Shown one piece after another: positions 1 through 64,000 of a stretch of 64,000 bases of DNA (position 1 is its first letter; every line of letters begins with the position of its first letter). A model generated the notes under the pieces. It did no database searches, had not been told where the DNA came from, and worked only from the letters and a program-made list of their open reading frames with translations. This DNA comes from Eubacterium ventriosum (GTDB lineage Bacteria; Bacillota; Clostridia; Lachnospirales; Lachnospiraceae). The translations under genes and the position numbers were made by a program. The stretch lies in the NCBI RefSeq assembly GCF_025150745.1, contig NZ_CP102282.1:434001-498000 (forward strand). The letters run 5' to 3'.

Positions 1-236
1 ACATCACGCATATGTTCTTCTTCCATATCCATTGTGTAGCCGTTAAGACTTCCAACCTTCTGACTTCCATAATATAAATCAATCCCCGGCAACTTACCAT
101 TATATGTAGACGTTGCCTGACCGCTATTGCTCTGCTTGTTATTCTTAGACTGCTTCTTGTTAAAATTTATTCCTATAACCACTGCAATTGCAAAAATCAG
201 CACAATTGCAACAACTGCTATAACTTTCTTTTTCAT
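1..236 (-). CDS. Membrane-anchored or secreted hypothetical protein, N-terminal part
   Basis: Only the first 78 codons are in the window; the gene runs off the left edge. The ATG at 236 is preceded by a GGGTGA-type ribosome binding site. The product starts with MKKK and one hydrophobic segment (about residues 5-22), then a polar Lys/Asn/Gln/Ser linker and a stretch with LPGIDLYYGSQKVGSLNGY. This looks like an uncleaved signal anchor followed by an extracellular domain. I do not recognise the family. It lies downstream of glgB but is separated from it by a terminator and a heavily folded intergenic element, so it is probably transcribed independently. Confidence 0.7.
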   Translation of the reverse strand, partial: MKKKVIAVVAIVLIFAIAVVIGINFNKKQSKNNKQSNSGQATSTYNGKLPGIDLYYGSQKVGSLNGYTMDMEEEHMRD

Positions 237-284
237 TTCATCACCCATTCAATCCTTGTATAAAACTTTTTGACCTTTAATTTA

Positions 285-455
285 TTGATTACCGGATTGC
301 TACGTGCTTCGCACTCCCGCAATCCTCCCCCAGCATTCGCATATCGTGTAGCTTGCGCTACACTTTTATGCTCATGTTGGGGGCGTGTCTCAAGGTCATC
401 ACCCCACTCTTGTGCAAGCACAAGTGGGCTGCTGACTTTGATCCACTGTAATCAA
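285..455. repeat. Multi-hairpin intergenic element
   Basis: An 8-bp closing stem (285-292 with 448-455) encloses several perfect hairpins: 294-300/319-325, with an inner 304-307/311-314; 327-332/378-383, enclosing 333-336/368-371 and 346-352/357-363; and 403-407 plus 410-415 with 418-428. Nearly every part of the 170-base stretch is paired. It could be a miniature mobile element or a structured RNA. No protein-coding reading is convincing. Confidence 0.6.
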
Positions 456-473
456 CATCATAGCACAAAAAAA

Positions 474-506
474 TGTCTGTGGCACTATTTTTTTGTACCA
501 CAGACA
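474..506. terminator. Terminator downstream of glgB
   Basis: A 9-bp perfect stem, TGTCTGTGG with CCACAGACA, has T-runs on both sides. It ends the glgB transcript on the minus strand and could also work from the other direction. Confidence 0.85.
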
Positions 507-516
507 ATTTTATTTT

Positions 517-2454
517 TTATTTTGTTTTCTTCTTTGGTGTAGCTTTCTTTTTTCTTGTTTTTGGAAATTCGAAAACTACTGATTCGTATGGTCTAAGTGG
601 AATTTCCAATCTGTATGGTCTTCCATCGCACTCGCCTTTCTTGGCTCTGTAGCTTACAACCTGTTTCTCACCTGTTTCTGTTGTAACCAATCTCTTGTAA
701 GTTCCGGCTTTTGGAACTCCTACAATATAATCAGGTCTTTCCATTGGTGTAAAGTTACACACGAAACCGATAGAGTTCTTATAATCAGCTTCTGTTGTCT
801 TTCTTATGAAACTGAAAATACTTCTTTCGCTGTCATTGGCATTAATCCACTCAAAAGCTCCATAGCCCTTTGTTTCAGTGTAAAGTGCCGGATATTCCTT
901 ATATAAGTGAAGTAATTTCTTTACATATTCCTGCATGTCCTTATGTTCAGGTTCATCAAGCAGATACCAGTCAAGGCTTCTAGCCTCTGACCATTCCTGT
1001 AACTGAGCAAATTCCTGTCCCATAAATAACAGCTTTCTGCCCGGATGTCCCAACATAAAAGTATATGCTGTCTTTAAGTTTTTAAATTTATCCTGTGGAT
1101 AACCCGGCATCTTATTAATCATTGAACATTTCAAATGAACAACTTCATCGTGAGATAATACTAAAATAAAATTCTCGCTAAATGCATAAGTTAATCCGAA
1201 AGTCATCTTATTATGATTACCCTTCTTAAACAAAGGATCAAGCTTAGTATACTCTAAGAAATCATGCATCCAGCCCATATTCCACTTGTAAGAAAATCCA
1301 AGGCCACCTTCCTTAGGTGACATAGTAACCTTAGGCCATGCTGTGGATTCTTCAGCAATAATATATGCTCTTGGATTTCTGTAATTCATAACACTACTTA
1401 AATGTTTAAAGAACTCAATAGCTTCCAAGTTCTCATTACCGCCATACTTATTAGGAACCCACTGTCCGTCTTCTCTTCCGTAATCCAAATATAACATAGA
1501 AGCAACTGCGTCAACTCGAAGTCCGTCTATGTGATATTTTTCAACCCAGAATAATGCGTTTGCAATAAGAAAATTAACAACTTCTGTCTTAGAATAATCG
1601 AAAACCTTAGTGCCCCAGTCAGGATGTTCTCCCAATCTTGGATCTGCATATTCATAAAGTGGTGTTCCGTCAAACATTGCAAGTCCGTGAGCATCTTTTG
1701 GGAAGTGGGCAGGTACCCAGTCCAAAATAACCCCGATTCCTGCTTTATGGAAAGCATCTACCAAATACATAAAATCCTGAGGTGTTCCATATCTTGATGT
1801 AGGTGCATAATATCCCACAACCTGATATCCCCATGAACCATCAAAAGGATGTTCCAATATACCCATAAGTTCTACATGAGTATATCCCATATCCTTAACA
1901 TATGCTACAAGTTCTTTAGCCATACGCTTGTAATCATAGAATCCGTCTTCATCATCAGGACCTTTAAAATCCTTTTTCCATGAACCCGGATGAACCTCAT
2001 AGATTGACATTGGAAGTTCATAGTGATTCTCCTTTGCCTTCTCTGATATCCATTTAGCATCTTTCCATTTGTAATTATCAATATTTGCTACCCTTGAAGC
2101 ATTTCCGGGTCTTTTCTCAGCCCAAAAACCATAAGGATCAGCCTTGTACAATGTATCCCCACTTTGTGTAGAAATAACATACTTGTACATTGCGCCTTCT
2201 TCAACCTCCGGTATGAAAAGTTCCCAGATGCCTGAATCATTTTCCATCTTCATGTTATGGTTAAATCCCAACCAGTCATTAAAATCACCTATAACGGCTA
2301 CGTTAACTGCATGGGGTGCCCAAACTGCGAAATATGTTCCTTTTACACCATCAATTGTTGTAACATGTGCACCCAGTTTCTCATATATTTCATAATGAGT
2401 ACCTTTTCCAAACAAATAACAGTCATCTTTTGTTATGACATTCTTGTTTCCCAT
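517..2454 (-). CDS. glgB: 1,4-alpha-glucan (glycogen) branching enzyme, GH13
   Basis: The 645-residue product makes alpha-1,6 branches in glycogen. It has an N-terminal CBM48-like domain (about residues 25-115), then the GH13 barrel. The barrel motifs are DWVPAHFPKD (about 245-254), GLRVDAV with the nucleophile Asp315, AEEST with the acid/base Glu (about 368), and LSHDEVVH. Length matches bacterial GlgB. The C-terminus ends in an unusual Lys-rich tail (KKKATPKKKTK). The ATG has a GGAGGAGA site 6 bases upstream and lies 25 bases after the hydratase stop, so the two are probably co-transcribed. No other glycogen gene is nearby. Confidence 0.95.
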   Translation of the reverse strand: MGNKNVITKDDCYLFGKGTHYEIYEKLGAHVTTIDGVKGTYFAVWAPHAVNVAVIGDFNDWLGFNHNMKMENDSGIWELFIPEVEEGAMYKYVISTQSGDTLYKADPYGFWAEKRPGNASRVANIDNYKWKDAKWISEKAKENHYELPMSIYEVHPGSWKKDFKGPDDEDGFYDYKRMAKELVAYVKDMGYTHVELMGILEHPFDGSWGYQVVGYYAPTSRYGTPQDFMYLVDAFHKAGIGVILDWVPAHFPKDAHGLAMFDGTPLYEYADPRLGEHPDWGTKVFDYSKTEVVNFLIANALFWVEKYHIDGLRVDAVASMLYLDYGREDGQWVPNKYGGNENLEAIEFFKHLSSVMNYRNPRAYIIAEESTAWPKVTMSPKEGGLGFSYKWNMGWMHDFLEYTKLDPLFKKGNHNKMTFGLTYAFSENFILVLSHDEVVHLKCSMINKMPGYPQDKFKNLKTAYTFMLGHPGRKLLFMGQEFAQLQEWSEARSLDWYLLDEPEHKDMQEYVKKLLHLYKEYPALYTETKGYGAFEWINANDSERSIFSFIRKTTEADYKNSIGFVCNFTPMERPDYIVGVPKAGTYKRLVTTETGEKQVVSYRAKKGECDGRPYRLEIPLRPYESVVFEFPKTRKKKATPKKKTK

Positions 2455-2479
2455 ATGGTCTCCTCCCTGTTTTAATTAT

Positions 2480-4780
2480 TTATTTTCTGTTGTAATTAAT
2501 CAGGCAGCCTTTTAATATAATGTCACGTTCGTCGTCAGTCATTTCGCCAAGCTTTAATGTAAATGGTTTAACATTCTTGTCATCATCTACAACGTAAGCC
2601 TGTACGTCTGTAGCTTTGTTCTTAACAGCTTCAACTATTTCCGGTACAAAAATATAGTCACCGTTCTTAAATGGTAATTCTTCTGATTCATAAATGAATG
2701 GAAGCATACCCCAGTTAATAAGGTTTGAACGATATCTCTTTGTTGCATATTCACAGGCAATATTAGCCCATCCGCCTAATACCTTCTGACATGAAGCAGC
2801 CTGTTCTCTTGCTGAACCGTCACCCGGTTTTACTGCAAAAATAGTGCTTCCGATACCTACTGTATCATTGTCAATCTTGTACTGAGGAAGATTGCTCTTT
2901 AACGCTTCAAATACTCCTCCAACTTCCGGAAGTGCATCTACAGGATTCTGTCCTGCTTCTCTTGCTTTTTCCGCTTTCTGTACTTCTTTAGCCTTTCCTA
3001 CATATTCAGGGTCCTTTCTTGAAAGTGCAAACTCTGCAAGTCCAAGTGGGTTAGAACGATAAGATGATGTTTCACCTGATGGTATTAATTCATCTGTTGT
3101 TGTAACCGGATCATGAATCTCTGAAACAACTTTAAGAAGAAGATTGTCTGTAAGTGCAACCATTTCCGGCCAGTCTTTGATGTTTGGTCCAAACTGGATT
3201 TCTGTATCAGGATCTGCTATTCCGTGTGAGTCAAATACTCTGTTTTCATAAATACTCTTGTCAAAATGATACTTACGTCCCTTAAACTCAACATCAACAT
3301 CTGTAGCTGCTGTAAGATAACCCTTGTTAGCTGCTGTTGCTGCAATAGATCTGGCATCCATAAGTGCAACTGAAGAAATCTGTCCATTCTGTAACTTACT
3401 TCCTTCTCTGTTAGGGAAGTTACGTGTTGAATGTCTGATACTGAAGGCATTGTTAGCCGGTGTATCACCTGCACCGAAACAAGGTCCACAGAATGCTGTC
3501 TTCATAACACCGCCGGTAGCCATAATATCTGCTGCGCATCCGTTTTTGATTAATTCCATATATACTGGCATAGAAGCAGGATATACACTAAGTGTAAATT
3601 CGTCAGCTCCAATGCTATGTCCCTTTAATATATCTGCTGCTGCACAAATGTTTTCAAATCCACCACCTGCACAACCTGCAATGATTCCCTGGTCAACATA
3701 AAGTTTTCCATCACGAATCTTGTTTGTAAGTTTATAATCAACCTGTCCATCTAATGAAACTAAAGCTTTCTTTTCAACATCGTGGAGAATATCTTCCAAG
3801 TTAGCATTTAATTCTTCAATAGTATATGTGTTACTTGGATGGAATGGCATTGCAATCATAGGTTTAATCTTAGATAAATCAACATAAACAATTCCATCAT
3901 AGTATGTAACTTCGCCAGGATTTAATTCTTTATACTCATCTACTCTTCCATGGATGTCATAGAATTCCTTAATCTTCTCATCTGTACGCCAAATAGATGA
4001 AAGACAAGTTGTTTCTGTTGTCATAACGTCAACACCGATTCTGAAATCTGCGCTTAAGTTAGAAACACCAGGTCCTACAAATTCCATAACTTTATTCTTA
4101 ACATAACCCTTGTCAAATACTTCTCCGATAATTGCAAGTGCAACGTCCTGAGGTCCTACACCCTTAGCAGGTTCTCCTGTCATGTAGATACCGATTACTT
4201 CAGGCATATTAATGTCATATGTCTGTGAAAGTAACTGCTTAACCAATTCAGGTCCGCCTTCACCCATAGCCATAGTACCAAGAGCACCATAACGTGTATG
4301 TGAATCAGAACCAAGAATCATCTTTCCGCCACCTGCTAACATCTCTCTGGCAAACTGATGAATAACTGCCTGGTGAGGTGGTACATAAATTCCGCCATAT
4401 TTCTTGGCACATGTAAGTCCAAACATATGGTCATCTTCGTTAATTGTTCCACCAACAGCACATAAACTGTTATGGCAGTTTGTAAGCACATAAGGAATTG
4501 GGAATTTCTCTAATCCTGAAGCTCTTGCTGTCTGAATGATTCCAACAAATGTAATATCATGGGATGTAAGCTTATCAAACTTAATCTGAAGCTTGTCCAT
4601 GTTGCCTGATGTGTTGTGTTCGTTCAAAATACCATATGCCATAGTATTCTTTGCAGCATCTTCTTTTGTAAGGTATTTATCCCCTAACTTGTTCTTTAGT
4701 AATTCTTCTGAGCCTGCACCTGTTTCTACAACTTCTGTGCCACCAATAAGGTATGCTCCGCCTTTACTTAATGTTATCAT
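2480..4780 (-). CDS. Aconitase-family hydratase with [4Fe-4S] site
   Basis: This 766-residue enzyme of the aconitase/isopropylmalate isomerase superfamily probably interconverts citrate and isocitrate or a similar hydroxyacid; substrate choice cannot be read from sequence. Cys370, Cys431 and Cys434 match the iron-sulfur ligand spacing of aconitase, and LGSDSHT (about 156-162) is the substrate-binding loop. The C-terminal swivel domain carries [10 protein letters not shown] and YRSNLINWG. The ATG follows TAGGAGGC. Citrate synthase and isocitrate dehydrogenase are not adjacent. Transcription seems to start at a promoter at 4863-4891 and runs through a folded leader; glgB follows by 25 bases. 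Confidence 0.85.
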
Positions 4781-4802
4781 TTTTGCCTCCTATGTTTTCG
4801 TA

Positions 4803-4859
4803 ACTTATCAGGTTAAATGCGTACCCTTCGGGGTTATATTCCATTTCTTACTGATAACT
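4803..4859 (-). promoter_or_regulatory. Folded 5' leader of the hydratase mRNA
   Basis: On the transcript strand three stems nest in one another: 7 bp (4851-4857 with 4805-4811), 5 bp (4842-4846 with 4815-4819) and 4 bp capped by CGAA (4831-4834 with 4823-4826). Internal loops separate them. The element begins at about the predicted transcription start and ends just before the ribosome binding site. It matches no riboswitch class that I can name. Confidence 0.5.
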
Positions 4860-4862
4860 ACT

Positions 4863-4891
4863 AGTATACATTTTTTTGCCCTTCAAATCAA
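4863..4891 (-). promoter_or_regulatory. Promoter of hydratase-glgB
   Basis: The -35 box TTGATT (4886-4891) and -10 box TATACT (4863-4868) are 17 bases apart. The predicted start, near 4856, coincides with the first base pairs of the folded leader. Confidence 0.7.
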
Positions 4892-5011
4892 GTAATACAC
4901 CCATACAATAAGTCGACAATCCGGCTGGTTTGTCTGATTTTTAACCTTTCGCATTTATTGAACATTGTTATAGACCTTTAGGGGAAGATGATAGTAATGA
5001 GGACAAAAAAT

Positions 5012-5041
5012 AAGCTGTGCTTTAATATTAAAGCACAGCTT
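5012..5041. terminator. Perfect 30-bp palindrome, bidirectional terminator
   Basis: The sequence reads the same on both strands (arms AAGCTGTGCTTTAAT), with A/T-runs outside each arm. It closes the transcript of the secreted protein and its small coupled peptide on the minus strand, just upstream of the hydratase promoter. Confidence 0.85.
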
Positions 5042-5066
5042 GTTTTATTATTAAGTTGTTTATTTT

Positions 5067-5222
5067 TTATTCAAAAAAATCTGACCAATCTTTTATTCCG
5101 TTTACATCAATTACATCTGTTAATCCAGGCTTTTCACCACCGAGATCACTACTTGTAGTTATTACATCATTTGTGTCAAATTCTATTATATCCATCTCTG
5201 GGCTTATATATCTTCTTTCCAT
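5067..5222 (-). CDS. 51-residue peptide translationally coupled to a secreted protein
   Basis: The ATG at 5222 overlaps the stop of the preceding gene (TAATG), with GGAGAGGAGA just upstream. The peptide starts MERRYISPEMDIIEFD, continues with NDVITTSSDLGGE, and has an acidic C-terminus ending DWSDFFE. There is no signal peptide and no Cys. The N-terminal pattern Tyr-x-x-Pro-Glu, hydrophobic, Phe-Asp, Asp-Val-Ile-x-Thr-Ser resembles short unannotated peptides of Clostridia that accompany surface-protein genes; this comparison is from memory. Coupling and a shared terminator indicate it is really translated. Function is unknown. Confidence 0.7.
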   Translation of the reverse strand: MERRYISPEMDIIEFDTNDVITTSSDLGGEKPGLTDVIDVNGIKDWSDFFE

Positions 5223-7417
5223 TATTTTGATATCTCCTCTCCCTTAATGTACTTGTTAATGATGGCCTGCTGTTCAGGACTATAACCACTAAACTTATCG
5301 CTAGCCTGTACCTTCTCAGCAACGTACTTAATTGACTTAGCATTGTTTTCAGTAACTTCTGCATAAACAGTCTTTGAATCACCATTTGAATAATTAATAG
5401 TTGCATATCCTACAGCAATAAATTTTCTACCATAGTTTTCTTTCTGGATTTTGATAATTGAACCACAGAACTTTCCTGTCTCTGTCTTTGTTCCATCATT
5501 AAACCATCCAACATTTGCAATATCGAGAACAGTATAAGTACTATCCTTTGTAAGTGTGTTTCCATTAGTTCTGTACAAATCTAATGTTGTAATAAGTGTA
5601 CCTGTTGTTACTGTTTTTGAATTTAAGATTTCATCTGCAGCAATTCCATTTCCTGATTTAACAGTTGTCTGGAATCTTAAACCTGTTGGAGCTGCTAATC
5701 TAATACTTGCTCCCGGTGTCATTGTTACATTTAATTCAATGCTCTTTAAAGTCATATTTTCATTTACTGTGAGTTCTGTTCCTGGAGCATAAGCTTCTTT
5801 CTTAGTAACATTGTAGTAACCCTGACCTTCTGTTGGTACAGAAATTACTTCGCCTTCTTTGCACTGTCTTTCTTCTCCATCAATTGAAACTGTGTATTTT
5901 GTTGATCCAGGTGCTTCAAGAACTTCAACTCCTGTTTGAACACCTTCAGGAACTTCATTGTATGTTGTAAGTTTCTTAGATTCAAAGACCATAGTTGTTG
6001 CATCTGCTGCTGAACCTAAATAAATATCAAAGTTACCATTGTTTGTACTCTGAGTAGCTTCAAATACATATGTAATCTTTACCTTATTTCCAGCTGCAAT
6101 ACTTGCCTCATATCCTGAATTTGCATCTACGAAATCCCAAATATTAACTCTCTGGAAAACCATTTTAATTTTCTTTGCTGCTGTTGATGATACAACAACT
6201 TCTGCAACGTACTTCTTTCCCTTAACATATTTTACAGGTGCACTGTTATATTCATTCTGCCAATAATCTCCACCCGCATAGGCTGGAACTTCTTTAGTTT
6301 GGTTTGATTCATTAACTAAAACTTCTCCATCTTTGTATGCTTCCTCTTTTGCTACTTTAAAATAAATTGTAATCGATTCTGTACCATTGTAATCTGTTAC
6401 CACTAATGTATGATAACCACTGGTCAAATCACTTGCCTTTACTCTGCAAAAAGCTCCCTCTTCAACATCTTTAGACACTCCGTCAAATGTTACAGATTTA
6501 AACTTAGCTGCTAATGAAAATGCGATATAATAATTATCACCTTCCAATTGTGGCTTTACTGGCACTTTGTCGGCCTTTCCATCAGCTATATAATATGATA
6601 CTGTTTCTGAGTTTAAAGCCAATGTCCATTTTGAATCTTCAATAGTTGATGGGTCAAAAGGCTTTGTAGATGAACCTGTTGTTGTTTCTTCCTCTTGTCC
6701 TGGAACCGTAACGTCAATCGTTGTAATATCTGATTCTCCTGCTGCATTAACTGCACTTACACCAAATTTATATGTCTTTCCTGCTTCAAGCCCTAACTCT
6801 TCAATAGTAACTATACCACCGTTGGTAATATCTTTTTTATATGTTCCATCTAAATAAAATTTGTAGCTTGTTGCTGTTGCCACATTAGCAAATGCTATTG
6901 TATAATCTGTTTTTAAATTATTAATATTAGCAACTAAACCAGTTGGTGCTGAAGGTTTCTGCAATTCTGTTGTTCCCTCAACTTTTTCTATCTTTAACGT
7001 TGCTGTTGCAGATACTTCCTTTGCTTCTGCTGTTTTCGTAGCTACTGTTGTTGCTGTAACTACAATATCGTAACTTCCTACTTCTAAGTTAGTCACTTCT
7101 GTCAATGGAATATTCATACCATTAGCATTTTGTCCTGCTACTTTTAACTGATTTCCGTTAAGTGATGCTGTAATAGTAGCTGCATCTACAGCAATTCCCC
7201 ATGCAAAATGAATCCTAGCACTATCAAAAATTCCCTGACAAGCAAACCCTGTCCATTCTCCACTATCTTTTACTGTTGCTGAATATTGTTTTCCATCAAC
7301 TGTTGCTGATGGATCTGCCTTTACCTCCCTAGGATTGTACACCGTAATTGATGTTACAATCATCGCAATAGTACATATTATTGCGAGTATTCCTTGTTTC
7401 CTTTTTGAAATATTCAT
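5222..7417 (-). CDS. Large secreted multidomain protein (FnIII and carbohydrate-binding-like domains)
   Basis: The Met at 7417 is chosen over one 21 bases upstream because AAAGGAG lies directly before it. The product has about 731 residues. A signal peptide (MNISKRKQ, hydrophobic core, VKA) is followed by an N-terminal beta domain and a fibronectin type III domain (about 155-245). Next come a beta-sandwich region, a carbohydrate-binding-like domain around the WQNEYNSAPVKYVKG segment, and a C-terminal module with PGASIRLAAPTGLRFQTTV that recurs in Clostridia surface proteins. No catalytic motif or LPXTG anchor is seen. Together with the neighbouring beta-glucosidase it suggests polysaccharide binding; that is inference. 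Confidence 0.75.
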   Translation of the reverse strand: MNISKRKQGILAIICTIAMIVTSITVYNPREVKADPSATVDGKQYSATVKDSGEWTGFACQGIFDSARIHFAWGIAVDAATITASLNGNQLKVAGQNANGMNIPLTEVTNLEVGSYDIVVTATTVATKTAEAKEVSATATLKIEKVEGTTELQKPSAPTGLVANINNLKTDYTIAFANVATATSYKFYLDGTYKKDITNGGIVTIEELGLEAGKTYKFGVSAVNAAGESDITTIDVTVPGQEEETTTGSSTKPFDPSTIEDSKWTLALNSETVSYYIADGKADKVPVKPQLEGDNYYIAFSLAAKFKSVTFDGVSKDVEEGAFCRVKASDLTSGYHTLVVTDYNGTESITIYFKVAKEEAYKDGEVLVNESNQTKEVPAYAGGDYWQNEYNSAPVKYVKGKKYVAEVVVSSTAAKKIKMVFQRVNIWDFVDANSGYEASIAAGNKVKITYVFEATQSTNNGNFDIYLGSAADATTMVFESKKLTTYNEVPEGVQTGVEVLEAPGSTKYTVSIDGEERQCKEGEVISVPTEGQGYYNVTKKEAYAPGTELTVNENMTLKSIELNVTMTPGASIRLAAPTGLRFQTTVKSGNGIAADEILNSKTVTTGTLITTLDLYRTNGNTLTKDSTYTVLDIANVGWFNDGTKTETGKFCGSIIKIQKENYGRKFIAVGYATINYSNGDSKTVYAEVTENNAKSIKYVAEKVQASDKFSGYSPEQQAIINKYIKGEEISK

Positions 7418-7480
7418 GTTTTTTCTCCTTTCATCCAAGATCTTGTCGAATCCCTTCGATTATTTATCCCTTATCAGACA

Positions 7481-7509
7481 ATTCTACCAAATTAAAATGT
7501 TTTTTTCAA
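7481..7509 (-). promoter_or_regulatory. Promoter of the secreted-protein/peptide operon
   Basis: TTGAAA (7504-7509) and TAGAAT (7481-7486) are separated by 17 bases. The rest of the 7418-7750 stretch is AT-rich with several TGCAyAAA-like repeats of unknown meaning and no gene. Confidence 0.7.
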
Positions 7510-7750
7510 CTACCCATGGGTTATGTTGTACACTTTTTATTCATTTCCCATAAATCAACCTGCTCTTTATGCATTTCTCTTATGCTTTTTGCACATTTTG
7601 TCTGCTTCTTTTTGTGCATTTTATACAATTATTTAGTGTTATAATGTTTTCACTATAAAACCGTTTTTATTCTTCTTGTAATTTTGCACAATTTCATCAT
7701 TTTTTCTCTGTTATATGCCAAACATTAAGGTTCCCCTCTAAAGGAGTAAA

Positions 7751-7784
7751 GAAAAAGCCCACTGGAACAATATCTCCAGCAGAC
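7751..7784 (-). terminator. Terminator of the beta-glucosidase gene
   Basis: A 10-bp stem (7775-7784 with 7757-7766) forms with G-U pairs on the minus strand and is followed by TTTTTC. On the plus strand the wobble pairs become mismatches, so it is directional. Confidence 0.75.
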
Positions 7785-7850
7785 CTTTTTTCAATTGTTA
7801 TATGCTATGCTTTGACTAACCAATCATAATAGACTGTTTGCTTTTTACAT

Positions 7851-10622
7851 TTATTTGTTTTTTTTAGGAATCTTCTTAAACTGAATATATTTAACTTTGA
7901 TTCCTGCTAGTACTTCTTCAAGTTTTAAGTTGTATACACCCTTGTCAAGTTTAACCTTGCAAAGCTTCTGTGTAATCCAGTTGCCGTCTGTTCCATTAGT
8001 CTGGATTACTACCATTGTTGTGCCGTTGGCATTAACGTTTACTGTTGACTGTGATAAGTTGGACTTGTCAAATGAGATGTTAACAATAATTGTATATTCC
8101 CCTTCGTCTTCAACTTCCAATGTTGCTTCTGCTCCGCTATTGAACATTACCTTATTGTCTTTTTCAATGTTAAATACTTCATACTTGGCCTGATCATTTG
8201 GAACTGAATCGTAATGTTTTGCAACGTCTGTATCAACTAACTCTCTTTCAATAACAGGCGCTGAAAGAATGAAGTTGCAGATGTTGATTGCAGCTCGCTG
8301 AAGTTCTCCGATTGTAAGTCTTCCCTCTTTAATTGATTCCTCTGTGTTGTCGTTGTTTGAGTTAACTTCTGAGCCGTTATTGTTTACAACCATATATACG
8401 TCGTTCTGTGAGCGAACCATATCTCTTGTATCCTGATTTGATTCTTCGCCACCTTCTACAACGTCGTTCATCTTGGCCCACCAGTCAGTCATTACGATAC
8501 CATCGTATCCCCATTCATTTCTAAGGATTGTTGTACAAAGGTCGTAATTTGAAGCTGCCCAGTGTCCGTTAATAGGATTGTAAGCTGTCATTAATGTTTT
8601 AACTGTGCCGGCTTTTACTGCCATTTCAAACGATTTGAGATAAATCTGTCTGATTGCTCTTTCTGAGCAAACTGCGTCAATCTTAAATCTATGTGATTCC
8701 TGACCATTTAATGCGAAATGCTTAATTGTTCCCCAAGCACCACCGTCTTTAATACCGCCCGTTGATGCAACTGACATTGTTCCTGAAAGGTATGGATCTT
8801 CTGAATAGTATTCAAAGTTACGTCCGTTTAAAGGATGTCTGTGAATGTTTACTCCGGGTCCAAGTAATGTATCTACCTGATTTCCGTATAATTCCTGACC
8901 TTCCATTGTGTAAAGTTCTCTTACAAGTTTAGGATTCCATGATGCTGAAAGTGCTGTTCCAATAGGAAGCTGTGTAGCTTTTCCTTCCATTCTAAGTCCA
9001 CTAGGGCCATCAGCACAACATGCTGCAGGGATTCCGTAAGCAAACAATGTATCACTTAATCCACCAAAAGCTGAAGCTGTTCCTTTTGTAACTCTAGGGT
9101 TACTCATTCCTTCACCTCTTACAATCTGTGCTAATTCTGCAACTGTAAGCTGTGCAACGAACTCTTCAATAGTGTTTTTACCTGCTTTTACATCCTGTAA
9201 TGTAATTCCTACATCGCCTGTAATTTTCATGTCTTTTGGAAGATTGTCTTCAATTCTCTTAGCCATATCAACTGTAGGCTTTTGTGATGGTACATATGTA
9301 ATTTCGTATGTTCCATCTTCTTTTCTCTTGCCCGGCTTCATTAATGTAAGATTTTCATCGTTAGGGCAGGCAGCTTCTGAAAGCTGTTCTGTTACTTTAA
9401 GTTCTTCAACTTTATATGTATAAGCTAGTTTATTATTTTTTACGCTGTTACCTACGTAGAAGTTGTAATCTCCTGCTTCTAATACGTAGCATGACTTGTT
9501 GCCTGTAACGCCTGAGTCATCATATGATGCAATTCCGTTAATATCGAAAGCAATCTTTAATGTCTGGCTCTGACCCTGTGCAAGATTTTCTGTTTTCTCG
9601 TATGCACAAAGCTGTCTTGCAGGCTGTCCCAAAGCTCCCTGTGGTGCTTCGTAATATACCTGAACAACTTCTTTTCCTGAGAACTTATCACCTGTGTTAG
9701 TTACCTTAACTTCTAATGTGATTTTTTCATCATCTGCATCTGCTGATACTGTTTCAATATCAAATGTTGTGTATGAAAGTCCGAAACCAAATTCAAATTG
9801 AACTTTTTCAGGTGCAAATGTTTCAAAATAACGATATCCTACATAAATGTCTTCTTTGTAAAGATTTGTAAGTTCGTTGCCAAAGTTGTCATTAGCAGGA
9901 TAGTCTTCAATATCATAAGCTACTGTGTCAGGTAATTTACCGCTTGGTGTAGCCTTGCCTGAAAGTGCGTCAGCTACTGCGTTTCCACCTTCCATACCGC
10001 CCTGCCATACAATAATTACTGATTTGATGTGTCCCTTAAACTGTTCTTCATCAATCCACTTAAGGTCGATAATATTTGAAACGTTAAGAACTACACAAAC
10101 ATCTTCGAAAGCTTCTGTTATGTTCTTAAGGTTTTCTTTTTCTTCATCTGTAAGAAGATAGCTTCCTACCCAGTTGGCGTTGTCCTTATCTTCTCCTGCT
10201 GTACGTCCGATAATGTATACAGCCTTGTTAGTTGATTCTGCTTGTTTCTTTGCATAATCTGCTGTGATTTCCATATCTTTCTGGAACCATGGCTCGCATG
10301 CCCAGCCACCGCCACCGTTATCAAATGGATGGTCTTTTAACCATTCCTTATAGTCTTCAACTATAGTCTTGTTAAAGTTAAGGTTGCTGTTTTCAAATCC
10401 GTCCAAAATATTTGTTGTGTATTCAACGTTTACAGCTCCTCCTGAACCTGTTCCGCTTCTGTAGTACTCAATCATTGGTCTTCCAAAAACTGAAACCTTA
10501 TCCTGTTCTGTTAATGGGAGTGTGTTGTTTTCATTCTTTAATAATACTATTCCCTCGACTGCCGCTTCGCGACTTTTGTCAGCAAACCCCTCAACAGGTA
10601 CCCCCCTTAAATTGTTGTCCAT
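7851..10622 (-). CDS. Beta-glucosidase, glycoside hydrolase family 3, circularly permuted
   Basis: The 923-residue product hydrolyses terminal beta-linked glucose from oligosaccharides. Domain order is reversed from usual GH3. The alpha/beta sandwich comes first (about 15-290, with GRTAGEDKD holding a candidate acid/base Glu144), then an FnIII domain (about 300-385). The barrel domain follows (about 490-800) with ADGPSGLR, KHFALN and the nucleophile Asp713 in MTDWW. The C-terminal 105 residues form a carbohydrate-binding-like beta domain. There is no signal peptide, so it is probably intracellular. The same order is known from Butyrivibrio GH3 enzymes. The start has AGAGGAGGAG upstream. Confidence 0.93.
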   Translation of the reverse strand: MDNNLRGVPVEGFADKSREAAVEGIVLLKNENNTLPLTEQDKVSVFGRPMIEYYRSGTGSGGAVNVEYTTNILDGFENSNLNFNKTIVEDYKEWLKDHPFDNGGGGWACEPWFQKDMEITADYAKKQAESTNKAVYIIGRTAGEDKDNANWVGSYLLTDEEKENLKNITEAFEDVCVVLNVSNIIDLKWIDEEQFKGHIKSVIIVWQGGMEGGNAVADALSGKATPSGKLPDTVAYDIEDYPANDNFGNELTNLYKEDIYVGYRYFETFAPEKVQFEFGFGLSYTTFDIETVSADADDEKITLEVKVTNTGDKFSGKEVVQVYYEAPQGALGQPARQLCAYEKTENLAQGQSQTLKIAFDINGIASYDDSGVTGNKSCYVLEAGDYNFYVGNSVKNNKLAYTYKVEELKVTEQLSEAACPNDENLTLMKPGKRKEDGTYEITYVPSQKPTVDMAKRIEDNLPKDMKITGDVGITLQDVKAGKNTIEEFVAQLTVAELAQIVRGEGMSNPRVTKGTASAFGGLSDTLFAYGIPAACCADGPSGLRMEGKATQLPIGTALSASWNPKLVRELYTMEGQELYGNQVDTLLGPGVNIHRHPLNGRNFEYYSEDPYLSGTMSVASTGGIKDGGAWGTIKHFALNGQESHRFKIDAVCSERAIRQIYLKSFEMAVKAGTVKTLMTAYNPINGHWAASNYDLCTTILRNEWGYDGIVMTDWWAKMNDVVEGGEESNQDTRDMVRSQNDVYMVVNNNGSEVNSNNDNTEESIKEGRLTIGELQRAAINICNFILSAPVIERELVDTDVAKHYDSVPNDQAKYEVFNIEKDNKVMFNSGAEATLEVEDEGEYTIIVNISFDKSNLSQSTVNVNANGTTMVVIQTNGTDGNWITQKLCKVKLDKGVYNLKLEEVLAGIKVKYIQFKKIPKKNK

Positions 10623-10972
10623 TGGTTTCTCCTCCTCTTATTCTCATATAGCCTATTTTTTTCATTTTTCATATTTTATACTAAAAATCACTATATCATA
10701 TAATTTTTGCAATTGCTAGATTTTATGGGAGGAAAAACGTTTTTATTAAGGGCGCTTTTGTCCCCCCTTTTGTGCAATTTTTTTAGGCTTTTTGCCCCAT
10801 AAAAAAGCACATCTTTGCTTGTAAAAATTTTTTTGGTTGGTTTTTTTTATGTATTTTTACTATTTATTTATGGCTATTTTTGTTAATTTTGTTTTTTGTA
10901 CTTTATTGCTTTAAAGCGTTATATGTTGTAAAATTATATTACTATACTTGAATGACAGAAAGGAATGAAACA
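10623..10972. other. Divergent intergenic region
   Basis: This AT-rich region lies between the divergent beta-glucosidase and CoA-ligase genes. A 12-bp palindrome AAAAACGTTTTT sits at 10733-10744 and could be a repressor site (LacI-type operators have a CG-centred core), but no regulator gene is adjacent. I could not place a convincing promoter and see no gene. Confidence 0.4.
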
Positions 10973-12271
10973 ATGGGAAAATATTTTCAGGAAGAAATTG
11001 AAACTGCCTCTCGTGAAAAGATTGAACAGATTCAAACAGACGGACTTTTAGACGTGGTAAAAAGAGTATACGAGAATGTACCTTTTTACAGAAAAAAAAT
11101 GGTAGAAAAAGGTGTAACACCTGACGATATAAAATCTTTAAAAGATATTTCTAAGTTGCCTTTTTTAACGAAAGACGATTTAAGAGATGCTTATCCATAC
11201 GGCTTATTAGCAGTACCTCTTAAAAATTGTGTACGTATTCACTCAACTTCAGGTACAACAGGTAAGCGTGTAGTAGATTTTTATACTAAGAAAGATATTG
11301 ATATGTGGGAAGATGGATGTGCCAGAGCCCTTGTGGCTGCCGGTGGAACAGATGAAGATGTAGTTCACGTAGCTTATGGATATGGTCTTTTCACAGGTGG
11401 CTTCGGACTAAACGGTGGTTCACAGAAGGTTGGTTCTTTAACACTTCCTATGTCATCAGGTAACACTGACAGACAGCTTCAGTTTATGACTGATTTGGGT
11501 TCAACTATTCTTTGTTGTACACCTAGTTACGCTTCTTATTTGGCCGAATCTATTGAAGAACGGGGAATTAAGGATCAGATCAAATTAAAAGCCGGTATTT
11601 TTGGTGCAGAGGCTTGGTCAGAAGATATGAGAGCTGATATTGAAAACAGGCTTGGCATTAAGGCTTATGATATTTATGGACTTACTGAAATTGAAGGTCC
11701 GGGTGTTGCTTTTGAATGTGAGGAACAGAATGGTATGCATATTTGCGAAGACTATTTTATTCCGGAAATTGTTGATCCTGACACACTTGAACCTGTTCCT
11801 GACGGACAGATTGGTGAATTAGTATTTACAAGTTTTGCTAAAGAAGCATTTCCACTTATCAGATACCGTACAAAAGACATTACTTATATTACAAGAGAGA
11901 AGTGTAAATGCGGACGTACTCACGCACGTATTCACAGACTTATGGGACGTTCAGACGACATGCTTATTATTAAAGGTGTTAATGTTTATCCTTCACAGAT
12001 TGAGGAAGTTCTTATTAAACAGGGCATGCCTGCCAACTACCAGCTTATTGTTGACCGTGTAAACAATAGCGATACTATGGAAGTTCTGGTTGAGATGACA
12101 CCTGAAATGTTCTCTGATACAGTTAGCTCAATTGAGTCTAAGGAGAAAGATATTGTTACCGCTCTTAAGAGTATGCTTGGCATTTATGCTAAGGTTAAAT
12201 TAGTTGAACCAAAATCAATTACACGTTCAGAAGGAAAAGCAGTTCGTGTTATAGATAAACGTAAAATTTAG
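10973..12271 (+). CDS. Phenylacetate-CoA ligase family, adenylate-forming enzyme
   Basis: The start at 10973 (MGKYFQEEIE) is chosen because AAAGGA lies 8 bases upstream; an in-frame ATG 21 bases earlier lacks a site. The product has about 432 residues. It activates an aromatic or aryl-acetic acid with ATP and joins it to CoA. STSGTTGKRV is the phosphate-binding loop, YDIYGLTEIEGPG the adenylate-binding segment, and RSDDMLIIKGVNVYPSQIEE marks the C-terminal domain. An ACT-domain gene follows by 11 bases, a pairing common in anaerobes that ferment aromatic amino acids. Substrate is inferred. Confidence 0.88.
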   Translation: MGKYFQEEIETASREKIEQIQTDGLLDVVKRVYENVPFYRKKMVEKGVTPDDIKSLKDISKLPFLTKDDLRDAYPYGLLAVPLKNCVRIHSTSGTTGKRVVDFYTKKDIDMWEDGCARALVAAGGTDEDVVHVAYGYGLFTGGFGLNGGSQKVGSLTLPMSSGNTDRQLQFMTDLGSTILCCTPSYASYLAESIEERGIKDQIKLKAGIFGAEAWSEDMRADIENRLGIKAYDIYGLTEIEGPGVAFECEEQNGMHICEDYFIPEIVDPDTLEPVPDGQIGELVFTSFAKEAFPLIRYRTKDITYITREKCKCGRTHARIHRLMGRSDDMLIIKGVNVYPSQIEEVLIKQGMPANYQLIVDRVNNSDTMEVLVEMTPEMFSDTVSSIESKEKDIVTALKSMLGIYAKVKLVEPKSITRSEGKAVRVIDKRKI

Positions 12272-12282
12272 GAGGTTTTTAT

Positions 12283-12720
12283 ATGTATATTCATCAGATT
12301 TCAGTGTTCATTGAAAACAAACCGGGTAATATTGCAAACTTTACCAATTTTCTTGCCGAACACAAAATAGATATGCGTGCATTCCAGATTGCCGATTCAA
12401 GCGATTTCGGAATCATTCGTATTATTGTAGACGATCCTTTTAATACTCTTACTCTGTTAAGAGACAACGATTGGATTTGTAACCTTACACACGTTATTGG
12501 CGTTAAGCTTCCGGATGAGCCGGGCTCAATGGCTAAGGCAATGAACGTTATTGCTTCTAACGGCTACAGCGTTGATTACGTTTACGCCTTTCTTGCAAGA
12601 GGCACAGATGATGCCCTTATGGTATTCCGTGTCAAGGACGAGGATACAGACAAAGTTGCCGCATTGCTAGTAAGGAGTGGAATGAAAACAGTGGACCAGG
12701 AAGACTTGGCTAAGATGTAG
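12283..12720 (+). CDS. Tandem ACT-domain protein, partner of the CoA ligase
   Basis: The 145-residue product consists of two ACT-like amino-acid-sensing domains (about 1-70 and 72-145): IHQISVFIENKPGNIANFT and HVIGVKLPDEPGSMAKAMN both show the ligand-loop pattern. It has no catalytic domain. The start has AGGAGG 7 bases upstream and lies 11 bases after the ligase stop, so they form an operon. Members of this family stand beside phenylacetate-CoA ligases or indolepyruvate oxidoreductases and probably give allosteric control by aromatic amino acids. Confidence 0.88.
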   Translation: MYIHQISVFIENKPGNIANFTNFLAEHKIDMRAFQIADSSDFGIIRIIVDDPFNTLTLLRDNDWICNLTHVIGVKLPDEPGSMAKAMNVIASNGYSVDYVYAFLARGTDDALMVFRVKDEDTDKVAALLVRSGMKTVDQEDLAKM

Positions 12721-12734
12721 GAATGGAAACACTT

Positions 12735-12808
12735 CTTATAGACATTCTCTTTATCATCTATCATATACTTTTTGGGTATGGGGGAATGATGAAGAGAATG
12801 TCTATAAG
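12735..12808. repeat. Long inverted repeat behind the ACT gene
   Basis: Arms 12735-12751 and 12792-12808 are perfect 17-bp complements, extended by six more pairs (one G-T) to about 23 bp around an AT-rich loop. No T-run follows, so it is not a simple terminator. A second perfect hairpin (12812-12818 with 12832-12838, and 12820-12823 with 12827-12830 inside) follows directly. Confidence 0.65.
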
Positions 12809-12837
12809 CACGCGGCTGTCGCAGCATGCGTCAGCCG

Positions 12838-12906
12838 CTACAAATAAAAAAGAAGAGCCATCTTTTCATGCAAGCATGAAGATGGGCTCTTCTTTTTTAT
12901 TTGTAG
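12838..12906. terminator. Bidirectional terminator between ACT gene and rpsR
   Basis: A 22-bp perfect stem (12838-12859 with 12885-12906) continues with bulges to a tip closed by CATG/CATG at 12867-12878. The A/T-runs inside the arms give U-tracts on both strands. It serves the converging paaK-like operon and the ribosomal operon. Confidence 0.88.
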
Positions 12907-12937
12907 TGCAGGCACACGTTGCTTGTGTGCTTCGCGA

Positions 12938-13201
12938 TTATTCTACTGTGTATGGCATTAATGCGATATTTCTAGCTCTCTTGATAGCTGTTGTAAGAGC
13001 TCTCTGATGTCTAGCACAGTTTCCTGTGATTCTTCTAGGAAGAATTTTTCCTCTTTCAGATACGTATCTCTTTAATGTAGCTACATCTTTATAATCGATT
13101 GCCTTGTTTTCGTTAGCACAAAATGCACAAACTTTTTTTCTTCTACGACCGCCTCTTCTTCTCATTGGAGAATCTGGTCTTTCACTCTTATTATATGGCA
13201 T
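12938..13201 (-). CDS. rpsR: 30S ribosomal protein S18
   Basis: The 87-residue small-subunit protein binds 16S rRNA together with S6. Visible features are the Arg-rich N-terminus ([10 protein letters not shown]), a CAFC motif with a later Cys and His ([10 protein letters not shown]) suggesting a zinc-binding form, and the conserved KILPRRITG segment. It is the last gene of rpsF-ssb-rpsR, with an AGGAGGT site before its ATG. Confidence 0.97.
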
Positions 13202-13245
13202 AACTTGACCTCCTATTTTCGTTAATGAGATTCTATTCGAATCTG

Positions 13246-13695
13246 TTAAAAGTTAAATGGTAACCCTGAATCATCTACACTGTCAGGAATGTTCATAAAA
13301 CCGTCTCCTGCAGGTGCTGTTGGCTGTGATGCAACCGGCTGCTGTGGCTGATAGTTGTTACTATCTGCTGTAGCTTTGCTTTCTGCAAATTCCTGGTTTT
13401 CAACAACTACTTCTGTTGTGTAAACTGTCTTACCATCTTTGTCCTGATAACTGCCTGTCTGAATACGACCTTCGGCAACTATCTTAGTTCCCTGATGGAA
13501 ATATTTTTCAGCAAATTCACCGCTTCTACCAAATGCTACACATCTGATAAAGTCAGCGCTCTGATCTCCATCTCTCTTAAATCTACGATCTACTGCTAAT
13601 GTGTATCTCGCAATAGCCAACTGATTATCTCCTGATGTTGAATATCTAACTTCAGGATCACGAGTCAAACGACCCATAAGAATAACTTTATTCAT
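13246..13695 (-). CDS. ssb: Single-stranded DNA-binding protein
   Basis: The 149-residue product has the OB-fold (about 1-105: [40 protein letters not shown]) and a disordered Gln/Pro/Ala-rich linker. The acidic-hydrophobic tail is DDSGLPFNF, a variant of the DDDIPF tip that recruits repair partners. It lies between rpsF and rpsR in the usual Firmicutes order and protects single-stranded DNA during replication. Confidence 0.97.
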
Positions 13696-13719
13696 ATTAT
13701 ACCTCTCTAATGTATCAAA

Positions 13720-14010
13720 CTATGCTTCTACTGCAACAGTCATAAATCTGATAACATTTTCCATAATACGAAGCTGGCTTTCTAACTCGCTAGGAAAATC
13801 TGTGTTTTCAGTGTCAATATCGATGAAGTAATAGAATGCTTCTGACATCTTCTGGATTTCGTAAGCTAATTTCTTCTTACCAGCTTCTTCGATCTTTGTA
13901 ATTGTACCACCGAACTTTTCGATAAGTGCTTTTACCTTTTCTACTTCAGCTGTTCTTCCTTCATCATCAAGTTTTGCACTAACAACAACTGTTAATTCAT
14001 ATTTGTTCAT
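13720..14010 (-). CDS. rpsF: 30S ribosomal protein S6
   Basis: The 96-residue product has the S6 ferredoxin-like fold (MNKYELTVVVSAKLDDEGR; GKKKLAYEIQKMSEAFYYFIDI; LESQLRIMENVIRFMTV). It forms a heterodimer with S18 in the small subunit. AAAAGGAGG precedes the ATG. A promoter and a leader hairpin lie immediately upstream, so this is the first gene of the operon. Confidence 0.97.
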   Translation of the reverse strand: MNKYELTVVVSAKLDDEGRTAEVEKVKALIEKFGGTITKIEEAGKKKLAYEIQKMSEAFYYFIDIDTENTDFPSELESQLRIMENVIRFMTVAVEA

Positions 14011-14060
14011 GCTTCTACCTCCTTTTGGTCTCTGGCCTTTTCATTTGAAAAAGCAAGGAT

Positions 14061-14080
14061 CATAACGATTACTCGTTATG
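14061..14080 (-). promoter_or_regulatory. Leader hairpin of the rpsF operon
   Basis: An 8-bp perfect stem (CATAACGA with TCGTTATG) with a 4-base loop lies between promoter and rpsF. rpsF leaders in many bacteria bind the S6:S18 complex for feedback control. I do not see the full bulged consensus, so that role is only possible here. Confidence 0.4.
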
Positions 14081-14087
14081 CGTAATT

Positions 14088-14117
14088 AATATATATCACG
14101 AATTACTATAATATCAA
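14088..14117 (-). promoter_or_regulatory. Promoter of rpsF-ssb-rpsR
   Basis: TTGATA (14112-14117) and TATATT (14088-14093) are separated by 18 bases. The promoter starts right at the end of the preceding terminator. Confidence 0.65.
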
Positions 14118-14147
14118 AAAAAGCCCCTGTGTTCAAGGACTTTTTTT
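14116..14147 (-). terminator. Terminator after DUF951 gene
   Basis: A 7-bp stem with G-U pairs (14135-14141 with 14122-14128) is followed on the minus strand by a run of seven Ts. It separates the wall-protein operon from rpsF. Confidence 0.7.
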
Positions 14148-14206
14148 CATTTTGTGAATTTTTTTCCGAAATCTTTTGGTTTTAAACAAAGCTTTCGTTT
14201 TTTTAT

Positions 14207-14383
14207 TTACTGCAAAATCTTCTTTACGCTTTTTTCGAAAGTTTTTCTTGGAACCATTACTATACGACCGCAGCCTTTACATTTCAACTTAAAATCTGCA
14301 CCCGTTCTTATAATTTCCCATTCATTAGTTCCACAAGGATGCCCTTTTTTTAATGTTACTACTGTTCCAATATTATATTCCAT
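14207..14383 (-). CDS. DUF951 family small protein
   Basis: The 58-residue protein starts MEYNIGTVVTLKK, continues GHPCGTNEWEIIRTGADFKL, and has CKGCGRIVMVPRKTFEKSVKK. This is the full DUF951 pattern (Cys-Gly, then CxxCGR), probably a small zinc-ribbon-like fold. Its ATG overlaps the stop of the NlpC/P60 gene (TAATG). DUF951 genes are commonly found next to rpsF-ssb-rpsR in Clostridia, as here. The molecular role is unknown. Confidence 0.9.
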   Translation of the reverse strand: MEYNIGTVVTLKKGHPCGTNEWEIIRTGADFKLKCKGCGRIVMVPRKTFEKSVKKILQ

Positions 14384-16155
14384 TAGTCTACCACTCTTCC
14401 TATTCCAACTATATGCGAAATATTATTGTAGTTAATAGTCTGTCCACCTTTTTCTACCACTTTGCCTGCACCTGCATACATAGATACATGATAGATATTT
14501 AAAGTTCTTCCCGGTGTGCTGTATTTTACTGCCGCATTGTAATCTCCGTAAAAAATTAAATCACCCGGTTTCATATCATCTATGTCAATAAAACCATAAT
14601 ATACTATTTGATTTTTTTCTTTTAAATAATCAAACAGGCTTGCTGCTGTCTTTGCATAAGAACCACTTCCAAGTTTCTTGTTGTAGTGCTTGTATGATTT
14701 ATAGCCTTTCCAAACCAAAGCTGAACAATCATAGTATCCTTTTCTCATTCTTTTTGGCTGACTATATTTCCAATGATTAACTATGTACATAGCCCTATTT
14801 ACAATCTTGTACATACCTTTTGCATATACTTCGATTCTATAAGACTTGTGAATATTTCCGATTTTTACATCAACATATGTAACTCCTGAATTTACACCTT
14901 TAACGATACCATCGCCTGAAACTGTGGCAACGCTTTCATTTCTGCTTGTAAATTCAGGAACTGTACCTGTGTCGCCCAAAATAGGAAACTGTACTTTTTC
15001 ACCTTTTTTTATAACTGCCTTTAAATTATTAACTGTTGGATTAACAACTGTATACTTTATGTTGAATACTTTTCCATCTACATTTGCTGTAATTGTACCC
15101 GTTCCCGGTTTTGTGCCTAAAACTGCCGCTTTCTTTTCATAAGTTGTTAAAGTGGCACATTTTTTGTTTGAATTAGTCCAAGTAATAGTACTATGTTCTC
15201 CTAAACCTTTAAAAGAAATATACTGCTGTCTTTCATTGCCTAATGCTGTTCCATAAACAATTAACTTCTGAACTTCCGTTTCAGGGTTTGAAACATAAAT
15301 TGTATTTGTATATGTAACAACATTTTTGTTTTTGTATGTAACCTTTGCTGTAATGTTAACTTTGCCTTCATTTACTGCTTTCAAAGTAGCTTTAAGCTTG
15401 CTTCCACTTACTGCTGAAAGTTTTGAAACAACATCGCTATTCCCAACACTCCACTTGCATGACTTAACATTACTTTCGTCTATTCCATCTACCATAACAG
15501 TAAAATTCTGACCTTTTGCCTGGCTTACAAAACCGTTAACCTTTGTTCCGTCAGCGTTAACTTTTTTAATACTGATTCCGTTAGAATCATACAATCTGTT
15601 ATTTATATCACTTGACAAAACATTTATTGTACATTTGCTATATCCCTGTGAGGATTTCGCTGTTATTTCCGCTTTACCCGGATTTAACGCCTCAACAGTA
15701 CCTTCTTTATTGACTTTTGCTATTGAGTCATTTGAAGACATATATGAAATTTTATTAACTGACTTTGCTACAACCATACCTGTCTGGCCTTCTGTTAATG
15801 TTGTAGGATATTTCGTTATGACAACATTCTTAGAAGTATCAGGAACTGTAACCTTGCAAGTCATTGTTCTTGATTTACAAGTTGCAGTAATTGTTGCAGC
15901 TCCATAATTTACAGCTCTAATTCTACCTTTTTTTGAAACAGTAACTGCAAATTTATTAGATGTTCTCCATTTAACTTTCGTTCTCGCTGAAACATTTTTA
16001 ACTTTTATTTTTTTTCTTTTGCCCTTTTCTAATGTTACTGTACTTTTAGAAATCGTAGGTGTTGCTCCATAAGCCAATTCACTTTTTAATTGAAGTCCTG
16101 AAATAATAGCTGCCATCACGATTATTATTCCAATTGTTCTCTTTAAAAATTTCAT
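14383..16155 (-). CDS. Secreted NlpC/P60 peptidoglycan hydrolase with Ig-like domains
   Basis: The 590-residue product has a signal peptide (MKFLKRTIGIIIVMAAIISG to about residue 30). At least two clear bacterial Ig-like (BIG2) domains follow (about 33-107 and 112-180), with further similar beta domains to about 440. The C-terminal NlpC/P60 domain has Cys477 in YDCSALVW and His556 in IYHVSMYAG as catalytic residues. It should cut peptide stems of peptidoglycan outside the cell. The Thr-rich secreted protein gene lies 31 bases upstream and DUF951 overlaps its end, so the three probably share a transcript. Confidence 0.88.
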   Translation of the reverse strand: MKFLKRTIGIIIVMAAIISGLQLKSELAYGATPTISKSTVTLEKGKRKKIKVKNVSARTKVKWRTSNKFAVTVSKKGRIRAVNYGAATITATCKSRTMTCKVTVPDTSKNVVITKYPTTLTEGQTGMVVAKSVNKISYMSSNDSIAKVNKEGTVEALNPGKAEITAKSSQGYSKCTINVLSSDINNRLYDSNGISIKKVNADGTKVNGFVSQAKGQNFTVMVDGIDESNVKSCKWSVGNSDVVSKLSAVSGSKLKATLKAVNEGKVNITAKVTYKNKNVVTYTNTIYVSNPETEVQKLIVYGTALGNERQQYISFKGLGEHSTITWTNSNKKCATLTTYEKKAAVLGTKPGTGTITANVDGKVFNIKYTVVNPTVNNLKAVIKKGEKVQFPILGDTGTVPEFTSRNESVATVSGDGIVKGVNSGVTYVDVKIGNIHKSYRIEVYAKGMYKIVNRAMYIVNHWKYSQPKRMRKGYYDCSALVWKGYKSYKHYNKKLGSGSYAKTAASLFDYLKEKNQIVYYGFIDIDDMKPGDLIFYGDYNAAVKYSTPGRTLNIYHVSMYAGAGKVVEKGGQTINYNNISHIVGIGRVVD

Positions 16156-16186
16156 CTTTTCCTTCTTTCATTCTTTATCTGTCACA

Positions 16187-17260
16187 TTATTTTGCTGTTT
16201 TAAAGTTCTTCTTTCTCCATTTTCCGTAAGTTGTACCGTTTGAAGTCTTTACATAACCTCTAACTCTTACGTAATATTTTTTATTTGCCTTTAACTTTTT
16301 AAATTTATAGCTAATTTTCTTAGTTGTCTTTGTTACTGCCTTCTTGAATTTTGAAGATCTAGACAACTGAAGCTGATATCCTGATACTTTTGCAATCTTT
16401 TTATAAATTACCTTGGCACTCTTCTTAGTTTTTACGATCTTTGTTATCCTTGTATTTCCAACGCTAACTTTCTGTGCTGTAGGTTTCTGAGTTTTTGTTA
16501 CCTTTGCAGTTGTAGTTGGTGTTGGTGCAACTGTAGTTGTCTTTGCTGTTGTTGTAGTTGTTTCTACTGCTGCTGATGTTGTTGTCTCTGCTGTTGCAGG
16601 TGTAGTTGTTTCTACTGCCACTGGTGTTGTTGTCTCTGCTGTTGCAACTGTAGTTGTTTCTACTGCCACTGGTGTTGTTGTCTCTGCTGTTGCAGGTGTA
16701 GTTGTTTCTGCCGCTGCAGGTGTAGTTGTTTCTACTGTTGCAGGTGTAGTTGTTTCTGCCACTGCCGATGTAGTTGTCTCAGTTTCTTTAACAATTTTAA
16801 TCTGTCCGTCTGCTATTTCAATATTTAACTGATCCTTTACAACATCCTGACCTTCTGTATTCACCAATCCATAAGAAATTGTATATCTACCTTCCTTATC
16901 AAAAACGACTCTAATAGTTCTGTCTAAATCATTACCTGCAATAGTCATTTCCTTATTAAATCCGCTAATGTCGTACCACTCTCCGCCATCTTTGTATTCA
17001 ATAGATGATACCTGATTATCGCCTGTTACTGAAACAGTTCTTACAACCTGCTTTCCAACAATGCCTGATGCCCAGAACTCTAGCTTAAATTCCTTAGCTG
17101 TTCCTAATGTGTATGCACCTTCTACGCCATCTTTCTTCACATAAATAGCTGCGCCAAAATTGTCATCGCCTGTGTTATCACCACCGTCTGCCCATGCAGG
17201 TATAATCATAACCACAAGCATTGCCATAATTGTCACAATACTTATTAACTTCTTGTTCAT
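16187..17260 (-). CDS. Secreted Thr-rich repeat protein with FnIII-like C-terminus
   Basis: The 357-residue product has a signal peptide ending PAWA before DGGDN, then an N-terminal beta domain (about 35-155). About ten imperfect repeats of ETTTPxAx (about 165-245) follow, probably an extended, possibly glycosylated stalk. The C-terminus is a Lys-rich FnIII-like domain with YYVRVRGYVKTSNGT and YGKWRKK, common in Lachnospiraceae wall proteins and likely to bind anionic polymer. There is no LPXTG. GGAAGGAG precedes the ATG. Function beyond cell-surface location is unknown. Confidence 0.75.
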   Translation of the reverse strand: MNKKLISIVTIMAMLVVMIIPAWADGGDNTGDDNFGAAIYVKKDGVEGAYTLGTAKEFKLEFWASGIVGKQVVRTVSVTGDNQVSSIEYKDGGEWYDISGFNKEMTIAGNDLDRTIRVVFDKEGRYTISYGLVNTEGQDVVKDQLNIEIADGQIKIVKETETTTSAVAETTTPATVETTTPAAAETTTPATAETTTPVAVETTTVATAETTTPVAVETTTPATAETTTSAAVETTTTTAKTTTVAPTPTTTAKVTKTQKPTAQKVSVGNTRITKIVKTKKSAKVIYKKIAKVSGYQLQLSRSSKFKKAVTKTTKKISYKFKKLKANKKYYVRVRGYVKTSNGTTYGKWRKKNFKTAK

Positions 17261-17306
17261 TAAATATCTCCTTCCGAACTTCTCTGTTTTTTCGCACGTT
17301 ACTTTG

Positions 17307-17312
17307 ATTATA
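17307..17312 (-). promoter_or_regulatory. Extended -10 promoter of the Thr-rich protein operon
   Basis: TATAAT preceded by TG one base upstream (TGTTATAAT) lies about 50 bases before the start codon. No good -35 box is visible, which fits an extended -10 promoter. Confidence 0.5.
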
Positions 17313-17386
17313 ACATATTCCTGAAGATATATTACATATTTATTACAAATTTTTCGATATTTTTTTGTTTTTACATTTTATCCCCA

Positions 17387-17562
17387 TGCAGCCGAAAAAT
17401 TTTCATGCAAACACGTTGAGAGTTCTTATTTTGCTCCGCCGCCTATTGTAAAACAAAAATCAAAACTCGCCTACGGCTCAAACAGTTGATTTTTGCTTTA
17501 CGCTATGCTCGCAAAATTGCGAATCTCTGCCTATTGTTTGCTTTGAGAATTTTTCGGCTACA
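17387..17562 (-). repeat. Structured dispersed repeat, copy A
   Basis: The 176-base element is closed by 15-base inverted arms (17387-17401 and 17548-17562). Inside is a 16-bp imperfect stem (17448-17463 with 17486-17501). Read on the minus strand it aligns almost base for base with 59248-59413 through the core, including AAACAATAGGCAG, GAGCCGTAGGCGAG and GGCGGAGCAAAATAAGAA. It sits between the Thr-rich protein gene and the tRNA terminator. No coding capacity is apparent. Confidence 0.8.
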
Positions 17563-17579
17563 TAGGAAAAATGTGCGAA

Positions 17580-17609
17580 AAAAATCTCAGGAACATTCCT
17601 GAGATTTTT
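17580..17609 (-). terminator. Terminator of the tRNA transcript
   Basis: AAAAATCTCAGGAA pairs with TTCCTGAGATTTTT around a 2-base loop, with a U-run on the minus strand, immediately after tRNA-Cys. Confidence 0.88.
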
Positions 17610-17612
17610 GAG

Positions 17613-17683
17613 AGGCGAGTACCAGATTTGAACTGGTGATAGCGGTGTTGCAGACCGATGCCTTACCACTTGGCTAACTCGCC
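17613..17683 (-). tRNA. tRNA-Cys (GCA)
   Basis: The cloverleaf is complete: acceptor GGCGAGT with ACTCGCC, D arm GCC...GGC, anticodon loop CTGCAAC with anticodon GCA, and T arm CCAG-TTCAAAT-CTGG. The discriminator base is T, as in Cys tRNAs. CCA is not encoded. It is the second tRNA of the pair. Confidence 0.95.
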
Positions 17684-17761
17684 ATATATATAGAACTCTT
17701 ACATTATAGCAAGGGTTCTTTTTATCGTCAAGACTCATCTTTTCAGATAAGCTGACGGAAG

Positions 17762-17833
17762 TGACTCCAAGGGGATTTGAACCCCTGTTACCGCCGTGAA
17801 AGGGCGGTGTCTTAACCGCTTGACCATGGAGCC
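17762..17833 (-). tRNA. tRNA-Glu (TTC)
   Basis: Acceptor GGCTCCA pairs with TGGAGTC (one G-T). The anticodon stem CCGCC/GGCGG encloses CTTTCAC with anticodon TTC, and the T arm is GGGG-TTCAAAT-CCCC. CCA is not encoded. It is first in a two-tRNA transcript with tRNA-Cys. Confidence 0.95.
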
Positions 17834-17873
17834 ATAAGTGGATTGTTTAATCCACTTGCTAAACAGCTTTTAT

Positions 17874-17902
17874 AATGTATCAAATACCTTTTGTTTTGTC
17901 AA
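17874..17902 (-). promoter_or_regulatory. Promoter of the tRNA pair
   Basis: TTGACA (17897-17902) and TACATT (17874-17879) are separated by 17 bases, about 40 bases before tRNA-Glu. Confidence 0.6.
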
Positions 17903-17978
17903 TAACTTTTTTAAACTTTTTTCAAAAAATTTTAAGCACCTTATTTTAGCCATAAAACTCTTTAATTATTATTGTTAT

Positions 17979-18683
17979 CTAAAACAAGCTATTTACTATA
18001 TTTTGTATTAAGTTGTTATCATAAATCATGCTTAACACTCCGTTGTCTGCTATTGCCTTGCAAACTGTCTGTCCCCAGGATGTTGAGCTGAAGATCGTAA
18101 CTACCATACACAATAACCATATGATTAATATTGCCTGTGCAAAACCGATTAATGCTCCACCTGCCATATTAAATGTATGAATAACCGGAAGTTTTGTTAC
18201 TATGTTTAACACTTCCACTAATGTTTTCATTAATATAGATATAACCATAAATAGCAAAATATATACCACTGCGTTTAAAACAACATCTGTTAAATATGCC
18301 ACAACATATTCCTTAAATGTATTTACTGCCAATGAATCATAACTGCTTTGATTATTATTTTTCGTTAATGATTCTTTTAGTCCATTAGGTAATGGAAGTT
18401 CATTAATGATTTTCTCTTGATTATTGATTCCTGTTTCCGTCATGTTTTCTGTAGATGTTGCTATATGTTCACTTACATAGCTTTGTATATTTTGGTTTAT
18501 TGAGTCATAAACCGGTGTATTTTTTATTACCTCTTTTGCAACAGGTGTTAAAATATTCACCAGTATAAGTGCTATAAAAATCGAGCCGAAAGAAAATGCC
18601 GTCTTTACAAGTCCTCTCTTCATTCCTATAGCAATCATTACCACAACAAAAACCGTTACCCCTGTCAGTATTATATTGCCCAT
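17979..18683 (-). CDS. CvpA family membrane protein
   Basis: The 234-residue product has four or five hydrophobic helices: an N-terminal one (GNIILTGVTVFVVVMIAIGMKRG), one at 33-50, and a C-terminal pair around 140-215 with AGGALIGFAQAILIIWLLC. A hydrophilic loop (about 55-125) lies between them. The KRGLVKTAFSFGS motif is typical of CvpA/colicin V production-like proteins, whose role is unclear but often linked to the envelope. GGAGGAATGAAATG gives the start. It lies 12 bases after the DUF5711 gene, probably in one operon with it. Confidence 0.85.
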   Translation of the reverse strand: MGNIILTGVTVFVVVMIAIGMKRGLVKTAFSFGSIFIALILVNILTPVAKEVIKNTPVYDSINQNIQSYVSEHIATSTENMTETGINNQEKIINELPLPNGLKESLTKNNNQSSYDSLAVNTFKEYVVAYLTDVVLNAVVYILLFMVISILMKTLVEVLNIVTKLPVIHTFNMAGGALIGFAQAILIIWLLCMVVTIFSSTSWGQTVCKAIADNGVLSMIYDNNLIQNIVNSLF

Positions 18684-18695
18684 TTCATTCCTCCG

Positions 18696-19892
18696 TTATT
18701 TCAATCGAATCTTCTGTATTTTTGAGTTAGTCATTAACAAATAAGTTTTGGAATCGTCATATGGCATTAACCCATAAATCTGTCCCTTAAAATTAGTCTG
18801 AAATTTTTTCACACCTTTTATTGATAATATTTCGCATCGCATATCACTATACATTAAAATATTATCTCCGGCAAATGTAACATTTTCAAAATCCATATCC
18901 ACTGTAGAATTTAATATTTGGGATCCACTTGAATTGTATACTTCAATTCTGTAAGGTCTGTCCGTGCTGGCATTTTTAAATACCAATCCTACATATTTGT
19001 CATTATAAAATACTTTCTGTATTTCTTCTTTTATTTTTATATCCTTTTTGGTAATATCCTTGTTACCAACCTTATATATAGAAACTATATCTTCGCCTAT
19101 TGCCACTACCTGACTGTTTGAAACATAACTGATTGTAGGAACAATCGTTTCACCATATTCGCTAAACTCTTTCACCATTCGGTTTTCTATGTTTTTCCCT
19201 GAATTAGAAAAATCATAAAACTGTATCTTGTTTTCAAAAGAGCCATTTTTCACGGTAAGGTACGAAACTGCCATTCTTTCCCCATCATCTGACATTGAGA
19301 AATTAATCGGATATCCATTTTCATCAATAATAGACTTGTGAGATACCAACTGTTTTCCCTCTTTATCGTACACCTCAATATAGTTAGATGTTTTGTCCTC
19401 AAGCAACGCAGCAACAACTCCCTGCTTTGCCACCTCTAATTTCACAATAGGATAGCTTACGGAAACCTGTCCCTGACGACCTTTATCGTTGTATATGAAA
19501 ATATCATTGGTGTTCTTATCCGCTATCGCCACATAGTCGTCACATACATCAATAATAGGTTGCTTCATTTCATATGCTTCTTCCCAAACAGTTTCTTTGT
19601 CCTTAATATAGGCTATTCCATCATAGCTGTACTTAATAACATAGTCACCAAAAGGAATATATTTACTGCTCGCTCCGCCTTTAATATTAGTGGATTCAAT
19701 TACCTTGTAGGTGGTGTATTTGTGATATTTTTTGTAAAAGAACAACGCTCCAACAATAATCAAAATCACAGCTACTATTATTCCAAGCTTTGCAGCCCTT
19801 TTCTCAAGCACCTTTTTGGTATTTTTCATATATGTAGAATTTTGACCTTCTTTTTTCAGTCTTCTGAATTTTCTAATGTATTTATTTGCCAC
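18696..19892 (-). CDS. DUF5711 membrane-anchored beta-propeller-like protein
   Basis: The start is taken as GTG at 19892, 9 bases after AAAGGA; a longer frame to 20012 would overlap the LysM gene and has no binding site. The product has about 398 residues. It has a basic N-terminus, one transmembrane helix (LGIIVAVILIIVGALFFYKK), then an extracellular region of repeated short beta strands (for example YVAIADKNTNDIFIYNDKG and IEVYDKEGKQLVS) typical of WD40-like propellers. DUF5711 proteins are often next to cvpA. A role in envelope or secretion is inferred only. Confidence 0.8.
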   Translation of the reverse strand: MANKYIRKFRRLKKEGQNSTYMKNTKKVLEKRAAKLGIIVAVILIIVGALFFYKKYHKYTTYKVIESTNIKGGASSKYIPFGDYVIKYSYDGIAYIKDKETVWEEAYEMKQPIIDVCDDYVAIADKNTNDIFIYNDKGRQGQVSVSYPIVKLEVAKQGVVAALLEDKTSNYIEVYDKEGKQLVSHKSIIDENGYPINFSMSDDGERMAVSYLTVKNGSFENKIQFYDFSNSGKNIENRMVKEFSEYGETIVPTISYVSNSQVVAIGEDIVSIYKVGNKDITKKDIKIKEEIQKVFYNDKYVGLVFKNASTDRPYRIEVYNSSGSQILNSTVDMDFENVTFAGDNILMYSDMRCEILSIKGVKKFQTNFKGQIYGLMPYDDSKTYLLMTNSKIQKIRLK

Positions 19893-19962
19893 GATTTCAC
19901 TTCCTTTGTTAAATCTATTAAAGATTATACAATATCTGCTGAATAATGACACCATTTTTTTG

Positions 19963-21408
19963 TTAAGGCAATAATATTTTTTGTCCTTCCTTGATTGTGT
20001 AATCATCGTCAATGTTATTTCTGTCTTTTATTTCATCTACCATTTCACTTGTTCCATAATAACTCATACTAATATCATACAATGTCTGTCCCGGTTTAAC
20101 TGTATGGTATTGTCCTGAATAAGCACTAGAAATGCTTTTTGTTTTATTATTTACCGTTTCACTACCTGAAGGCTTATTACTGTTAGTATTATTACTATCA
20201 TTTGTAGTATTGGTAATACTATTGTTGCTGCTGTTATTATCCTGATTAGTTCCCGCTGTCTGTTTTGAAACAACCTCTCCGTTATCATTTTTTTTCTGAG
20301 TAACATTGCTACCATTGGTAGCTATTGCTTTCTTGCTTTCCAATCCTGCTACGGTTGTGGCACTCTGTTTTGTTGTTTCGGTGTATGCACTTAAAATTTT
20401 ATTAACAGCCTGAGCCTCTCTTTCTCTACTAATTCCTGCCAAAGTACTTTTAATATTTTTTAATTCTCCATAATTATTAAGCATTACAACTGTTGATAAT
20501 AATAAAGCTACAATTAAAAGACCACTTACACCATATGCAATCCTTCCCTGTCGTATCGGCTCTCCAGTTTCTTCCACTGTATTATTACTACTTTTGCTAT
20601 TTTTAAACCATTGACTCTTTTCTTTATTTTTTAAATCTTTTTTGTTTAAATTATTATCCTGTTTACTTTCTTCTTTTGAAATTTTTATAGTTTTACCGTT
20701 TGCCTCCTCCGCTTTTAATTCTATGTTCTCCAATTTATTCTTAGATGATTTCTTATCTTTTTTATCCTCGCCTCCTATCTTGTCATCCACGCTAATATTT
20801 TTTATTTCATTGTTAGCTATCCCACTGTTTGTTGCACTGTTTTTTAAGTTTTTAACATATTTTTTCATTTTCTCATTTTTCTCATAATAGATATAGTAGC
20901 CCTGCTGCTTTCCAAGACCTGACTGTTCATAGCTATAAAAGCCTTCTTCATTTTCTGCCCTGTCTTTCACAAAACATACTTTGTCATTTCCGGCAAAGTT
21001 ATCAAGATGAATCTTTCTTATTCCATTCATATCCTCAGTTACCCTGTAAGGAACCGAAACATACCAGCCAACAATATTTAACTGTTCAAAAAACTGCTTT
21101 ATATCTTTGTAAATTCCGGACCAGATATCATCATTAAAAATAATACTGTTTTCTATTACATCACGAACTTCCACCATTCCTTTTACAAAAATATAAACAT
21201 TTCCTTTTGCCCTTTTTACATCTCCCAGTAATACCCCATATTTAACATTATCCTCACCTGAAGGACTCTTCTTTAAATATGTCATTACATAATCTTCTAT
21301 GTATATTTTCTTGTTTGAACTGTTATTTCCTATTTGATGAATATTTTTCGGAATTCTGACCTCATCCTGCTCTTCATGCTCCTCTCCACTATATACCACT
21401 TCTATCAT
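19963..21408 (-). CDS. LysM membrane protein with degenerate MPN/JAB-like N-terminal domain
   Basis: The 481-residue product has a cytoplasmic N-terminal alpha/beta domain (about 15-185), a charged linker, one transmembrane helix (about 291-311), an Asn/Ser/Thr-rich extracellular stalk and a C-terminal LysM (434-481: YHTVKPGQTLYDISMSYYG). The N-terminal domain follows the MPN/JAB pattern (GVLLGDV, then IVGWYVSVP at 112-120, IHLDNF, and GYYIYY). The metal-binding HxHP is VSVP, so it would be inactive. The ATG has AGGAGAGG. LysM should bind peptidoglycan. The MPN assignment is my inference. Confidence 0.75.
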   Translation of the reverse strand: MIEVVYSGEEHEEQDEVRIPKNIHQIGNNSSNKKIYIEDYVMTYLKKSPSGEDNVKYGVLLGDVKRAKGNVYIFVKGMVEVRDVIENSIIFNDDIWSGIYKDIKQFFEQLNIVGWYVSVPYRVTEDMNGIRKIHLDNFAGNDKVCFVKDRAENEEGFYSYEQSGLGKQQGYYIYYEKNEKMKKYVKNLKNSATNSGIANNEIKNISVDDKIGGEDKKDKKSSKNKLENIELKAEEANGKTIKISKEESKQDNNLNKKDLKNKEKSQWFKNSKSSNNTVEETGEPIRQGRIAYGVSGLLIVALLLSTVVMLNNYGELKNIKSTLAGISREREAQAVNKILSAYTETTKQSATTVAGLESKKAIATNGSNVTQKKNDNGEVVSKQTAGTNQDNNSSNNSITNTTNDSNNTNSNKPSGSETVNNKTKSISSAYSGQYHTVKPGQTLYDISMSYYGTSEMVDEIKDRNNIDDDYTIKEGQKILLP

Positions 21409-21511
21409 GATACCTCTCCTTTCTTTGTTTTACGAAAGAGATAATACCATAGTGGTGCTGTATTAATTTGTCAAAAACTCTACCCTGTATGCATAAACTT
21501 TGTGACAATAA

Positions 21512-21536
21512 AAGTGCCGATTAAACACCGACACTT
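21512..21536 (-). terminator. Terminator after the sirtuin gene
   Basis: An 8-bp stem (21529-21536 with 21512-21519, one G-U) is followed by TTTTATTG on the minus strand. Confidence 0.65.
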
Positions 21537-21559
21537 CTATTTATACAAAAAAAAAATTA

Positions 21560-22282
21560 TTATTCTACAATCTGACCTAAAACCTTACCAATCGCATCAT
21601 TTATAATCAGGTCTGCCCTTGAATCCTTTGGCGTGGAACTCTTGTTTATAAGAACAAGCTTGTTTCCTCTATAATAATCTATAAGCCCTGCTGCCGGATA
21701 AACCGCAAGAGAAGTTCCTCCTATTATAAGTACATCTGCATTGGAAATGGCTTCGATAGACTTTCTTATTGTATTCTGATCAAGTCCTTCTTCATACAAA
21801 ACCACATCAGGCTTAATAATTCCTCCACAGCTACACTTAGGTACTCCTTTCTGCGCCATTATCTCTTTAAGTCCGTAAAACTTGCCACAGGATTCACAAT
21901 AGTTTCTATGAACAGAGCCATGAAGTTCATAAACAGTTTCACTTCCTGCTGCCTGATGCAAGCCATCAATATTCTGCGTAACTACAGCCTTTAGTTTTCC
22001 TTTCTTTTCTAATTTTGCCAAAGCTTTGTGGGCTGCATTCGGTTTTGCATCAGGAAATAACATTTTATTATGATAAAATCTATAAAACTCTTCCGGATTT
22101 CTTCTATAAAAAGTATGGCTTAAAATTGTTTCCGGTGGATAATCATATTCCTGATTGTATAATCCGTCCACACTTCTAAAATCCGGAACACCACTTTCTG
22201 TGGAAACTCCTGCTCCTCCAAAAAATACAATATTGTCACTTCCATCAATAATCTCTTTTAACTTTTGAATTTTTTCGTCCAT
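21560..22282 (-). CDS. cobB: NAD-dependent protein deacylase, sirtuin
   Basis: The start at 22282 is chosen because AAGGAGG lies 5 bases upstream; a Met six codons earlier has none. The product has 240 residues. It removes acyl groups from lysine using NAD+. The NAD-binding GAGVSTESGVPDFRS, TQNIDGLH, the catalytic His in ELHGSV, and the zinc Cys pairs in CESC and CSCGG are all present. Length fits class U/III bacterial sirtuins. It lies between the Tad locus and the LysM gene without obvious link to either. Confidence 0.94.
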   Translation of the reverse strand: MDEKIQKLKEIIDGSDNIVFFGGAGVSTESGVPDFRSVDGLYNQEYDYPPETILSHTFYRRNPEEFYRFYHNKMLFPDAKPNAAHKALAKLEKKGKLKAVVTQNIDGLHQAAGSETVYELHGSVHRNYCESCGKFYGLKEIMAQKGVPKCSCGGIIKPDVVLYEEGLDQNTIRKSIEAISNADVLIIGGTSLAVYPAAGLIDYYRGNKLVLINKSSTPKDSRADLIINDAIGKVLGQIVE

Positions 22283-22359
22283 AACAGCCTCCTTAAGCAC
22301 TTGATTACACGGACTATTCCGTAATTTACACTAAGACTATTATACCACTACGAACTTTA

Positions 22360-23610
22360 TCACTCCACTATAAAGTCTATATCTGCTACAGTTATTTGAT
22401 CTCCCACATTAATTTCTTTAGGTTTATGAGGTTCAAGTTTTTGCCCGTTAACGTAAGTTCCGTTAGTAGAATTAAGATCCTCAACATAATAGTTAGACAT
22501 TTCTTCCGATAGTCTTAAATGAACCCTGCTTACTACAGGACTGTCCACTATATAATCGCTGCTTAACTTACTCTTTCCTAATATACACGGATAACCCTTT
22601 GGTTCGATTTTCATACTTCCCTGATTACTAATTTCTTTTAGGGTTATTCTATTTATTACTCCTGATGATGTTAATAACATTGTAGCTTCTTCATAATCTC
22701 CGTCATAATTATCATCATAACCTTTCTCATAGTTGTCTCTGTAATTATCTGTCTCCTCGCCTATTGTTGCCATTTGATAATCTGAGTAATTGTACAGTGG
22801 TCCTTCTGTAGCCTGTCCTGAAATTTCTTTTAAACCACTCTCTTTTTTATTAATTTCCGAAGGATTTTCCAGTTCTGCTTCCAGTTCATCTTCATCCTCA
22901 TATTTATTTTTCCCTTTTAATCTTTCCATTATTTTTTTAAAAAGACTTTTCTTTTTTTCTTCATATGGTTTTGTTACTACATTCTTTTCCGTATTAATAA
23001 CAATATTCTCAACTCCTTTAACAAGCTCTTCCTGGTCTTTCTTTTTATATGTACTTTCCTTTGCTTCTTTGTAGTTTTCAACAGCACAATTATACAAATC
23101 CTGCACAGTATAACTGTCGCTAATTGTAATCTGCTGTATTCCATAAGCCATAAGAACTGCAGGCTTATTGTTATGGTCAATACATTCTAATATGCTGTCA
23201 AAAATATTTCTCATATTCTGCTGCACATCTTCATACTCATTTGGGCAATAACAAAAACCATATTCTCCCGATTTCTTATTTATGTACACATAATTAATGT
23301 CAAACAAAAAATCATTTAAATCCATCAGGTATTCTTTTGTGCTTTTAGATAACTTTTTAATGTCCTTTATTAAATTATATAAGTCTTTTCCTGACATCTT
23401 TTTCCGCGAAAACATCGCTTTTACAGTAATGTACTCTGTTACGTTATAGTACAATTGTTTTTCTCCATCTATAACTCTAAGACCTATTGGGATTACATTT
23501 TCTATATTATTATTTTTAAGCATTTTAAATTTATAATCATTTTCATCAATTTCAATCCCTTTTATTATCATAAAATTTTTGTTTCCATCTTTTTTGTTAA
23601 CAACTTCCAT
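22360..23610 (-). CDS. FHA-domain protein with DUF6382-like N-terminus, Tad locus
   Basis: The 416-residue product has an N-terminal domain (about 1-185) of the DUF6382 type seen with Tad genes: FMIIKGIEIDENDYKFKML, then YVYINKKSGEYGFCYCP. An acidic/basic linker follows, and then an FHA domain (about 335-416) with SRVHLRL and NSTNGTYVNG for phosphothreonine binding. It is the last gene of the pilus locus; its ATG overlaps the stop of the tadE-like gene (TAATG) with GGGGGG upstream. It may couple Ser/Thr phosphorylation to pilus assembly; no kinase is in the window. Confidence 0.85.
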   Translation of the reverse strand: MEVVNKKDGNKNFMIIKGIEIDENDYKFKMLKNNNIENVIPIGLRVIDGEKQLYYNVTEYITVKAMFSRKKMSGKDLYNLIKDIKKLSKSTKEYLMDLNDFLFDINYVYINKKSGEYGFCYCPNEYEDVQQNMRNIFDSILECIDHNNKPAVLMAYGIQQITISDSYTVQDLYNCAVENYKEAKESTYKKKDQEELVKGVENIVINTEKNVVTKPYEEKKKSLFKKIMERLKGKNKYEDEDELEAELENPSEINKKESGLKEISGQATEGPLYNYSDYQMATIGEETDNYRDNYEKGYDDNYDGDYEEATMLLTSSGVINRITLKEISNQGSMKIEPKGYPCILGKSKLSSDYIVDSPVVSRVHLRLSEEMSNYYVEDLNSTNGTYVNGQKLEPHKPKEINVGDQITVADIDFIVE

Positions 23611-24047
23611 TAATTATCACTGCCCCCCTTTTGTATGTTATCTCTAATTGCAGAAGTAATTCCGAAAATTTTTCGACTCATTCTTTTTTCCACATTTATT
23701 TCATAACTGTTATTTCCCTTATTAATGAATTCTTCCATCCACTTAATGTTGCTTATGGATGTATATTGTAGTGTTATCTTATACTGATTTGTGCTTTCAC
23801 CGCACTTTGCACTTACTTTTGTAATAAACAATGGTATTGACTGAAACTTCTTTTCAACATTACTTTCAAAATCTTTAAATTCCATTTCTGCATATGTGCA
23901 TCCGGCTCCATAAGCATAGCTTTTCATTTTTACAATATCGTGTAAAAACATAGAAAAATAAATTAACAGTAACACCATTAGCATTACAATAGGAAACACA
24001 ATTGCTGTTTCAATAGTTATTTCTCCCTTTAGTTTATTGCCTTTCAT
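23610..24047 (-). CDS. TadE-like pseudopilin
   Basis: The 145-residue product has the typical N-terminus KGEITIETAIVFPIVMLMVL: a short basic leader, Gly-Glu, then a long hydrophobic helix with Glu near its start, followed by a small extracellular domain with one Cys pair. TadE-like minor pilins sit in the Tad platform. GGGGGA precedes the ATG. The prepilin peptidase gene upstream ends 11 bases before it. Confidence 0.82.
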   Translation of the reverse strand: MKGNKLKGEITIETAIVFPIVMLMVLLLIYFSMFLHDIVKMKSYAYGAGCTYAEMEFKDFESNVEKKFQSIPLFITKVSAKCGESTNQYKITLQYTSISNIKWMEEFINKGNNSYEINVEKRMSRKIFGITSAIRDNIQKGGSDN

Positions 24048-24057
24048 TTTTCCCCCT

Positions 24058-24477
24058 TTATTGTGTAGATATAAATGTTACTAATGCTCCTGCCAACACA
24101 AAGGGCATAAAGGCAACGGTACTTTTAAATGTTGTTTTCTTTAGAATTATTGTCACTAGTGAGAAGATACTACATAGCAGAAAACTCCAAAAAATTATAA
24201 CAAAGCATTTTTCTCCGCCTATAATCAAACCTATTGCAAGAAAAACAAGACTGTCACCGTATCCTATTTTCTCCCTTGTAACCACGCTGATTATTAGAAA
24301 TATCCCCCCAATAATTGCTCCCTCAATAAGGGATTTTCCACTTATATCCCTAAATATTGTATGCAACATAATTGCGGCCACTATATTTAAAATGCATAAC
24401 CAACCACAAACATTTCTTTTCTTTATATCTGTAAATGTGCATATGCACAAAAAAATCATTATCCAAATCCAATACAT
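24058..24477 (-). CDS. A24 family prepilin peptidase, TadV/CpaA type
   Basis: The start is placed at MYWIWIMIFLC because GGGGGA lies 4 bases before this ATG and it follows the previous stop directly; a longer frame would overlap the upstream gene. The product has 139 residues with about four or five membrane helices. The two catalytic aspartates are in FTDIKKRNV and GYGDS, as in type IV prepilin peptidases. It would process the Flp pilin and TadE-like leaders on the inner face of the membrane. Confidence 0.88.
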   Translation of the reverse strand: MYWIWIMIFLCICTFTDIKKRNVCGWLCILNIVAAIMLHTIFRDISGKSLIEGAIIGGIFLIISVVTREKIGYGDSLVFLAIGLIIGGEKCFVIIFWSFLLCSIFSLVTIILKKTTFKSTVAFMPFVLAGALVTFISTQ

Positions 24478-24478
24478 T

Positions 24479-25234
24479 TTATCCCCCATTACAACTGCTG
24501 CATGGTTTTCTGTTATCCACTTCCTTAATATCAATTTCTATAATATTTCTTGTTATTCCACTACATTGGAGATTTGTGTGATATCTGTTTCCATCTGCTG
24601 TAATAAATACTGTTGTGGTATCACTTATTTTCTTATTTCCACAAAACTCACAAGGTGTGTATTTTTCTCCCTGTTCATTTCTTGCTTCACCAACCTTACC
24701 ATACTCTGTTCCCGTAATATAAAGTATTAAATGACTACATTCTTTTGTGCTGTGATATACATTCCCATACTTAGTTATGTAAACCAGTTCATAATCTTTA
24801 GTCATATCCGTGCCTGTCCAGTCTTTAACCTTTGCTCTTTGAGTTATGGTTATGGTTTTACTTAAAACAGGTAACTTATAATCATATGTATAAACCATGT
24901 CAATATAATCATCTTTTATTAAATTACTTTCAGGCAAAGTGTCTTTCATTTCACTTATATTCTCTTTAAATTTGTCCTTATATTCTTTTAATTTCTCGCT
25001 ATAATCGGTAATTTCATCTACTTGTTTTATGTAAAACATTTGCTTTGCCATATTTTCTGCCAAACGGTTCATTTTAATCTGTGTTGAAAGTTGCTTGTCA
25101 ACAGCAGTTATGAAACCGGCTAGAAATACCACAACAAACATAAATAAAGTTAATGAAATTGTTGCCTCTATAGTAATTGCAGCCTTTGCTGTACATTTAA
25201 TTATAATTTTTATCTTTGTATCTTTTGTCTCCAC
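24479..25234 (-). CDS. TadE-like pilin with two Cys/His metal-binding-like motifs
   Basis: The start is GTG at 25234, with AAGGAG 9 bases upstream. The 251-residue product has an N-terminal pilin-type helix (AAITIEATISLTLFMFVVVF), a coiled region, and two repeats at the C-terminus. Repeat one has His161, Cys166, Cys195 and Cys198; repeat two has His219, Cys224, Cys245 and Cys248. Each follows the pattern YG/DGNxYHx4C...PCxxC. This resembles the Ada-type zinc site used as an add-on in other proteins. An extracellular metal-stabilised or disulfide-bonded tip is likely, and unusual for a minor pilin. Confidence 0.75.
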   Translation of the reverse strand: METKDTKIKIIIKCTAKAAITIEATISLTLFMFVVVFLAGFITAVDKQLSTQIKMNRLAENMAKQMFYIKQVDEITDYSEKLKEYKDKFKENISEMKDTLPESNLIKDDYIDMVYTYDYKLPVLSKTITITQRAKVKDWTGTDMTKDYELVYITKYGNVYHSTKECSHLILYITGTEYGKVGEARNEQGEKYTPCEFCGNKKISDTTTVFITADGNRYHTNLQCSGITRNIIEIDIKEVDNRKPCSSCNGG

Positions 25235-25527
25235 ATTTTTCCGTTCTCCTTCTTTTATTTTTATGAAAGGATGTTTTCTTTTCGTCTTATTGGGTGCTTT
25301 TTATAAAAAGGGGTTATTAAAAAATAGCTTTTGTACTTGGAGAGAAACATCATCTTATTTTTTATTTGACCATAACATATTAGCTACGAAAACATCCTTT
25401 CCGTTATTGAAACATATCTTTAACCACATCTATGTTTCATTCCTACTTCACTGAATACTTTACAACACATACGTACTCTCCATAGGCTTAAATTCCTGAC
25501 TAACGAATCAGTACATCCTTTTATTTT
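25235..25527. other. Non-coding gap inside the Tad locus
   Basis: No gene is convincing here. Perfect 14-bp inverted repeats GAAAGGATGTTTTC at 25265-25278 and its complement at 25388-25401 frame 109 bases. They could be a remnant of a small element or a weak operon attenuator. There is no T-run after the right arm. Confidence 0.45.
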
Positions 25528-25803
25528 CTATCCTTTTAAATTTGATAATCTTTTTTCTATTCTTGTAATCATAGTTTCATTCTTTATAATATTTGCAGTT
25601 TTTCTACACGCTACTCCTGTTCTTGCATTAAATTTTAAGCTGTTCTGACTTTTTAATCTTTGATTTTCTAATTTGGAATTAGCTAATTTTTGTTCCTTAT
25701 ATTTACGAATTAATGCCTTTTCCAATCTTCTTTTTCTTTTCTTTAGTATTTCTATTTTTCTAATTTGTTTTAAATTATTTTCATCAGTTAGTTGTTTTGT
25801 CAT
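25528..25803 (-). CDS. Small Lys/Arg-rich coiled-coil protein, Tad locus
   Basis: The 91-residue, very basic product (LKKRKRRLEKALIRKYKEQK) has heptad-like leucines and a single Cys. It has no membrane segment or signal peptide. The ATG has TAGGAGATAAG upstream, and it lies 12 bases after the DUF5702-like gene, so it is likely translated as part of the pilus operon. I do not recognise the family. A cytoplasmic helical protein binding nucleic acid or acidic membrane is conceivable, but that is a guess. Confidence 0.6.
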   Translation of the reverse strand: MTKQLTDENNLKQIRKIEILKKRKRRLEKALIRKYKEQKLANSKLENQRLKSQNSLKFNARTGVACRKTANIIKNETMITRIEKRLSNLKG

Positions 25804-25815
25804 AATACTTATCTC

Positions 25816-27666
25816 CTAATAAGAATCATAATAAGCCATACTATATTTATAGGCATTATTTTCCTCTGTCAGATTATTTACTACTATTGGAATAGCAGTA
25901 AACAATGGTGCAGTTTCATAAGTAGCTTTCAGCTTAAAACCCGTCAGACTTTTACTCATTAAGAATTCACTGTTATACCTTTTCTGTATATTTATCTGTA
26001 TCAAATCCATTATTCTATATAGACTGTCCCCTGTATTCTGTACTGCTATTAGTATTTGGCAATACTCTTTGTAACTTAGTCCTTTTGAATCTTCTTTTTT
26101 GCCACCATTTGTTATGTTGCCTATGGAAGTTCTCCAGCCTCCCTTTGATTTTGTCAAAGCAACCTTACCTTCCGATAACAATATTTTCATGTCATTAACT
26201 GCCTCCGCCATCGACCATGCACTAATTAGCACTCCCTTTGCCACCGGCTCTAAGAAAGGCAAGCCTGTTACAATTGCCACAGATGCTGCTATTGCTGACA
26301 CCTGTTCCATTTTTTCTTTATCTGTAATGAGATAAGCCATATTTATCCCTGTTTTTGCCGAAACAATTTTCTCCACTACAGATGCAAGATTCTCCTTATC
26401 ACTGTCTTTTCCTGAAATAATATATTCCAGCTCATACTTTAATACTGTATTTTTTTCCGGATTATTGTAGTTACCAAACTTTAATCCTGCATATAGTGCA
26501 TTAACACATTTATTTTTTATTTCTTTTGACAAACTATTATTTTTTTTGCCTTTCAAAGTTGATGGCAGATTAGAACCGGATAAAGTATTTTTTGATACAT
26601 TTTCCGGGTTTTCTAAAACCTGTGACAATACTCCACTATCAATAAAATCTTTTAAATTTTCAAATATTGAATAATTATCTCTATCTTCTTCTGTACTTTC
26701 CAGTGTAATTAAAGACTCCATTTTGCTTATAACTTTCCCCATGTTGCTTATGGACTTTTTAACTTTGCTTATATTGCCTGAATCTAATTTTTTAATTTTC
26801 AAAACGTTAAGCTCTTTGTCCCTCTTTATCTCATCCCTTACTTTTGCTAAAATTTCCAAATTAGTATCCATGTAATCTTTTGCATCAGATGTATAGCTAT
26901 TCTTTTTCAAAAACTGTTCTTTTTTTCTTTCGTACACTTCTATCTTGGAAATAGCACTGTCCACATCCTTCGATTTTATTTCGATTGATGCCATCAGCTC
27001 TCTATACTCTTTCAAAACTTTCTTTCCCTCTTTTTTATTAAAATCAGATTGAAGTTTTTCTATTTTCTGACTAACCGAATCATACTTATTACTTAAATCT
27101 TTTGTTTCTTTTAAACCTGTAACTATGCTATTAATATTTTCTACAAGTTCCTGCAATTCCCCCTTATTGACATCGACTACAATATTCATGTCACACTTAT
27201 TTTTATTTTGGTCATTACAGTTTTCGTATGTTTCACATTCTTTCACAAGTCTTTCAACAGTTTCCATTACACCTGCATATTTTATATACGATTTAATTTG
27301 ATTTGAGAAATATTGTCCTCCTTTTTTCGTTAAATACTCCTTTCCGGTTACTTCTAAATTAACCAGATTTGTTCCTAAAAAATTTAGGCCCGGCTCATTT
27401 AAATCTGCCATATTTATATTATCCTGTATGTTCTTTTTTATTACCGACTCAACAGTCTGCTTTTCCCATACAAGTAATATTCCATAATCTTCATAAACCT
27501 GTCTTCCATATCCTGCCAGTGCTGACTCTGCACTCATATATGTATAGCTTTTTATCTGCGCCTGTACTGCACTGATTCTTGCACTTTCACCAATTACATT
27601 AACAAGCAACATCACACTTATAAGTATCATGCTTAAATAGATGGTTATACTTCCTTTTACTTTCAT
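25816..27666 (-). CDS. DUF5702/TadG-like membrane protein of the Tad locus
   Basis: The 616-residue product has an N-terminal helix (GSITIYLSMILISVMLLVNVIGESARI) like that of TadE/TadG pseudopilins. A large extracellular part follows with YMSAESALAGYGRQVYEDYGILLVWEK, typical of DUF5702, then long coiled-coil stretches (about 165-350). A more hydrophobic segment appears near 455-490. Proteins of this type occur in Gram-positive Tad loci in the place of TadG. It is probably part of the extracellular pilus base. Confidence 0.78.
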   Translation of the reverse strand: MKVKGSITIYLSMILISVMLLVNVIGESARISAVQAQIKSYTYMSAESALAGYGRQVYEDYGILLVWEKQTVESVIKKNIQDNINMADLNEPGLNFLGTNLVNLEVTGKEYLTKKGGQYFSNQIKSYIKYAGVMETVERLVKECETYENCNDQNKNKCDMNIVVDVNKGELQELVENINSIVTGLKETKDLSNKYDSVSQKIEKLQSDFNKKEGKKVLKEYRELMASIEIKSKDVDSAISKIEVYERKKEQFLKKNSYTSDAKDYMDTNLEILAKVRDEIKRDKELNVLKIKKLDSGNISKVKKSISNMGKVISKMESLITLESTEEDRDNYSIFENLKDFIDSGVLSQVLENPENVSKNTLSGSNLPSTLKGKKNNSLSKEIKNKCVNALYAGLKFGNYNNPEKNTVLKYELEYIISGKDSDKENLASVVEKIVSAKTGINMAYLITDKEKMEQVSAIAASVAIVTGLPFLEPVAKGVLISAWSMAEAVNDMKILLSEGKVALTKSKGGWRTSIGNITNGGKKEDSKGLSYKEYCQILIAVQNTGDSLYRIMDLIQINIQKRYNSEFLMSKSLTGFKLKATYETAPLFTAIPIVVNNLTEENNAYKYSMAYYDSY

Positions 27667-27730
27667 TTTTTACTTTCCATAAAACTTTTCGTAAAATTTA
27701 TTACCTTAAAAAGTTTGTTTTTCCCCCACT

Positions 27731-27913
27731 TTAAAACTTTTTAATCTGAGTTTTTATTGTTGTATAAACTCCGTCAGCTATTCCACTTATCTGTGATTTA
27801 AATACTAAGGCAAGTCCTACAAGTACCAGAATTATCAGCACTATCTCTATAACGCCCATTGCCTTCTGTTTTCCTAAAATAATTCTTGCTTTTGTCTTCA
27901 AAATTTCCAACAT
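27731..27913 (-). CDS. Flp-type (type IVb) pilin
   Basis: The 60-residue product has a basic leader (MLEILKTKARIILGKQKAMG), then a putative cleavage after Gly, VIEIVLIILVLVGLALVF with the Glu near the mature N-terminus, and a short polar tail. This is the Flp1-like major pilin that polymerises into the fibre. GGGGG precedes the ATG, with separate spacing on both sides (about 65 and 104 bases) that may allow higher expression. Confidence 0.88.
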   Translation of the reverse strand: MLEILKTKARIILGKQKAMGVIEIVLIILVLVGLALVFKSQISGIADGVYTTIKTQIKKF

Positions 27914-28017
27914 TTCTATACCCCCTGTTTTAACTTGTTATAATTGTTTATTTTCACATTTCTATTTTATTTTTATATTTAATTTTCATATTGTTTTTAT
28001 ACTGTGTTTTCACTTCT

Positions 28018-29454
28018 TCACATATTTATTGACATTAATGCCGGTACCATTAGAATAACCAGTGCCACTATTAACATAACCGTCATTGGTCCTAACAGTT
28101 TAGTTGATATTTCGCTGCCTCTTTTTAAAGCAGTATTCTTTCTCTCAACCAGTGCCCTATTTAACTCATTTTCAAGGGCAAAAGATAACTCTCCTGTTCC
28201 TCTGCGTATGTTTTGTTCAATAATATTTGCCAACTTTATATAATTGTGCAACCCACATCTTTCTCCATATTGATTTATTGCATTAATTTCTGACACTCCG
28301 CTTTTCATTTTTACCGTTGCCATTTTCAACTCTTCATAAGCATAATGATACTCTTTTGGATTTTTCTTTTTCTCATCCTCATATTGCCTTACAATTCTTT
28401 CAATTGAGCTCTTTATTGAAAGTCCTGCATTGCTATATAATAGAATTTTGCTTAGGATTTCAGGGTAATCAAATTGAAGTTGTATATTTCGTTTTTTCAC
28501 TTCACTCTTTAAATCCCTATCCTTTAAGAAAAATACTGCCACACACATAATAAATGCTACTATTGGAATATATTTTCCTATTTTTGATGCACTTTTATAA
28601 TAACTAATCTTTTCACCTGATATATTTTCCGGCAAAAAAATCTTCTTTTGCTCACTATCCTGACTGTTTATGTATTCCTGAACTGCTTCCTGAATATCTC
28701 CCTTGTAATTTCTTGGAAATACATTTACGGCAAATGTGTAGCTTAATGTTAGTTCATTTAATTCCATATTTGCCGTAAGGTTAACAATTGTACCTTCCTG
28801 TGAAACATCAGACATAATCTGTCCATCATAATTCAAAACCCTACTATCACTTATATCCCATGTTACCGAAATATCGGTGTCTGGTATTTCACGAATCAAA
28901 TTCAATGGCTTATCAATATGGTTAGCACTTTTGTTCTTGTCCAAAACAAGCTTAACTAACTTATTTCTACTATTCTCCATTAGTTTTAAGGATTCATCTT
29001 TTGACAATTGTCTTTGGTCTACTTCAACATTAATTTTTTCAACATTATCTCCATTCTTTGCAAAAAAACTATAACTGGTAATACTTTGCCCGTCTCTATC
29101 CAATGTTTTTATTTGCCCTTTATTGTCCTTATTTTCAGAAAAACTTATTGCCATTCCAAATATCAGAAACAAAATAAACATTCCAAGGCACGAAGCTATT
29201 TTATTTACACGATACATATAAATCTCTTTTTTTATGTTTTCCTGTACATTTAACTTTTTTATTAAAGATTCCGTATATGTATTTTTATGTAAAAGTCCTT
29301 TAGGTATTCTGTCAGCAATAAACATCGACATTCCGTACAATGGGCTAAGTTTATCTTTCTTAAACTTTTTTCTTAAGGTTCGTCTATACCTGACTGTTAA
29401 TATATAAAATATTAAAATCAAACCAAGTAGAACTGTATAAACCTTCAATGTCAT
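28018..29454 (-). CDS. TadC-like platform protein with an extracellular insert
   Basis: The 478-residue product has an N-terminal helix, a second helix near 90-110, and a roughly 190-residue extracellular domain (about 115-300). After a third helix comes a type II secretion F domain (about 325-478: LSKILLYSNAGLSIKSSIERI, GTGELSFALENELNRALVERK), ending in a hydrophobic helix. It forms the membrane platform with TadB. The annotated ATG lies very close to GGGGG; a TTG six bases downstream has better spacing. The long extracellular insert is unusual for TadC. Confidence 0.82.
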   Translation of the reverse strand: MTLKVYTVLLGLILIFYILTVRYRRTLRKKFKKDKLSPLYGMSMFIADRIPKGLLHKNTYTESLIKKLNVQENIKKEIYMYRVNKIASCLGMFILFLIFGMAISFSENKDNKGQIKTLDRDGQSITSYSFFAKNGDNVEKINVEVDQRQLSKDESLKLMENSRNKLVKLVLDKNKSANHIDKPLNLIREIPDTDISVTWDISDSRVLNYDGQIMSDVSQEGTIVNLTANMELNELTLSYTFAVNVFPRNYKGDIQEAVQEYINSQDSEQKKIFLPENISGEKISYYKSASKIGKYIPIVAFIMCVAVFFLKDRDLKSEVKKRNIQLQFDYPEILSKILLYSNAGLSIKSSIERIVRQYEDEKKKNPKEYHYAYEELKMATVKMKSGVSEINAINQYGERCGLHNYIKLANIIEQNIRRGTGELSFALENELNRALVERKNTALKRGSEISTKLLGPMTVMLIVALVILMVPALMSINM

Positions 29455-29524
29455 CCCCCTCTCTTAATCACTGTGTTTACCGTGTCAAACGATCTTATCC
29501 TATACTTGCACAATTTCTGCAATC

Positions 29525-30253
29525 TTATATGCTTACCTTTACTATTTTTTCGCTCCATAAGTATGCAAGCAGATAAACTATTAGACATACCGTCATAACT
29601 ATATTTCCCATTATGGATTTGTACATTATATCCAGAAAACCGGGGGAAGCCATACTTATATATCCGATTAAAAGCAACGGAATCACAGTCATAATACGCT
29701 GCTCCAGTTTCTTGTCGTTTATGGCAACATTAATTTCTTCCTTTACTGATTCCTTAAGAACAATATTTTCTATAACTCTTTTTATTACATTGTTCATGTT
29801 ACCGCCTGATTTTTGTGCTATGGAAAAAGTATTATAAAACATATGAGCACTTTCTAAATCAGTTCTCTCCGCAAAATCTTTAAAAACTATCTCTATTGGT
29901 GTATTAAGTTTAAGTCTTGAAGTCATTAATCTTAACTCTGAACATATTAATCCATCATATCCATAAATATTAACCATCTCACGATAGCTTTCTTTTAATC
30001 CGTTCTCAACGGAATATCCTGTAACAATTCCATCCTTTAAGGCTACAAGCATTTCTTTATACTGATGTTCAAATTCTGCCTTTGCCCTGTCTTTGTATTT
30101 CGTTGAATATTGCCTGTATATTGGTATTACTAATGGCAGAATTATAATTCCCGCCTTAAAACTTCCATAAAACATTCTTCCCATTAAAATCACCAACAGA
30201 CCTATTATTATCAGACTTACAGTCTTCTTTTTTCCTGACATACAATAATTCAT
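29525..30253 (-). CDS. TadB-like type II secretion F family platform protein
   Basis: The 242-residue product has two N-terminal helices, a cytoplasmic T2SSF domain (about 75-190: DGIVTGYSVENGLKESYREM, FSIAQKSGGNMNNVIKRV) and two C-terminal helices. It pairs with TadC to form the inner-membrane pilus platform driven by TadA. GGGGGAAT precedes the ATG, and the tadA gene lies 24 bases upstream. Confidence 0.87.
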   Translation of the reverse strand: MNYCMSGKKKTVSLIIIGLLVILMGRMFYGSFKAGIIILPLVIPIYRQYSTKYKDRAKAEFEHQYKEMLVALKDGIVTGYSVENGLKESYREMVNIYGYDGLICSELRLMTSRLKLNTPIEIVFKDFAERTDLESAHMFYNTFSIAQKSGGNMNNVIKRVIENIVLKESVKEEINVAINDKKLEQRIMTVIPLLLIGYISMASPGFLDIMYKSIMGNIVMTVCLIVYLLAYLWSEKIVKVSI

Positions 30254-30277
30254 ATTCCCCCTTAACGGACAATTATC

Positions 30278-31495
30278 TTAAGCCAACCCTTTTCTTTCCA
30301 ACTTTTGCTTATTAATTAGTGGATTTTCAGTTCTTTCCAATTGTCCCACAACTTTATTTTTGTCAGATTCAGGTTCTTCCTTAAAAACATACAACCTGTT
30401 TAGTTCTATCTGACCATTTCTTATCCCAACCACTTCATTAATTTCCAATACTTTTCTTGTTTTGTCTCTCATTCTTCCTAAATGAATAACTATATCTATT
30501 GCTGTTGCAATCTGTGCTCTTATGGCCGCCAATGGCATATCAATTCCCATAAGAACCATTGTTTCCAATCTTGTCATCATATCTGATGGAGAATTTCCAT
30601 GTCCTGTTGACATAGAACCATCATGTCCTGTATTCATTGCCTGAAGCATGTCCAAAGTCTCCCCACCTCTTACCTCGCCAACGATTATTCTATCCGGACG
30701 GACTCGTAATGATGCTTTAATTAAATCCCTTATGGAAATAACATTCTCCCCCTGACTGTTTGCCTGTCTTGTTTCCATTCGGACAATATTATCAACAGAA
30801 TCAAGTTTTAGTTCTGCTGAATCTTCAATTGTGACTATTCTTTCGTCTTTAGGAATAAAATTAGATAACACATTTAGAAATGTTGTTTTACCGGATCCTG
30901 TCCCCCCACTTACAAAAATATTATAGCCTGCCATAACTGCCATTTTTAAAAAATCAGCAGCCTCTTTTGAAATTGTCCCCCAACTAATCATATCGTCGAT
31001 TGTAATTCCTCTTTTTGAAAATTTACGTATTGTAACTATAGGTCCTTCAAGAGCAATTGGTGGCAATATTACATTAACTCTGGAACCGTCTTCAAGTCGT
31101 GTATCCACAATGGGATTTGACTCATTTACCCTACGGTTAGTCTTTGCCACAATCTGTTGGATAATATCATTTAACCTGTTTTCAGATTCAAACCTTTCAT
31201 CTATTTTGTTTATACGTCCCTTTTTTTCAACAAAAATATTGTTAGGTCCATTTATCATTATTTCTGTAATATCAGGTTCTTCCAGCAACTCCTCTATTAT
31301 GCCTAACCCTCTAATTGAGGAATATATTTTTTTATGTATTATTTGTCTTTTCTTAATTGACATATATCTGTAATCCTGATTTTTTTCAATTACACTGTCT
31401 ATGATTTCGTGCAATTCACTGTCATCAGGTTCTCTTGACATATCAACTCTTTCAATTACCAAACCTCTTAACTGTTCTATTTCTGACTTGTTCAT
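30278..31495 (-). CDS. Tad pilus assembly ATPase, CpaF/TadA
   Basis: The start at 31495 overlaps the tadZ-like stop (TAATG) behind GGGGGG; an ORF extending 19 codons further upstream has no site. The product has 405 residues. It is the motor for pilus extrusion: Walker A SGGTGSGKTTFLN, Asp/His boxes, and Walker B-like RIIVGEVRGGETLDMLQAMNTGHDG. The N-terminal domain has the ITEIMINGPNNIFVEKKG segment typical of CpaF. It acts at the cytoplasmic face with TadB and TadC. Confidence 0.95.
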   Translation of the reverse strand: MNKSEIEQLRGLVIERVDMSREPDDSELHEIIDSVIEKNQDYRYMSIKKRQIIHKKIYSSIRGLGIIEELLEEPDITEIMINGPNNIFVEKKGRINKIDERFESENRLNDIIQQIVAKTNRRVNESNPIVDTRLEDGSRVNVILPPIALEGPIVTIRKFSKRGITIDDMISWGTISKEAADFLKMAVMAGYNIFVSGGTGSGKTTFLNVLSNFIPKDERIVTIEDSAELKLDSVDNIVRMETRQANSQGENVISIRDLIKASLRVRPDRIIVGEVRGGETLDMLQAMNTGHDGSMSTGHGNSPSDMMTRLETMVLMGIDMPLAAIRAQIATAIDIVIHLGRMRDKTRKVLEINEVVGIRNGQIELNRLYVFKEEPESDKNKVVGQLERTENPLINKQKLERKGLA

Positions 31496-32499
31496 TATAA
31501 TCCCCCCAATACCTGTCTTATGTAATCTCCGGGTTCTCCCCACAAATAACATTCTTTATATTCATCCAGGCTGCTCCATTGCCTTATTTGTGGCACTTGC
31601 AGCATTTCCGTTCTGTCTAATATTTCCTCATAACCTGTTCTTAAAAGATACTCTTCCCATTCCTTCTTCTTGCACTGATTCATCCAGTCATTAGAAACCG
31701 GCACAAATATTCTATTGCAACTTTCAAGCAAAATCATTGGATTGTTAAGTACCTGACCGAACTCAATAATAATCTTGTCATATTCTGTTAATTCTGCAAT
31801 GTTCTGTATAAATTGAAGCCACTGCCCTGTATCAATATTTCTTAAATCACAGGAATATACCAACGGCGGTATGTAATCAAATCCCTCCGCCGAATAGGTT
31901 ACTGCCTTAAGTTTAACGGCCATTGATTCCGGGGATTGCTTGTAGAAATACATTAAATCTGACAGATTCGCTCCAAAATCCGTATCAAACATTCTATCCA
32001 TTCCTGAATATTCCTGCATATTTATGTAAAGAACTGTATAATCTGCTCCTAAAGTCTGTGCCATAGCCCACGCAACTGCAGTCTTTCCCACATTGCCTAC
32101 AGGCGAATATATACCGATTATTTCCGACTTGTTCTTTGTAACAGGTACAAAAATACTGTCCTTTGTTATATCAATGTAGTAATCTATAACCTGGTGGATA
32201 ACATTTTCCATTGACTGATATTTATAGATGGTTCTGTATTCAGAAAAAGAAGACGAAACCTCCTCACCTGCCAATATTACAATCTTCTCCCTGTTAACCT
32301 TCTCAATCTCATGGCACATTACATCTGAAGCTACCAATAATAATTGTGGCTCCCGACTTTCCAAATATTGTAATAATGACTCCTGTTTCGTAAATACCTG
32401 AATCTCAAAAGGCATTCCTTTCTTCTCTTCTATATACTCCAAAAAAGATTCCGTATAATTCTCGTCATTATCAAAAACAGCTAAACTACCCTTCTTCAA
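31495..32499 (-). CDS. TadZ/CpaE-like ParA-family pilus localisation ATPase
   Basis: The start is TTG at 32499 with GGGGGG 8 bases upstream. The 334-residue product has a receiver-like N-terminal domain (MKKGSLAVFDNDENYTESFL) and a ParA-like domain with a Walker A variant, SPVGNVGKTAVAWAMA. It is the first gene of the Tad locus. TadZ proteins place the secretion apparatus within the cell. The rest of the ATPase motifs are degenerate, as is common in CpaE. Confidence 0.85.
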   Translation of the reverse strand: MKKGSLAVFDNDENYTESFLEYIEEKKGMPFEIQVFTKQESLLQYLESREPQLLLVASDVMCHEIEKVNREKIVILAGEEVSSSFSEYRTIYKYQSMENVIHQVIDYYIDITKDSIFVPVTKNKSEIIGIYSPVGNVGKTAVAWAMAQTLGADYTVLYINMQEYSGMDRMFDTDFGANLSDLMYFYKQSPESMAVKLKAVTYSAEGFDYIPPLVYSCDLRNIDTGQWLQFIQNIAELTEYDKIIIEFGQVLNNPMILLESCNRIFVPVSNDWMNQCKKKEWEEYLLRTGYEEILDRTEMLQVPQIRQWSSLDEYKECYLWGEPGDYIRQVLGGL

Positions 32500-32946
32500 T
32501 AGTTTTTCCCCCCTTACTTATTACATCTTTAACATGTGCAACGCTCTCGCCTCTGTTTCTTCCTATTGGGTAAACCAGTTCTTTGCACATATGTCAAATT
32601 TTCTTTGTTTTTGTTGTTCTGTGTTTTGTTTTTGAATATACGCATATTATATATACTGATTTTGTCAAAGTCTATACGCTTTTTACACAAAAAGTTTTTA
32701 TTCATTTCTTAATATAATTTAGACAAAAAACATATTTTGAATATGTTATATATTTATTAATATTGTCCTATGACATCACTTATTATTCCTATGGAAAATT
32801 TGCCATTTTCAATAGTCACTTATACAGCCTTCATTTTTTATGCATTTTTTTTATTGACATTTGCGTATAATATGTATATACTTTGACGTAGTATTGAATA
32901 CTACATAACGTTGAGTAGTCATTTTTTAAGAAAGGAAGAACTTTTT
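32500..32946. other. Divergent control region between Tad locus and hemolysin III gene
   Basis: The region is very AT-rich. A promoter for the plus-strand gene is clear. Towards the Tad genes there are two minus-strand TTGACA boxes (near 32680 and 32605) but no well-spaced -10 box, so I do not call that promoter. No gene or strong hairpin is seen. Confidence 0.5.
32854..32882 (+). promoter_or_regulatory. Promoter of the hemolysin III gene
   Basis: Perfect -35 TTGACA (32854-32859) and TATACT (32877-32882) are separated by 17 bases, about 65 bases before the start codon. Confidence 0.8.
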
Positions 32947-33621
32947 ATGAAGCAAAGAATTAAATTAGCTGACAGACAGCTTCCTAATTATTCTAAAGGT
33001 GAAGAAATTTTTAATATGGTTTCCCATATCGTTGGTGCGGCTTTAGGTATTGCAGCTCTTGTGCTTTGCATTATTGTTTCGGCCAAGCATCACAGTGGAA
33101 TCGGCGTTGTTTCCAGTTGCATTTATGGGGTAACTTTAATTGTTTTATATACAATGTCCAGTGTTTATCATGGTTTAAGACCGGGAATGGGTAAGAAGGT
33201 TATGCAGGTTCTTGACCACTGCACCATTTATTTTCTTATTGCAGGAAGTTACACACCAATACTTCTTGTTCCAATGAGAGCCAAATATCCCGTTTTGGCA
33301 TGGTCTTTATTTGGCTTAGTTTGGGGTTGTGCAATTATTGCCTGTACCCTTACTGCAATTGACTTAAAGAAATACAGCGTATTTTCTATGATTTGCTACC
33401 TTGCCATGGGATGGGTTATTATTATTTTCATAAAACCTACCATTGAAGTTATGGGCACAGGTGGCGTTATCTTACTTGTTGCCGGAGGCATTGCCTACAC
33501 TGTAGGCTCTATTCTTTACGGACTTGGAAGCAGTCATAAATGGATGCATTCTATTTTCCATTTGTTTATTCTTGCAGGAAGTATATTACATTTTTTTGCA
33601 ATAATACTTTATGCCCTTTAA
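32947..33621 (+). CDS. Hemolysin III / TrhA family seven-helix membrane protein
   Basis: The start at 32947 is chosen for the AAAGGAAG site 9 bases upstream. The product has 224 residues and seven membrane helices. PAQR-family signatures are present: NMVSHIVGAALG near the N-terminus, SSVYHGL, DHCTIYFLIAGSYTP, and the C-terminal SILHFFAI, with Ser/His/Asp residues that form a metal site in adiponectin-receptor relatives. The family affects membrane energetics or lipid homeostasis in bacteria; lytic activity is doubtful. It is monocistronic. Confidence 0.9.
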   Translation: MKQRIKLADRQLPNYSKGEEIFNMVSHIVGAALGIAALVLCIIVSAKHHSGIGVVSSCIYGVTLIVLYTMSSVYHGLRPGMGKKVMQVLDHCTIYFLIAGSYTPILLVPMRAKYPVLAWSLFGLVWGCAIIACTLTAIDLKKYSVFSMICYLAMGWVIIIFIKPTIEVMGTGGVILLVAGGIAYTVGSILYGLGSSHKWMHSIFHLFILAGSILHFFAIILYAL

Positions 33622-33684
33622 TGATGTTTTCACACATTGGAAATATCAATTAATAGATTTTCCAAAGGATTTTCTTGTTAATTG

Positions 33685-33737
33685 AAAAAGCACTAAGATT
33701 TAGGTTTCATTCAACCCTTTATTCTTAGTGCTTTTTT
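33685..33737. terminator. Bidirectional terminator between hemolysin III gene and the next minus-strand gene
   Basis: AAAAAGCACTAAGA pairs with TCTTAGTGCTTTTTT across a 24-base loop. A and T runs on the arms give U-tracts in both directions. Confidence 0.82.
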
Positions 33738-33762
33738 TGTTAAGACTAAATCACTTTTAATC

Positions 33763-34149
33763 TTAATAATATCTTTTTCTTTTTTGTCTTCTTCTATATA
33801 TTTCATTAAGCAGCAATACCATTATTATATCCTTAAGCCACTGGTCATCAGGATACTTAATGCATTCCTTGCCATTACAGGATGCCTCTTCTTTTTTAAT
33901 ATTTTCAAAAATACGATTAACAATCCTTAGGATTCCCATTTTGTCAGGATATTCGTCAAACATCATACTTCCTGCAAACTCCTGATAATCACATTCCTTC
34001 TCTACCATCTCCTGAATGGTCATAAAAGTTAGAGGGTACATTTCTTTAACATATTCAATGTCTCTATCTTCCGCCATTCCCCATTGTCCGTAATACATTC
34101 CCGTAACTGCATTTCCCTGAACATAAAAAGGTATATATTTATAATCCAT
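33763..34149 (-). CDS. Hypothetical protein
   Basis: The 128-residue product starts MDYKYIPFYVQGNAVTGMYYGQWG, has an acidic middle (MTIQEMVEKECDYQEFAGSMM) and a basic end (EIYRRRQKRKRYY). It has no signal peptide or clear membrane helix. I do not recognise it. It is transcribed ahead of a terminator and lies 65 bases after the dCMP deaminase gene, possibly in the same transcript. The ribosome binding site before the ATG is only moderate (AGGATAG). Confidence 0.65.
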   Translation of the reverse strand: MDYKYIPFYVQGNAVTGMYYGQWGMAEDRDIEYVKEMYPLTFMTIQEMVEKECDYQEFAGSMMFDEYPDKMGILRIVNRIFENIKKEEASCNGKECIKYPDDQWLKDIIMVLLLNEIYRRRQKRKRYY

Positions 34150-34214
34150 ATACTATCCTAAACTAATCAAAAACCTTATCAGTCTAGTATATTCAGCAAA
34201 AATAGAATTGTTTA

Positions 34215-34706
34215 CTAAAGCTTTATTTTAATCTCTTTGCCTGATTTCTCATATGGAATATATTCCACACCTGCTGCTGCCATCATTCTCTTTGACGCCT
34301 TTACAGAAGATGTATCTCCATATTTATCATCGCCATATATAACCTTCTTAATGCCACACTGAATAATGGCCTTGGCGCACTCATTACAAGGAAACAAAGT
34401 TACATAAATCTTTGCTCCTTCAAGACTGCCGCCTCTATAATTCAAAATGGCATTTAATTCGCTGTGAGTTGTGTAAAAATATTTATTGTCATATGGATCG
34501 TCGCTTTCTCTATTCCATGGAAATTCATCATCGCTACAACCTACCGGAAGCCCGTTATAGCCCATTGACAAAATTTTGTTATCGTCACTTACTATGCATG
34601 CTCCCACCTGAGTATTTGGATCCTTTGACCTTAGTGCCGCCAAAGATGCAACTCCCATAAAATACTCATCCCATGAAATGTAATCCTTTCTCTTACTACT
34701 AGCCAT
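34215..34706 (-). CDS. dCMP deaminase, cytidine/deoxycytidylate deaminase family
   Basis: The 163-residue product converts dCMP to dUMP for thymidylate synthesis. The zinc site is His and catalytic Glu in THSELNAIL and the Cys pair in LFPCNECAKAII. The N-terminal SWDEYFMGVASLAALRSKDPNTQVGACIV is characteristic. It is similar in size to ComEB. AAAGGAGAA precedes the ATG. The neighbouring upp gene gives a small pyrimidine-salvage group. Confidence 0.93.
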   Translation of the reverse strand: MASSKRKDYISWDEYFMGVASLAALRSKDPNTQVGACIVSDDNKILSMGYNGLPVGCSDDEFPWNRESDDPYDNKYFYTTHSELNAILNYRGGSLEGAKIYVTLFPCNECAKAIIQCGIKKVIYGDDKYGDTSSVKASKRMMAAAGVEYIPYEKSGKEIKIKL

Positions 34707-34758
34707 TTCTTTCTCCTTTTAATTTCTTGTCAAAAGTGAAATGCTACTATTTATTTGC

Positions 34759-34806
34759 CACGGAAAAATTTCTATTGCAAACACGTTAATTTTATTATTT
34801 TGTACC
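34759..34806 (-). repeat. Remnant of the structured dispersed repeat, at the 3' end of upp
   Basis: Read on plus, GGAAAAATTT...GCAAACACGTTAATTTTATTATTTTG aligns with one end of copies A (17391-17440) and B (59376-59402, reverse complement); about 25 of 29 bases match copy B in the AAACACGTT...TTATTTTG stretch. No opposite arm is present. The upp stop codon lies within it. Confidence 0.5.
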
Positions 34807-35424
34807 GAAGATTCTATCTCCTGCATCTCCAAGTCCCGGAACGATGTACTTGTGTTCATTTAATTTTTCATCTAATGCACCAATGTACATATTTACGTCA
34901 GGATGTGCTTCTTCCATTGCTTTTACGCCTTCAGGTGCTGCAATAATGCACATTAATGTAATGTTCTTTACACCTTTTTCTTTAAGCATCTGAATTGCTG
35001 CAATTGCAGAACCACCTGTTGCAAGCATTGGATCTACTACGAATACGTTTCTCTTGTCACAATCTTCAGGTAATTTACAGTAGTACTCGTGAGGCAATGC
35101 TGTAACAGGATCTCTGTAAAGTCCAATGTGTCCTACTTTTGCTGATGGAATCATTGCAAGCATTCCATCTACCATACCAAGACCTGCTCTAAGAATAGGT
35201 ACGATTGCTAACTTCTTTCCGCCTAATTCTTTAACTGTTGTCTTGCATATCGGTGTTTCGATTTCCTGGTTAGCTAATTCTAAGTTTCTTGTTGCTTCAT
35301 ATGTGATAAGCATTGCAATTTCGCTGATTAACTGTCTAAAATCTTTTGTTCCTGTTTCTTTTCTTCTAATAATTCCAATCTTGTGCTGGATCAATGGATG
35401 ATCCATTATAAATGTCTTTCCCAT
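34795..35424 (-). CDS. upp: Uracil phosphoribosyltransferase
   Basis: The 209-residue enzyme makes UMP from uracil and PRPP. The PRPP loop [15 protein letters not shown], the N-terminal [22 protein letters not shown] and the C-terminal [13 protein letters not shown] are all typical. It sits downstream of sua5 and the LMW-phosphatase relative, matching the ywlC-ywlE...upp order of Firmicutes. Its last codons and stop overlap a sequence resembling the dispersed repeat. Confidence 0.97.
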
Positions 35425-35456
35425 TTGTTTTCCTCCGTGCTTTTTTATGTATTTTT

Positions 35457-35915
35457 TTAGTTTTTGTATTTACTTTCCTTAAGCTTGTTAGCTAATTTCT
35501 GAATTATGTTGTCTAATGTTTCATACATCTTGGCATAATCCGCTAACTCACCACCATCTGGATTAACTATGCTTCCTGCCTCGTTAATATACTCTGTTAA
35601 TGTATAAACATTAACTGCCTCTGCATAGTCATCATATACTGCCTGCTTCCTTGACTCATCTAATACCAGTACCAATACGTCTTGTCCAAAATCTTCCGGT
35701 TCAAGTTGTATTGAAGTACGGTTAATGTCCAATCCCTTTGAGGCTGCGATTGCTACAGTTTTAGGATTCATTGGCTCCGGGAAAAGAACTGCAAGTCCTC
35801 TTGAATCAATATTTACCTGTTCTAATGGCAAATAATGTTTTAGCAAAGTTGCTGCAAGTGGTCCCGGTGACGTATCCATATCCGTAACAAACAAAATTTT
35901 TGAAAATTCTAGCAT
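35457..35915 (-). CDS. LMW protein-tyrosine phosphatase-like protein without catalytic residues
   Basis: The 152-residue product has the LMW-PTP fold pattern (KILFV...[22 protein letters not shown], and a C-terminal [24 protein letters not shown]). The active loop that should read CxxxxxR is TDMDTSP: the nucleophile position is Thr11 and the Arg position is Pro17. The usual DP general acid is NP. It should therefore be catalytically dead. It lies 15 bases after sua5, the place of ywlE in Bacillus. It is an intact frame, so a retained non-enzymatic role, for example as a binding protein, is more likely than decay. Confidence 0.8.
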
Positions 35916-35930
35916 TTTACCTCCGAACTG

Positions 35931-36998
35931 CTATACATCAATGATGTTATAACCTGCTGCCTTAGTAAGCCTGTTCATGATTGCCTGTCCCACATTCTTC
36001 TCTGAAAATGCTTCACCAAAAATAAATTCTGTATCCACTTTGTCAAAGTCTCTTAATGCCTTGAACAAATGATTGGCAACTGTTTCCGGCTTTTCTAAAT
36101 CTCCCAGTGATACTACCTTAATGCTCTTGTTTAGTCTTCCCTGGTACATATGCAAATGCTGGTCTGCTGTTATAATTCCTGTAATCTTACCTTCATCTGC
36201 TTTTTCATTTGCAAGTTCGATGATTTTTTCTGCCACCTTTACTTCATCGCCCTTATAAATCGTATAATCTGCCGATGGTGCATAATGTCTGTATTTCATT
36301 CCCGGAGCTTTTGGTTTAAACTCCTTAGTTGGTTTTGTAAAAATAGTTCTGTCCTCTGTTGCATCGGGAACAATCTCTTTTACCATTTCGTATGTAATAA
36401 ATCCTGGTCTTAAAATCATTGGTGGATTAACTGTTACGTCAATGATAGTTGATTCAAGTCCCATTCCTACCATTCCGCCATCAATAATCATATCAATACG
36501 ACCGTCCATGTCATCTATTACATGTTCCCCTAAAGTCGGGCTTGGTTTTCCTGAAAGGTTAGCACTTGGTGCCGCAATACTAACACCAGCCGCCTTAATA
36601 AGTGCCTGTGCAATAGGGTGATTAGGATATCTGACTGCAACTGTGTCCAAGCCTCCTGTTGTACCCTTTGGTACCAGATTACTTTTATTAAATATAAGTG
36701 TCATAGGTCCCGGCCAAAAGGCATCCATTAATTTCTCAGCCACCGGTGGTATCTCTTCAACCAACGGTTTAAGCATTTCCAAATCTGCTATGTGGGCAAT
36801 TAACGGATTGTCTGATGGGCGTCCCTTTGCAGCATAAATCTTTGCTGCCGCTTCTTCATTTAATGCATCTGCTCCCAGTCCGTAAACAGTTTCTGTAGGA
36901 AAAGCAACCAGACCACCCTGTCTTATAATCTCTCCTGCCTGGTTAATTGTATCCATATCTATATTGTCTACACTGGTTTTTTTTATTATAGTTTTCAT
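35931..36998 (-). CDS. L-threonylcarbamoyladenylate synthase, Sua5 type
   Basis: The start is placed at 36998 (MKTIIKKTSV), which has GAGGCGTAAG before it; an ORF start four codons earlier lacks a site. The product has 355 residues. It makes the threonylcarbamoyl-AMP used for the t6A modification of tRNAs. The YrdC domain (about 10-200) has PTETVYGLGADA, KGRPSDNPLIAH and SANLSGKPSPT; the C-terminal Sua5 domain (about 235-355) follows a linker with KAPGMKYRHYAP. Length distinguishes it from the short TsaC. Confidence 0.95.
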   Translation of the reverse strand: MKTIIKKTSVDNIDMDTINQAGEIIRQGGLVAFPTETVYGLGADALNEEAAAKIYAAKGRPSDNPLIAHIADLEMLKPLVEEIPPVAEKLMDAFWPGPMTLIFNKSNLVPKGTTGGLDTVAVRYPNHPIAQALIKAAGVSIAAPSANLSGKPSPTLGEHVIDDMDGRIDMIIDGGMVGMGLESTIIDVTVNPPMILRPGFITYEMVKEIVPDATEDRTIFTKPTKEFKPKAPGMKYRHYAPSADYTIYKGDEVKVAEKIIELANEKADEGKITGIITADQHLHMYQGRLNKSIKVVSLGDLEKPETVANHLFKALRDFDKVDTEFIFGEAFSEKNVGQAIMNRLTKAAGYNIIDV

Positions 36999-37080
36999 CT
37001 TACGCCTCATCTAATTTTTATCTTGTCTATTTTATCATATATTACCCCATTTTACAAATTATATTAACTATTACCATTAC

Positions 37081-37806
37081 CTATTTTTCTCCAAAATATT
37101 CTTTAATTCCGGTACATATTATTTCCGCCAGTTTCTTCTGATATTCCTCCTTTGAAAGACTTTCCTCCTCACTTGGGTTGCTTAAAAAACCACACTCTAT
37201 TATTGTTCCCGGACATTTAGAATTTATAAGCATATAATAACTGTTGTTAGGCTTTGCCGCCTTTTCTTTTTCTGTATTAATTTTTTTGTTCAAATGATTT
37301 TGAAGTATTAATCCAAGCTTTTTACTTTTTTCTGATTTTTCATAGAAAAAGCTTTGGGCACCTTTTACATTTGGGTTTGTAAAGCTGTTTTGATGAATGC
37401 TTATCATAATGCTATTACTGTTTATTTGGTATGTATTATTTATTATGCTACATCTTTTGTTTAAATCTCCAACCTTGGAAAACTTTCCTCCCTCATTTAG
37501 AATCTCATCTTTATTTCTTGTCATTACCACATCAAATCCGTTATCTTCCAAAACTTTCTTAAGGCATTTAGAAATGGCAAGGTTTACGTCTTTTTCCTTT
37601 GTGCCATTAACGCCCACTTTTCCCGGATCATCTCCCCCATGTCCCGGGTCAATTACAACAACTTTGCCATTTTTAGTTTTAACATTTTTATTTTCTTTTT
37701 CCATTTCAACTGTAGCTACCTTATCCATGTTGCAGGCTATTATTGTCATTGACACGAGAAGAACCACGGACATTACCATATTGATTTTTATTTTATTTTT
37801 AAGCAT
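37081..37806 (-). CDS. N-acetylmuramoyl-L-alanine amidase, Amidase_3, CwlD-like
   Basis: The start is taken at 37806 (MLKNKIK), 6 bases after TTGGAA; the choice is not certain. The product has about 241 residues. It has an N-terminal hydrophobic segment ending MTIIACNMD, which may be a lipobox or a signal anchor. Zinc ligands are in VIDPGHGG, GTKEKDVNL and ISIHQNS, and the catalytic Glu in IIECGFLSN. It cleaves the amide bond between muramic acid and the stem peptide, at the cell surface or during sporulation. It is separated from rsmA by a terminator. Confidence 0.9.
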   Translation of the reverse strand: MLKNKIKINMVMSVVLLVSMTIIACNMDKVATVEMEKENKNVKTKNGKVVVIDPGHGGDDPGKVGVNGTKEKDVNLAISKCLKKVLEDNGFDVVMTRNKDEILNEGGKFSKVGDLNKRCSIINNTYQINSNSIMISIHQNSFTNPNVKGAQSFFYEKSEKSKKLGLILQNHLNKKINTEKEKAAKPNNSYYMLINSKCPGTIIECGFLSNPSEEESLSKEEYQKKLAEIICTGIKEYFGEK

Positions 37807-37849
37807 AAACATTCCAATTTTTTTCTACAATATATGAATTTCTAAGCAT

Positions 37850-37897
37850 AAAAAGAACGCAGAACTATTTAAACTTCCATCTAAATTATTCTGCGTT
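37850..37897 (-). terminator. Terminator after rsmA
   Basis: AACGCAGAA (37856-37864) pairs with TTCTGCGTT (37889-37897), with extra pairing inside the loop, and CTTTTT follows on the minus strand. Confidence 0.75.
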
Positions 37898-37938
37898 TCT
37901 AATATGATTTTTATTCTATTATGATTTAATTTAAAATC

Positions 37939-38805
37939 TTATTTTAATTCTGTAAAGGCATTTGCAAGTTCTGCAAACTCTTCTAAAGTCAATGCCTCAC
38001 CTCTTATAGTTTCCGGTTTTCCTATTTTTTCTATGGCCTTAACTATCTGTTCCTTAGAAAAACTAAGCTCCGGTGAATTTTTCAATCCGTTAACTAATGT
38101 TTTTCTTCTCTGATTAAAAGAAGCTCTTATGATTTTAAACATTAATTTTTCATCTGCCACATTAACTGTAGGTTCTTTATGTCTTGTTAGCTTTATTACC
38201 GCTGAATCAACATTTGGTCTTGGCATAAAACATGTTGCTGACACATTAAGAATAACCTTTGCAGTGGCATAGTACTGAACTGCCAATGACAATGCCCCAT
38301 AATCCTTTGAACCCGGTCCTGTCTGCATTCTGTCCGCCACTTCTTTTTGAACCATTATTGTAATGCTGTCAATTGGCACACCACTCTCAAACAATCCCAT
38401 AATAATAGGTGTTGTTATGTAATATGGCAAATTGGCAACAACCTTAATTGGTTTACCATTATTCTTTTCCTCTGCTAAAGATTTTATGTCAACCTTTAGC
38501 ACGTCCTGATTTATAACTTCCACATTATCATATTCTGACAATGTATCTTCCAAAATAGGAATTAACATCTTATCAATTTCCACAGCCACAACCTGTCTTG
38601 CAGCTTCACAAAGATACTGTGTCATCGTTCCTATTCCCGGGCCGATTTCCAAAACGAAATCATCTTTTGTTATTTCAGCTCCTCTGATAATACTTTCCAA
38701 TACATTTGAGTCAATTAAAAAGTTCTGTCCGAATTTTTTTTGGAAAGCAAAGCTATATTTATTTATTATTTCCTTTGTTGCACTTGGTGTTCCAAGATAT
38801 GCCAT
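37939..38805 (-). CDS. rsmA: 16S rRNA (adenine(1518)-N6/adenine(1519)-N6)-dimethyltransferase
   Basis: The 288-residue enzyme (KsgA) dimethylates two adenines near the 3' end of 16S rRNA. The SAM-binding motif is VLEIGPGIGTMTQYL and the catalytic motif NLPYYITTPI. FGQNFLID near the N-terminus is diagnostic. Its ATG touches the tatD stop. The usual RNase M5 gene between tatD and rsmA is absent here. Confidence 0.97.
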   Translation of the reverse strand: MAYLGTPSATKEIINKYSFAFQKKFGQNFLIDSNVLESIIRGAEITKDDFVLEIGPGIGTMTQYLCEAARQVVAVEIDKMLIPILEDTLSEYDNVEVINQDVLKVDIKSLAEEKNNGKPIKVVANLPYYITTPIIMGLFESGVPIDSITIMVQKEVADRMQTGPGSKDYGALSLAVQYYATAKVILNVSATCFMPRPNVDSAVIKLTRHKEPTVNVADEKLMFKIIRASFNQRRKTLVNGLKNSPELSFSKEQIVKAIEKIGKPETIRGEALTLEEFAELANAFTELK

Positions 38806-39584
38806 TAATCAAACCTCTTTCTGCCTATTCCATAAAGGTCTTTTGCATTATTTGAAGTAATATCAATAACTTCTGCAGGGCTAATGTTCTTAATCTCTGC
38901 TATTTTATTTACAACGTAAGGCAGATTAAAGGAATCATTTCTCTTTCCTCTGTTTGGTTCCGGTGTTAAATAAGGACAGTCTGTTTCTATTACCATTCTA
39001 TCCATTGGCATATATTCTACAACTTCCCTTAATTTCTTAGCATTTTTAAATGTTACTACACCACCGATTCCCAGATAAAATCCCATATCAAGGAATTTTT
39101 CTGCCATTTCCTTTGTGTAAGAAAAACAATGAATTACTCCACCGATTTCATCAGCCTTGTTAGCCTTCATAACTTCATATGTGTCATTTGCCGCATCACG
39201 GCTGTGAATAATAATCGGTAATTCAGCCTCTCTTGCAATATCCATTTGCTTTTCAAACCATTCTATCTGCTGCTCTTTATTATCATTCCAATGATAATCC
39301 AAGCCTATTTCGCCTACTGCAACGATTTTAGGCTTGTAAATGCTTTTCTTAAGCCACTGATAATCTTCTTCCGTAAGTTCTGAAACTTCATCCGGATGAA
39401 CGCCTAATGCTCCATAAACATATGGAAAACGTCTCACAAGACCTATTGTGCTTTTACATGATGACATACTTGCGCCTACGTTTACGATATATTCTACACC
39501 TCTGTTTTGCATTCTCTCTAATAACTTTTCTCTGTCATCATCGAATGCTTCATCGTCATAATGTGCATGTGTATCAAAAATCAT
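38805..39584 (-). CDS. tatD: TatD family metal-dependent deoxyribonuclease
   Basis: The 259-residue product is a TIM-barrel hydrolase with metal ligands in FDTHAHYDDEAFD, VGEIGLDYHW, IIHSRDA, IHCFSY and IETDCPYLTPEPNRG. It acts as a 3'-5' exonuclease in DNA repair and turnover. It is 12 bases downstream of metG and directly abuts rsmA, the classical metG-tatD-rsmA order. A GGAGGAAAT site precedes the ATG. Confidence 0.95.
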   Translation of the reverse strand: MIFDTHAHYDDEAFDDDREKLLERMQNRGVEYIVNVGASMSSCKSTIGLVRRFPYVYGALGVHPDEVSELTEEDYQWLKKSIYKPKIVAVGEIGLDYHWNDNKEQQIEWFEKQMDIAREAELPIIIHSRDAANDTYEVMKANKADEIGGVIHCFSYTKEMAEKFLDMGFYLGIGGVVTFKNAKKLREVVEYMPMDRMVIETDCPYLTPEPNRGKRNDSFNLPYVVNKIAEIKNISPAEVIDITSNNAKDLYGIGRKRFD

Positions 39585-39596
39585 ATTTCCTCCGAT

Positions 39597-41543
39597 TTAG
39601 CAGATTTCGCTTCCACTAACAATATCTTTATCAACTGTTACAACTGAAAGGTTTCCTTCGTCATCACCTGCTGCCAAAATCATTCCCTGTGATTCCACTC
39701 CGCAAAGCTTACATGGTTTTAAGTTAGTAATAACGGCAACTTTCTTTCCTACCATTTCTTCAGGTTTATAGTATTTTGCAATACCTGAAACAATCTGTCT
39801 TGTTTCTGCTCCAATCTTAATCTGCGAAACTAGAAGTTTCTTAGCCTTTGGAACAGGTTCACACTTAATTACTTCACCTACCTGAATCTGAACCTTATCA
39901 AAATCATCTATTGTAATTTCAGGTTTCTTTTCAACTTCAGGATATTTTTCCTCTGCTTTTTCAGCCTTCTGAGCTGCCTTAATTTCTTCTACCTTTTCCA
40001 TAACATCCTTAATATCCATTCTTGCAAATAAGATTTCCGGTTTTTCTGTTACTTTGTTGTCTGATGGGTATTTGCCAAATTCTGTCATGTCTTCAAAAGC
40101 TCTTGGCTGTGCATTAATCTGAGCCAGAATCTTCTTTGATGTTTCAGGCATAAATGGCTCTAATAGGCTTGCGCCAATTGTAATACCTTCAATTAAGTTA
40201 TAAAGTACTGTGGCAAGTCTGTCCTGCTTATCTTCTTCCTTAGCAAGTGCCCAAGGCATTGTTTCATCAATGTACTTATTACATCTCTTAAATAATGTGA
40301 AGATTTCTGTAATTGCATCTGCAACTCTTAACTTATCCATCTTTTCAGCTGCCTTAACAGGTGTATCCAAAATAACCTTCTTAAAGTCATCGTCAACTTC
40401 TTCGTCAACTCCCTTGTTGCTTACAACTCCGTCAAAATACTTATTTGACATTGAAATTGTTCTGTTAACAAGATTTCCTAATGTATTAGCAAGGTCTGAG
40501 TTCATTCTCTCAACCATTAATTCCCAAGTAATAGTTCCATCGTTTTCAAATGGCATTTCATGAAGCACGAAATATCTTACGGCATCAACACCAAAAAGAT
40601 TTGCCAAGTCATCCGCATAAATAACGTTACCCTTTGACTTACTCATTTTTCCGTCACCCTGTAATAACCAAGGATGTCCGAAAATCTGCTTTGGAAGTGG
40701 AACATCTAAAGCCATAAGCATAATTGGCCAATAAATAGTATGGAATCTTAAAATATCCTTTCCAATAAGGTGAAGGTCGGCCGGCCAATACTTATCATAT
40801 AAAGGATCATTGTTTCCATCAACATCATATCCCAAACCTGTAATGTAGTTGGATAATGCATCAATCCATACATAAACAACGTGCTTTGGATCAAAGTCTA
40901 CAGGAATTCCCCATTTAAATGATGTTCTTGATACACATAAATCCTGCAATCCCGGAAGAAGGAAGTTGTTCATCATTTCATTCTTTCTTGATTCAGGCTG
41001 AATAAATTCAGGATGTGTGTTAATATGTTCAATTAATCTGTCTGCGTATTTACTCATTCTAAAGAAATATGCTTCTTCCTTTGCAGGTGTTACTTCTCTG
41101 CCACAGTCAGGACACTTTCCATCTACTAACTGTGATTCTGTAAAGAAAGATTCACAAGGTGTACAGTACATTCCTTCATAATGTCCCTTATAAATATCTC
41201 CCTGATCATATAGTTTCTTAAAAATCTTCTGAACCTGTTTTTCATGGTCTGGATCAGTTGTTCTAATGAATTTATCATATGATGTATTCATTAAATCCCA
41301 GATTTCCTTAATAACACCGGAAACATTATCTACAAATTCCTTTGGTGTAATTCCTGCTTCCGCAGCCTTTAATTCTATTTTCTGACCGTGTTCGTCAGTT
41401 CCTGTCTGGAATCTTACATCATATCCCTGCTGTCTTTTAAATCTTACAATACTGTCAGCCAAAATTGCTTCATAAGTATTACCAATATGAGGCTTTCCTG
41501 ATGTGTAAGCAATGGCTGTTGTTAAATAATACGTTTTACTCAT
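39597..41543 (-). CDS. metG: Methionyl-tRNA synthetase
   Basis: The 648-residue class I synthetase has the HIGH-type motif PHIGNTYEAI, zinc knuckles CTPCESF and CPDCGRE (about 127-148), and KMSKSKGN. The C-terminal tRNA-binding/dimer domain is about residues 540-648 (VQIQVGEVIKCEPVPKAKKLLVSQI). It charges tRNA-Met. A full T-box leader with a Met specifier lies upstream, so expression should rise when tRNA-Met is uncharged. GGAAAGGAAATTGGCAGG precedes the ATG. Confidence 0.97.
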   Translation of the reverse strand: MSKTYYLTTAIAYTSGKPHIGNTYEAILADSIVRFKRQQGYDVRFQTGTDEHGQKIELKAAEAGITPKEFVDNVSGVIKEIWDLMNTSYDKFIRTTDPDHEKQVQKIFKKLYDQGDIYKGHYEGMYCTPCESFFTESQLVDGKCPDCGREVTPAKEEAYFFRMSKYADRLIEHINTHPEFIQPESRKNEMMNNFLLPGLQDLCVSRTSFKWGIPVDFDPKHVVYVWIDALSNYITGLGYDVDGNNDPLYDKYWPADLHLIGKDILRFHTIYWPIMLMALDVPLPKQIFGHPWLLQGDGKMSKSKGNVIYADDLANLFGVDAVRYFVLHEMPFENDGTITWELMVERMNSDLANTLGNLVNRTISMSNKYFDGVVSNKGVDEEVDDDFKKVILDTPVKAAEKMDKLRVADAITEIFTLFKRCNKYIDETMPWALAKEEDKQDRLATVLYNLIEGITIGASLLEPFMPETSKKILAQINAQPRAFEDMTEFGKYPSDNKVTEKPEILFARMDIKDVMEKVEEIKAAQKAEKAEEKYPEVEKKPEITIDDFDKVQIQVGEVIKCEPVPKAKKLLVSQIKIGAETRQIVSGIAKYYKPEEMVGKKVAVITNLKPCKLCGVESQGMILAAGDDEGNLSVVTVDKDIVSGSEIC

Positions 41544-41582
41544 TTTCCTGCCAATTTCCTTTCCAAAATAAGAATTTCAAAT

Positions 41583-41850
41583 ACAATAAACGCCCTCATC
41601 ATAAAGACGAGAGCGTAAACTTCGTGGTACCACTTTACTTTATCGGAATAGTATTCTTAATAATTACAAAACACATTCCAACCTTATTTACACTATAACG
41701 GGTGTTCCCGTCACCGGCTTATGTAGCACTCACCGATGCCATTCGGGGGCCATCTTCACCTTACTCTTCACTGCCTGTTCTCACCATTTCAGACTCTCTG
41801 TATGCTATCTTTAAGGATACTCTTCCCTTCACTATGTTTACCATCTGCTA
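41583..41850 (-). promoter_or_regulatory. T-box riboswitch (Met) controlling metG
   Basis: The leader contains the T-box core AAAGTGGTACCACG (around 41623-41637). Stem I carries AGAGAGTCTG, GGTGAGAACAGG and a specifier region reading GA-ATG-GCATCGGTGAG, that is a Met codon in the usual position. The final hairpin ACGCTCTCGTC with GATGAGGGCGT (about 41590-41617) is the terminator, which competes with the antiterminator. Confidence 0.92.
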
Positions 41851-41853
41851 ACA

Positions 41854-41882
41854 ATTCTATTATTTAATGGCAAATTTGTCAA
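41854..41882 (-). promoter_or_regulatory. Promoter of the T-box-metG transcript
   Basis: Perfect TTGACA (41877-41882) and TAGAAT (41854-41859) are separated by 17 bases, placing the start at the 5' edge of the T-box. Confidence 0.82.
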
Positions 41883-41910
41883 TTTTAATTTTAATTACAC
41901 AGCTTATCTG

Positions 41911-42681
41911 TTAACAATATATATCAATATTATAGGACTTTAATTTTGACATTATGGTGCCTTCTACACTTTCTTCCATAATTAATCCGGTAAACTCGTC
42001 TATGCCGGCATATTTGTAATTGCCATCCTTAGAAAGTTTCTCTCTTTCCATAAGCATATAACACTCATTACTTACTTCCATTACAGACTTCTTTGTTAAT
42101 GCATCTTCCGTATCATATGTATAGACTCTGTTTCTGTTGACATCTATTCCAACCACTCCCATAAATGCCTTATCAAACTGATAGTTAGAGATATTTCTGT
42201 TAGTTATTGTTCCAACGAAACCATCTCTGCCCCTGTTTAATTTTCCACCAAGGAAAATAAGTTTAGTCTTGGTATCCTTCTCATAAAGCATTATAAGTAT
42301 GGCATCAATCATATTTGTAACAACTGTAACCGGTCTGTCTGCCTCAACTATAAGTTTTACCAGTTCAATATTTATGGTTGAAATATCAAGAAAAATAACA
42401 TCGCCGTCCTGAATTATTTCATAAGCCCTTTTTGCTATTACACGCTTCTCTTCTACGTTCTTACCTATTCTCTGTGAAACATATCTGTCATGACTGTTTG
42501 TCCTGACTCTTACTGCCCCACCGTAAGTCTTCTTTAACATTCCGTCTTTTTCTAAATGAGCTAAGTCTTTTCTAATACTATCCTCTGTTACTCCAAATTT
42601 TTTACTTAAATTTTTTACTCTTACTGAACCTTCTCTGTTTACTATTTCAACAATTGTATTTTGTCGTTCTCTTGCAAGCAT
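41911..42681 (-). CDS. DeoR family transcriptional regulator
   Basis: The 256-residue product has an N-terminal winged helix (LARERQNTIVEIVNREGSVRVKNLSKKFGVTEDSIRKDLAHLEKDG) and a C-terminal sugar-phosphate sensing domain (about 75-250: VIAKRAYEIIQDGDVIFLDIST, KLIFLGGKLNRG). Such regulators control sugar uptake and catabolism genes. It is 207 bases downstream of ptsI behind a terminator, so it has its own transcript; a minus-strand TTGACA lies near 42745. Its target is not evident. Confidence 0.88.
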   Translation of the reverse strand: MLARERQNTIVEIVNREGSVRVKNLSKKFGVTEDSIRKDLAHLEKDGMLKKTYGGAVRVRTNSHDRYVSQRIGKNVEEKRVIAKRAYEIIQDGDVIFLDISTINIELVKLIVEADRPVTVVTNMIDAILIMLYEKDTKTKLIFLGGKLNRGRDGFVGTITNRNISNYQFDKAFMGVVGIDVNRNRVYTYDTEDALTKKSVMEVSNECYMLMEREKLSKDGNYKYAGIDEFTGLIMEESVEGTIMSKLKSYNIDIYC

Positions 42682-42803
42682 AACTTCCCCCTTCTTCGTA
42701 CATTAATCTATACTTTATATTCTTAATATTTTCAGGGTTTTGTCAAGGGTTACATAACTTTTTGTATAAAACTACTTATTTTTCGAAAAAAATAGAAAGG
42801 AAA

Positions 42804-42845
42804 AGAGCAATTACACCAAAGATTTCTCCCTGTTATAATTGCTCT
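42804..42845 (-). terminator. Terminator after ptsI
   Basis: AGAGCAATTA (42804-42813) pairs perfectly with TAATTGCTCT (42836-42845), followed by TTTTCCTTTC on the minus strand. Confidence 0.78.
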
Positions 42846-42888
42846 CCGTTAACAAACCAAAAATATGCATTTATTTATTGATTTATGA

Positions 42889-44583
42889 CTATCCTAAAAT
42901 TTCTAAAACTTCTTCCTCTGTTACACATGCCATAACTTTATCAGCTAATGCCTTACATTCATCCATTGTGCAATCGGAAATAGTCTTTCTTGTCTTTAAT
43001 ACACTTGTAGCACTTACACTAAATTCATCTAAACCAAATGCTAAAAGAAGTGGGATAAGTTTTGAATCTGCTGCTGCTTCTCCACACATACCTACCATAA
43101 TTCCCTCTTTCTTACCACATTCGATAATACGCTTAATTGCTCTAAGTACTGCCGGATTATATGTTGAATAAAGATATGCAACCTTTGCATTTCCTCTATC
43201 TACTGCCATTGTGTATCCTGTAAGATCGTTTGTACCGATACTAAAGAAAGCTGCTTCTTTTGCAAGAACATCTGCCACCATGCAGGCTGCAGGTGTTTCC
43301 ATCATTACACCAACTTCAATGTTCTTATTGTAAGCTACGCCTTCCTTATCTAATTCAGCCATAATTTCTTTAATCATAGCCTTAACCTGTCTTAATTCAT
43401 CAACACCTGTTACAAGTGGAACCATAATCTTAATCTTTCCAAATGCACTGGCTCTAAGCAAAGCTTTTAACTGAATCTCATAAATATCTTTTCTCTGTAA
43501 GCAATAACGAATAGCTCTAAAACCAAGGAATGGGTTGTCTTCATGTTCCAATCCAAGATATGGAACATCCTTGTCACCACCGATATCAAGTGTTCTGATG
43601 ATAACCGGTTTTCCTTTCATCTTTTCTGCTACTTCCTTATATGCTTCAAACTGTTCTTCTTCTGTAGGCATAGAATCTCTATCCATAAATAAAAATTCTG
43701 TTCTGAAAAGTCCAATACCTTCGCCATCACATTCAACAGCCTTGTTAGCATCTGCAGGTTTTCCAATATTACATACTAATTCAACTTTTACGCCATCCTT
43801 AGTCTGTGAAGGCTTGCCTGCATATTCTTTTAACAATGCCTTTTCATTCTGATAATCGCTGTACATCTTTTTGAACTTTTCAACTGTTTCATCATCAGGA
43901 TTTAAAATAGCTTCTCCACTTGTTCCGTCAAGAACTACCTTATCTCCATTCTTAGCAATACTGCAAATATTTTCAATACTTAATACTGCAGGTACTTCCA
44001 TTGCTCTTGCAAGAATAGCTGAATGAGATGTTCTTCCACCTACTTCCGTAAGAATACCTTCGATGTTCTCCGGATTAATTCCTGCTGTCATAGAAGGTGT
44101 TAAATCTCTTGCTACGATAACTGTTCCTGCGGGTACCTGTGAAATATCAACATCTTCTATTCCCAATAAAATCTTAAGCATTCTTGTCTTAATATCTCTA
44201 AAGTCTGTTGCTCTCTGCTGAAGTAATTCATCAGGAATCTGTGAAAACATTTCTGCTGTCTGTTCTAATACCTGCTCTACAGCCATTTCTGCTGTAATCT
44301 TTTCACTAATAACCAAAGCTGAAATCTGTTCTTCAATCATTGGATCCTGAAGCATCTGGATATGACCTCTTAAAATATCAGCATCCTTCTTTCCTACAGT
44401 AATATCCATTTTTTCAGCCATAACATTTGTATCTGCCACAAACTTTTCAATGGCATTCTGTAATCTTTCAATTTCAGCTCCGGTTTCTTCAACTCTCTTA
44501 GTTTCAATATTAATTTCATGTTCTTCAATTAAAACTACTGTTCCGATACCAATTCCTTCAGATCCTGCTATACCCTTGTACAT
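42889..44583 (-). CDS. ptsI: PTS enzyme I (phosphoenolpyruvate-protein phosphotransferase)
   Basis: The 564-residue product transfers phosphate from PEP to HPr. GGRTSHSAILARAMEVPAVL contains the phosphorylated His; the PEP-binding barrel carries GLFRTEFLFMDR, RTLDIGGDKDVPYL and the Cys motif VGMCGEAAAD. Length is normal. It follows ptsH by 19 bases and ends the PTS operon. Confidence 0.97.
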   Translation of the reverse strand: MYKGIAGSEGIGIGTVVLIEEHEINIETKRVEETGAEIERLQNAIEKFVADTNVMAEKMDITVGKKDADILRGHIQMLQDPMIEEQISALVISEKITAEMAVEQVLEQTAEMFSQIPDELLQQRATDFRDIKTRMLKILLGIEDVDISQVPAGTVIVARDLTPSMTAGINPENIEGILTEVGGRTSHSAILARAMEVPAVLSIENICSIAKNGDKVVLDGTSGEAILNPDDETVEKFKKMYSDYQNEKALLKEYAGKPSQTKDGVKVELVCNIGKPADANKAVECDGEGIGLFRTEFLFMDRDSMPTEEEQFEAYKEVAEKMKGKPVIIRTLDIGGDKDVPYLGLEHEDNPFLGFRAIRYCLQRKDIYEIQLKALLRASAFGKIKIMVPLVTGVDELRQVKAMIKEIMAELDKEGVAYNKNIEVGVMMETPAACMVADVLAKEAAFFSIGTNDLTGYTMAVDRGNAKVAYLYSTYNPAVLRAIKRIIECGKKEGIMVGMCGEAAADSKLIPLLLAFGLDEFSVSATSVLKTRKTISDCTMDECKALADKVMACVTEEEVLEILG

Positions 44584-44602
44584 ATCTCTTACCTCTTATA
44601 AA

Positions 44603-44866
44603 TTATTCACCAAAGTTCTGGCTTGCAAGTTCTTCAACCTTAGCCATTGCTGCTTCTTCATCTTCTCCGTCACATTCAAATGTAATTTCTGCACCTGTCT
44701 TAATACAAGCTGAAATAATGTTGATAAGACTCTTAGCGTTGATTCTCTTATCGCCGAATACGATTGTTACGTCACATACGAATTTTCCCATTTCCTTTGC
44801 TACAACACCTGCTGGTCTCATGTGTAATCCTTCTGAATTTTCGATTGTTAAAGTCTTTGATAACAT
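44603..44866 (-). CDS. ptsH: PTS phosphocarrier protein HPr
   Basis: The 87-residue product has the active-site His in GLHMRPA and the regulatory Ser in NAKSLINIIS, so both PEP-dependent and HPr-kinase phosphorylation are possible. TAGGAGG lies 7 bases before the ATG. It lies between the EIIA gene and ptsI. A second, His-less HPr-like gene is at 58852. Confidence 0.95.
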   Translation of the reverse strand: MLSKTLTIENSEGLHMRPAGVVAKEMGKFVCDVTIVFGDKRINAKSLINIISACIKTGAEITFECDGEDEEAAMAKVEELASQNFGE

Positions 44867-44904
44867 TTTTTAATCCTCCTAAATAATAAAATTTTTAATA
44901 TTTT

Positions 44905-45348
44905 CTATAATGCTTCAAGCAGTGAAACTATTTCTTCAGGTTTCTTAGCCTCAACAAGTTTCTCGCGAAAGTCATCATAAATAACTTTTCTAAACAGTGA
45001 TGCCAAAATCTCCAAATGTCTGTTTCCTGCTGCAGGTGATGGAACGCCAATCATAAATATAATGCTGACTTCTTCCTTTCCATCCCAAACAATTGGTTTC
45101 TTAAGATGTGCAAAAGCCAAGGTTTCGTACTTTACGCCTTCTGACTTTGCATGAGGTGTTGCAACTGAAAATCCTACTGCTGTTCCTGACACTTTTTCTC
45201 TCTGTAGCACATCTGCCACATATGTTTCCTTATCAATCAGTCTGTCATTCTGTTCCATGACATCTGCCATCTTTCTAATAACTTCTTCTGAACTGTCTGC
45301 CTCTAAATCAAACATAACAAAATCGTTATCAATAAGTTTTTCAGCCAA
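44905..45348 (-). CDS. PTS EIIA component, fructose/mannitol type
   Basis: The start is placed at TTG 45348 (MAEKLIDNDF), 7 bases after AAAGGAGG; an ATG 45 bases further upstream has no binding site. The product has 147 residues. Its EIIA type 2 fold carries the phosphorylated His in FSVATPHAKSEGV. It accepts phosphate from HPr. No EIIB or EIIC is nearby, so it could serve a distant permease or act as a regulator, as PtsN does. Confidence 0.87.
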   Translation of the reverse strand: MAEKLIDNDFVMFDLEADSSEEVIRKMADVMEQNDRLIDKETYVADVLQREKVSGTAVGFSVATPHAKSEGVKYETLAFAHLKKPIVWDGKEEVSIIFMIGVPSPAAGNRHLEILASLFRKVIYDDFREKLVEAKKPEEIVSLLEAL

Positions 45349-45506
45349 AACCTTGCCTCCTTTTCTTAAATTACCACTTTCCTGTGTTTTCATTCTATAT
45401 TGTTATAAATTTTTTTTCAATTTCTCCAAAAAAAGAAAATTGCACTAAACTTAGTGCAATTTCCATCAAGCCTTTTAATTATAAAGGTTGTATCGTTTTT
45501 ATATTT

Positions 45507-47465
45507 TTACTCCCAAGACAATTCTTCTTTTAGAATTTTCTCCATTTCTCTAATATCCGATGATTTTCTTATTCTAGCAATCTTATCACCAGATCCCAAA
45601 AGTCTTGCAAAATCATGGAAGAATGCCTTAGTGCTTCCAATATTGTCGAAATTAATTGCCAATACAAATATTGTATCAACCATCTTTCCCCCCCAATTAA
45701 TAGGATGTGCCAGTCGTACAACAAATACCTTAGGCTTTATAACATTATCAGGAGTTCCGTGTGGTATTGCCACGCCGTTACCTATTGCCGTAGGTTCAAT
45801 CTTCTCTCTTTTCATTACGTCATCAAAGAAATCTTTGTTAACATAACCTCCGTTATAAAGCTTTTTGCATGCTTCCTTTAAGATTTTTTCTTTATCTAAT
45901 TTTTCATTAACAAAGAGAATATTGTCAATATCTATTAACGAATAAAATCCCTGTTTCTGAAGCTCCGGATGTGAAATTATTTCAAAGCACTTACTCTTTA
46001 TGTTTTTCTCATCCTCTGCACTTATAATCGGTGATATATGAACCACCTTGTCTTCATATTCAAAAGAAGAAATCGTAGATAAAACTATGTCACAATCATA
46101 CTGGTCAATAGTGTCCATTAATTCTGATGACAAAATCGCCACAATCTTTATTTCTTCTATTCTGCTTTCAATCTTTCTGGCAACAATTGTTGATGCAGCA
46201 ATTCCGCTTGTTCCAAGAATAACAGCCCTGATTGTTTTTACATTTCTGTGAAGTGCCCCACCTACAAACAAGGCAAGAAACGATATTTCATGATCTGTTG
46301 GTATTGCTCCACAATATTTTTCATAAAACCTTGTTAACGTAAAACATGTTGCAAATATTCCTGAATACATCTCTCTTATGTCGCCAAGGAATGGGTTTGT
46401 CGCCTCAATTCCGTACCTAGTTCTTATAAGTGATGACGGAACAAAATTCTCCATACTTATTTTTAACAATTCATTAGATGTTAGATCAATATTTAAAATC
46501 TCTGACAGATACTCAAGCATTTCACCTGATATTTTTTTAGCTTTTTCTTCTTTGTCACTGCTTATGGCCTTGTACAAATCAGTATTGCTCTGAACTGACG
46601 CTGACGCCAGAAGAATCTCTATATACTGCTTCTCATATTCGTTAAGATTACACTTGCTTAAACTGCAAAACTTCTCAACAACCTTGTCCACAATGTCAGA
46701 ATATTTAATGTTCTCATCTTCCGGAATTATGTCTTCCGTAATAACATTTCCCATTCTTACCCTGAATAACTGTATGCAAAGATAGTCAGCCAACATTTTA
46801 AATGAATAATCCGTATACGCAATTCCATAGGTTTCTTCAATATAATGAATTACCTCAACAGATTTTTCAAAATTATCCTGACCGAAATTATTAATCCAAA
46901 GTTCCTGGTCTTCCACGCTTATTCTGTTATCAGACGCTTCCCGTATAACTTTATTTCCAATACTGTACTTGCAATAACTCTTCATTGCACGCCTGATTGA
47001 AAATTCATCACCGGTAATAAACACGCCGTGACCTGCAACTCTGTTAATTCGAATATTGTACTTACTGAATTCCTTAAAAATAGAATTAATATCGTCACTA
47101 ATAACTTTCTTACTTACATTTAATTCTTCTGAAAAAAGTGACAATGTGTAAGTATCCCAACCACTTAAGAGAATGTACATAATATAGCTCATTCTCTGCT
47201 CTTTAGACATAACAATCTTCTTATCTCTCTTTAAGTCGGCTACCTGCTTAATCTGCTGGTCAGTAAAATCAGCTACAAAACCAATTCCCGGCTTTCTCTC
47301 CAAAATCATACTATGTTCATTACAAAAATCTGATACTTCCTTAATATACGTTTTTACACTTCGCTCAGAAACACCAAGATATATTGCAAGAGTTTTTGAT
47401 GTTATTGGTGTTCGATTATTCTCTATTAACTTGTCTACAATCTGAAGTCCTCTTTCTGATAACAT
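45507..47465 (-). CDS. PRD-containing transcriptional activator, LicR/MtlR type (BglG family)
   Basis: The 652-residue product is modular: two N-terminal HTH domains (about 1-65 and 90-165), two PTS regulation domains (about 190-400), an EIIB-like domain (about 405-500) and an EIIA domain with the phospho-His in AIPHGTPDNV (about 560). The EIIB-like loop reads ILGTSGIAAS and seems to lack the usual Cys. It should switch on sugar genes according to PTS phosphorylation. manA lies 21 bases upstream and the EIIA gene 114 bases downstream. Confidence 0.88.
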   Translation of the reverse strand: MLSERGLQIVDKLIENNRTPITSKTLAIYLGVSERSVKTYIKEVSDFCNEHSMILERKPGIGFVADFTDQQIKQVADLKRDKKIVMSKEQRMSYIMYILLSGWDTYTLSLFSEELNVSKKVISDDINSIFKEFSKYNIRINRVAGHGVFITGDEFSIRRAMKSYCKYSIGNKVIREASDNRISVEDQELWINNFGQDNFEKSVEVIHYIEETYGIAYTDYSFKMLADYLCIQLFRVRMGNVITEDIIPEDENIKYSDIVDKVVEKFCSLSKCNLNEYEKQYIEILLASASVQSNTDLYKAISSDKEEKAKKISGEMLEYLSEILNIDLTSNELLKISMENFVPSSLIRTRYGIEATNPFLGDIREMYSGIFATCFTLTRFYEKYCGAIPTDHEISFLALFVGGALHRNVKTIRAVILGTSGIAASTIVARKIESRIEEIKIVAILSSELMDTIDQYDCDIVLSTISSFEYEDKVVHISPIISAEDEKNIKSKCFEIISHPELQKQGFYSLIDIDNILFVNEKLDKEKILKEACKKLYNGGYVNKDFFDDVMKREKIEPTAIGNGVAIPHGTPDNVIKPKVFVVRLAHPINWGGKMVDTIFVLAINFDNIGSTKAFFHDFARLLGSGDKIARIRKSSDIREMEKILKEELSWE

Positions 47466-47486
47466 CCGGCGTACCTCTCTATCTTT

Positions 47487-48413
47487 TTAAGCAAAAGATA
47501 CCATCACTGACATATTTCCCTCTAATGTACATTCTTCCATAAGTGATGGGATAATAAAATGATCTCCCTTGCTTATTTCTCTTCCATTAACTTTTCCGTT
47601 ACCTTCAATAACACTTACATTCATAAAGTTCTTGTCCATTTTAAATGTGTACTTTCCGTCTACATCCCATTTCTCCAGTGTATAATATGGACATTTAACT
47701 AAACGTGTACTTGTCATTCCGTCAAAGTTTTTAACTACTCTTTCCTGTTTAAAATCTTCATGAGGAGCTACTATACAATCAATACTCTGCTGAACATGAA
47801 GCTCTCTTGGCTTGCCATTCTGAAGTCTGTCATAATCGTAAACTCTGTATGTTACATCACTACTCTGCTGTGTTTCAATTAAAAGTGTTCCACCTTTAAT
47901 TGCATGAAGACATCCCGGATTAATCTGGAAAAAGTCACCTTTCTTAATTGGAACTTCTCTGATTAATTCATTCCATCTTGCATTATGAATCATATCTGCC
48001 AATTCTTCTTTATCCTTAGCATTATGACCAATAACAATAGTAGCATTCTCTTTACAGTCAAGAATGTACCAGCACTCTGTCTTTCCAAGAGCACCGTTTT
48101 CATGTTCTGCTGCATATTCATTGTTTGGATGAACCTGTATGCTAAGATCATCCTCAGCTCCTAAAATCTTTATTAATAAAGGGAAAACATCCCCTTCCAT
48201 ATTTCCAAATAATTCTCTATGATTTTCCCAGCACCATGAAAGAGTCTTTCCTGCAAACTCCCCATTCATTACTGTACAATCACCATTTTTGTGAGCACTA
48301 ATTCCCCAGCATTCGCCTGCATTGTCACCTGCTTCTTTGTATCCAAAGTCAGAAAGTAATTTTCCGCCCCAAATAGCATCTTTAAATACCGGTTTTAACA
48401 TTAATACATCCAT
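47487..48413 (-). CDS. manA: Mannose-6-phosphate isomerase, class I
   Basis: The 308-residue short-form isomerase interconverts mannose-6-phosphate and fructose-6-phosphate. Zinc ligands are in SIQVHPNNEYA and KTECWYIL, and FFQINPGCLHAIKGGTLLIETQQSSDVTYRVYDY is the conserved cupin segment. It is the first gene of the PTS-regulator group, which suggests that the activator responds to mannose or a related sugar. Confidence 0.94.
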   Translation of the reverse strand: MDVLMLKPVFKDAIWGGKLLSDFGYKEAGDNAGECWGISAHKNGDCTVMNGEFAGKTLSWCWENHRELFGNMEGDVFPLLIKILGAEDDLSIQVHPNNEYAAEHENGALGKTECWYILDCKENATIVIGHNAKDKEELADMIHNARWNELIREVPIKKGDFFQINPGCLHAIKGGTLLIETQQSSDVTYRVYDYDRLQNGKPRELHVQQSIDCIVAPHEDFKQERVVKNFDGMTSTRLVKCPYYTLEKWDVDGKYTFKMDKNFMNVSVIEGNGKVNGREISKGDHFIIPSLMEECTLEGNMSVMVSFA

Positions 48414-48535
48414 TTCAATACCTTACCCTTTCAGTCTTTTTTTCTTTTGTATTTTTTAATTTGTTATTATTCTACTGTACTTATTTTTTCGTACATTCCT
48501 TTTAATTGTACCATATTTTTTTTAAATATCATACA

Positions 48536-48565
48536 TTTACATCAAAAATAATATTCTAGTATAAA
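48536..48565 (+). promoter_or_regulatory. Probable promoter of the DUF885 gene
   Basis: TTTACA (48536-48541) and TATAAA (48560-48565) are separated by 18 bases, 25 bases upstream of the start codon. Confidence 0.5.
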
Positions 48566-48589
48566 GTAATATTTTCCGGATTACAGCTT

Positions 48590-50398
48590 ATGAACTTAAA
48601 AAATCAGTCAAACGCTTCTTTTTTCTTAAAGAAAAAGTATTTAAGATACACAGTTGCTCTTTTAACACTTACCTGTATTCTTTTATTTTCCTATTATTTA
48701 AAAAATAATAATTATTCTAATTTAGATCAAAAACACTCTGGCAACGCTAACAATGATTTTCAAACCTATGCCCAAAATCTTTTTGATGAACAACTTCTTT
48801 CTGATTCGTTAAGTATGCATTTTTATATAAAAACGCCGGATAAAAACATTCGGAATTCTCCTGTTACCTTAGGGGACTTTTCTTATGATTCCATGGTAAA
48901 AAGCCAGCAATACTACATTAATCAAATTAACCTCTTAAAGGATTTTAACTATAAAAAACTGTCCCAAAAAGAACAGCTTACCTATGATGTTTTATTGGAT
49001 TATTTTAGGAATCAACTTGATTACGGAGATCTTTGCCTTTGCAATCCGGTTCTAAGTCCCACCACAGGCATTCAGGCACAGCTTCCAATTCTCTTTGCCG
49101 AGTACACCTTTGCTGACAAAAAAGATATTGATAATTATCTTACTCTTGTCTCACAAATAAATGATTTTTTTAACCAAATATGTGAATTTCAAATATTAAA
49201 AGCAAAGAACAACAGCTTTTTAGGTTCTGAAACCTGTAATCTTGTTATTAAACAATGTACTTCATTTCTAGCAGAAAACAAACCTAAGGACAATCTTTTC
49301 CATACTTCATTTGTCAGCAAAATTTCAAAATGTAAATTTCTTTCCGACAGTGAAAAAAATAATTATATAAATAAAAATTTAGACCTGATTAATTCAAGTG
49401 TTTTTCCGGGATATAACAAAATTATATCCTCTCTTAAAGACTTGCAGAAAAGTGGTTATTGCAAAAATAACAAGGGCATCTGTCATTTAAAAAACGGCAA
49501 AAGCTATTATGAATTTCTTGTAAAAAATTATACCGGAAGTAGCAAATCTGTTCTTGAATTAAAATCAGATATTCAGTCACGGTTAATGAAGGATATGCGA
49601 ACTATGTATTCCATACTTACCGTTAATCCTGAACTTGAAAATATGTTTTACAGCGAAGAACATAATTCCAAAAGTCCCCAAGCTATTTTAAAAGAACTTA
49701 ATTCCAAATACACTGATGATTTTCCTAATATTGGAAACATTAATTACACTGTTAAATACGTAGACGAAAATCTTCAGGATTATTTAAGCCCTGCTTTTTT
49801 TCTGACTCCTGCAATTGATGATACAAACAATAATGTTATTTATATTAATGAAAGTGATGCTTTCAGCAAACAGGATATTTACACCACCCTTGCCCATGAG
49901 GGGATTCCGGGACATATGTACCAATCGGCTTTTTTTCTCCAAACCAATCCCCTTCCCGTCAGACACATTTTAAGCTATGGTGGTTATACGGAAGGTTGGG
50001 CTACGTATGTTGAATTTCTGTCCTATTCCTACGAATATTCCGACCAAAGACTGGCCAAAGCCCTAAGTTGTAGTGCCTCCTATTCCCTGGCACTTTACTC
50101 TCTTTGCGATATTGGCATTAATTATGAAGGCTGGTCTTTTAAGGAAACAAAAGATTTTTTGAAAAATTATAATATTACCGGAGATGATATTTGCAAAAAT
50201 ATTTATCAGACTGTAATCAATGAACCTGCAAACTATTTGCAATATTACGTAGGCTACCTTGAAATAACAGCGTTAAAAGAAAAAGTTCAAAAACAACTTG
50301 GAACTGACTTTAATTTAAAAGATTTTCATAAAAGTTTTCTAACAATCGGACCTGCAGACTTTAAAACCGTTGAAAAATGGATATACACCTTTTACTGA
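48590..50398 (+). CDS. DUF885 family zinc metallopeptidase-like protein, membrane-anchored
   Basis: The 602-residue product has an N-terminal signal anchor (about 20-40: YTVALLTLTCILLFSYYL), a long helical domain, and the metal motif LAHEGIPGHMYQ (about 437-448) with a distal Glu in GGYTEGWATYVE. This is the HExxPGH signature of DUF885 proteins, which are related in fold to M3/M32 peptidases. It is probably an extracellular peptidase. It is monocistronic on the plus strand. The ribosome binding site is weak, so the start is only probable. Confidence 0.83.
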   Translation: MNLKNQSNASFFLKKKYLRYTVALLTLTCILLFSYYLKNNNYSNLDQKHSGNANNDFQTYAQNLFDEQLLSDSLSMHFYIKTPDKNIRNSPVTLGDFSYDSMVKSQQYYINQINLLKDFNYKKLSQKEQLTYDVLLDYFRNQLDYGDLCLCNPVLSPTTGIQAQLPILFAEYTFADKKDIDNYLTLVSQINDFFNQICEFQILKAKNNSFLGSETCNLVIKQCTSFLAENKPKDNLFHTSFVSKISKCKFLSDSEKNNYINKNLDLINSSVFPGYNKIISSLKDLQKSGYCKNNKGICHLKNGKSYYEFLVKNYTGSSKSVLELKSDIQSRLMKDMRTMYSILTVNPELENMFYSEEHNSKSPQAILKELNSKYTDDFPNIGNINYTVKYVDENLQDYLSPAFFLTPAIDDTNNNVIYINESDAFSKQDIYTTLAHEGIPGHMYQSAFFLQTNPLPVRHILSYGGYTEGWATYVEFLSYSYEYSDQRLAKALSCSASYSLALYSLCDIGINYEGWSFKETKDFLKNYNITGDDICKNIYQTVINEPANYLQYYVGYLEITALKEKVQKQLGTDFNLKDFHKSFLTIGPADFKTVEKWIYTFY

Positions 50399-50489
50399 TA
50401 AGGATAACATTGTAAGAGTTGGAAACAGTTCACAATCCGCGTAATCCATTTTTTAATAATGTTTAATAAATTTTTTATTTTACAAAAAT

Positions 50490-50519
50490 CCCGAAATCAA
50501 AGTTATGTCTGATTTCGGG
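50490..50519. terminator. Bidirectional terminator between DUF885 gene and spmB
   Basis: CCCGAAATCA pairs perfectly with TGATTTCGGG around 10 bases, with an A-run before and GTTTTC after. Confidence 0.83.
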
Positions 50520-50530
50520 GTTTTCTTTTA

Positions 50531-51055
50531 CTACAACAATCCTGCTAATATTACACTTGCAACTGTACCTGTTAACGTTGAAATTAATGCTCCTGATAAA
50601 GTCCATCTTGTTTTCGTCACTTTTGCCGCCATAAAATATACTGACATAGTATAAAATACAGTTTCAGTACTACTCATCATTAAAGATACTACGTTTCCTA
50701 TGTACGAATCAGGTCCATACTCCTTAAATATATCAAGAACCATTCCGGTTGCCGCTGAGGATGAGAATATTTTTACTATGGTTACCGGCATTAACTGCCC
50801 CGGAAATCCTATGGGATCAGTAAACTTTCCAAGCACATTGCCTAAATCCGTCATAAAACCTGATTCTCTCAAAACTCCCACTGCCACCATAAGTCCTATT
50901 AGCGTTGGCATAACTTTTATTACCGTTGTAAAACCGTCCTTTGCACCATTTACGAAATCATCATAAACATTTTTCTTTTTTATCATGCCATAACCCACAA
51001 TAAACAGCATTATTGCAGGAATAATCATTGAAGATACTGTTACTATTATCGACAT
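50531..51055 (-). CDS. spmB: Spore maturation protein B
   Basis: The 174-residue membrane protein carries a nucleoside-recognition (Gate) domain: FVNGAKDGFTTVIKVMPTLIGLMVAVGVLRESG, then SSSAATGMVLDIFKEYGPDSYIGN and MSSTETVFYT. SpmA and SpmB help dehydrate the spore core. spmA normally lies directly upstream, but here it is 6.9 kb away at 57919. It is preceded by a terminator at 51130-51160, so it should have its own promoter. Confidence 0.93.
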   Translation of the reverse strand: MSIIVTVSSMIIPAIMLFIVGYGMIKKKNVYDDFVNGAKDGFTTVIKVMPTLIGLMVAVGVLRESGFMTDLGNVLGKFTDPIGFPGQLMPVTIVKIFSSSAATGMVLDIFKEYGPDSYIGNVVSLMMSSTETVFYTMSVYFMAAKVTKTRWTLSGALISTLTGTVASVILAGLL

Positions 51056-51125
51056 AGCAACCTCTTTAATATTTATTACTCTATTTTATGATATAAAAAA
51101 GATACCTATTACTTATCCTAAACCA

Positions 51126-51160
51126 AAAAGAATCCCCACATCATTTCGACATGGAGATTC
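51126..51160 (-). terminator. Terminator after the antiporter gene
   Basis: GAATCTCCA (51152-51160) pairs with TGGGGATTC (51130-51138, one G-U) and TTTTTGG follows on the minus strand. Confidence 0.75.
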
Positions 51161-51177
51161 CTATTATCTCATATTAA

Positions 51178-52518
51178 TTATCTATTTGTTTTTCCGATTT
51201 TTTCTCTCTGCTCGTAATTTTCTACTAACTTACTTGTTGTAGGAACATCAGATGCTGTCTTATTTCCACTCATAAATACAGGTTTCAATACGATAGGCGT
51301 TACAATTGTTGTAACAATAACAACAATAATAACCGGTGCAACAACTGCTGAACTCATAAGTCCGGCTTCAATACCCTTGTTTGCAACGATTAAGGCAACT
51401 TCACCTCTTGAAATCATACCTACACCAATTCTTATACATTGATAATTCTTATAACCACAAACCTTTGCACCAAGTCCACAACCGATAATCTTTGTTACAA
51501 CAGCAATAACAGTTAACAATACTGCAAATACTGCAACTGTCCATCCCATAGACATAACTGCATCACCGTCCACCTTAAGACCAATGCTTGCAAAGAAAAT
51601 AGGGCTTAAGAACATATAACCAATTACATCAAACTTAGATGCAATAAATTGGTCTTCCTGTGTCATTGAAATAATTACACCTGCGAAGAATGCACCTGTA
51701 ATATCTGCTACACCAAAGAAATACTCTGCTGCAAATGACATTAATAAACAAATAACAAATGCCATAATTGCGTGTCTGTGCATTCCTTTTCCGTCTCTCT
51801 GTCTCCACCATTTGAAGAACTTATAAACAATATATCCAAAAATAGCAACAAATACAAAGAACAATGCTATCTTTAATAATACTAACCATAATGGTGCTGA
51901 ATCACCTGCTGTAGCCTTTCCACCACCAAGACTTGTTACAATTGTAAGAACGATAATACCTAAAATATCATCAATAATGGCTGCTCCAAGAATGGCATTT
52001 CCTGATGCTGTTTTCAGTTTTCCCATTTCCTGCAATGTCTCAACTGTGATACTAACTGATGTTGCAGTTAAAACTACACCTACAAACACTGCCTGAATAA
52101 ATAATGAACTATCAGGGCTTGCCTCAATCCAACCTTCTTCTAAGAACCAATATGTAAATGCTCCACCACCTATAAGTGGTGCAATAACACCTAACACTGC
52201 AATAATAAATGATGCTTTTCCACATTTTTTAAGTTCGTTAATGTCTGTTTCAAGACCGGCACAAAACATAAGAACGATAACACCAATTTCAGACAAATGT
52301 TCAATAAAATCTGTCTGGTGTAAAGCCAAATTTTCTAAATGATGTCCTCCAATAACTACACCTGATAACAAATTTCCTAATACTGCAGGTCCAAGTAAAA
52401 GTCCTGCAAGTAAGGCACCTACTACCTGTGGCATTTTGTATCTTTTAGTAAGTAAGCCTAGAAATTTAGTACTCATTAGAATAAGTGCTAATTGCCACAA
52501 ATATCCGTACTCTTCCAT
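51178..52518 (-). CDS. Cation/proton antiporter, CPA2 family
   Basis: The 446-residue product has about twelve membrane helices. GALLAGLLLGPAVLG near the N-terminus, LGAAIIDDILGIIVL with the paired Asp ion site, and DITGAFFAGVIIS are typical of KefB/NapA-like CPA2 exchangers. No TrkA-N domain is attached. It exchanges Na+ or K+ for protons. AAGGAGGAAAAAAC precedes the ATG. The leader carries two hairpins at 52540-52585. Confidence 0.92.
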   Translation of the reverse strand: MEEYGYLWQLALILMSTKFLGLLTKRYKMPQVVGALLAGLLLGPAVLGNLLSGVVIGGHHLENLALHQTDFIEHLSEIGVIVLMFCAGLETDINELKKCGKASFIIAVLGVIAPLIGGGAFTYWFLEEGWIEASPDSSLFIQAVFVGVVLTATSVSITVETLQEMGKLKTASGNAILGAAIIDDILGIIVLTIVTSLGGGKATAGDSAPLWLVLLKIALFFVFVAIFGYIVYKFFKWWRQRDGKGMHRHAIMAFVICLLMSFAAEYFFGVADITGAFFAGVIISMTQEDQFIASKFDVIGYMFLSPIFFASIGLKVDGDAVMSMGWTVAVFAVLLTVIAVVTKIIGCGLGAKVCGYKNYQCIRIGVGMISRGEVALIVANKGIEAGLMSSAVVAPVIIVVIVTTIVTPIVLKPVFMSGNKTASDVPTTSKLVENYEQREKIGKTNR

Positions 52519-52539
52519 TGTTTTTTCCTCCTTAAACTA

Positions 52540-52585
52540 TGTCGGTACAACACACACCGACAGTCTGACTTTTAACTGTCAGACT
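52540..52585 (-). promoter_or_regulatory. Tandem leader hairpins upstream of the antiporter
   Basis: AGTCTGAC/GTCAGACT (52562-52569 with 52578-52585) and TGTCGGT/ACCGACA (52540-52546 with 52556-52562) are adjacent on the transcript strand, sharing one base. No U-run follows the second. This could be a terminator-like separator or a regulatory leader. Confidence 0.45.
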
Positions 52586-52688
52586 CTTTCTTTTATTATA
52601 AAAATATTTTTTCAAACCTGATTCATAATAGCACCATACCCGACCAAATTCAACTTATTTTTTTATTTTTAACACTTATTTAACTTTA

Positions 52689-53333
52689 CTAATTTAAGTT
52701 GTCTTTTTTATTATACATACCATATTTCTCTTTCATTCTGCTAAGCTTATTAAAGAGTGGTTTTGCAAGAAGCAGAAGAAAAACAACTGTTGCAATTCCA
52801 TGTACTATATTAAAAGGTATTCCCATGGCATAGGTTGACATAAAACTGCTAATTTTAGGCCTATCCGTGTACATAAAAACTGTTGCCGTATCAAGTATTA
52901 GCCCATACACAACAAAAGTCATTATAAATCCATATACGCAAAGTACCACTTTGTTGTAGGCTAAGTACTTTCTTTTTTGAAAAACTATTGCAGAAATGAA
53001 TCCGATAATTCCGAAGGCGAACATTTGCCATGGCGTCCATGGTCCCTGACCGAAGAAAAAATCTGACACAAAAGCCGTTAAAGCACCACATAAAAAACCT
53101 GCTTGTTTTCCCAACATAATTCCCGTAATAATTATTATTGCCACGCATGGTTTAAACTGAGGCAACATAAAAAATATTACTCTGCCCAATGTTGCAATAC
53201 TAGTCATTACCGCCAACACAACAACTTCTCTTGTTTTAGGTTTTCTTTTCTCAAAAGACCACATAAAAAGAAATATGGAAATTACAATAATAAGAATTGC
53301 CGCTAAATAATATTCTCTGCCTTTAAAAAGCAT
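52689..53333 (-). CDS. ECF transporter S component (putative corrinoid-specific)
   Basis: The 214-residue product has about six membrane helices; an N-terminal helix and basic stretch (FEKRKPKTREVVVLAVMTSIATLGRV) is followed by GIMLGKQAGFLCGALTAFVSDFFFGQGPWTPWQM, the pattern of ECF substrate-binding subunits. It overlaps the EcfA gene by 31 bases, with AAGGAGG in the coding end of that gene. Specificity is not readable directly; the adjoining transcobalamin-like genes suggest a cobalamin-type substrate. Confidence 0.85.
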   Translation of the reverse strand: MLFKGREYYLAAILIIVISIFLFMWSFEKRKPKTREVVVLAVMTSIATLGRVIFFMLPQFKPCVAIIIITGIMLGKQAGFLCGALTAFVSDFFFGQGPWTPWQMFAFGIIGFISAIVFQKRKYLAYNKVVLCVYGFIMTFVVYGLILDTATVFMYTDRPKISSFMSTYAMGIPFNIVHGIATVVFLLLLAKPLFNKLSRMKEKYGMYNKKDNLN

Positions 53334-54955
53334 ACTACATCCTCCTTGTTGACTGCATTTTCTATACTTCTTCCTGCCATTTTATTAACCGATGTGGTAT
53401 AAAATTTGTTTTTTGTAAAAAATTTTCTAACGTTATTAACACCAATAAGGTTTCCCTGGGCAAACAATCCACATCTGTCAGCATATTGTCCACAAAAATC
53501 CAAATCATGACTTACCATAACAATTGTCTTGCCCCGATTTTTCAAATCCATCATTAACCTGCCAAGGCTTTCCTTATATATTCCGTCAATTGCCTTTGTA
53601 GGCTCATCCAGTAACAGAATATCAGGATTTTTTGCCAAAACCTTTGCCAAAGCAACTTTCTGCTGTTGCCCTCCACTTATATCATATGGATGCTGTTTAA
53701 GCACATTGATTAATTCCATTTTTTCGATTAAGTTGCTGCTAACCCCAATTAGTTCATCTTCCACAGTTTCTTCTTTAAACAAAGTCTGCACATTCTGTGG
53801 CAAAGCTGACACTGTTCCGTTAATTTTAATCTTTCCTCTATAAGCTTTTCTAATTCCGCTTATTATGCCCATAGTTGTAGTTTTTCCTGTTCCATTTCCG
53901 CCAAGAATAGCAAAAATTTCACCTTTTTTTATTTCAAAATTTAATCCCTTTATAATATCAGGACTGGCTTTTTCATATCTGAACCAAACATTTTTGCACT
54001 TAATTGCATAATCATTTTTAACTATTACTTTCTTATTTATATCTTCACTTATATTTCTTTTGATATTTTCATTTATTTCTTTATCTAAACCTTTTTCTAT
54101 ATCTTCAACATTTTTGCTTCCGTTTTTAACCAATCTTTCAAGCCATCTTCTTCCGTCTGAAATGGATATTGGCGTCTTTTCATCTGCTCCTTCCATTCCT
54201 GACTCATAATAAATTCTTGTTGCCATAGGCATAAGCTTTAGCACATCTTCATCTATATTATGTTCCAATATTCTATATGGCTCTCCGCAATATTGTATCT
54301 TTCCACTATCCATTACAATAACTTTATTTCCGTAAGCCAAAACATTGTCAAGCCTGTGTTCTGACAAAATTACAGTTATTCCAAGTTCATCATTTATCTT
54401 TTTTAATGTTCCTAAAAAGTTCTCTGCTGCAATAGGATCAAGCTGTGCCGTAGGTTCGTCCAAAATCAATATTTCCGGTCCCATTACCATAGTTGCTGCC
54501 AGATTAAGTAACTGTTTCTGACCTCCTGAAAGCTGATTTACCGAATTATAATACAAATCCGTTATTCCAAAATATTCAGCCATTTCCGTTACTCTTAACT
54601 GTATTTCGTCTGTGGAATACCCAAGGCTCTCCAAACCAAAAGCCAATTCATGCCAAACTTTGTCCGTTACTATCTGATGTTCGGGATTTTGCATAACGAA
54701 GCCTATTTTCTCAGCCTGTTGTCTTTCACTTAATTTTTCCAATTTCTCATTTTCAAAAATAATGTCACCTAAAGTTTTCCCATAAGGCTTAATTATAGGT
54801 TTTAAACATCTTAAAAGAGTACTTTTTCCGCAGCCTGATTTTCCGCACAGCACAACAAAATCTCCCTTTTCTATATTAAAAGAGAGATTTTCTATTGCCG
54901 GTTTTTCCTGCTTATTATAAAAAAAAGTTAAATCTTTGATTTTAATCTGTTCCAT
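53303..54955 (-). CDS. ECF transporter ATPase, fused EcfA-EcfA'
   Basis: The start at 54955 (MEQIKIKDLTFFYN) has GGGAG 8 bases upstream. The product has 550 residues with two ABC domains. The first has Walker A CGKSGCGKST, signature LSGGQKQ and LILDEPTAQLD; the second has GGNGTGKTT, ISGGQQQK and LLLDEPTKAID. It energises the S component with EcfT. It overlaps ecfT by 28 bases and the S-component gene by 31. Fusion of both ATPases with a dedicated EcfT and S gene indicates a group I type transporter. Confidence 0.93.
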   Translation of the reverse strand: MEQIKIKDLTFFYNKQEKPAIENLSFNIEKGDFVVLCGKSGCGKSTLLRCLKPIIKPYGKTLGDIIFENEKLEKLSERQQAEKIGFVMQNPEHQIVTDKVWHELAFGLESLGYSTDEIQLRVTEMAEYFGITDLYYNSVNQLSGGQKQLLNLAATMVMGPEILILDEPTAQLDPIAAENFLGTLKKINDELGITVILSEHRLDNVLAYGNKVIVMDSGKIQYCGEPYRILEHNIDEDVLKLMPMATRIYYESGMEGADEKTPISISDGRRWLERLVKNGSKNVEDIEKGLDKEINENIKRNISEDINKKVIVKNDYAIKCKNVWFRYEKASPDIIKGLNFEIKKGEIFAILGGNGTGKTTTMGIISGIRKAYRGKIKINGTVSALPQNVQTLFKEETVEDELIGVSSNLIEKMELINVLKQHPYDISGGQQQKVALAKVLAKNPDILLLDEPTKAIDGIYKESLGRLMMDLKNRGKTIVMVSHDLDFCGQYADRCGLFAQGNLIGVNNVRKFFTKNKFYTTSVNKMAGRSIENAVNKEDVVCFLKAENII

Positions 54956-55833
54956 CTTAATGTCTCCCAAATATTTATCAAAACAGGTGTTAAACATAAT
55001 AGTCCAAAAATTACATATGCCATTACATCATTCTTAATCCTTATTGTCGGATAATAATAAGTTATTATTATTTCATTATGCAATGCCACAATTGTTGCTA
55101 TCGTCAGCACTATGCTCCACAATAAAATAATTCCATCTCTTACCGTAAACCTATAATTGTTGTAGCTTGTCCTTTTTCCTGTTCCGTATCCTCTTGCCCT
55201 CATTGAATCTGCCGTATCCACTGAGTTTTCCAAAGACCATGTTGTTATAATTGAAAAAATCTTTGCTTCTTCCTTAAACTTGTCTTTAAGATTTTTTATT
55301 TTTGCTTTTATTGTTTTGCCTTTATCCTGCCTTTTAACTCCATTTAATGCCTGATTGGCTTCCAAAGTATCTTTTCCATGCTCTGTCATCTTAGGAATAA
55401 ACCTTAAAATCATAGTCAACAAAGTTGCTATTACAGGCATTGTCTTCCCAAGAACTGCCAATATTTTATCTGTTGTTATGATTATGTTAAAGCTCCCAAA
55501 CCACATAATCATTGCACATATTATTCCTGCTGTTGCAAACCCATATACTATTGACTCTAATGTAACCGGATTTCCCGTAAATAAATAGAACAAAAGAGTG
55601 CTTCCTCTATGAGAAAATAGAGGGTTTATAACTGCAGAAGTCAAAAATACCACCATTACCCCACAAAAAAATTTTAGATTCCATTCTTTTTTTAAAAAAA
55701 TGTAGTATATCAACGCTACAATAAAGGAAATAATTATTAATCCAATCTGCATTTGAAACATTGTTATACCCAGTACACAAATATAAAATACTATATTGAC
55801 TAAAGGATGAAATCTTGAAAATTCATCATTCAC
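54928..55833 (-). CDS. ECF transporter transmembrane component EcfT
   Basis: The 301-residue product starts MNDEFSRFHPLVNIVFYICVLG and has membrane helices at the N-terminal half, a long cytoplasmic coupling region with ADSMRARGYGTGKRT (the EcfT Ala-Arg-Gly motif contacting the ATPases) and two C-terminal helices. It overlaps the DUF4430 gene by 8 bases and shares its ribosome binding site region (GGAAGGTGA). Confidence 0.92.
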   Translation of the reverse strand: MNDEFSRFHPLVNIVFYICVLGITMFQMQIGLIIISFIVALIYYIFLKKEWNLKFFCGVMVVFLTSAVINPLFSHRGSTLLFYLFTGNPVTLESIVYGFATAGIICAMIMWFGSFNIIITTDKILAVLGKTMPVIATLLTMILRFIPKMTEHGKDTLEANQALNGVKRQDKGKTIKAKIKNLKDKFKEEAKIFSIITTWSLENSVDTADSMRARGYGTGKRTSYNNYRFTVRDGIILLWSIVLTIATIVALHNEIIITYYYPTIRIKNDVMAYVIFGLLCLTPVLINIWETLRWNRLKSKI

Positions 55834-56323
55834 CTTCCAAATCCTTTCCTAATTTGCATGTATAATTCCACTTAATTATATCGCCATCTTCAACATCATA
55901 CTTGCTACAGCTTTTTCCCGGATAAACTCCGTTTACCTCATACATCCATCCTGACTGCTCACCACATGAAAATTCATAAATATTATTTATGCCTTCTACA
56001 TACACGCTATCGCCCGCAAATGATGCCTCCATTAAAATATTGTCTTTTTTTAATTCTCTCTTTAAAACATCATAAACTGTTTCTCCGTCATAATAGGACA
56101 CAGTTCTCTCTTTTAAAATTACACCATCCTTTGGCACATAATCCTTTATGGACTTATCAAGCATATCCTCATTGTCCCATATAGTCGAACAATCTACAGA
56201 TATGGTACACTTTCCCGCACTTTTTTTGCCTGTTGTATCATCCTTACTGTTTCCACAACCACATAGCAAAATACATATGCTTATAATTAAAACTAATAAT
56301 TTTCCGGTAATTTTATTTTTCAT
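55826..56323 (-). CDS. DUF4430 lipoprotein (transcobalamin C-terminal-like)
   Basis: The 165-residue product is a lipoprotein: MKNKITGKLLVLIISICILLCGCGNS, with the lipid Cys in LCGC. The DUF4430 domain (about 35-160) shows YDGETVYDVLKREL, then YEFSCGEQSGWMYEVNGVYP and YDVEDGDIIKWNYT. DUF4430 is the C-terminal beta domain of human transcobalamin and intrinsic factor. Its ATG overlaps the barrel-protein gene by 11 bases, and EcfT follows by overlap, so all belong to one operon. The inferred role is capture of a corrinoid at the outer membrane face. Confidence 0.88.
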   Translation of the reverse strand: MKNKITGKLLVLIISICILLCGCGNSKDDTTGKKSAGKCTISVDCSTIWDNEDMLDKSIKDYVPKDGVILKERTVSYYDGETVYDVLKRELKKDNILMEASFAGDSVYVEGINNIYEFSCGEQSGWMYEVNGVYPGKSCSKYDVEDGDIIKWNYTCKLGKDLEGE

Positions 56324-57836
56324 TTTCTGCTTTCCTTTTTCCTATTATATAAACAATAATTGCAATAACCATAACAACTGCTGCAATAACGCCTATTACT
56401 ATCTTGGTTCTGTTAGATTGATTCTTCTTTCCATTTATATCATTAATCTTAGCTTCTTTTTCTCCGACTTTTGCATCATCACTTGTATTATTTTTTGAAT
56501 TTTTAACTGTTGTTTCTGATTCTTCTTTTTTATTTGATTTTTTTACTTTTTTATTTGATTTTTTTACTTTTTTGTTTGTTTTTGATTTACTGTTTTTTGT
56601 TGATTTAGTTTTTGTGTTCTTGTTAGACTTTTTATTTGAACTGCTGCTTTTTTTATTATTTTTTACTGAAGTAGTTTCTTCTTTATCCTTATCACTTACA
56701 GTGCTTTTTGAGGTATTTTTTTTGGTACTCTTTTTTGTTGTTTTCTTTACGGTTTTAATTGTTTTAGTTTTGGAAGCGGCAGTCTTCTTTTTTTCAAGAA
56801 CTTTTTTGGATACTTTTTGATATGAAATTCCGTCTGCCATATCATAAAATCCATTCATTATAGTCAAACTTCTATAATATGCTGTCAAAGCACAAAAACC
56901 CTGTTCAGTTGCCATATGATTGTAACCACCGTTTTTAGTATGTGAAAACTTTCCATTACTATAATAATCTAAAAGCCCGTTAAGTACTGTATTTCCATTC
57001 TTTACAAAACGCGAATCTTCTATATTAATGTTAAGAGCTGATATTGCCATCAAAACCTGGGCTGTGCTTTCGCAGTTGCTAATGCCTTCTGCTGAATATC
57101 CTCCATCATTGTTTTGTTGCCTGCTTAAAAACTTTAATGCCTTATCAACTGATTTTTTTACACTTTTATCACTGCCTGTATAATAAAAAGACAACGCCTG
57201 CACTGCCATGGCTGTAATGTCGCACTCAGACTTGTCTGCCATGCTCCAACCACCGTCACTGTTTTGATTTTTAATGATATACTCTATTAATTTCTTTACT
57301 GTAGTAACTTCCCCTGTATAATTTTTGTCAGGCTTTGGAATTTTGTAATTACTGCTGTGAATGGCAATTAAAGCATATATTGAGCCGTTAATTCCCTGCT
57401 TGTTTACATTGTCAAACTCAGCCAATGGCTTTAACAAATTATACCCACCAAAATTTGTTGGATTTTCGTCTATTGAAGCCAACGCAATAACAACTCTTGA
57501 ATATTCCGTATATTTTCTTGTGGACAAAACACCATCTTTTGCCTTTACTTCTTTTAAAAGATTTTCTTTGTATTTAGAAATATAATCTTTTGTAACTGCT
57601 CCATATCTGGCAAGACCTATAATATTCCACTCTCCATCTATTGAGCCATATATCGGCTCCTTAACCTGTTCCTGCTGACTGTACGCAATTGTATACAGAT
57701 ATTCATCTATCTTAGCTTTGCTTATGCTTTCTCCTGCTGAAACATTTATGGTTATTACAATTGCCATTAACATTGCCAAAACCATACAAAGTACTTTTTC
57801 TGCCTTTTTAATTCCTACATTACTTTTTCCGTCCAT
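56313..57836 (-). CDS. Surface-anchored alpha6/alpha6-barrel protein (prenyltransferase-repeat, transcobalamin N-terminal-like)
   Basis: The start at 57836 (MDGKSNVG) has GGAG 6 bases upstream. The product has 507 residues. It has a signal peptide ending NVSAGES and a helical repeat domain (about 45-335) with the recurrent NSDGGWS, NNDGGYS and NGGYN motifs typical of squalene-cyclase/prenyltransferase barrels. A very Lys/Ser/Thr-rich linker (about 345-465) and a C-terminal membrane helix (about 473-495) ending GKRKAENEK follow. No DxDD cyclase motif or prenyltransferase zinc site is seen. It is the first gene of the ECF operon, with its own promoter. Confidence 0.85.
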   Translation of the reverse strand: MDGKSNVGIKKAEKVLCMVLAMLMAIVITINVSAGESISKAKIDEYLYTIAYSQQEQVKEPIYGSIDGEWNIIGLARYGAVTKDYISKYKENLLKEVKAKDGVLSTRKYTEYSRVVIALASIDENPTNFGGYNLLKPLAEFDNVNKQGINGSIYALIAIHSSNYKIPKPDKNYTGEVTTVKKLIEYIIKNQNSDGGWSMADKSECDITAMAVQALSFYYTGSDKSVKKSVDKALKFLSRQQNNDGGYSAEGISNCESTAQVLMAISALNINIEDSRFVKNGNTVLNGLLDYYSNGKFSHTKNGGYNHMATEQGFCALTAYYRSLTIMNGFYDMADGISYQKVSKKVLEKKKTAASKTKTIKTVKKTTKKSTKKNTSKSTVSDKDKEETTSVKNNKKSSSSNKKSNKNTKTKSTKNSKSKTNKKVKKSNKKVKKSNKKEESETTVKNSKNNTSDDAKVGEKEAKINDINGKKNQSNRTKIVIGVIAAVVMVIAIIVYIIGKRKAENEK

Positions 57837-57881
57837 TAATTTCTCCATATGTTCTATCAAAATTTATTCAACTTGATTTTT

Positions 57882-57910
57882 AGTATACCCTTTACATATG
57901 ATAATTTCAA
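57882..57910 (-). promoter_or_regulatory. Promoter of the barrel-DUF4430-ECF operon
   Basis: TTGAAA (57905-57910) and TATACT (57882-57887) are separated by 17 bases in the short gap after spmA. No cobalamin riboswitch fits in the roughly 40-base leader. Confidence 0.75.
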
Positions 57911-57918
57911 ATATTATA

Positions 57919-58527
57919 TTAATTATTCCTTATTCTTCCTTTACACTTAATCTTGCACCATATCACACCCACCAATGTGCTTATTGTTGTGGCAATAATT
58001 GCCGGTCCAACAATTGCTGCAGGATTGGCACTTCCATACTGGCTTCGATACGCAATAATATTAACCGGAATTAACTGTAGAGACGAAATATTTACAACCA
58101 AAAAAGTACACATTTCATCTGTTGCCACATAGGCCGGCAAATTACCACCCTTTTGTTCCACAGGCTTTGCTGACAATTCTTCCATTGCTTTCAAACCTGC
58201 CGGAGTTGCTGCCCAGCCCAGGCCTAATATATTTGCAATAATATTTGTTGTTATACTTGCCAGTGCGGGATGATTCTTTGGAATATTGGGAAAAAGCCAA
58301 CTTACAACCGGATCTAATCCCTTTTCCGCTTTTCTAATTAAGCCGGATGTTCTTGCAACTTCCATAAAGCCCATCCACATACTCATTATACCCACCATAG
58401 TAATACATAATTTTACAGCTTCCGTTGCAGATCCAATTGCCCCGCTTCCTACTTTTTCTATATTTCCAGTTATAAAACCATAAATTACACCTATGACAAT
58501 CATAAAAAACCATATATAATTTAACAT
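57919..58527 (-). CDS. spmA: Spore maturation protein A
   Basis: The 202-residue Gate-domain membrane protein has MLNYIWFFMIVIGVIYGFITGN, VKLCITMVGIMSMWMGFMEVARTSGL and NILGLGWAATPAGLKAMEEL, followed by ATDEMCTFLVVNISSLQLIP. It works with SpmB in spore core dehydration. It is separated from spmB by the ECF operon and antiporter. Confidence 0.93.
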   Translation of the reverse strand: MLNYIWFFMIVIGVIYGFITGNIEKVGSGAIGSATEAVKLCITMVGIMSMWMGFMEVARTSGLIRKAEKGLDPVVSWLFPNIPKNHPALASITTNIIANILGLGWAATPAGLKAMEELSAKPVEQKGGNLPAYVATDEMCTFLVVNISSLQLIPVNIIAYRSQYGSANPAAIVGPAIIATTISTLVGVIWCKIKCKGRIRNN

Positions 58528-58851
58528 TTTTCTACTCTTATTTATTATTTTTATATATTATTCTTTATTATTTTGTCCTATTACTTTTAGTCATTTTTAT
58601 ATGAAATATTTACAGTTTTGATATTTTTTATCAGTTATTTATAACGTTATTATTCATACATTTTAACTTTTTCGTCTATTATTCCCATATAATTAACTAG
58701 TTTTTTGTAAAAAAACCTCTTAAACTTTGTTAAATATTTAACGTATTTTTCTCTTGACTAATTTCCAAACAGGATATAATATGTAAGCCGAATGAAGGAT
58801 TAAACAAATCCCATTCAAGTAATCACATTTCTGTTTTAGGAGGTATTTATT
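58528..58851. other. Intergenic region upstream of spmA and the HPr-like gene
   Basis: The region is AT-rich and divergent. The plus-strand promoter and AGGAGG site of the HPr-like gene are clear. I see no gene, strong hairpin or clear promoter for spmA; sporulation sigma-factor sites could be present but I cannot assign them. Confidence 0.4.
58754..58780 (+). promoter_or_regulatory. Promoter of the HPr-like gene
   Basis: TTGACT (58754-58759) and TATAAT (58775-58780) are 15 bases apart; a shifted TAATAT two bases on gives 17. The start would lie about 65 bases before the ATG. Confidence 0.6.
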
Positions 58852-59082
58852 ATGAAAACAGTAACAGTTAACTTGAATTCAATTGAAAAAGTAAAGTCCT
58901 TCGTAAAGGATTTAAACAAGTTTGAGAATGATTTTGACTTAGTTTCAGGCCGTTTCGCTATTGATGCAAAATCAATAATGGGTATTTTTGCACTTGACCT
59001 TTCTAAGCCTTTACAGCTTAACATTCATTCACAGTACCAGGGAGATGCAATCGCTGCAGCTCTTAGCGACTACACTTGCTAA
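58852..59082 (+). CDS. HPr-like protein lacking the active-site histidine
   Basis: The 76-residue product has the HPr fold pattern (MKTVTVNLN, then FDLVSGRFAIDAKSIMGIFALDLSKPLQLNIHS). The GLHARPA loop is replaced by NSIEKVKSF, so no PEP-dependent phosphorylation is possible. The Ser of DAKSIMGI, equivalent to Ser46 of HPr, is kept. This resembles Crh of Bacillus in principle. The strong AGGAGG site, own promoter and own terminator suggest high, independent expression. A regulatory role with a CcpA-type protein is inferred. Confidence 0.85.
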   Translation: MKTVTVNLNSIEKVKSFVKDLNKFENDFDLVSGRFAIDAKSIMGIFALDLSKPLQLNIHSQYQGDAIAAALSDYTC

Positions 59083-59202
59083 AGAGCCTATAGGTTCAAC
59101 CTGTATTACAAAAGGACAGTTATTCAATAGAAAATTTATATAAATAATAAAAACTTAAACAATTGGATTCAGAGGCTTTTTTACAAAAGCCAATAATGAA
59201 GA

Positions 59203-59236
59203 AGGAAGCGCATCATCTGGTGTGCTTTCTTTTTTA
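59203..59236 (+). terminator. Terminator after the HPr-like gene
   Basis: AAGCGCATC (59206-59214) pairs with GGTGTGCTT (59219-59227, two G-U) and TCTTTTTT follows. Confidence 0.75.
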
Positions 59237-59247
59237 TATTGTATACT

Positions 59248-59413
59248 AGGAAATAGTGGGACTGAAAACAATAGGCAGATTTTTGAAATTTTGCGAGCAT
59301 AGTGTAAGCCAAAAATCAACTGTCTGAGCCGTAGGCGAGTTTTGATTTTTGGACTTACGATAAACGGCGGAGCAAAATAAGAAAATCAACGTGTTTTCAG
59401 ACCACTATTTCCT
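59248..59413 (+). repeat. Structured dispersed repeat, copy B
   Basis: The 166-base element is closed by AGGAAATAGTGG (59248-59259) and its perfect complement at 59402-59413. The inner stem is 59304-59319 with 59342-59358. The core matches copy A on the opposite strand, but the closing arms are of different sequence. Inverted, related terminators flank it on both sides. Confidence 0.8.
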
Positions 59414-59424
59414 GTTATACAACA

Positions 59425-59452
59425 AAGAAGCACATCAAGTGATGCGCTTCTT
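59425..59452 (-). terminator. Terminator after rsmI
   Basis: AAGAAGCGCATCA pairs with TGATGTGCTTCTT (one wobble) around 2 bases, with TTTGTTG following on the minus strand. Sequence is closely related to the terminator at 59203-59236 in inverted orientation. Confidence 0.75.
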
Positions 59453-59456
59453 ACTT

Positions 59457-60296
59457 CTACTTTATTAATTGGTTATATATGTCTCTTTTGGAAACTCCTC
59501 TGTCTTTTGCAACAAGTTTCATGGCTGACTTTTTGTCGTTCCCCTGACTTATATAGTATTCCATATGTTCTTCTATTGTCATTGATTCCCATTTTTGTTT
59601 GTTTTCTTCCTGTATTTCTTCCTGAGATTTTCCCTCTATCACAAGAACATACTCTCCTCTAGGTTCTTTTTCATTGTATTTCTCTATTGCCTGGTCTATT
59701 GTTGTTTTGTCAGCTTCCTCATATTTCTTGGTTAACTCTCTACATAATGTAAGTTGTCTGTTTCCAAGTGTTTCCCTTAATTCTTTTAAGGTTCTTGCCA
59801 GCCTGTGAGGTGCCTCATATATTATAATTGTTCTTGTTTCATTTTTTAATTCTTCAAGAACTGCTACTTTTTCTTTTTTATCTTTTGGTAAAAAAGCTTC
59901 AAAACAAAATCTTCTTGTTTTCTGACCTGACATTGTAAGCGCTGTAATACATGCCGCAGGGCCTGGCAATGATGTTACCTGTATGCCTGCTTCAAAGCAC
60001 TGTCTCACAACTTCTTCCCCCGGATCAGATATTCCCGGCGTTCCCGCATCAGTTATAATGGCAATGTTTTTGCCTTCCTTCATCATTTCTACCAACTGTT
60101 TTGCCTTATCATATTTGTTAAACTCATGATAGCTTGTCATTGGTGTTTTTATATCAAAATGATTAAGCAATTTTATGCTGTTTCTTGTATCTTCTGCCCC
60201 AATCAAATCTACTTCATTTAAAGTTCTTACAACTCTATATGTAATATCTTCAAGATTTCCTATTGGTGTGGCGCATAAATATAATTTTCCTGCCAT
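59457..60296 (-). CDS. rsmI: 16S rRNA (cytidine(1402)-2'-O)-methyltransferase
   Basis: The 279-residue tetrapyrrole-methylase-family enzyme modifies C1402 in the decoding centre. KLYLCATPIGNLEDITYRVVRTL, AEDTRNS, IITDAGTPGISDPG and LPGPAACITAL are the family motifs. It ends the conserved holB-ricT-trmN6-rsmI block, 23 bases after the methyltransferase gene. Confidence 0.96.
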   Translation of the reverse strand: MAGKLYLCATPIGNLEDITYRVVRTLNEVDLIGAEDTRNSIKLLNHFDIKTPMTSYHEFNKYDKAKQLVEMMKEGKNIAIITDAGTPGISDPGEEVVRQCFEAGIQVTSLPGPAACITALTMSGQKTRRFCFEAFLPKDKKEKVAVLEELKNETRTIIIYEAPHRLARTLKELRETLGNRQLTLCRELTKKYEEADKTTIDQAIEKYNEKEPRGEYVLVIEGKSQEEIQEENKQKWESMTIEEHMEYYISQGNDKKSAMKLVAKDRGVSKRDIYNQLIK

Positions 60297-60319
60297 TTCT
60301 ACCTCTATTCTGCAAAATG

Positions 60320-61057
60320 CTAAAATCCATATATTCTGTGTATTTCCTTAGTATAAACTCCCGGTTCATCGTACACAATAAGTGGCGGTTCCACTACCAT
60401 CATTGACTTTCCGCCTCTTACCCCTTCTATTAGAAGCATGTTTGCATCTCTGTCCGCAAAAGGATGTATCATTCTAAGTCTTTTAGGCTCAATTCTATAT
60501 TCCTTCATAAGACTAATAATTTCAGCCAACCTTCTAGGTCTGTGAACCATATAAAATCTTCCCTTAGGCTTTAGTAACTTAGCTGACTCTCTTATTACAT
60601 CTTCAAGATTGCATTTAATTTCATGCCTTGCAATTGCCTTAGGCTCATCGGGATTTTTTACACCATGATTTTCAGTCATATATGGTGGATTAGTTGTTAC
60701 AACATTAAAACTTGCTGCCCCAAAAATCTTAGAAGCTTCTTTTATATCTCCGTCAACTATTTTAATTCTGTCCTGAAGGTTGTTAAGCATAACGCTTCTT
60801 CTTGCCATTTCAGCACTTTCAGGCTGAATTTCCAATGCTTCAAAGTCCTGTCCTTCTGTTTTTGCTTCAAGTAATATTGGAATAATTCCAGTACCTGTTC
60901 CAAGATCTAAAGCTCTTTCACCTTTTCCTACCTTAGCAAAACCTGTTAACAGAACGGCATCCATTCCAAAACAGAATCTCTCTCTGTTCTGAATTATTTT
61001 ATATCCATTTCTCTCCAAATCTACAATTTGTTCACCTGATTGCAACTTTACTTCCAA
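60320..61057 (-). CDS. tRNA1(Val) (adenine(37)-N6)-methyltransferase-like, YabB/TrmN6 family
   Basis: The 245-residue SAM-dependent methyltransferase has ALDLGTGTGIIPILLEAK for SAM and the N6-adenine motif TTNPPYMTENHG. FCFGMDAVLL near the start is typical of the family. It lies between ricT and rsmI, as yabB does in Bacillus. The substrate is probably tRNA. Confidence 0.92.
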   Translation of the reverse strand: MEVKLQSGEQIVDLERNGYKIIQNRERFCFGMDAVLLTGFAKVGKGERALDLGTGTGIIPILLEAKTEGQDFEALEIQPESAEMARRSVMLNNLQDRIKIVDGDIKEASKIFGAASFNVVTTNPPYMTENHGVKNPDEPKAIARHEIKCNLEDVIRESAKLLKPKGRFYMVHRPRRLAEIISLMKEYRIEPKRLRMIHPFADRDANMLLIEGVRGGKSMMVVEPPLIVYDEPGVYTKEIHRIYGF

Positions 61058-61078
61058 TTATAATCTCTGCCTTTACAA

Positions 61079-61972
61079 TTAATCTAATTTGGACTCTTCC
61101 TTATCTTCAAGTCCCTTTAATGCCTTTAATTCCTCTGAAGCAAGATTAAACTTCTTCTTCTTTGGCTTAAACTTTAACTCGTCAATGGCATATTCTTTAA
61201 TTTCTCTTTCGTCATCAACTTCAACTACTATTTTAACCTTCTGTCTAAGAACATTTACGCTTACAACTTCACCCTTAAAGCCATCAAAAGTCTTAACTTT
61301 TTCTCCAATGTCAGGTAAATTAGAATTTAATTCCTCGTATGCTTCCTGCTCATTCTTAAGACAACACATTAATCTTCCACAAATACCTGAAATCTTTGTT
61401 GGATTAAGTGAAAGACTCTGTTCCTTTGCCATCTTAATTGACACAGGAATAAATTCTGACAAATAAGTATTACAGCAAAGTGGTCTGCCACAAATGCCTA
61501 TTCCTCCAAGCATTTTTGTTTCATCTCTAACGCCAACCTGTCTAAGTTCAATTCTTGTCTTAAATACTGAAGCCAAATCCTTTACAAGTTCTCTAAAGTC
61601 AATTCGTCCATCTGCCGTAAAATAAAATAAAACTTTATTATTATCAAAAGTATATTCTGTTTCAATAAGTTTCATTTCCAAACCATGTTTTGCAATTTTT
61701 TCTTTGCAGATTTTAAATGCTTTCTTTTCTTTCTCATTATTTTCAATTGCTTTTTTATCATCCTCTTCAGTTGCAATACGTATAACGGACTTTAATGGCA
61801 TAATAACCTTATCATCCGCTACTTCTCTTATTCCCTGAACAACTGAACCATATTCAATTCCCCTTGCAGTTTCAACTATAACATGGTCTCCTACCTTTAC
61901 CTGAAAATCTGCGGGGCTAAAATTGTATATTTTTCCTGCCTGTCTAAATCTAACGCCTATAACTTTAATCAT
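61079..61972 (-). CDS. ricT: PSP1-domain protein RicT (YaaT), stage 0 sporulation/regulatory iron-sulfur complex
   Basis: The 297-residue product has an N-terminal part with KVGDHVIVETARGIEYGSVV and the Cys-rich PSP1 core GICGRPLCCNTYLSEF and ISGICGRLMCCLKNEQEAY. In Bacillus, RicT with RicA and RicF carries [4Fe-4S] clusters and aids RNase Y in mRNA maturation, with effects on sporulation and competence. ricA and ricF are not in the window. The gene lies downstream of holB, as in other Firmicutes. Confidence 0.94.
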   Translation of the reverse strand: MIKVIGVRFRQAGKIYNFSPADFQVKVGDHVIVETARGIEYGSVVQGIREVADDKVIMPLKSVIRIATEEDDKKAIENNEKEKKAFKICKEKIAKHGLEMKLIETEYTFDNNKVLFYFTADGRIDFRELVKDLASVFKTRIELRQVGVRDETKMLGGIGICGRPLCCNTYLSEFIPVSIKMAKEQSLSLNPTKISGICGRLMCCLKNEQEAYEELNSNLPDIGEKVKTFDGFKGEVVSVNVLRQKVKIVVEVDDEREIKEYAIDELKFKPKKKKFNLASEELKALKGLEDKEESKLD

Positions 61973-62009
61973 TTCTGTCTCCTTGTTCTAACTGTTATCC
62001 AATCTATGT

Positions 62010-63056
62010 TTATTTTCCTGAAGTTTTTTCCTTAATGGAAAGTAATAATATTTCTATAGTGGAATCAAAATTAACATTTGACTTAATTCTGCTTTCTGCC
62101 AGATCTATTGCCTTAAGAATGTCATTAATATCATCAAATGAATATGTCTGACTCATTTTTTCTATTGTCATATACTCATCCTGAAAAATAATCTGGTCTT
62201 CTTCCTTAGTTGCCTTATAGACAAGTATATCCCTAAACCAAATTCGCATTAAGCTAAAGTATTCATCAATCTGCTTTTTAAAAGTTCCTGTTTTCTTAAT
62301 TGCCTCCCCAATAATATCCATTCCGCCTTTTTCCAAAGACATAAACATTCCAACAACATACTGTTTTAATTCTTTAAATTCTTCAGATGTTGCAAGTTTA
62401 ATCGCCTTGCCCGGATTTCCATTAGAAAATGTTGCTGCAACTCTTGCTTCATAATCCCCTACACCATACTGTGATGTTAATTGATTCTTTATTATATCTT
62501 CCTTTACAGGTCTGATATTTAACATAACACAACGCGATAAAATAGTTTGAAGAAAAGTATCCGCATTTGTAGTTAACAAGATTATAATGGCATATTCAGG
62601 TGGTTCTTCAATTGTTTTTAACAATGCATTCTGTGCCTGCACTGTCATCTTTTCACTTTCCGGAACAATATATATCTTATATGGACTGCTATATGGCTTA
62701 ATGTCAATATCATCATTTATCTGCTCTCTTATTTCATCAACACCAATACCTGATTTTTCGTAGGTAATATACTTAATATCCGGCTGGTTTTTTGAATCCG
62801 TCTGCTTACATGACTTGCACTGTCCGCATGCTGTTCCCGGAACGGTAATTCTTTCACCATCTTCATTAATGGCTTTATTAGAATTGTTTCTCTCACACTG
62901 CAAAGCCTTGGCAAAATGAATTGCAAGATTCATCTTACCCGATCCTTCTTCCCCATTTATAATGTAGGCGTGAGAAATTTTTCCCATTCTAATAGCATTT
63001 TCAAAATGTCTTAATATATGATTTTGTCCCAGAATTCTTTCTGATTCCATCTTCAC
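62010..63056 (-). CDS. holB: DNA polymerase III subunit delta'
   Basis: The 348-residue clamp-loader subunit has GQNHILRHFENAIRMGKISHAYIINGEEGSGKMNL, where the P-loop Ser/Thr is Met, as is common in the non-hydrolysing delta' subunit. The zinc knuckle has CGQCKSC with an earlier Cys (about 52-84), and the sensor region is LLKTIEEPPEYAII followed by SRC. It starts the holB-ricT block. Confidence 0.93.
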   Translation of the reverse strand: MKMESERILGQNHILRHFENAIRMGKISHAYIINGEEGSGKMNLAIHFAKALQCERNNSNKAINEDGERITVPGTACGQCKSCKQTDSKNQPDIKYITYEKSGIGVDEIREQINDDIDIKPYSSPYKIYIVPESEKMTVQAQNALLKTIEEPPEYAIIILLTTNADTFLQTILSRCVMLNIRPVKEDIIKNQLTSQYGVGDYEARVAATFSNGNPGKAIKLATSEEFKELKQYVVGMFMSLEKGGMDIIGEAIKKTGTFKKQIDEYFSLMRIWFRDILVYKATKEEDQIIFQDEYMTIEKMSQTYSFDDINDILKAIDLAESRIKSNVNFDSTIEILLLSIKEKTSGK

Positions 63057-63110
63057 TCCTAAAAATTAATCTATGGTCATACTAATTTATAATAACATAA
63101 ATAAATAAAA

Positions 63111-63150
63111 AAGGCTATGCTTTAGCCATTTCCAGATAAAACATAACCTT
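63111..63150 (-). terminator. Terminator after the guanylate-kinase-like gene
   Basis: AAGGTTATG pairs with CATAGCCTT (63142-63150 with 63111-63119), or alternatively GGCTA with TAGCC inside; TTTTTTATTT follows on the minus strand. Confidence 0.7.
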
Positions 63151-63181
63151 AAAAATAATATAATACTTATTTATTTTATTC

Positions 63182-63772
63182 TTACTTTATTTTTTTTACT
63201 ATTTCCTGCTCTATTTCTTTTATACACTGATTTAAGTTATTGTTCTCAAACCTTTTCTTTATACCGGCTTTCTCTATTTTTTCTTCTGAGAAATCTTCCT
63301 CATCAGCCAGAAATCTTCTGCATAACTCCTTGTACTTTGGCTCACTTTGATTTCTTTCCCTGTTAACAGCCCTTGCCAATCTTTCACCTGTTTCAACCTG
63401 TATATATAACGGCACCACAACATCTTCACCATAAAAATCAATCATCTGCTCATATGATTCCAAAGTACCAATATACAAATAATCTCCGTTATTTAAATCT
63501 ATCTGGCCGTCATCAACTGTAAAATAACTCCATATTCCATACACAGTATTATAATCTCTGCACTCAATAACCTTTTTAGCCTTTTTCAATTCTTCAAGCT
63601 TATTTTGGTCAACAAAAAAATATTCCACCCCATTTTTTTCATTAACCCTCATAGGTCTTGTTGTATAACCTACAACAGTTTTTAAATTTAATTGTTTATT
63701 TTCTTTTAAGCTTTGGAAAATAGTATCTTTTCCGCTGCAGCTTTTTCCTAACACAAAAAATATCTTTGACAT
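63182..63772 (-). CDS. Guanylate kinase-like nucleotide kinase
   Basis: The 196-residue product has the P-loop LGKSCSGKDTIF, then VVGYTTRPMRVNEKNGVEYFFVD, the GMP-binding segment of guanylate kinases, and NRERNQSEPKYKELCRRFLADEEDF in the lid region. It may phosphorylate GMP or a related nucleotide. Genes of this kind often follow the Orn/Lys/Arg decarboxylase gene and precede holB in Clostridia, as here. It is more diverged than the housekeeping Gmk, which presumably lies elsewhere. Confidence 0.85.
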   Translation of the reverse strand: MSKIFFVLGKSCSGKDTIFQSLKENKQLNLKTVVGYTTRPMRVNEKNGVEYFFVDQNKLEELKKAKKVIECRDYNTVYGIWSYFTVDDGQIDLNNGDYLYIGTLESYEQMIDFYGEDVVVPLYIQVETGERLARAVNRERNQSEPKYKELCRRFLADEEDFSEEKIEKAGIKKRFENNNLNQCIKEIEQEIVKKIK

Positions 63773-63784
63773 TATTCCTCCAAT

Positions 63785-64000
63785 TTATTTTACAACTTCA
63801 ATAGTTTTATTTGAATTATCTTTTAAACCGCTAATATTCATATTTGCTTCCAAATACACTTTAATCTGTTCCAATAATTCTTCTGTAATCACTTCACCAG
63901 GAACAACCAATGGGATTCCCGGCGGATAAAGAAAAACAAATTCACCTGAAATGCAATCCTTTGAATCAAACAGATTAACTGTATTTTTTTCTTTCAAATC
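63785..64000 (-). CDS. Orn/Lys/Arg decarboxylase family, C-terminal part
   Basis: Only the last 71 codons are present; the frame stays open to the right edge. FVFLYPPGIPLVVPGEVITEELLEQIKVYLEANMNISGL is the typical end of the PLP-dependent basic amino acid decarboxylases that precede the gmk/holB block in Clostridia. The catalytic part is outside the window. The stop is 12 bases before the kinase-like gene, with which it is probably co-transcribed. Confidence 0.85.
   Translation of the reverse strand, partial: DLKEKNTVNLFDSKDCISGEFVFLYPPGIPLVVPGEVITEELLEQIKVYLEANMNISGLKDNSNKTIEVVK

Follow-up and report, generated by a model that had tools for sequence, protein, structure and literature searches.

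A five-gene operon in the window, which is the whole stretch of 64,000 nucleotides of the Eubacterium ventriosum contig NZ_CP102282.1 analysed here (positions 434,001–498,000), probably encodes machinery for capturing and importing vitamin B12 (a corrinoid), in which a barrel protein (B) and a DUF4430 lipoprotein (D) would sandwich the corrinoid and hand it over to the S component of an energy-coupling factor (ECF) transporter. We consider B12 capture the most likely function because relatives often place the same gene set under a B12-sensing riboswitch. The gene set, the homology of its products and the link to corrinoids are supported by the data, and we infer the binding of the ligand, the closure of the B and D halves and its transfer to S. 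A first-pass annotation of the sequence had proposed that transcobalamin-like capture proteins and a dedicated ECF importer take up corrinoids. This is supported by the CbrT-related S component, the riboswitches and the B–D fusions found in relatives, as well as by the structural match of a tandem protein to three mammalian carriers, the absence of BtuF-family proteins and the presence of a MetH-like protein.

Operon organisation

The ORF list and Pfam confirmed the five overlapping genes described earlier for a barrel protein, a DUF4430 lipoprotein, EcfT (T), a fused EcfA (A) and an S component; these are minus-strand ORFs with overlapping ends which occupy 52689–57860 in the order B, D, T, A and S (Table 1). 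The probable start codon of B is the ATG at 57836, and the A protein contains two ABC_tran stretches. The lipobox of D and the stalk and hydrophobic C-terminal anchor of B were read off the sequence. A promoter-like consensus match lies upstream of B as expected from the first-pass annotation, but the claim of a single promoter is weak because such sites barely exceed the shuffle count (49 sites were found in a scan of 50300–59400 compared with 40.6 ± 6.2 in shuffled sequences). In same-genus operons the gap region upstream of B holds a secreted DUF4430 gene, together with a cobalamin riboswitch in 10 genomes, and the window copy alone among the 19 genus operons examined is missing this first DUF4430 gene. 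The suggestion that the operon was inserted between spmA and spmB in the E. ventriosum genome alone was rejected, as relatives show the same neighbours.

Table 1. Features of the operon and its upstream neighbour, with window coordinates.
Feature	Position	Strand	Basis
B, secreted membrane-anchored alpha/alpha-barrel protein (signal peptide, barrel, K/S/T-rich stalk, C-terminal transmembrane anchor)	56313..57860	–	ORF list, Pfam, model, orthologues
B barrel domain, modelled stretch (316 aa)	56823..57770	–	Model
D, DUF4430 lipoprotein (lipobox LCGC, SGWMYEVNG)	55826..56323	–	Pfam PF14478 (2.7e-18); 30-row alignment
EcfT, T component (CbiQ-like, divergent)	54928..55833	–	Pfam below cut-off; position between D and A conserved
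Fused EcfA–EcfA' ATPase pair (probable start near 54955)	53303..54997	–	Pfam, NCBIfam
S component (CbrT-related)	52689..53333	–	Pfam; PDB-sequence profile match to 6fnp CbrT (E 4.4e-22)
Short gap, SpmA-like gene to B	57861..57918	–	Only a weak promoter-like match at 57910–57882
SpmA-like gene (conserved upstream neighbour of the operon)	57919..58527	–	Pfam, relatives

The transporter and its substrate

The S component is homologous to CbrT, for which B12 transport is an experimental result (PMC5997447). When a profile of 16 S sequences (the window protein and 15 others, from 30 loci) was searched against PDB sequences, CbrT was followed at a distance by the next best match (0.0015), RibU (0.0028, 61 bits behind CbrT) and FolT (4.8). 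The remaining components of a CbrT-type ECF B12 importer were also found, with the ATPases recognised by Pfam and NCBIfam and EcfT recognised weakly by Pfam (CbiQ match of 0.002, under the cut-off) and by its position. A corrinoid as the probable substrate is well supported. The T–A–S part of the operon may correspond to CbrUVT, a signature used when vitamin pathways are reconstructed (PMC6593275).

The genome itself encodes a MetH-like protein and has no BtuF-family (PF01497) or CbiD match. Amongst the 23 genomes of our genus set, 21 of which have S, a PF01497 protein was found in one genome and in none of the 13 of good quality, and a BtuCDF importer was rejected. As 22 of the 23 genomes yielded no BtuF-family protein whereas 21 of them encode a B12-binding_2 domain, no route for B12 import other than this operon was recognised in the genus.

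The barrel and DUF4430 proteins

The B protein is matched in Pfam by the squalene-hopene cyclase C and prenyltransferase toroid families (4.6e-7 and 1.5e-6), with the matches spanning only some 80–105 residues, and barrel sequence profiles reached cyclases and no B12 carriers amongst PDB sequences. One barrel alignment combined the window sequence with 45 of 63 barrel rows. The AlphaFold model of the window barrel (pLDDT 93.5) also retrieved cyclases first in Foldseek, headed by drimenyl diphosphate synthases, with transcobalamin at rank 24 (TM 0.60) and intrinsic factor at rank 50 (TM 0.57). The fold is of the alpha6/alpha6 type, which is not specific because cyclases and other toroids match it too. 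Class II terpene cyclases have the acid motif DXDD, which is absent at the matching place in B, where the window sequence reads ECDITAM and the family DPDITAM.

D has the DUF4430 beta-grasp domain, and its sequence profile found no B12 carrier amongst PDB sequences. B and D are encoded by two genes in the window rather than forming the one chain of the transcobalamin family; they form one ORF in four of the 19 same-genus operons examined, and other related loci have single chains in the barrel–DUF4430 order. We modelled one such natural chain, the L114 paralogue of the window pair, because MAFFT misplaced the domains when another fusion (L065) was aligned with separate B and D rows; the L114 alignment used rows across both domains from 13 of the 17 tandem ORFs amongst loci L065–L144 (the best 80 of 584 relatives). 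The first 14 PDB matches of the L114 model were all to transcobalamin, intrinsic factor or haptocorrin, with E values from 6e-12 to 4e-9 and 14–16% sequence identity. Its DUF4430 domain, which is paralogous to the window D, matched the transcobalamin beta domain structures 5no0 and 5np4, the latter described in its title as the human transcobalamin beta domain with cyanocobalamin bound. However, superposition over both domains gave an rmsd of ~22 Å and the window barrel placed transcobalamin no higher than the rank given above; with this rmsd and a pTM of 0.66, the tandem model does not predict the geometry of a clamp.

Distribution and cobalamin riboswitches

The gene order B, D, T, A, S was repeated in all 17 same-genus stretches spanning B to S. 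B and D were examined in 19 of the 21 S-bearing genus genomes (all except G011 and G018), and we also surveyed L065–L144; as these are the best 80 of 584 relatives, the counts which follow describe close relatives. T was not found in eight of these 80 loci, which fall outside the sets of 68 and 56 described here. Where at least 0.8 kb was available upstream of T, D was found upstream of T–A–S in 58 of 68 loci; this and the order kept in the genus argue that the B–D–T–A–S set is not due to chance. For 56 loci of the best 80, no less than 3.5 kb of sequence upstream of T was available, and there D was found in 48, B in 42, both in 41, neither in seven, and a riboswitch in 34. All but one of the B-bearing loci (41/42) therefore also have D upstream, the exception being L087, in which D lies behind S as it does in L135 (neither is included in the upstream counts). 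Seven loci thus have no B or D upstream, and five of the 80 (L106, L112, L128, L138 and L139) have a riboswitch and transporter without D, so transport does not strictly require the capture pair.

No B12 riboswitch had been noticed in the first reading of the sequence, and this is correct for the window, where RF00174 was not found upstream of the operon (57300–60500 was also scanned at a permissive threshold), but the orthologous operon carries RF00174 in 10 of the 23 genus genomes. The spmA gene is just upstream in nine of these 10 (G008 has no spmA match). Some other same-genus operons are likewise without a riboswitch, and its absence is a trait of the window copy and some relatives and not of the system. 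The sole cobalamin riboswitch match of the E. ventriosum genome precedes a separate gene for a giant surface protein (2169 aa) in which both domain types, barrel and DUF4430, occur.

In order to count riboswitches in the wider set of loci, we used a family-built model (R1) with only 14 base pairs, constructed from 11 riboswitches (the 10 at such loci and the one elsewhere in the E. ventriosum genome), of which just one, from L041, reappears with identical sequence within L065–L144, in L065. It should be noted that L045, L046, L050 and L051 have R1 matches only, with none by Rfam in those genomes, and are excluded from the 10. At E values no higher than 0.1, R1 matched 47 times in the best 80 of 584 relatives, with 46 of the matches on the operon strand, and placed a riboswitch upstream of S in 38 of the 80 loci, with the next recognised operon gene no more than 600 nt away in 33 of the 38. 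This upstream count omits the opposite-strand match (L104) and riboswitches behind S (L094, L120 and the second ones of L070, L087, L099 and L119).

Proposed mechanism and alternative explanations

We suggest that the D lipoprotein, exposed on the outside of the membrane, would be the counterpart of transcobalamin's small beta domain, and that the B barrel, with its wall-spanning stalk and own anchor, would stand for the large alpha domain. A corrinoid would be sandwiched between these halves and passed on to the CbrT-like S component, for which the operon's own EcfT and its fused EcfA pair would supply the drive. In its most specific form, as a split transcobalamin whose separately tethered halves close on the corrinoid at the surface and engage an S component of the CbrT type, this proposal is tentative, with a chance we place slightly short of even. 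An importer of corrinoids without a B–D clamp, in which D alone binds, like the isolated transcobalamin beta domain, and B acts as a scaffold across the wall or as a second independent binder, seems rather unlikely to us. In its favour, the domains of the tandem model are arranged unlike those of the carriers, D is commoner than B upstream of the transporter in the close relatives, and the title of 5np4 names a beta domain with cyanocobalamin. Against it stand the fusions of B and D, the recurring barrel–DUF4430 order and the near-constant presence of D with B. We think it highly improbable that B works as an enzyme, whether class II cyclase or prenyltransferase, and stands in the operon by accident, despite its Pfam, PDB sequence and leading Foldseek matches, given the short extent of the Pfam matches, the missing acid motif, the secretion and anchoring of B, and its genetic coupling to D and the riboswitch.

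The substrate might similarly be questioned, as the best Pfam name for S within the ECF-type S components is ECF-ribofla_trS (1.7e-14). Import of riboflavin or folate is nonetheless very doubtful and was rejected, as the NCBIfam models scored far too low (34.4 bits against a cut-off of 99 for riboflavin, and 30.5 bits against 60 for folate), CbrT was well ahead of RibU, and Rfam found cobalamin riboswitches and no other riboswitch class at the orthologous loci. A more reasonable possibility, though still the less likely one, is that a precursor or analogue such as cobinamide, cobyric acid or pseudo-B12 is imported instead of B12 itself, with the surface pair selecting among corrinoids. Cobalamin riboswitches respond to several cobamides, CbiD is absent from the genome, and nothing in our data speaks against this refinement, which is compatible with B12 capture. 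Cobinamide is also taken up by CbrT (PMC5997447).

Comparison with known systems

The general idea was already predicted by Burroughs et al. 2007 (PMC1796856), who proposed B12 scavenging for bacterial toroid–SLBB proteins and the transfer of the fused form to animals. Their proteins similarly combine DUF4430/SLBB with an alpha/alpha toroid, are secreted, and are encoded in operons with a CbiO-like ATPase and a CbiQ-like protein, often with a second SLBB protein. In those the toroid is fused to SLBB, and the passages drawn on here name neither an S component nor a cobalamin riboswitch; in our operon the halves are split and separately anchored, with split and fused forms in one genus. The ECF-CbrT system of Lactobacillus delbrueckii (6fnp, PMC5997447) is alike in its S family, ATPases and T component, but uses a group II module common to other S components, and the sections of that paper used here mention no surface capture proteins; in our operon the ATPases are fused, the module is in the same operon and the capture pair is added.

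Mammalian transcobalamin, intrinsic factor and haptocorrin share the alpha/alpha barrel and a DUF4430-type beta domain in the same order as the bacterial single chains, whereas the window pair consists of two anchored polypeptides. If our reading is correct, the split and fused forms in one genus would illustrate a way in which the fused carrier that animals later came to use could have arisen, and gut-dwelling bearers would compete with host intrinsic factor by means of its own homologue. The operon also offers a compact and defined system in which the 2007 bacterial-transcobalamin proposal and a bacterial origin of intrinsic factor and transcobalamin could be tested.

The folds of the Bacteroides lipoproteins BtuG and BtuH differ from the barrel and DUF4430 domains. 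They are comparable in capturing B12 at the surface ahead of an importer (PMC6143338, PMC8941943), and belong to an outer-membrane BtuB system.

The operon and its substrate

The five genes with overlapping ends described by the first-pass annotation are present in the window as minus-strand ORFs in the order B, D, T, A and S, flanked by a spmA-like gene on one side and by a cation-antiporter-like and a spmB-like gene on the other. In B, a signal peptide is followed by a ~300-residue barrel and a ~130-residue stalk rich in lysine, serine and threonine, and a hydrophobic anchor closes the C-terminus; its most likely start is the ATG at 57836, preceded by GGAG, and not the listed TTG at 57860. 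D combines a lipobox with a DUF4430 domain (PF14478, 2.7e-18). Pfam and NCBIfam matches identify A as a fused EcfA pair and S as an ECF S component; T is a divergent CbiQ-like protein, matched by Pfam below its cut-off.

Features of the operon, its surroundings and related loci
Feature	Position	Remark
B, anchored alpha/alpha barrel	56313-57860	minus strand
D, DUF4430 lipoprotein	55826-56323	minus strand
T, EcfT	54928-55833	minus strand
A, fused EcfA-EcfA'	53303-54997	minus strand
S, S component	52689-53333	minus strand
spmA-like gene	57919-58527	upstream flank; Pfam Gate
Cation-antiporter-like gene	51178-52518	other flank
spmB-like gene	50531-51055	same flank as antiporter-like gene; Pfam Gate
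RF00174 match, own genome	C1:1539791-1539995	only match in genome
Region of 2169-residue protein	C1:1539791-1546714 (L036:5792-12715)	begins with the RF00174 match
BtuF-family protein	G017:C16:27243-27992	PF01497, 1.7e-35
Home-made riboswitch model matches	L045:4604-4765, L046:4725-4907, L050:7796-7975, L051:7808-7992	43-55 bits
S matches in two halves	L068:4564-5370, L083:4851-5807, L104:4950-5861, L120:2251-3135	

Cbr transporters were reportedly defined by Rodionov et al. in 2009. When a profile of 16 S sequences was compared with all PDB sequences it found CbrT of L. delbrueckii (4.4e-22), followed by 4hzu_S (0.0015, named only as a predicted membrane protein), riboflavin RibU (0.0028) and folate FolT (4.8). 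CbrT is a demonstrated S component for B12 and cobinamide (PMC5997447).

Rfam places 15 cobalamin riboswitches (RF00174) in 14 of the 23 genus genomes, ten of them directly before the orthologous operon and nine of these just behind spmA (in G008, which has an operon riboswitch, spmA was not matched there). A home-made model of 11 rows, applied with E up to 0.1 to 80 related loci from named records (the best 80 of 584 relatives), gave 47 matches, 46 on the operon's strand; a riboswitch lay upstream of S in 38 of the 80 loci, in 33 cases with the next recognised operon gene no more than 600 nt away. RF00174 itself was matched in 38 of the 40 genomes searched, which are those of half of these loci (L065-L104). 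The CbrT match of S and the riboswitches at orthologous and related operons thus tie the transporter to corrinoids, in agreement with the substrate proposed earlier.

In five related loci (L106, L112, L128, L138 and L139) a riboswitch stands directly upstream of T-A-S, and neither D nor B was recognised in the sequence retrieved; as far as this sequence reaches, these appear to be importers without a capture pair.

B12 need and other import routes

The window's own genome, a single contig at 99.97% completeness, encodes a MetH-like protein that combines homocysteine, pterin and B12 domains and falls below the TIGR02082 cut-off (492 of 1011 bits), and neither CbiD nor a BtuF-family (PF01497) protein was found in it. 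B12-binding_2 occurs in 21/23 genus genomes, mostly in ORFs of MetH size (our own being the one examined closely), and S likewise in 21/23. PF01497 also takes in siderophore-binding proteins, which makes its absence a strict test; it was found in one of the 23 genomes, G017, and in none of the 13 of good quality. The BtuF part of the suggested lack of btuFCD is borne out in all genomes but G017; corrinoid routes of another kind may exist.

Distribution and fusion of the proposed capture pair

The suggested co-occurrence of B and D with ECF genes holds for most of the related loci. Among the 68 in which T was found with 0.8 kb or more of sequence in front of it, 58 have D upstream of S; in the 56 where this sequence reaches 3.5 kb or more, we found D in 48, B in 42, both in 41, a riboswitch in 34 and neither B nor D in seven (L105, L106, L108, L117, L124, L128 and L135).

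Of the 19 same-genus operons examined, 15 encode B and D as two proteins (the window, 13 of 17 stretches, and L166), and the other four join them in one ORF (L039, L040, L041 and L043). At all four junctions the anchor of B is followed by a short basic turn and then the lipobox of D, which would place both domains on the outer face; signal peptidase II may cut there. Other chains have the barrel before DUF4430, neighbouring domains being 9 to 247 residues apart; the shortest gap is in L063, a locus with a riboswitch, whose secreted protein has at least 568 residues as the ORF exceeds the fetched stretch. In Paenibacillus and Lutispora relatives (L080, L084, L090, L103, L121, L122, L142 and L144) the gene directly upstream of D-T-A-S encodes a giant protein in which one to three DUF4430 matches are set between barrels.

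S was matched in two halves in four loci. In L068 and L120 this is the only S, placed between D and T; in L083 and L104 it belongs to an additional S-like gene ahead of D, besides the S behind A, which may point to a second substrate.

Structure models

The window barrel model (pLDDT 93.5, pTM 0.90) matched terpene cyclases first in Foldseek on PDB (E 2e-5), with transcobalamin at rank 24 (E 5.8e-4, TM 0.60) and intrinsic factor at rank 50 (TM 0.57) among the best 50 of 936 matches. In its predicted fold the barrel resembles transcobalamin and other toroids alike, without singling the former out. We also modelled a barrel-DUF4430 tandem that occurs naturally in a related operon (L114; 13 alignment rows), a paralogue and not an orthologue of the window pair (pLDDT 80.2, pTM 0.66). 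Its result was clearer: transcobalamin, intrinsic factor and haptocorrin took ranks 1-14 (E 6e-12 to 4e-9), and the beta domain of human transcobalamin on its own took ranks 15-16. A sequence profile of the tandems also reached intrinsic factor, weakly (0.0039) and behind cyclases. Superposition over both domains was poor (rmsd about 22 Å), so the match is in domain identity and order and not in the closed arrangement.

Proposed mechanism and prior work

The data show homology, gene linkage, riboswitches at the orthologues and topology signals; corrinoid binding, closing of the two halves and hand-over to S are inferred. In the most likely order, D would bind the corrinoid first and the barrel of B, on its stalk, would close over it. 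Fragments of intrinsic factor show a similar two-step closing. We propose D as the first binder because the beta domain of transcobalamin can bind cyanocobalamin by itself (as given in the title of PDB 5np4). The corrinoid would then be handed on to S, which would topple in the membrane, driven by T and A, following the toppling model of S components (PMC10368641).

Among titles and abstract openings we found no experimental work on a bacterial protein of this type, and no paper joining ECF transporter, cobalamin riboswitch and transcobalamin, subscription papers and preprints being outside our scope. Compared with Burroughs et al. 2007 (PMC1796856), which predicted the general idea of such bacterial scavenging proteins, our analysis adds the split, doubly anchored form, split and fused orthologues inside a single genus, the assignment of S to the CbrT type, and the riboswitch link together with its absence from the window copy.

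Regulation of the window copy and distant riboswitches

Neither Rfam nor the home-made model found a cobalamin riboswitch in the window, as had been noted by eye. The other 18 operons examined in the genus (17 stretches plus L166) all have, in front of B, a DUF4430 gene for a secreted or wall-type protein, and in ten genomes of the genus the riboswitch lies before this first gene. In the window spmA is directly before B, 58 nt from its listed start, making it the only one of 19 without the first gene. The riboswitch-free operon is shared by some relatives (G009, G015, G017 and G022, by both methods). The home-made model matches in L045, L046, L050 and L051 lie some 55-110 nt upstream of the first DUF4430 gene, and we read them as diverged or decaying cobalamin riboswitches; Rfam found none in these genomes.

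The riboswitch is only at the operon in nine genus genomes, only away from it in four (our own, G015, G017 and G022) and at both places in G014. In our own genome the RF00174 match sits ~210 nt before the gene for a surface protein of 2169 residues, in which one barrel is combined with several DUF4430 domains (three stretches by Pfam, four by our own profile; FIVAR and fn3 matches were weak and below cut-off), a candidate for a second, giant B12 capture protein. The contig ends behind the distant riboswitch of G017, and in G014, G015 and G022 (L160, L161 and L162) this riboswitch (111-120 bits) precedes a secreted GLUG-repeat protein of 978-1016 residues, so that among the genomes looked at the giant carrier is found only in that of the window. 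The GLUG-repeat proteins have no DUF4430 match and no recognised B12-binding domain, and are possibly B12-related surface proteins of a new kind.
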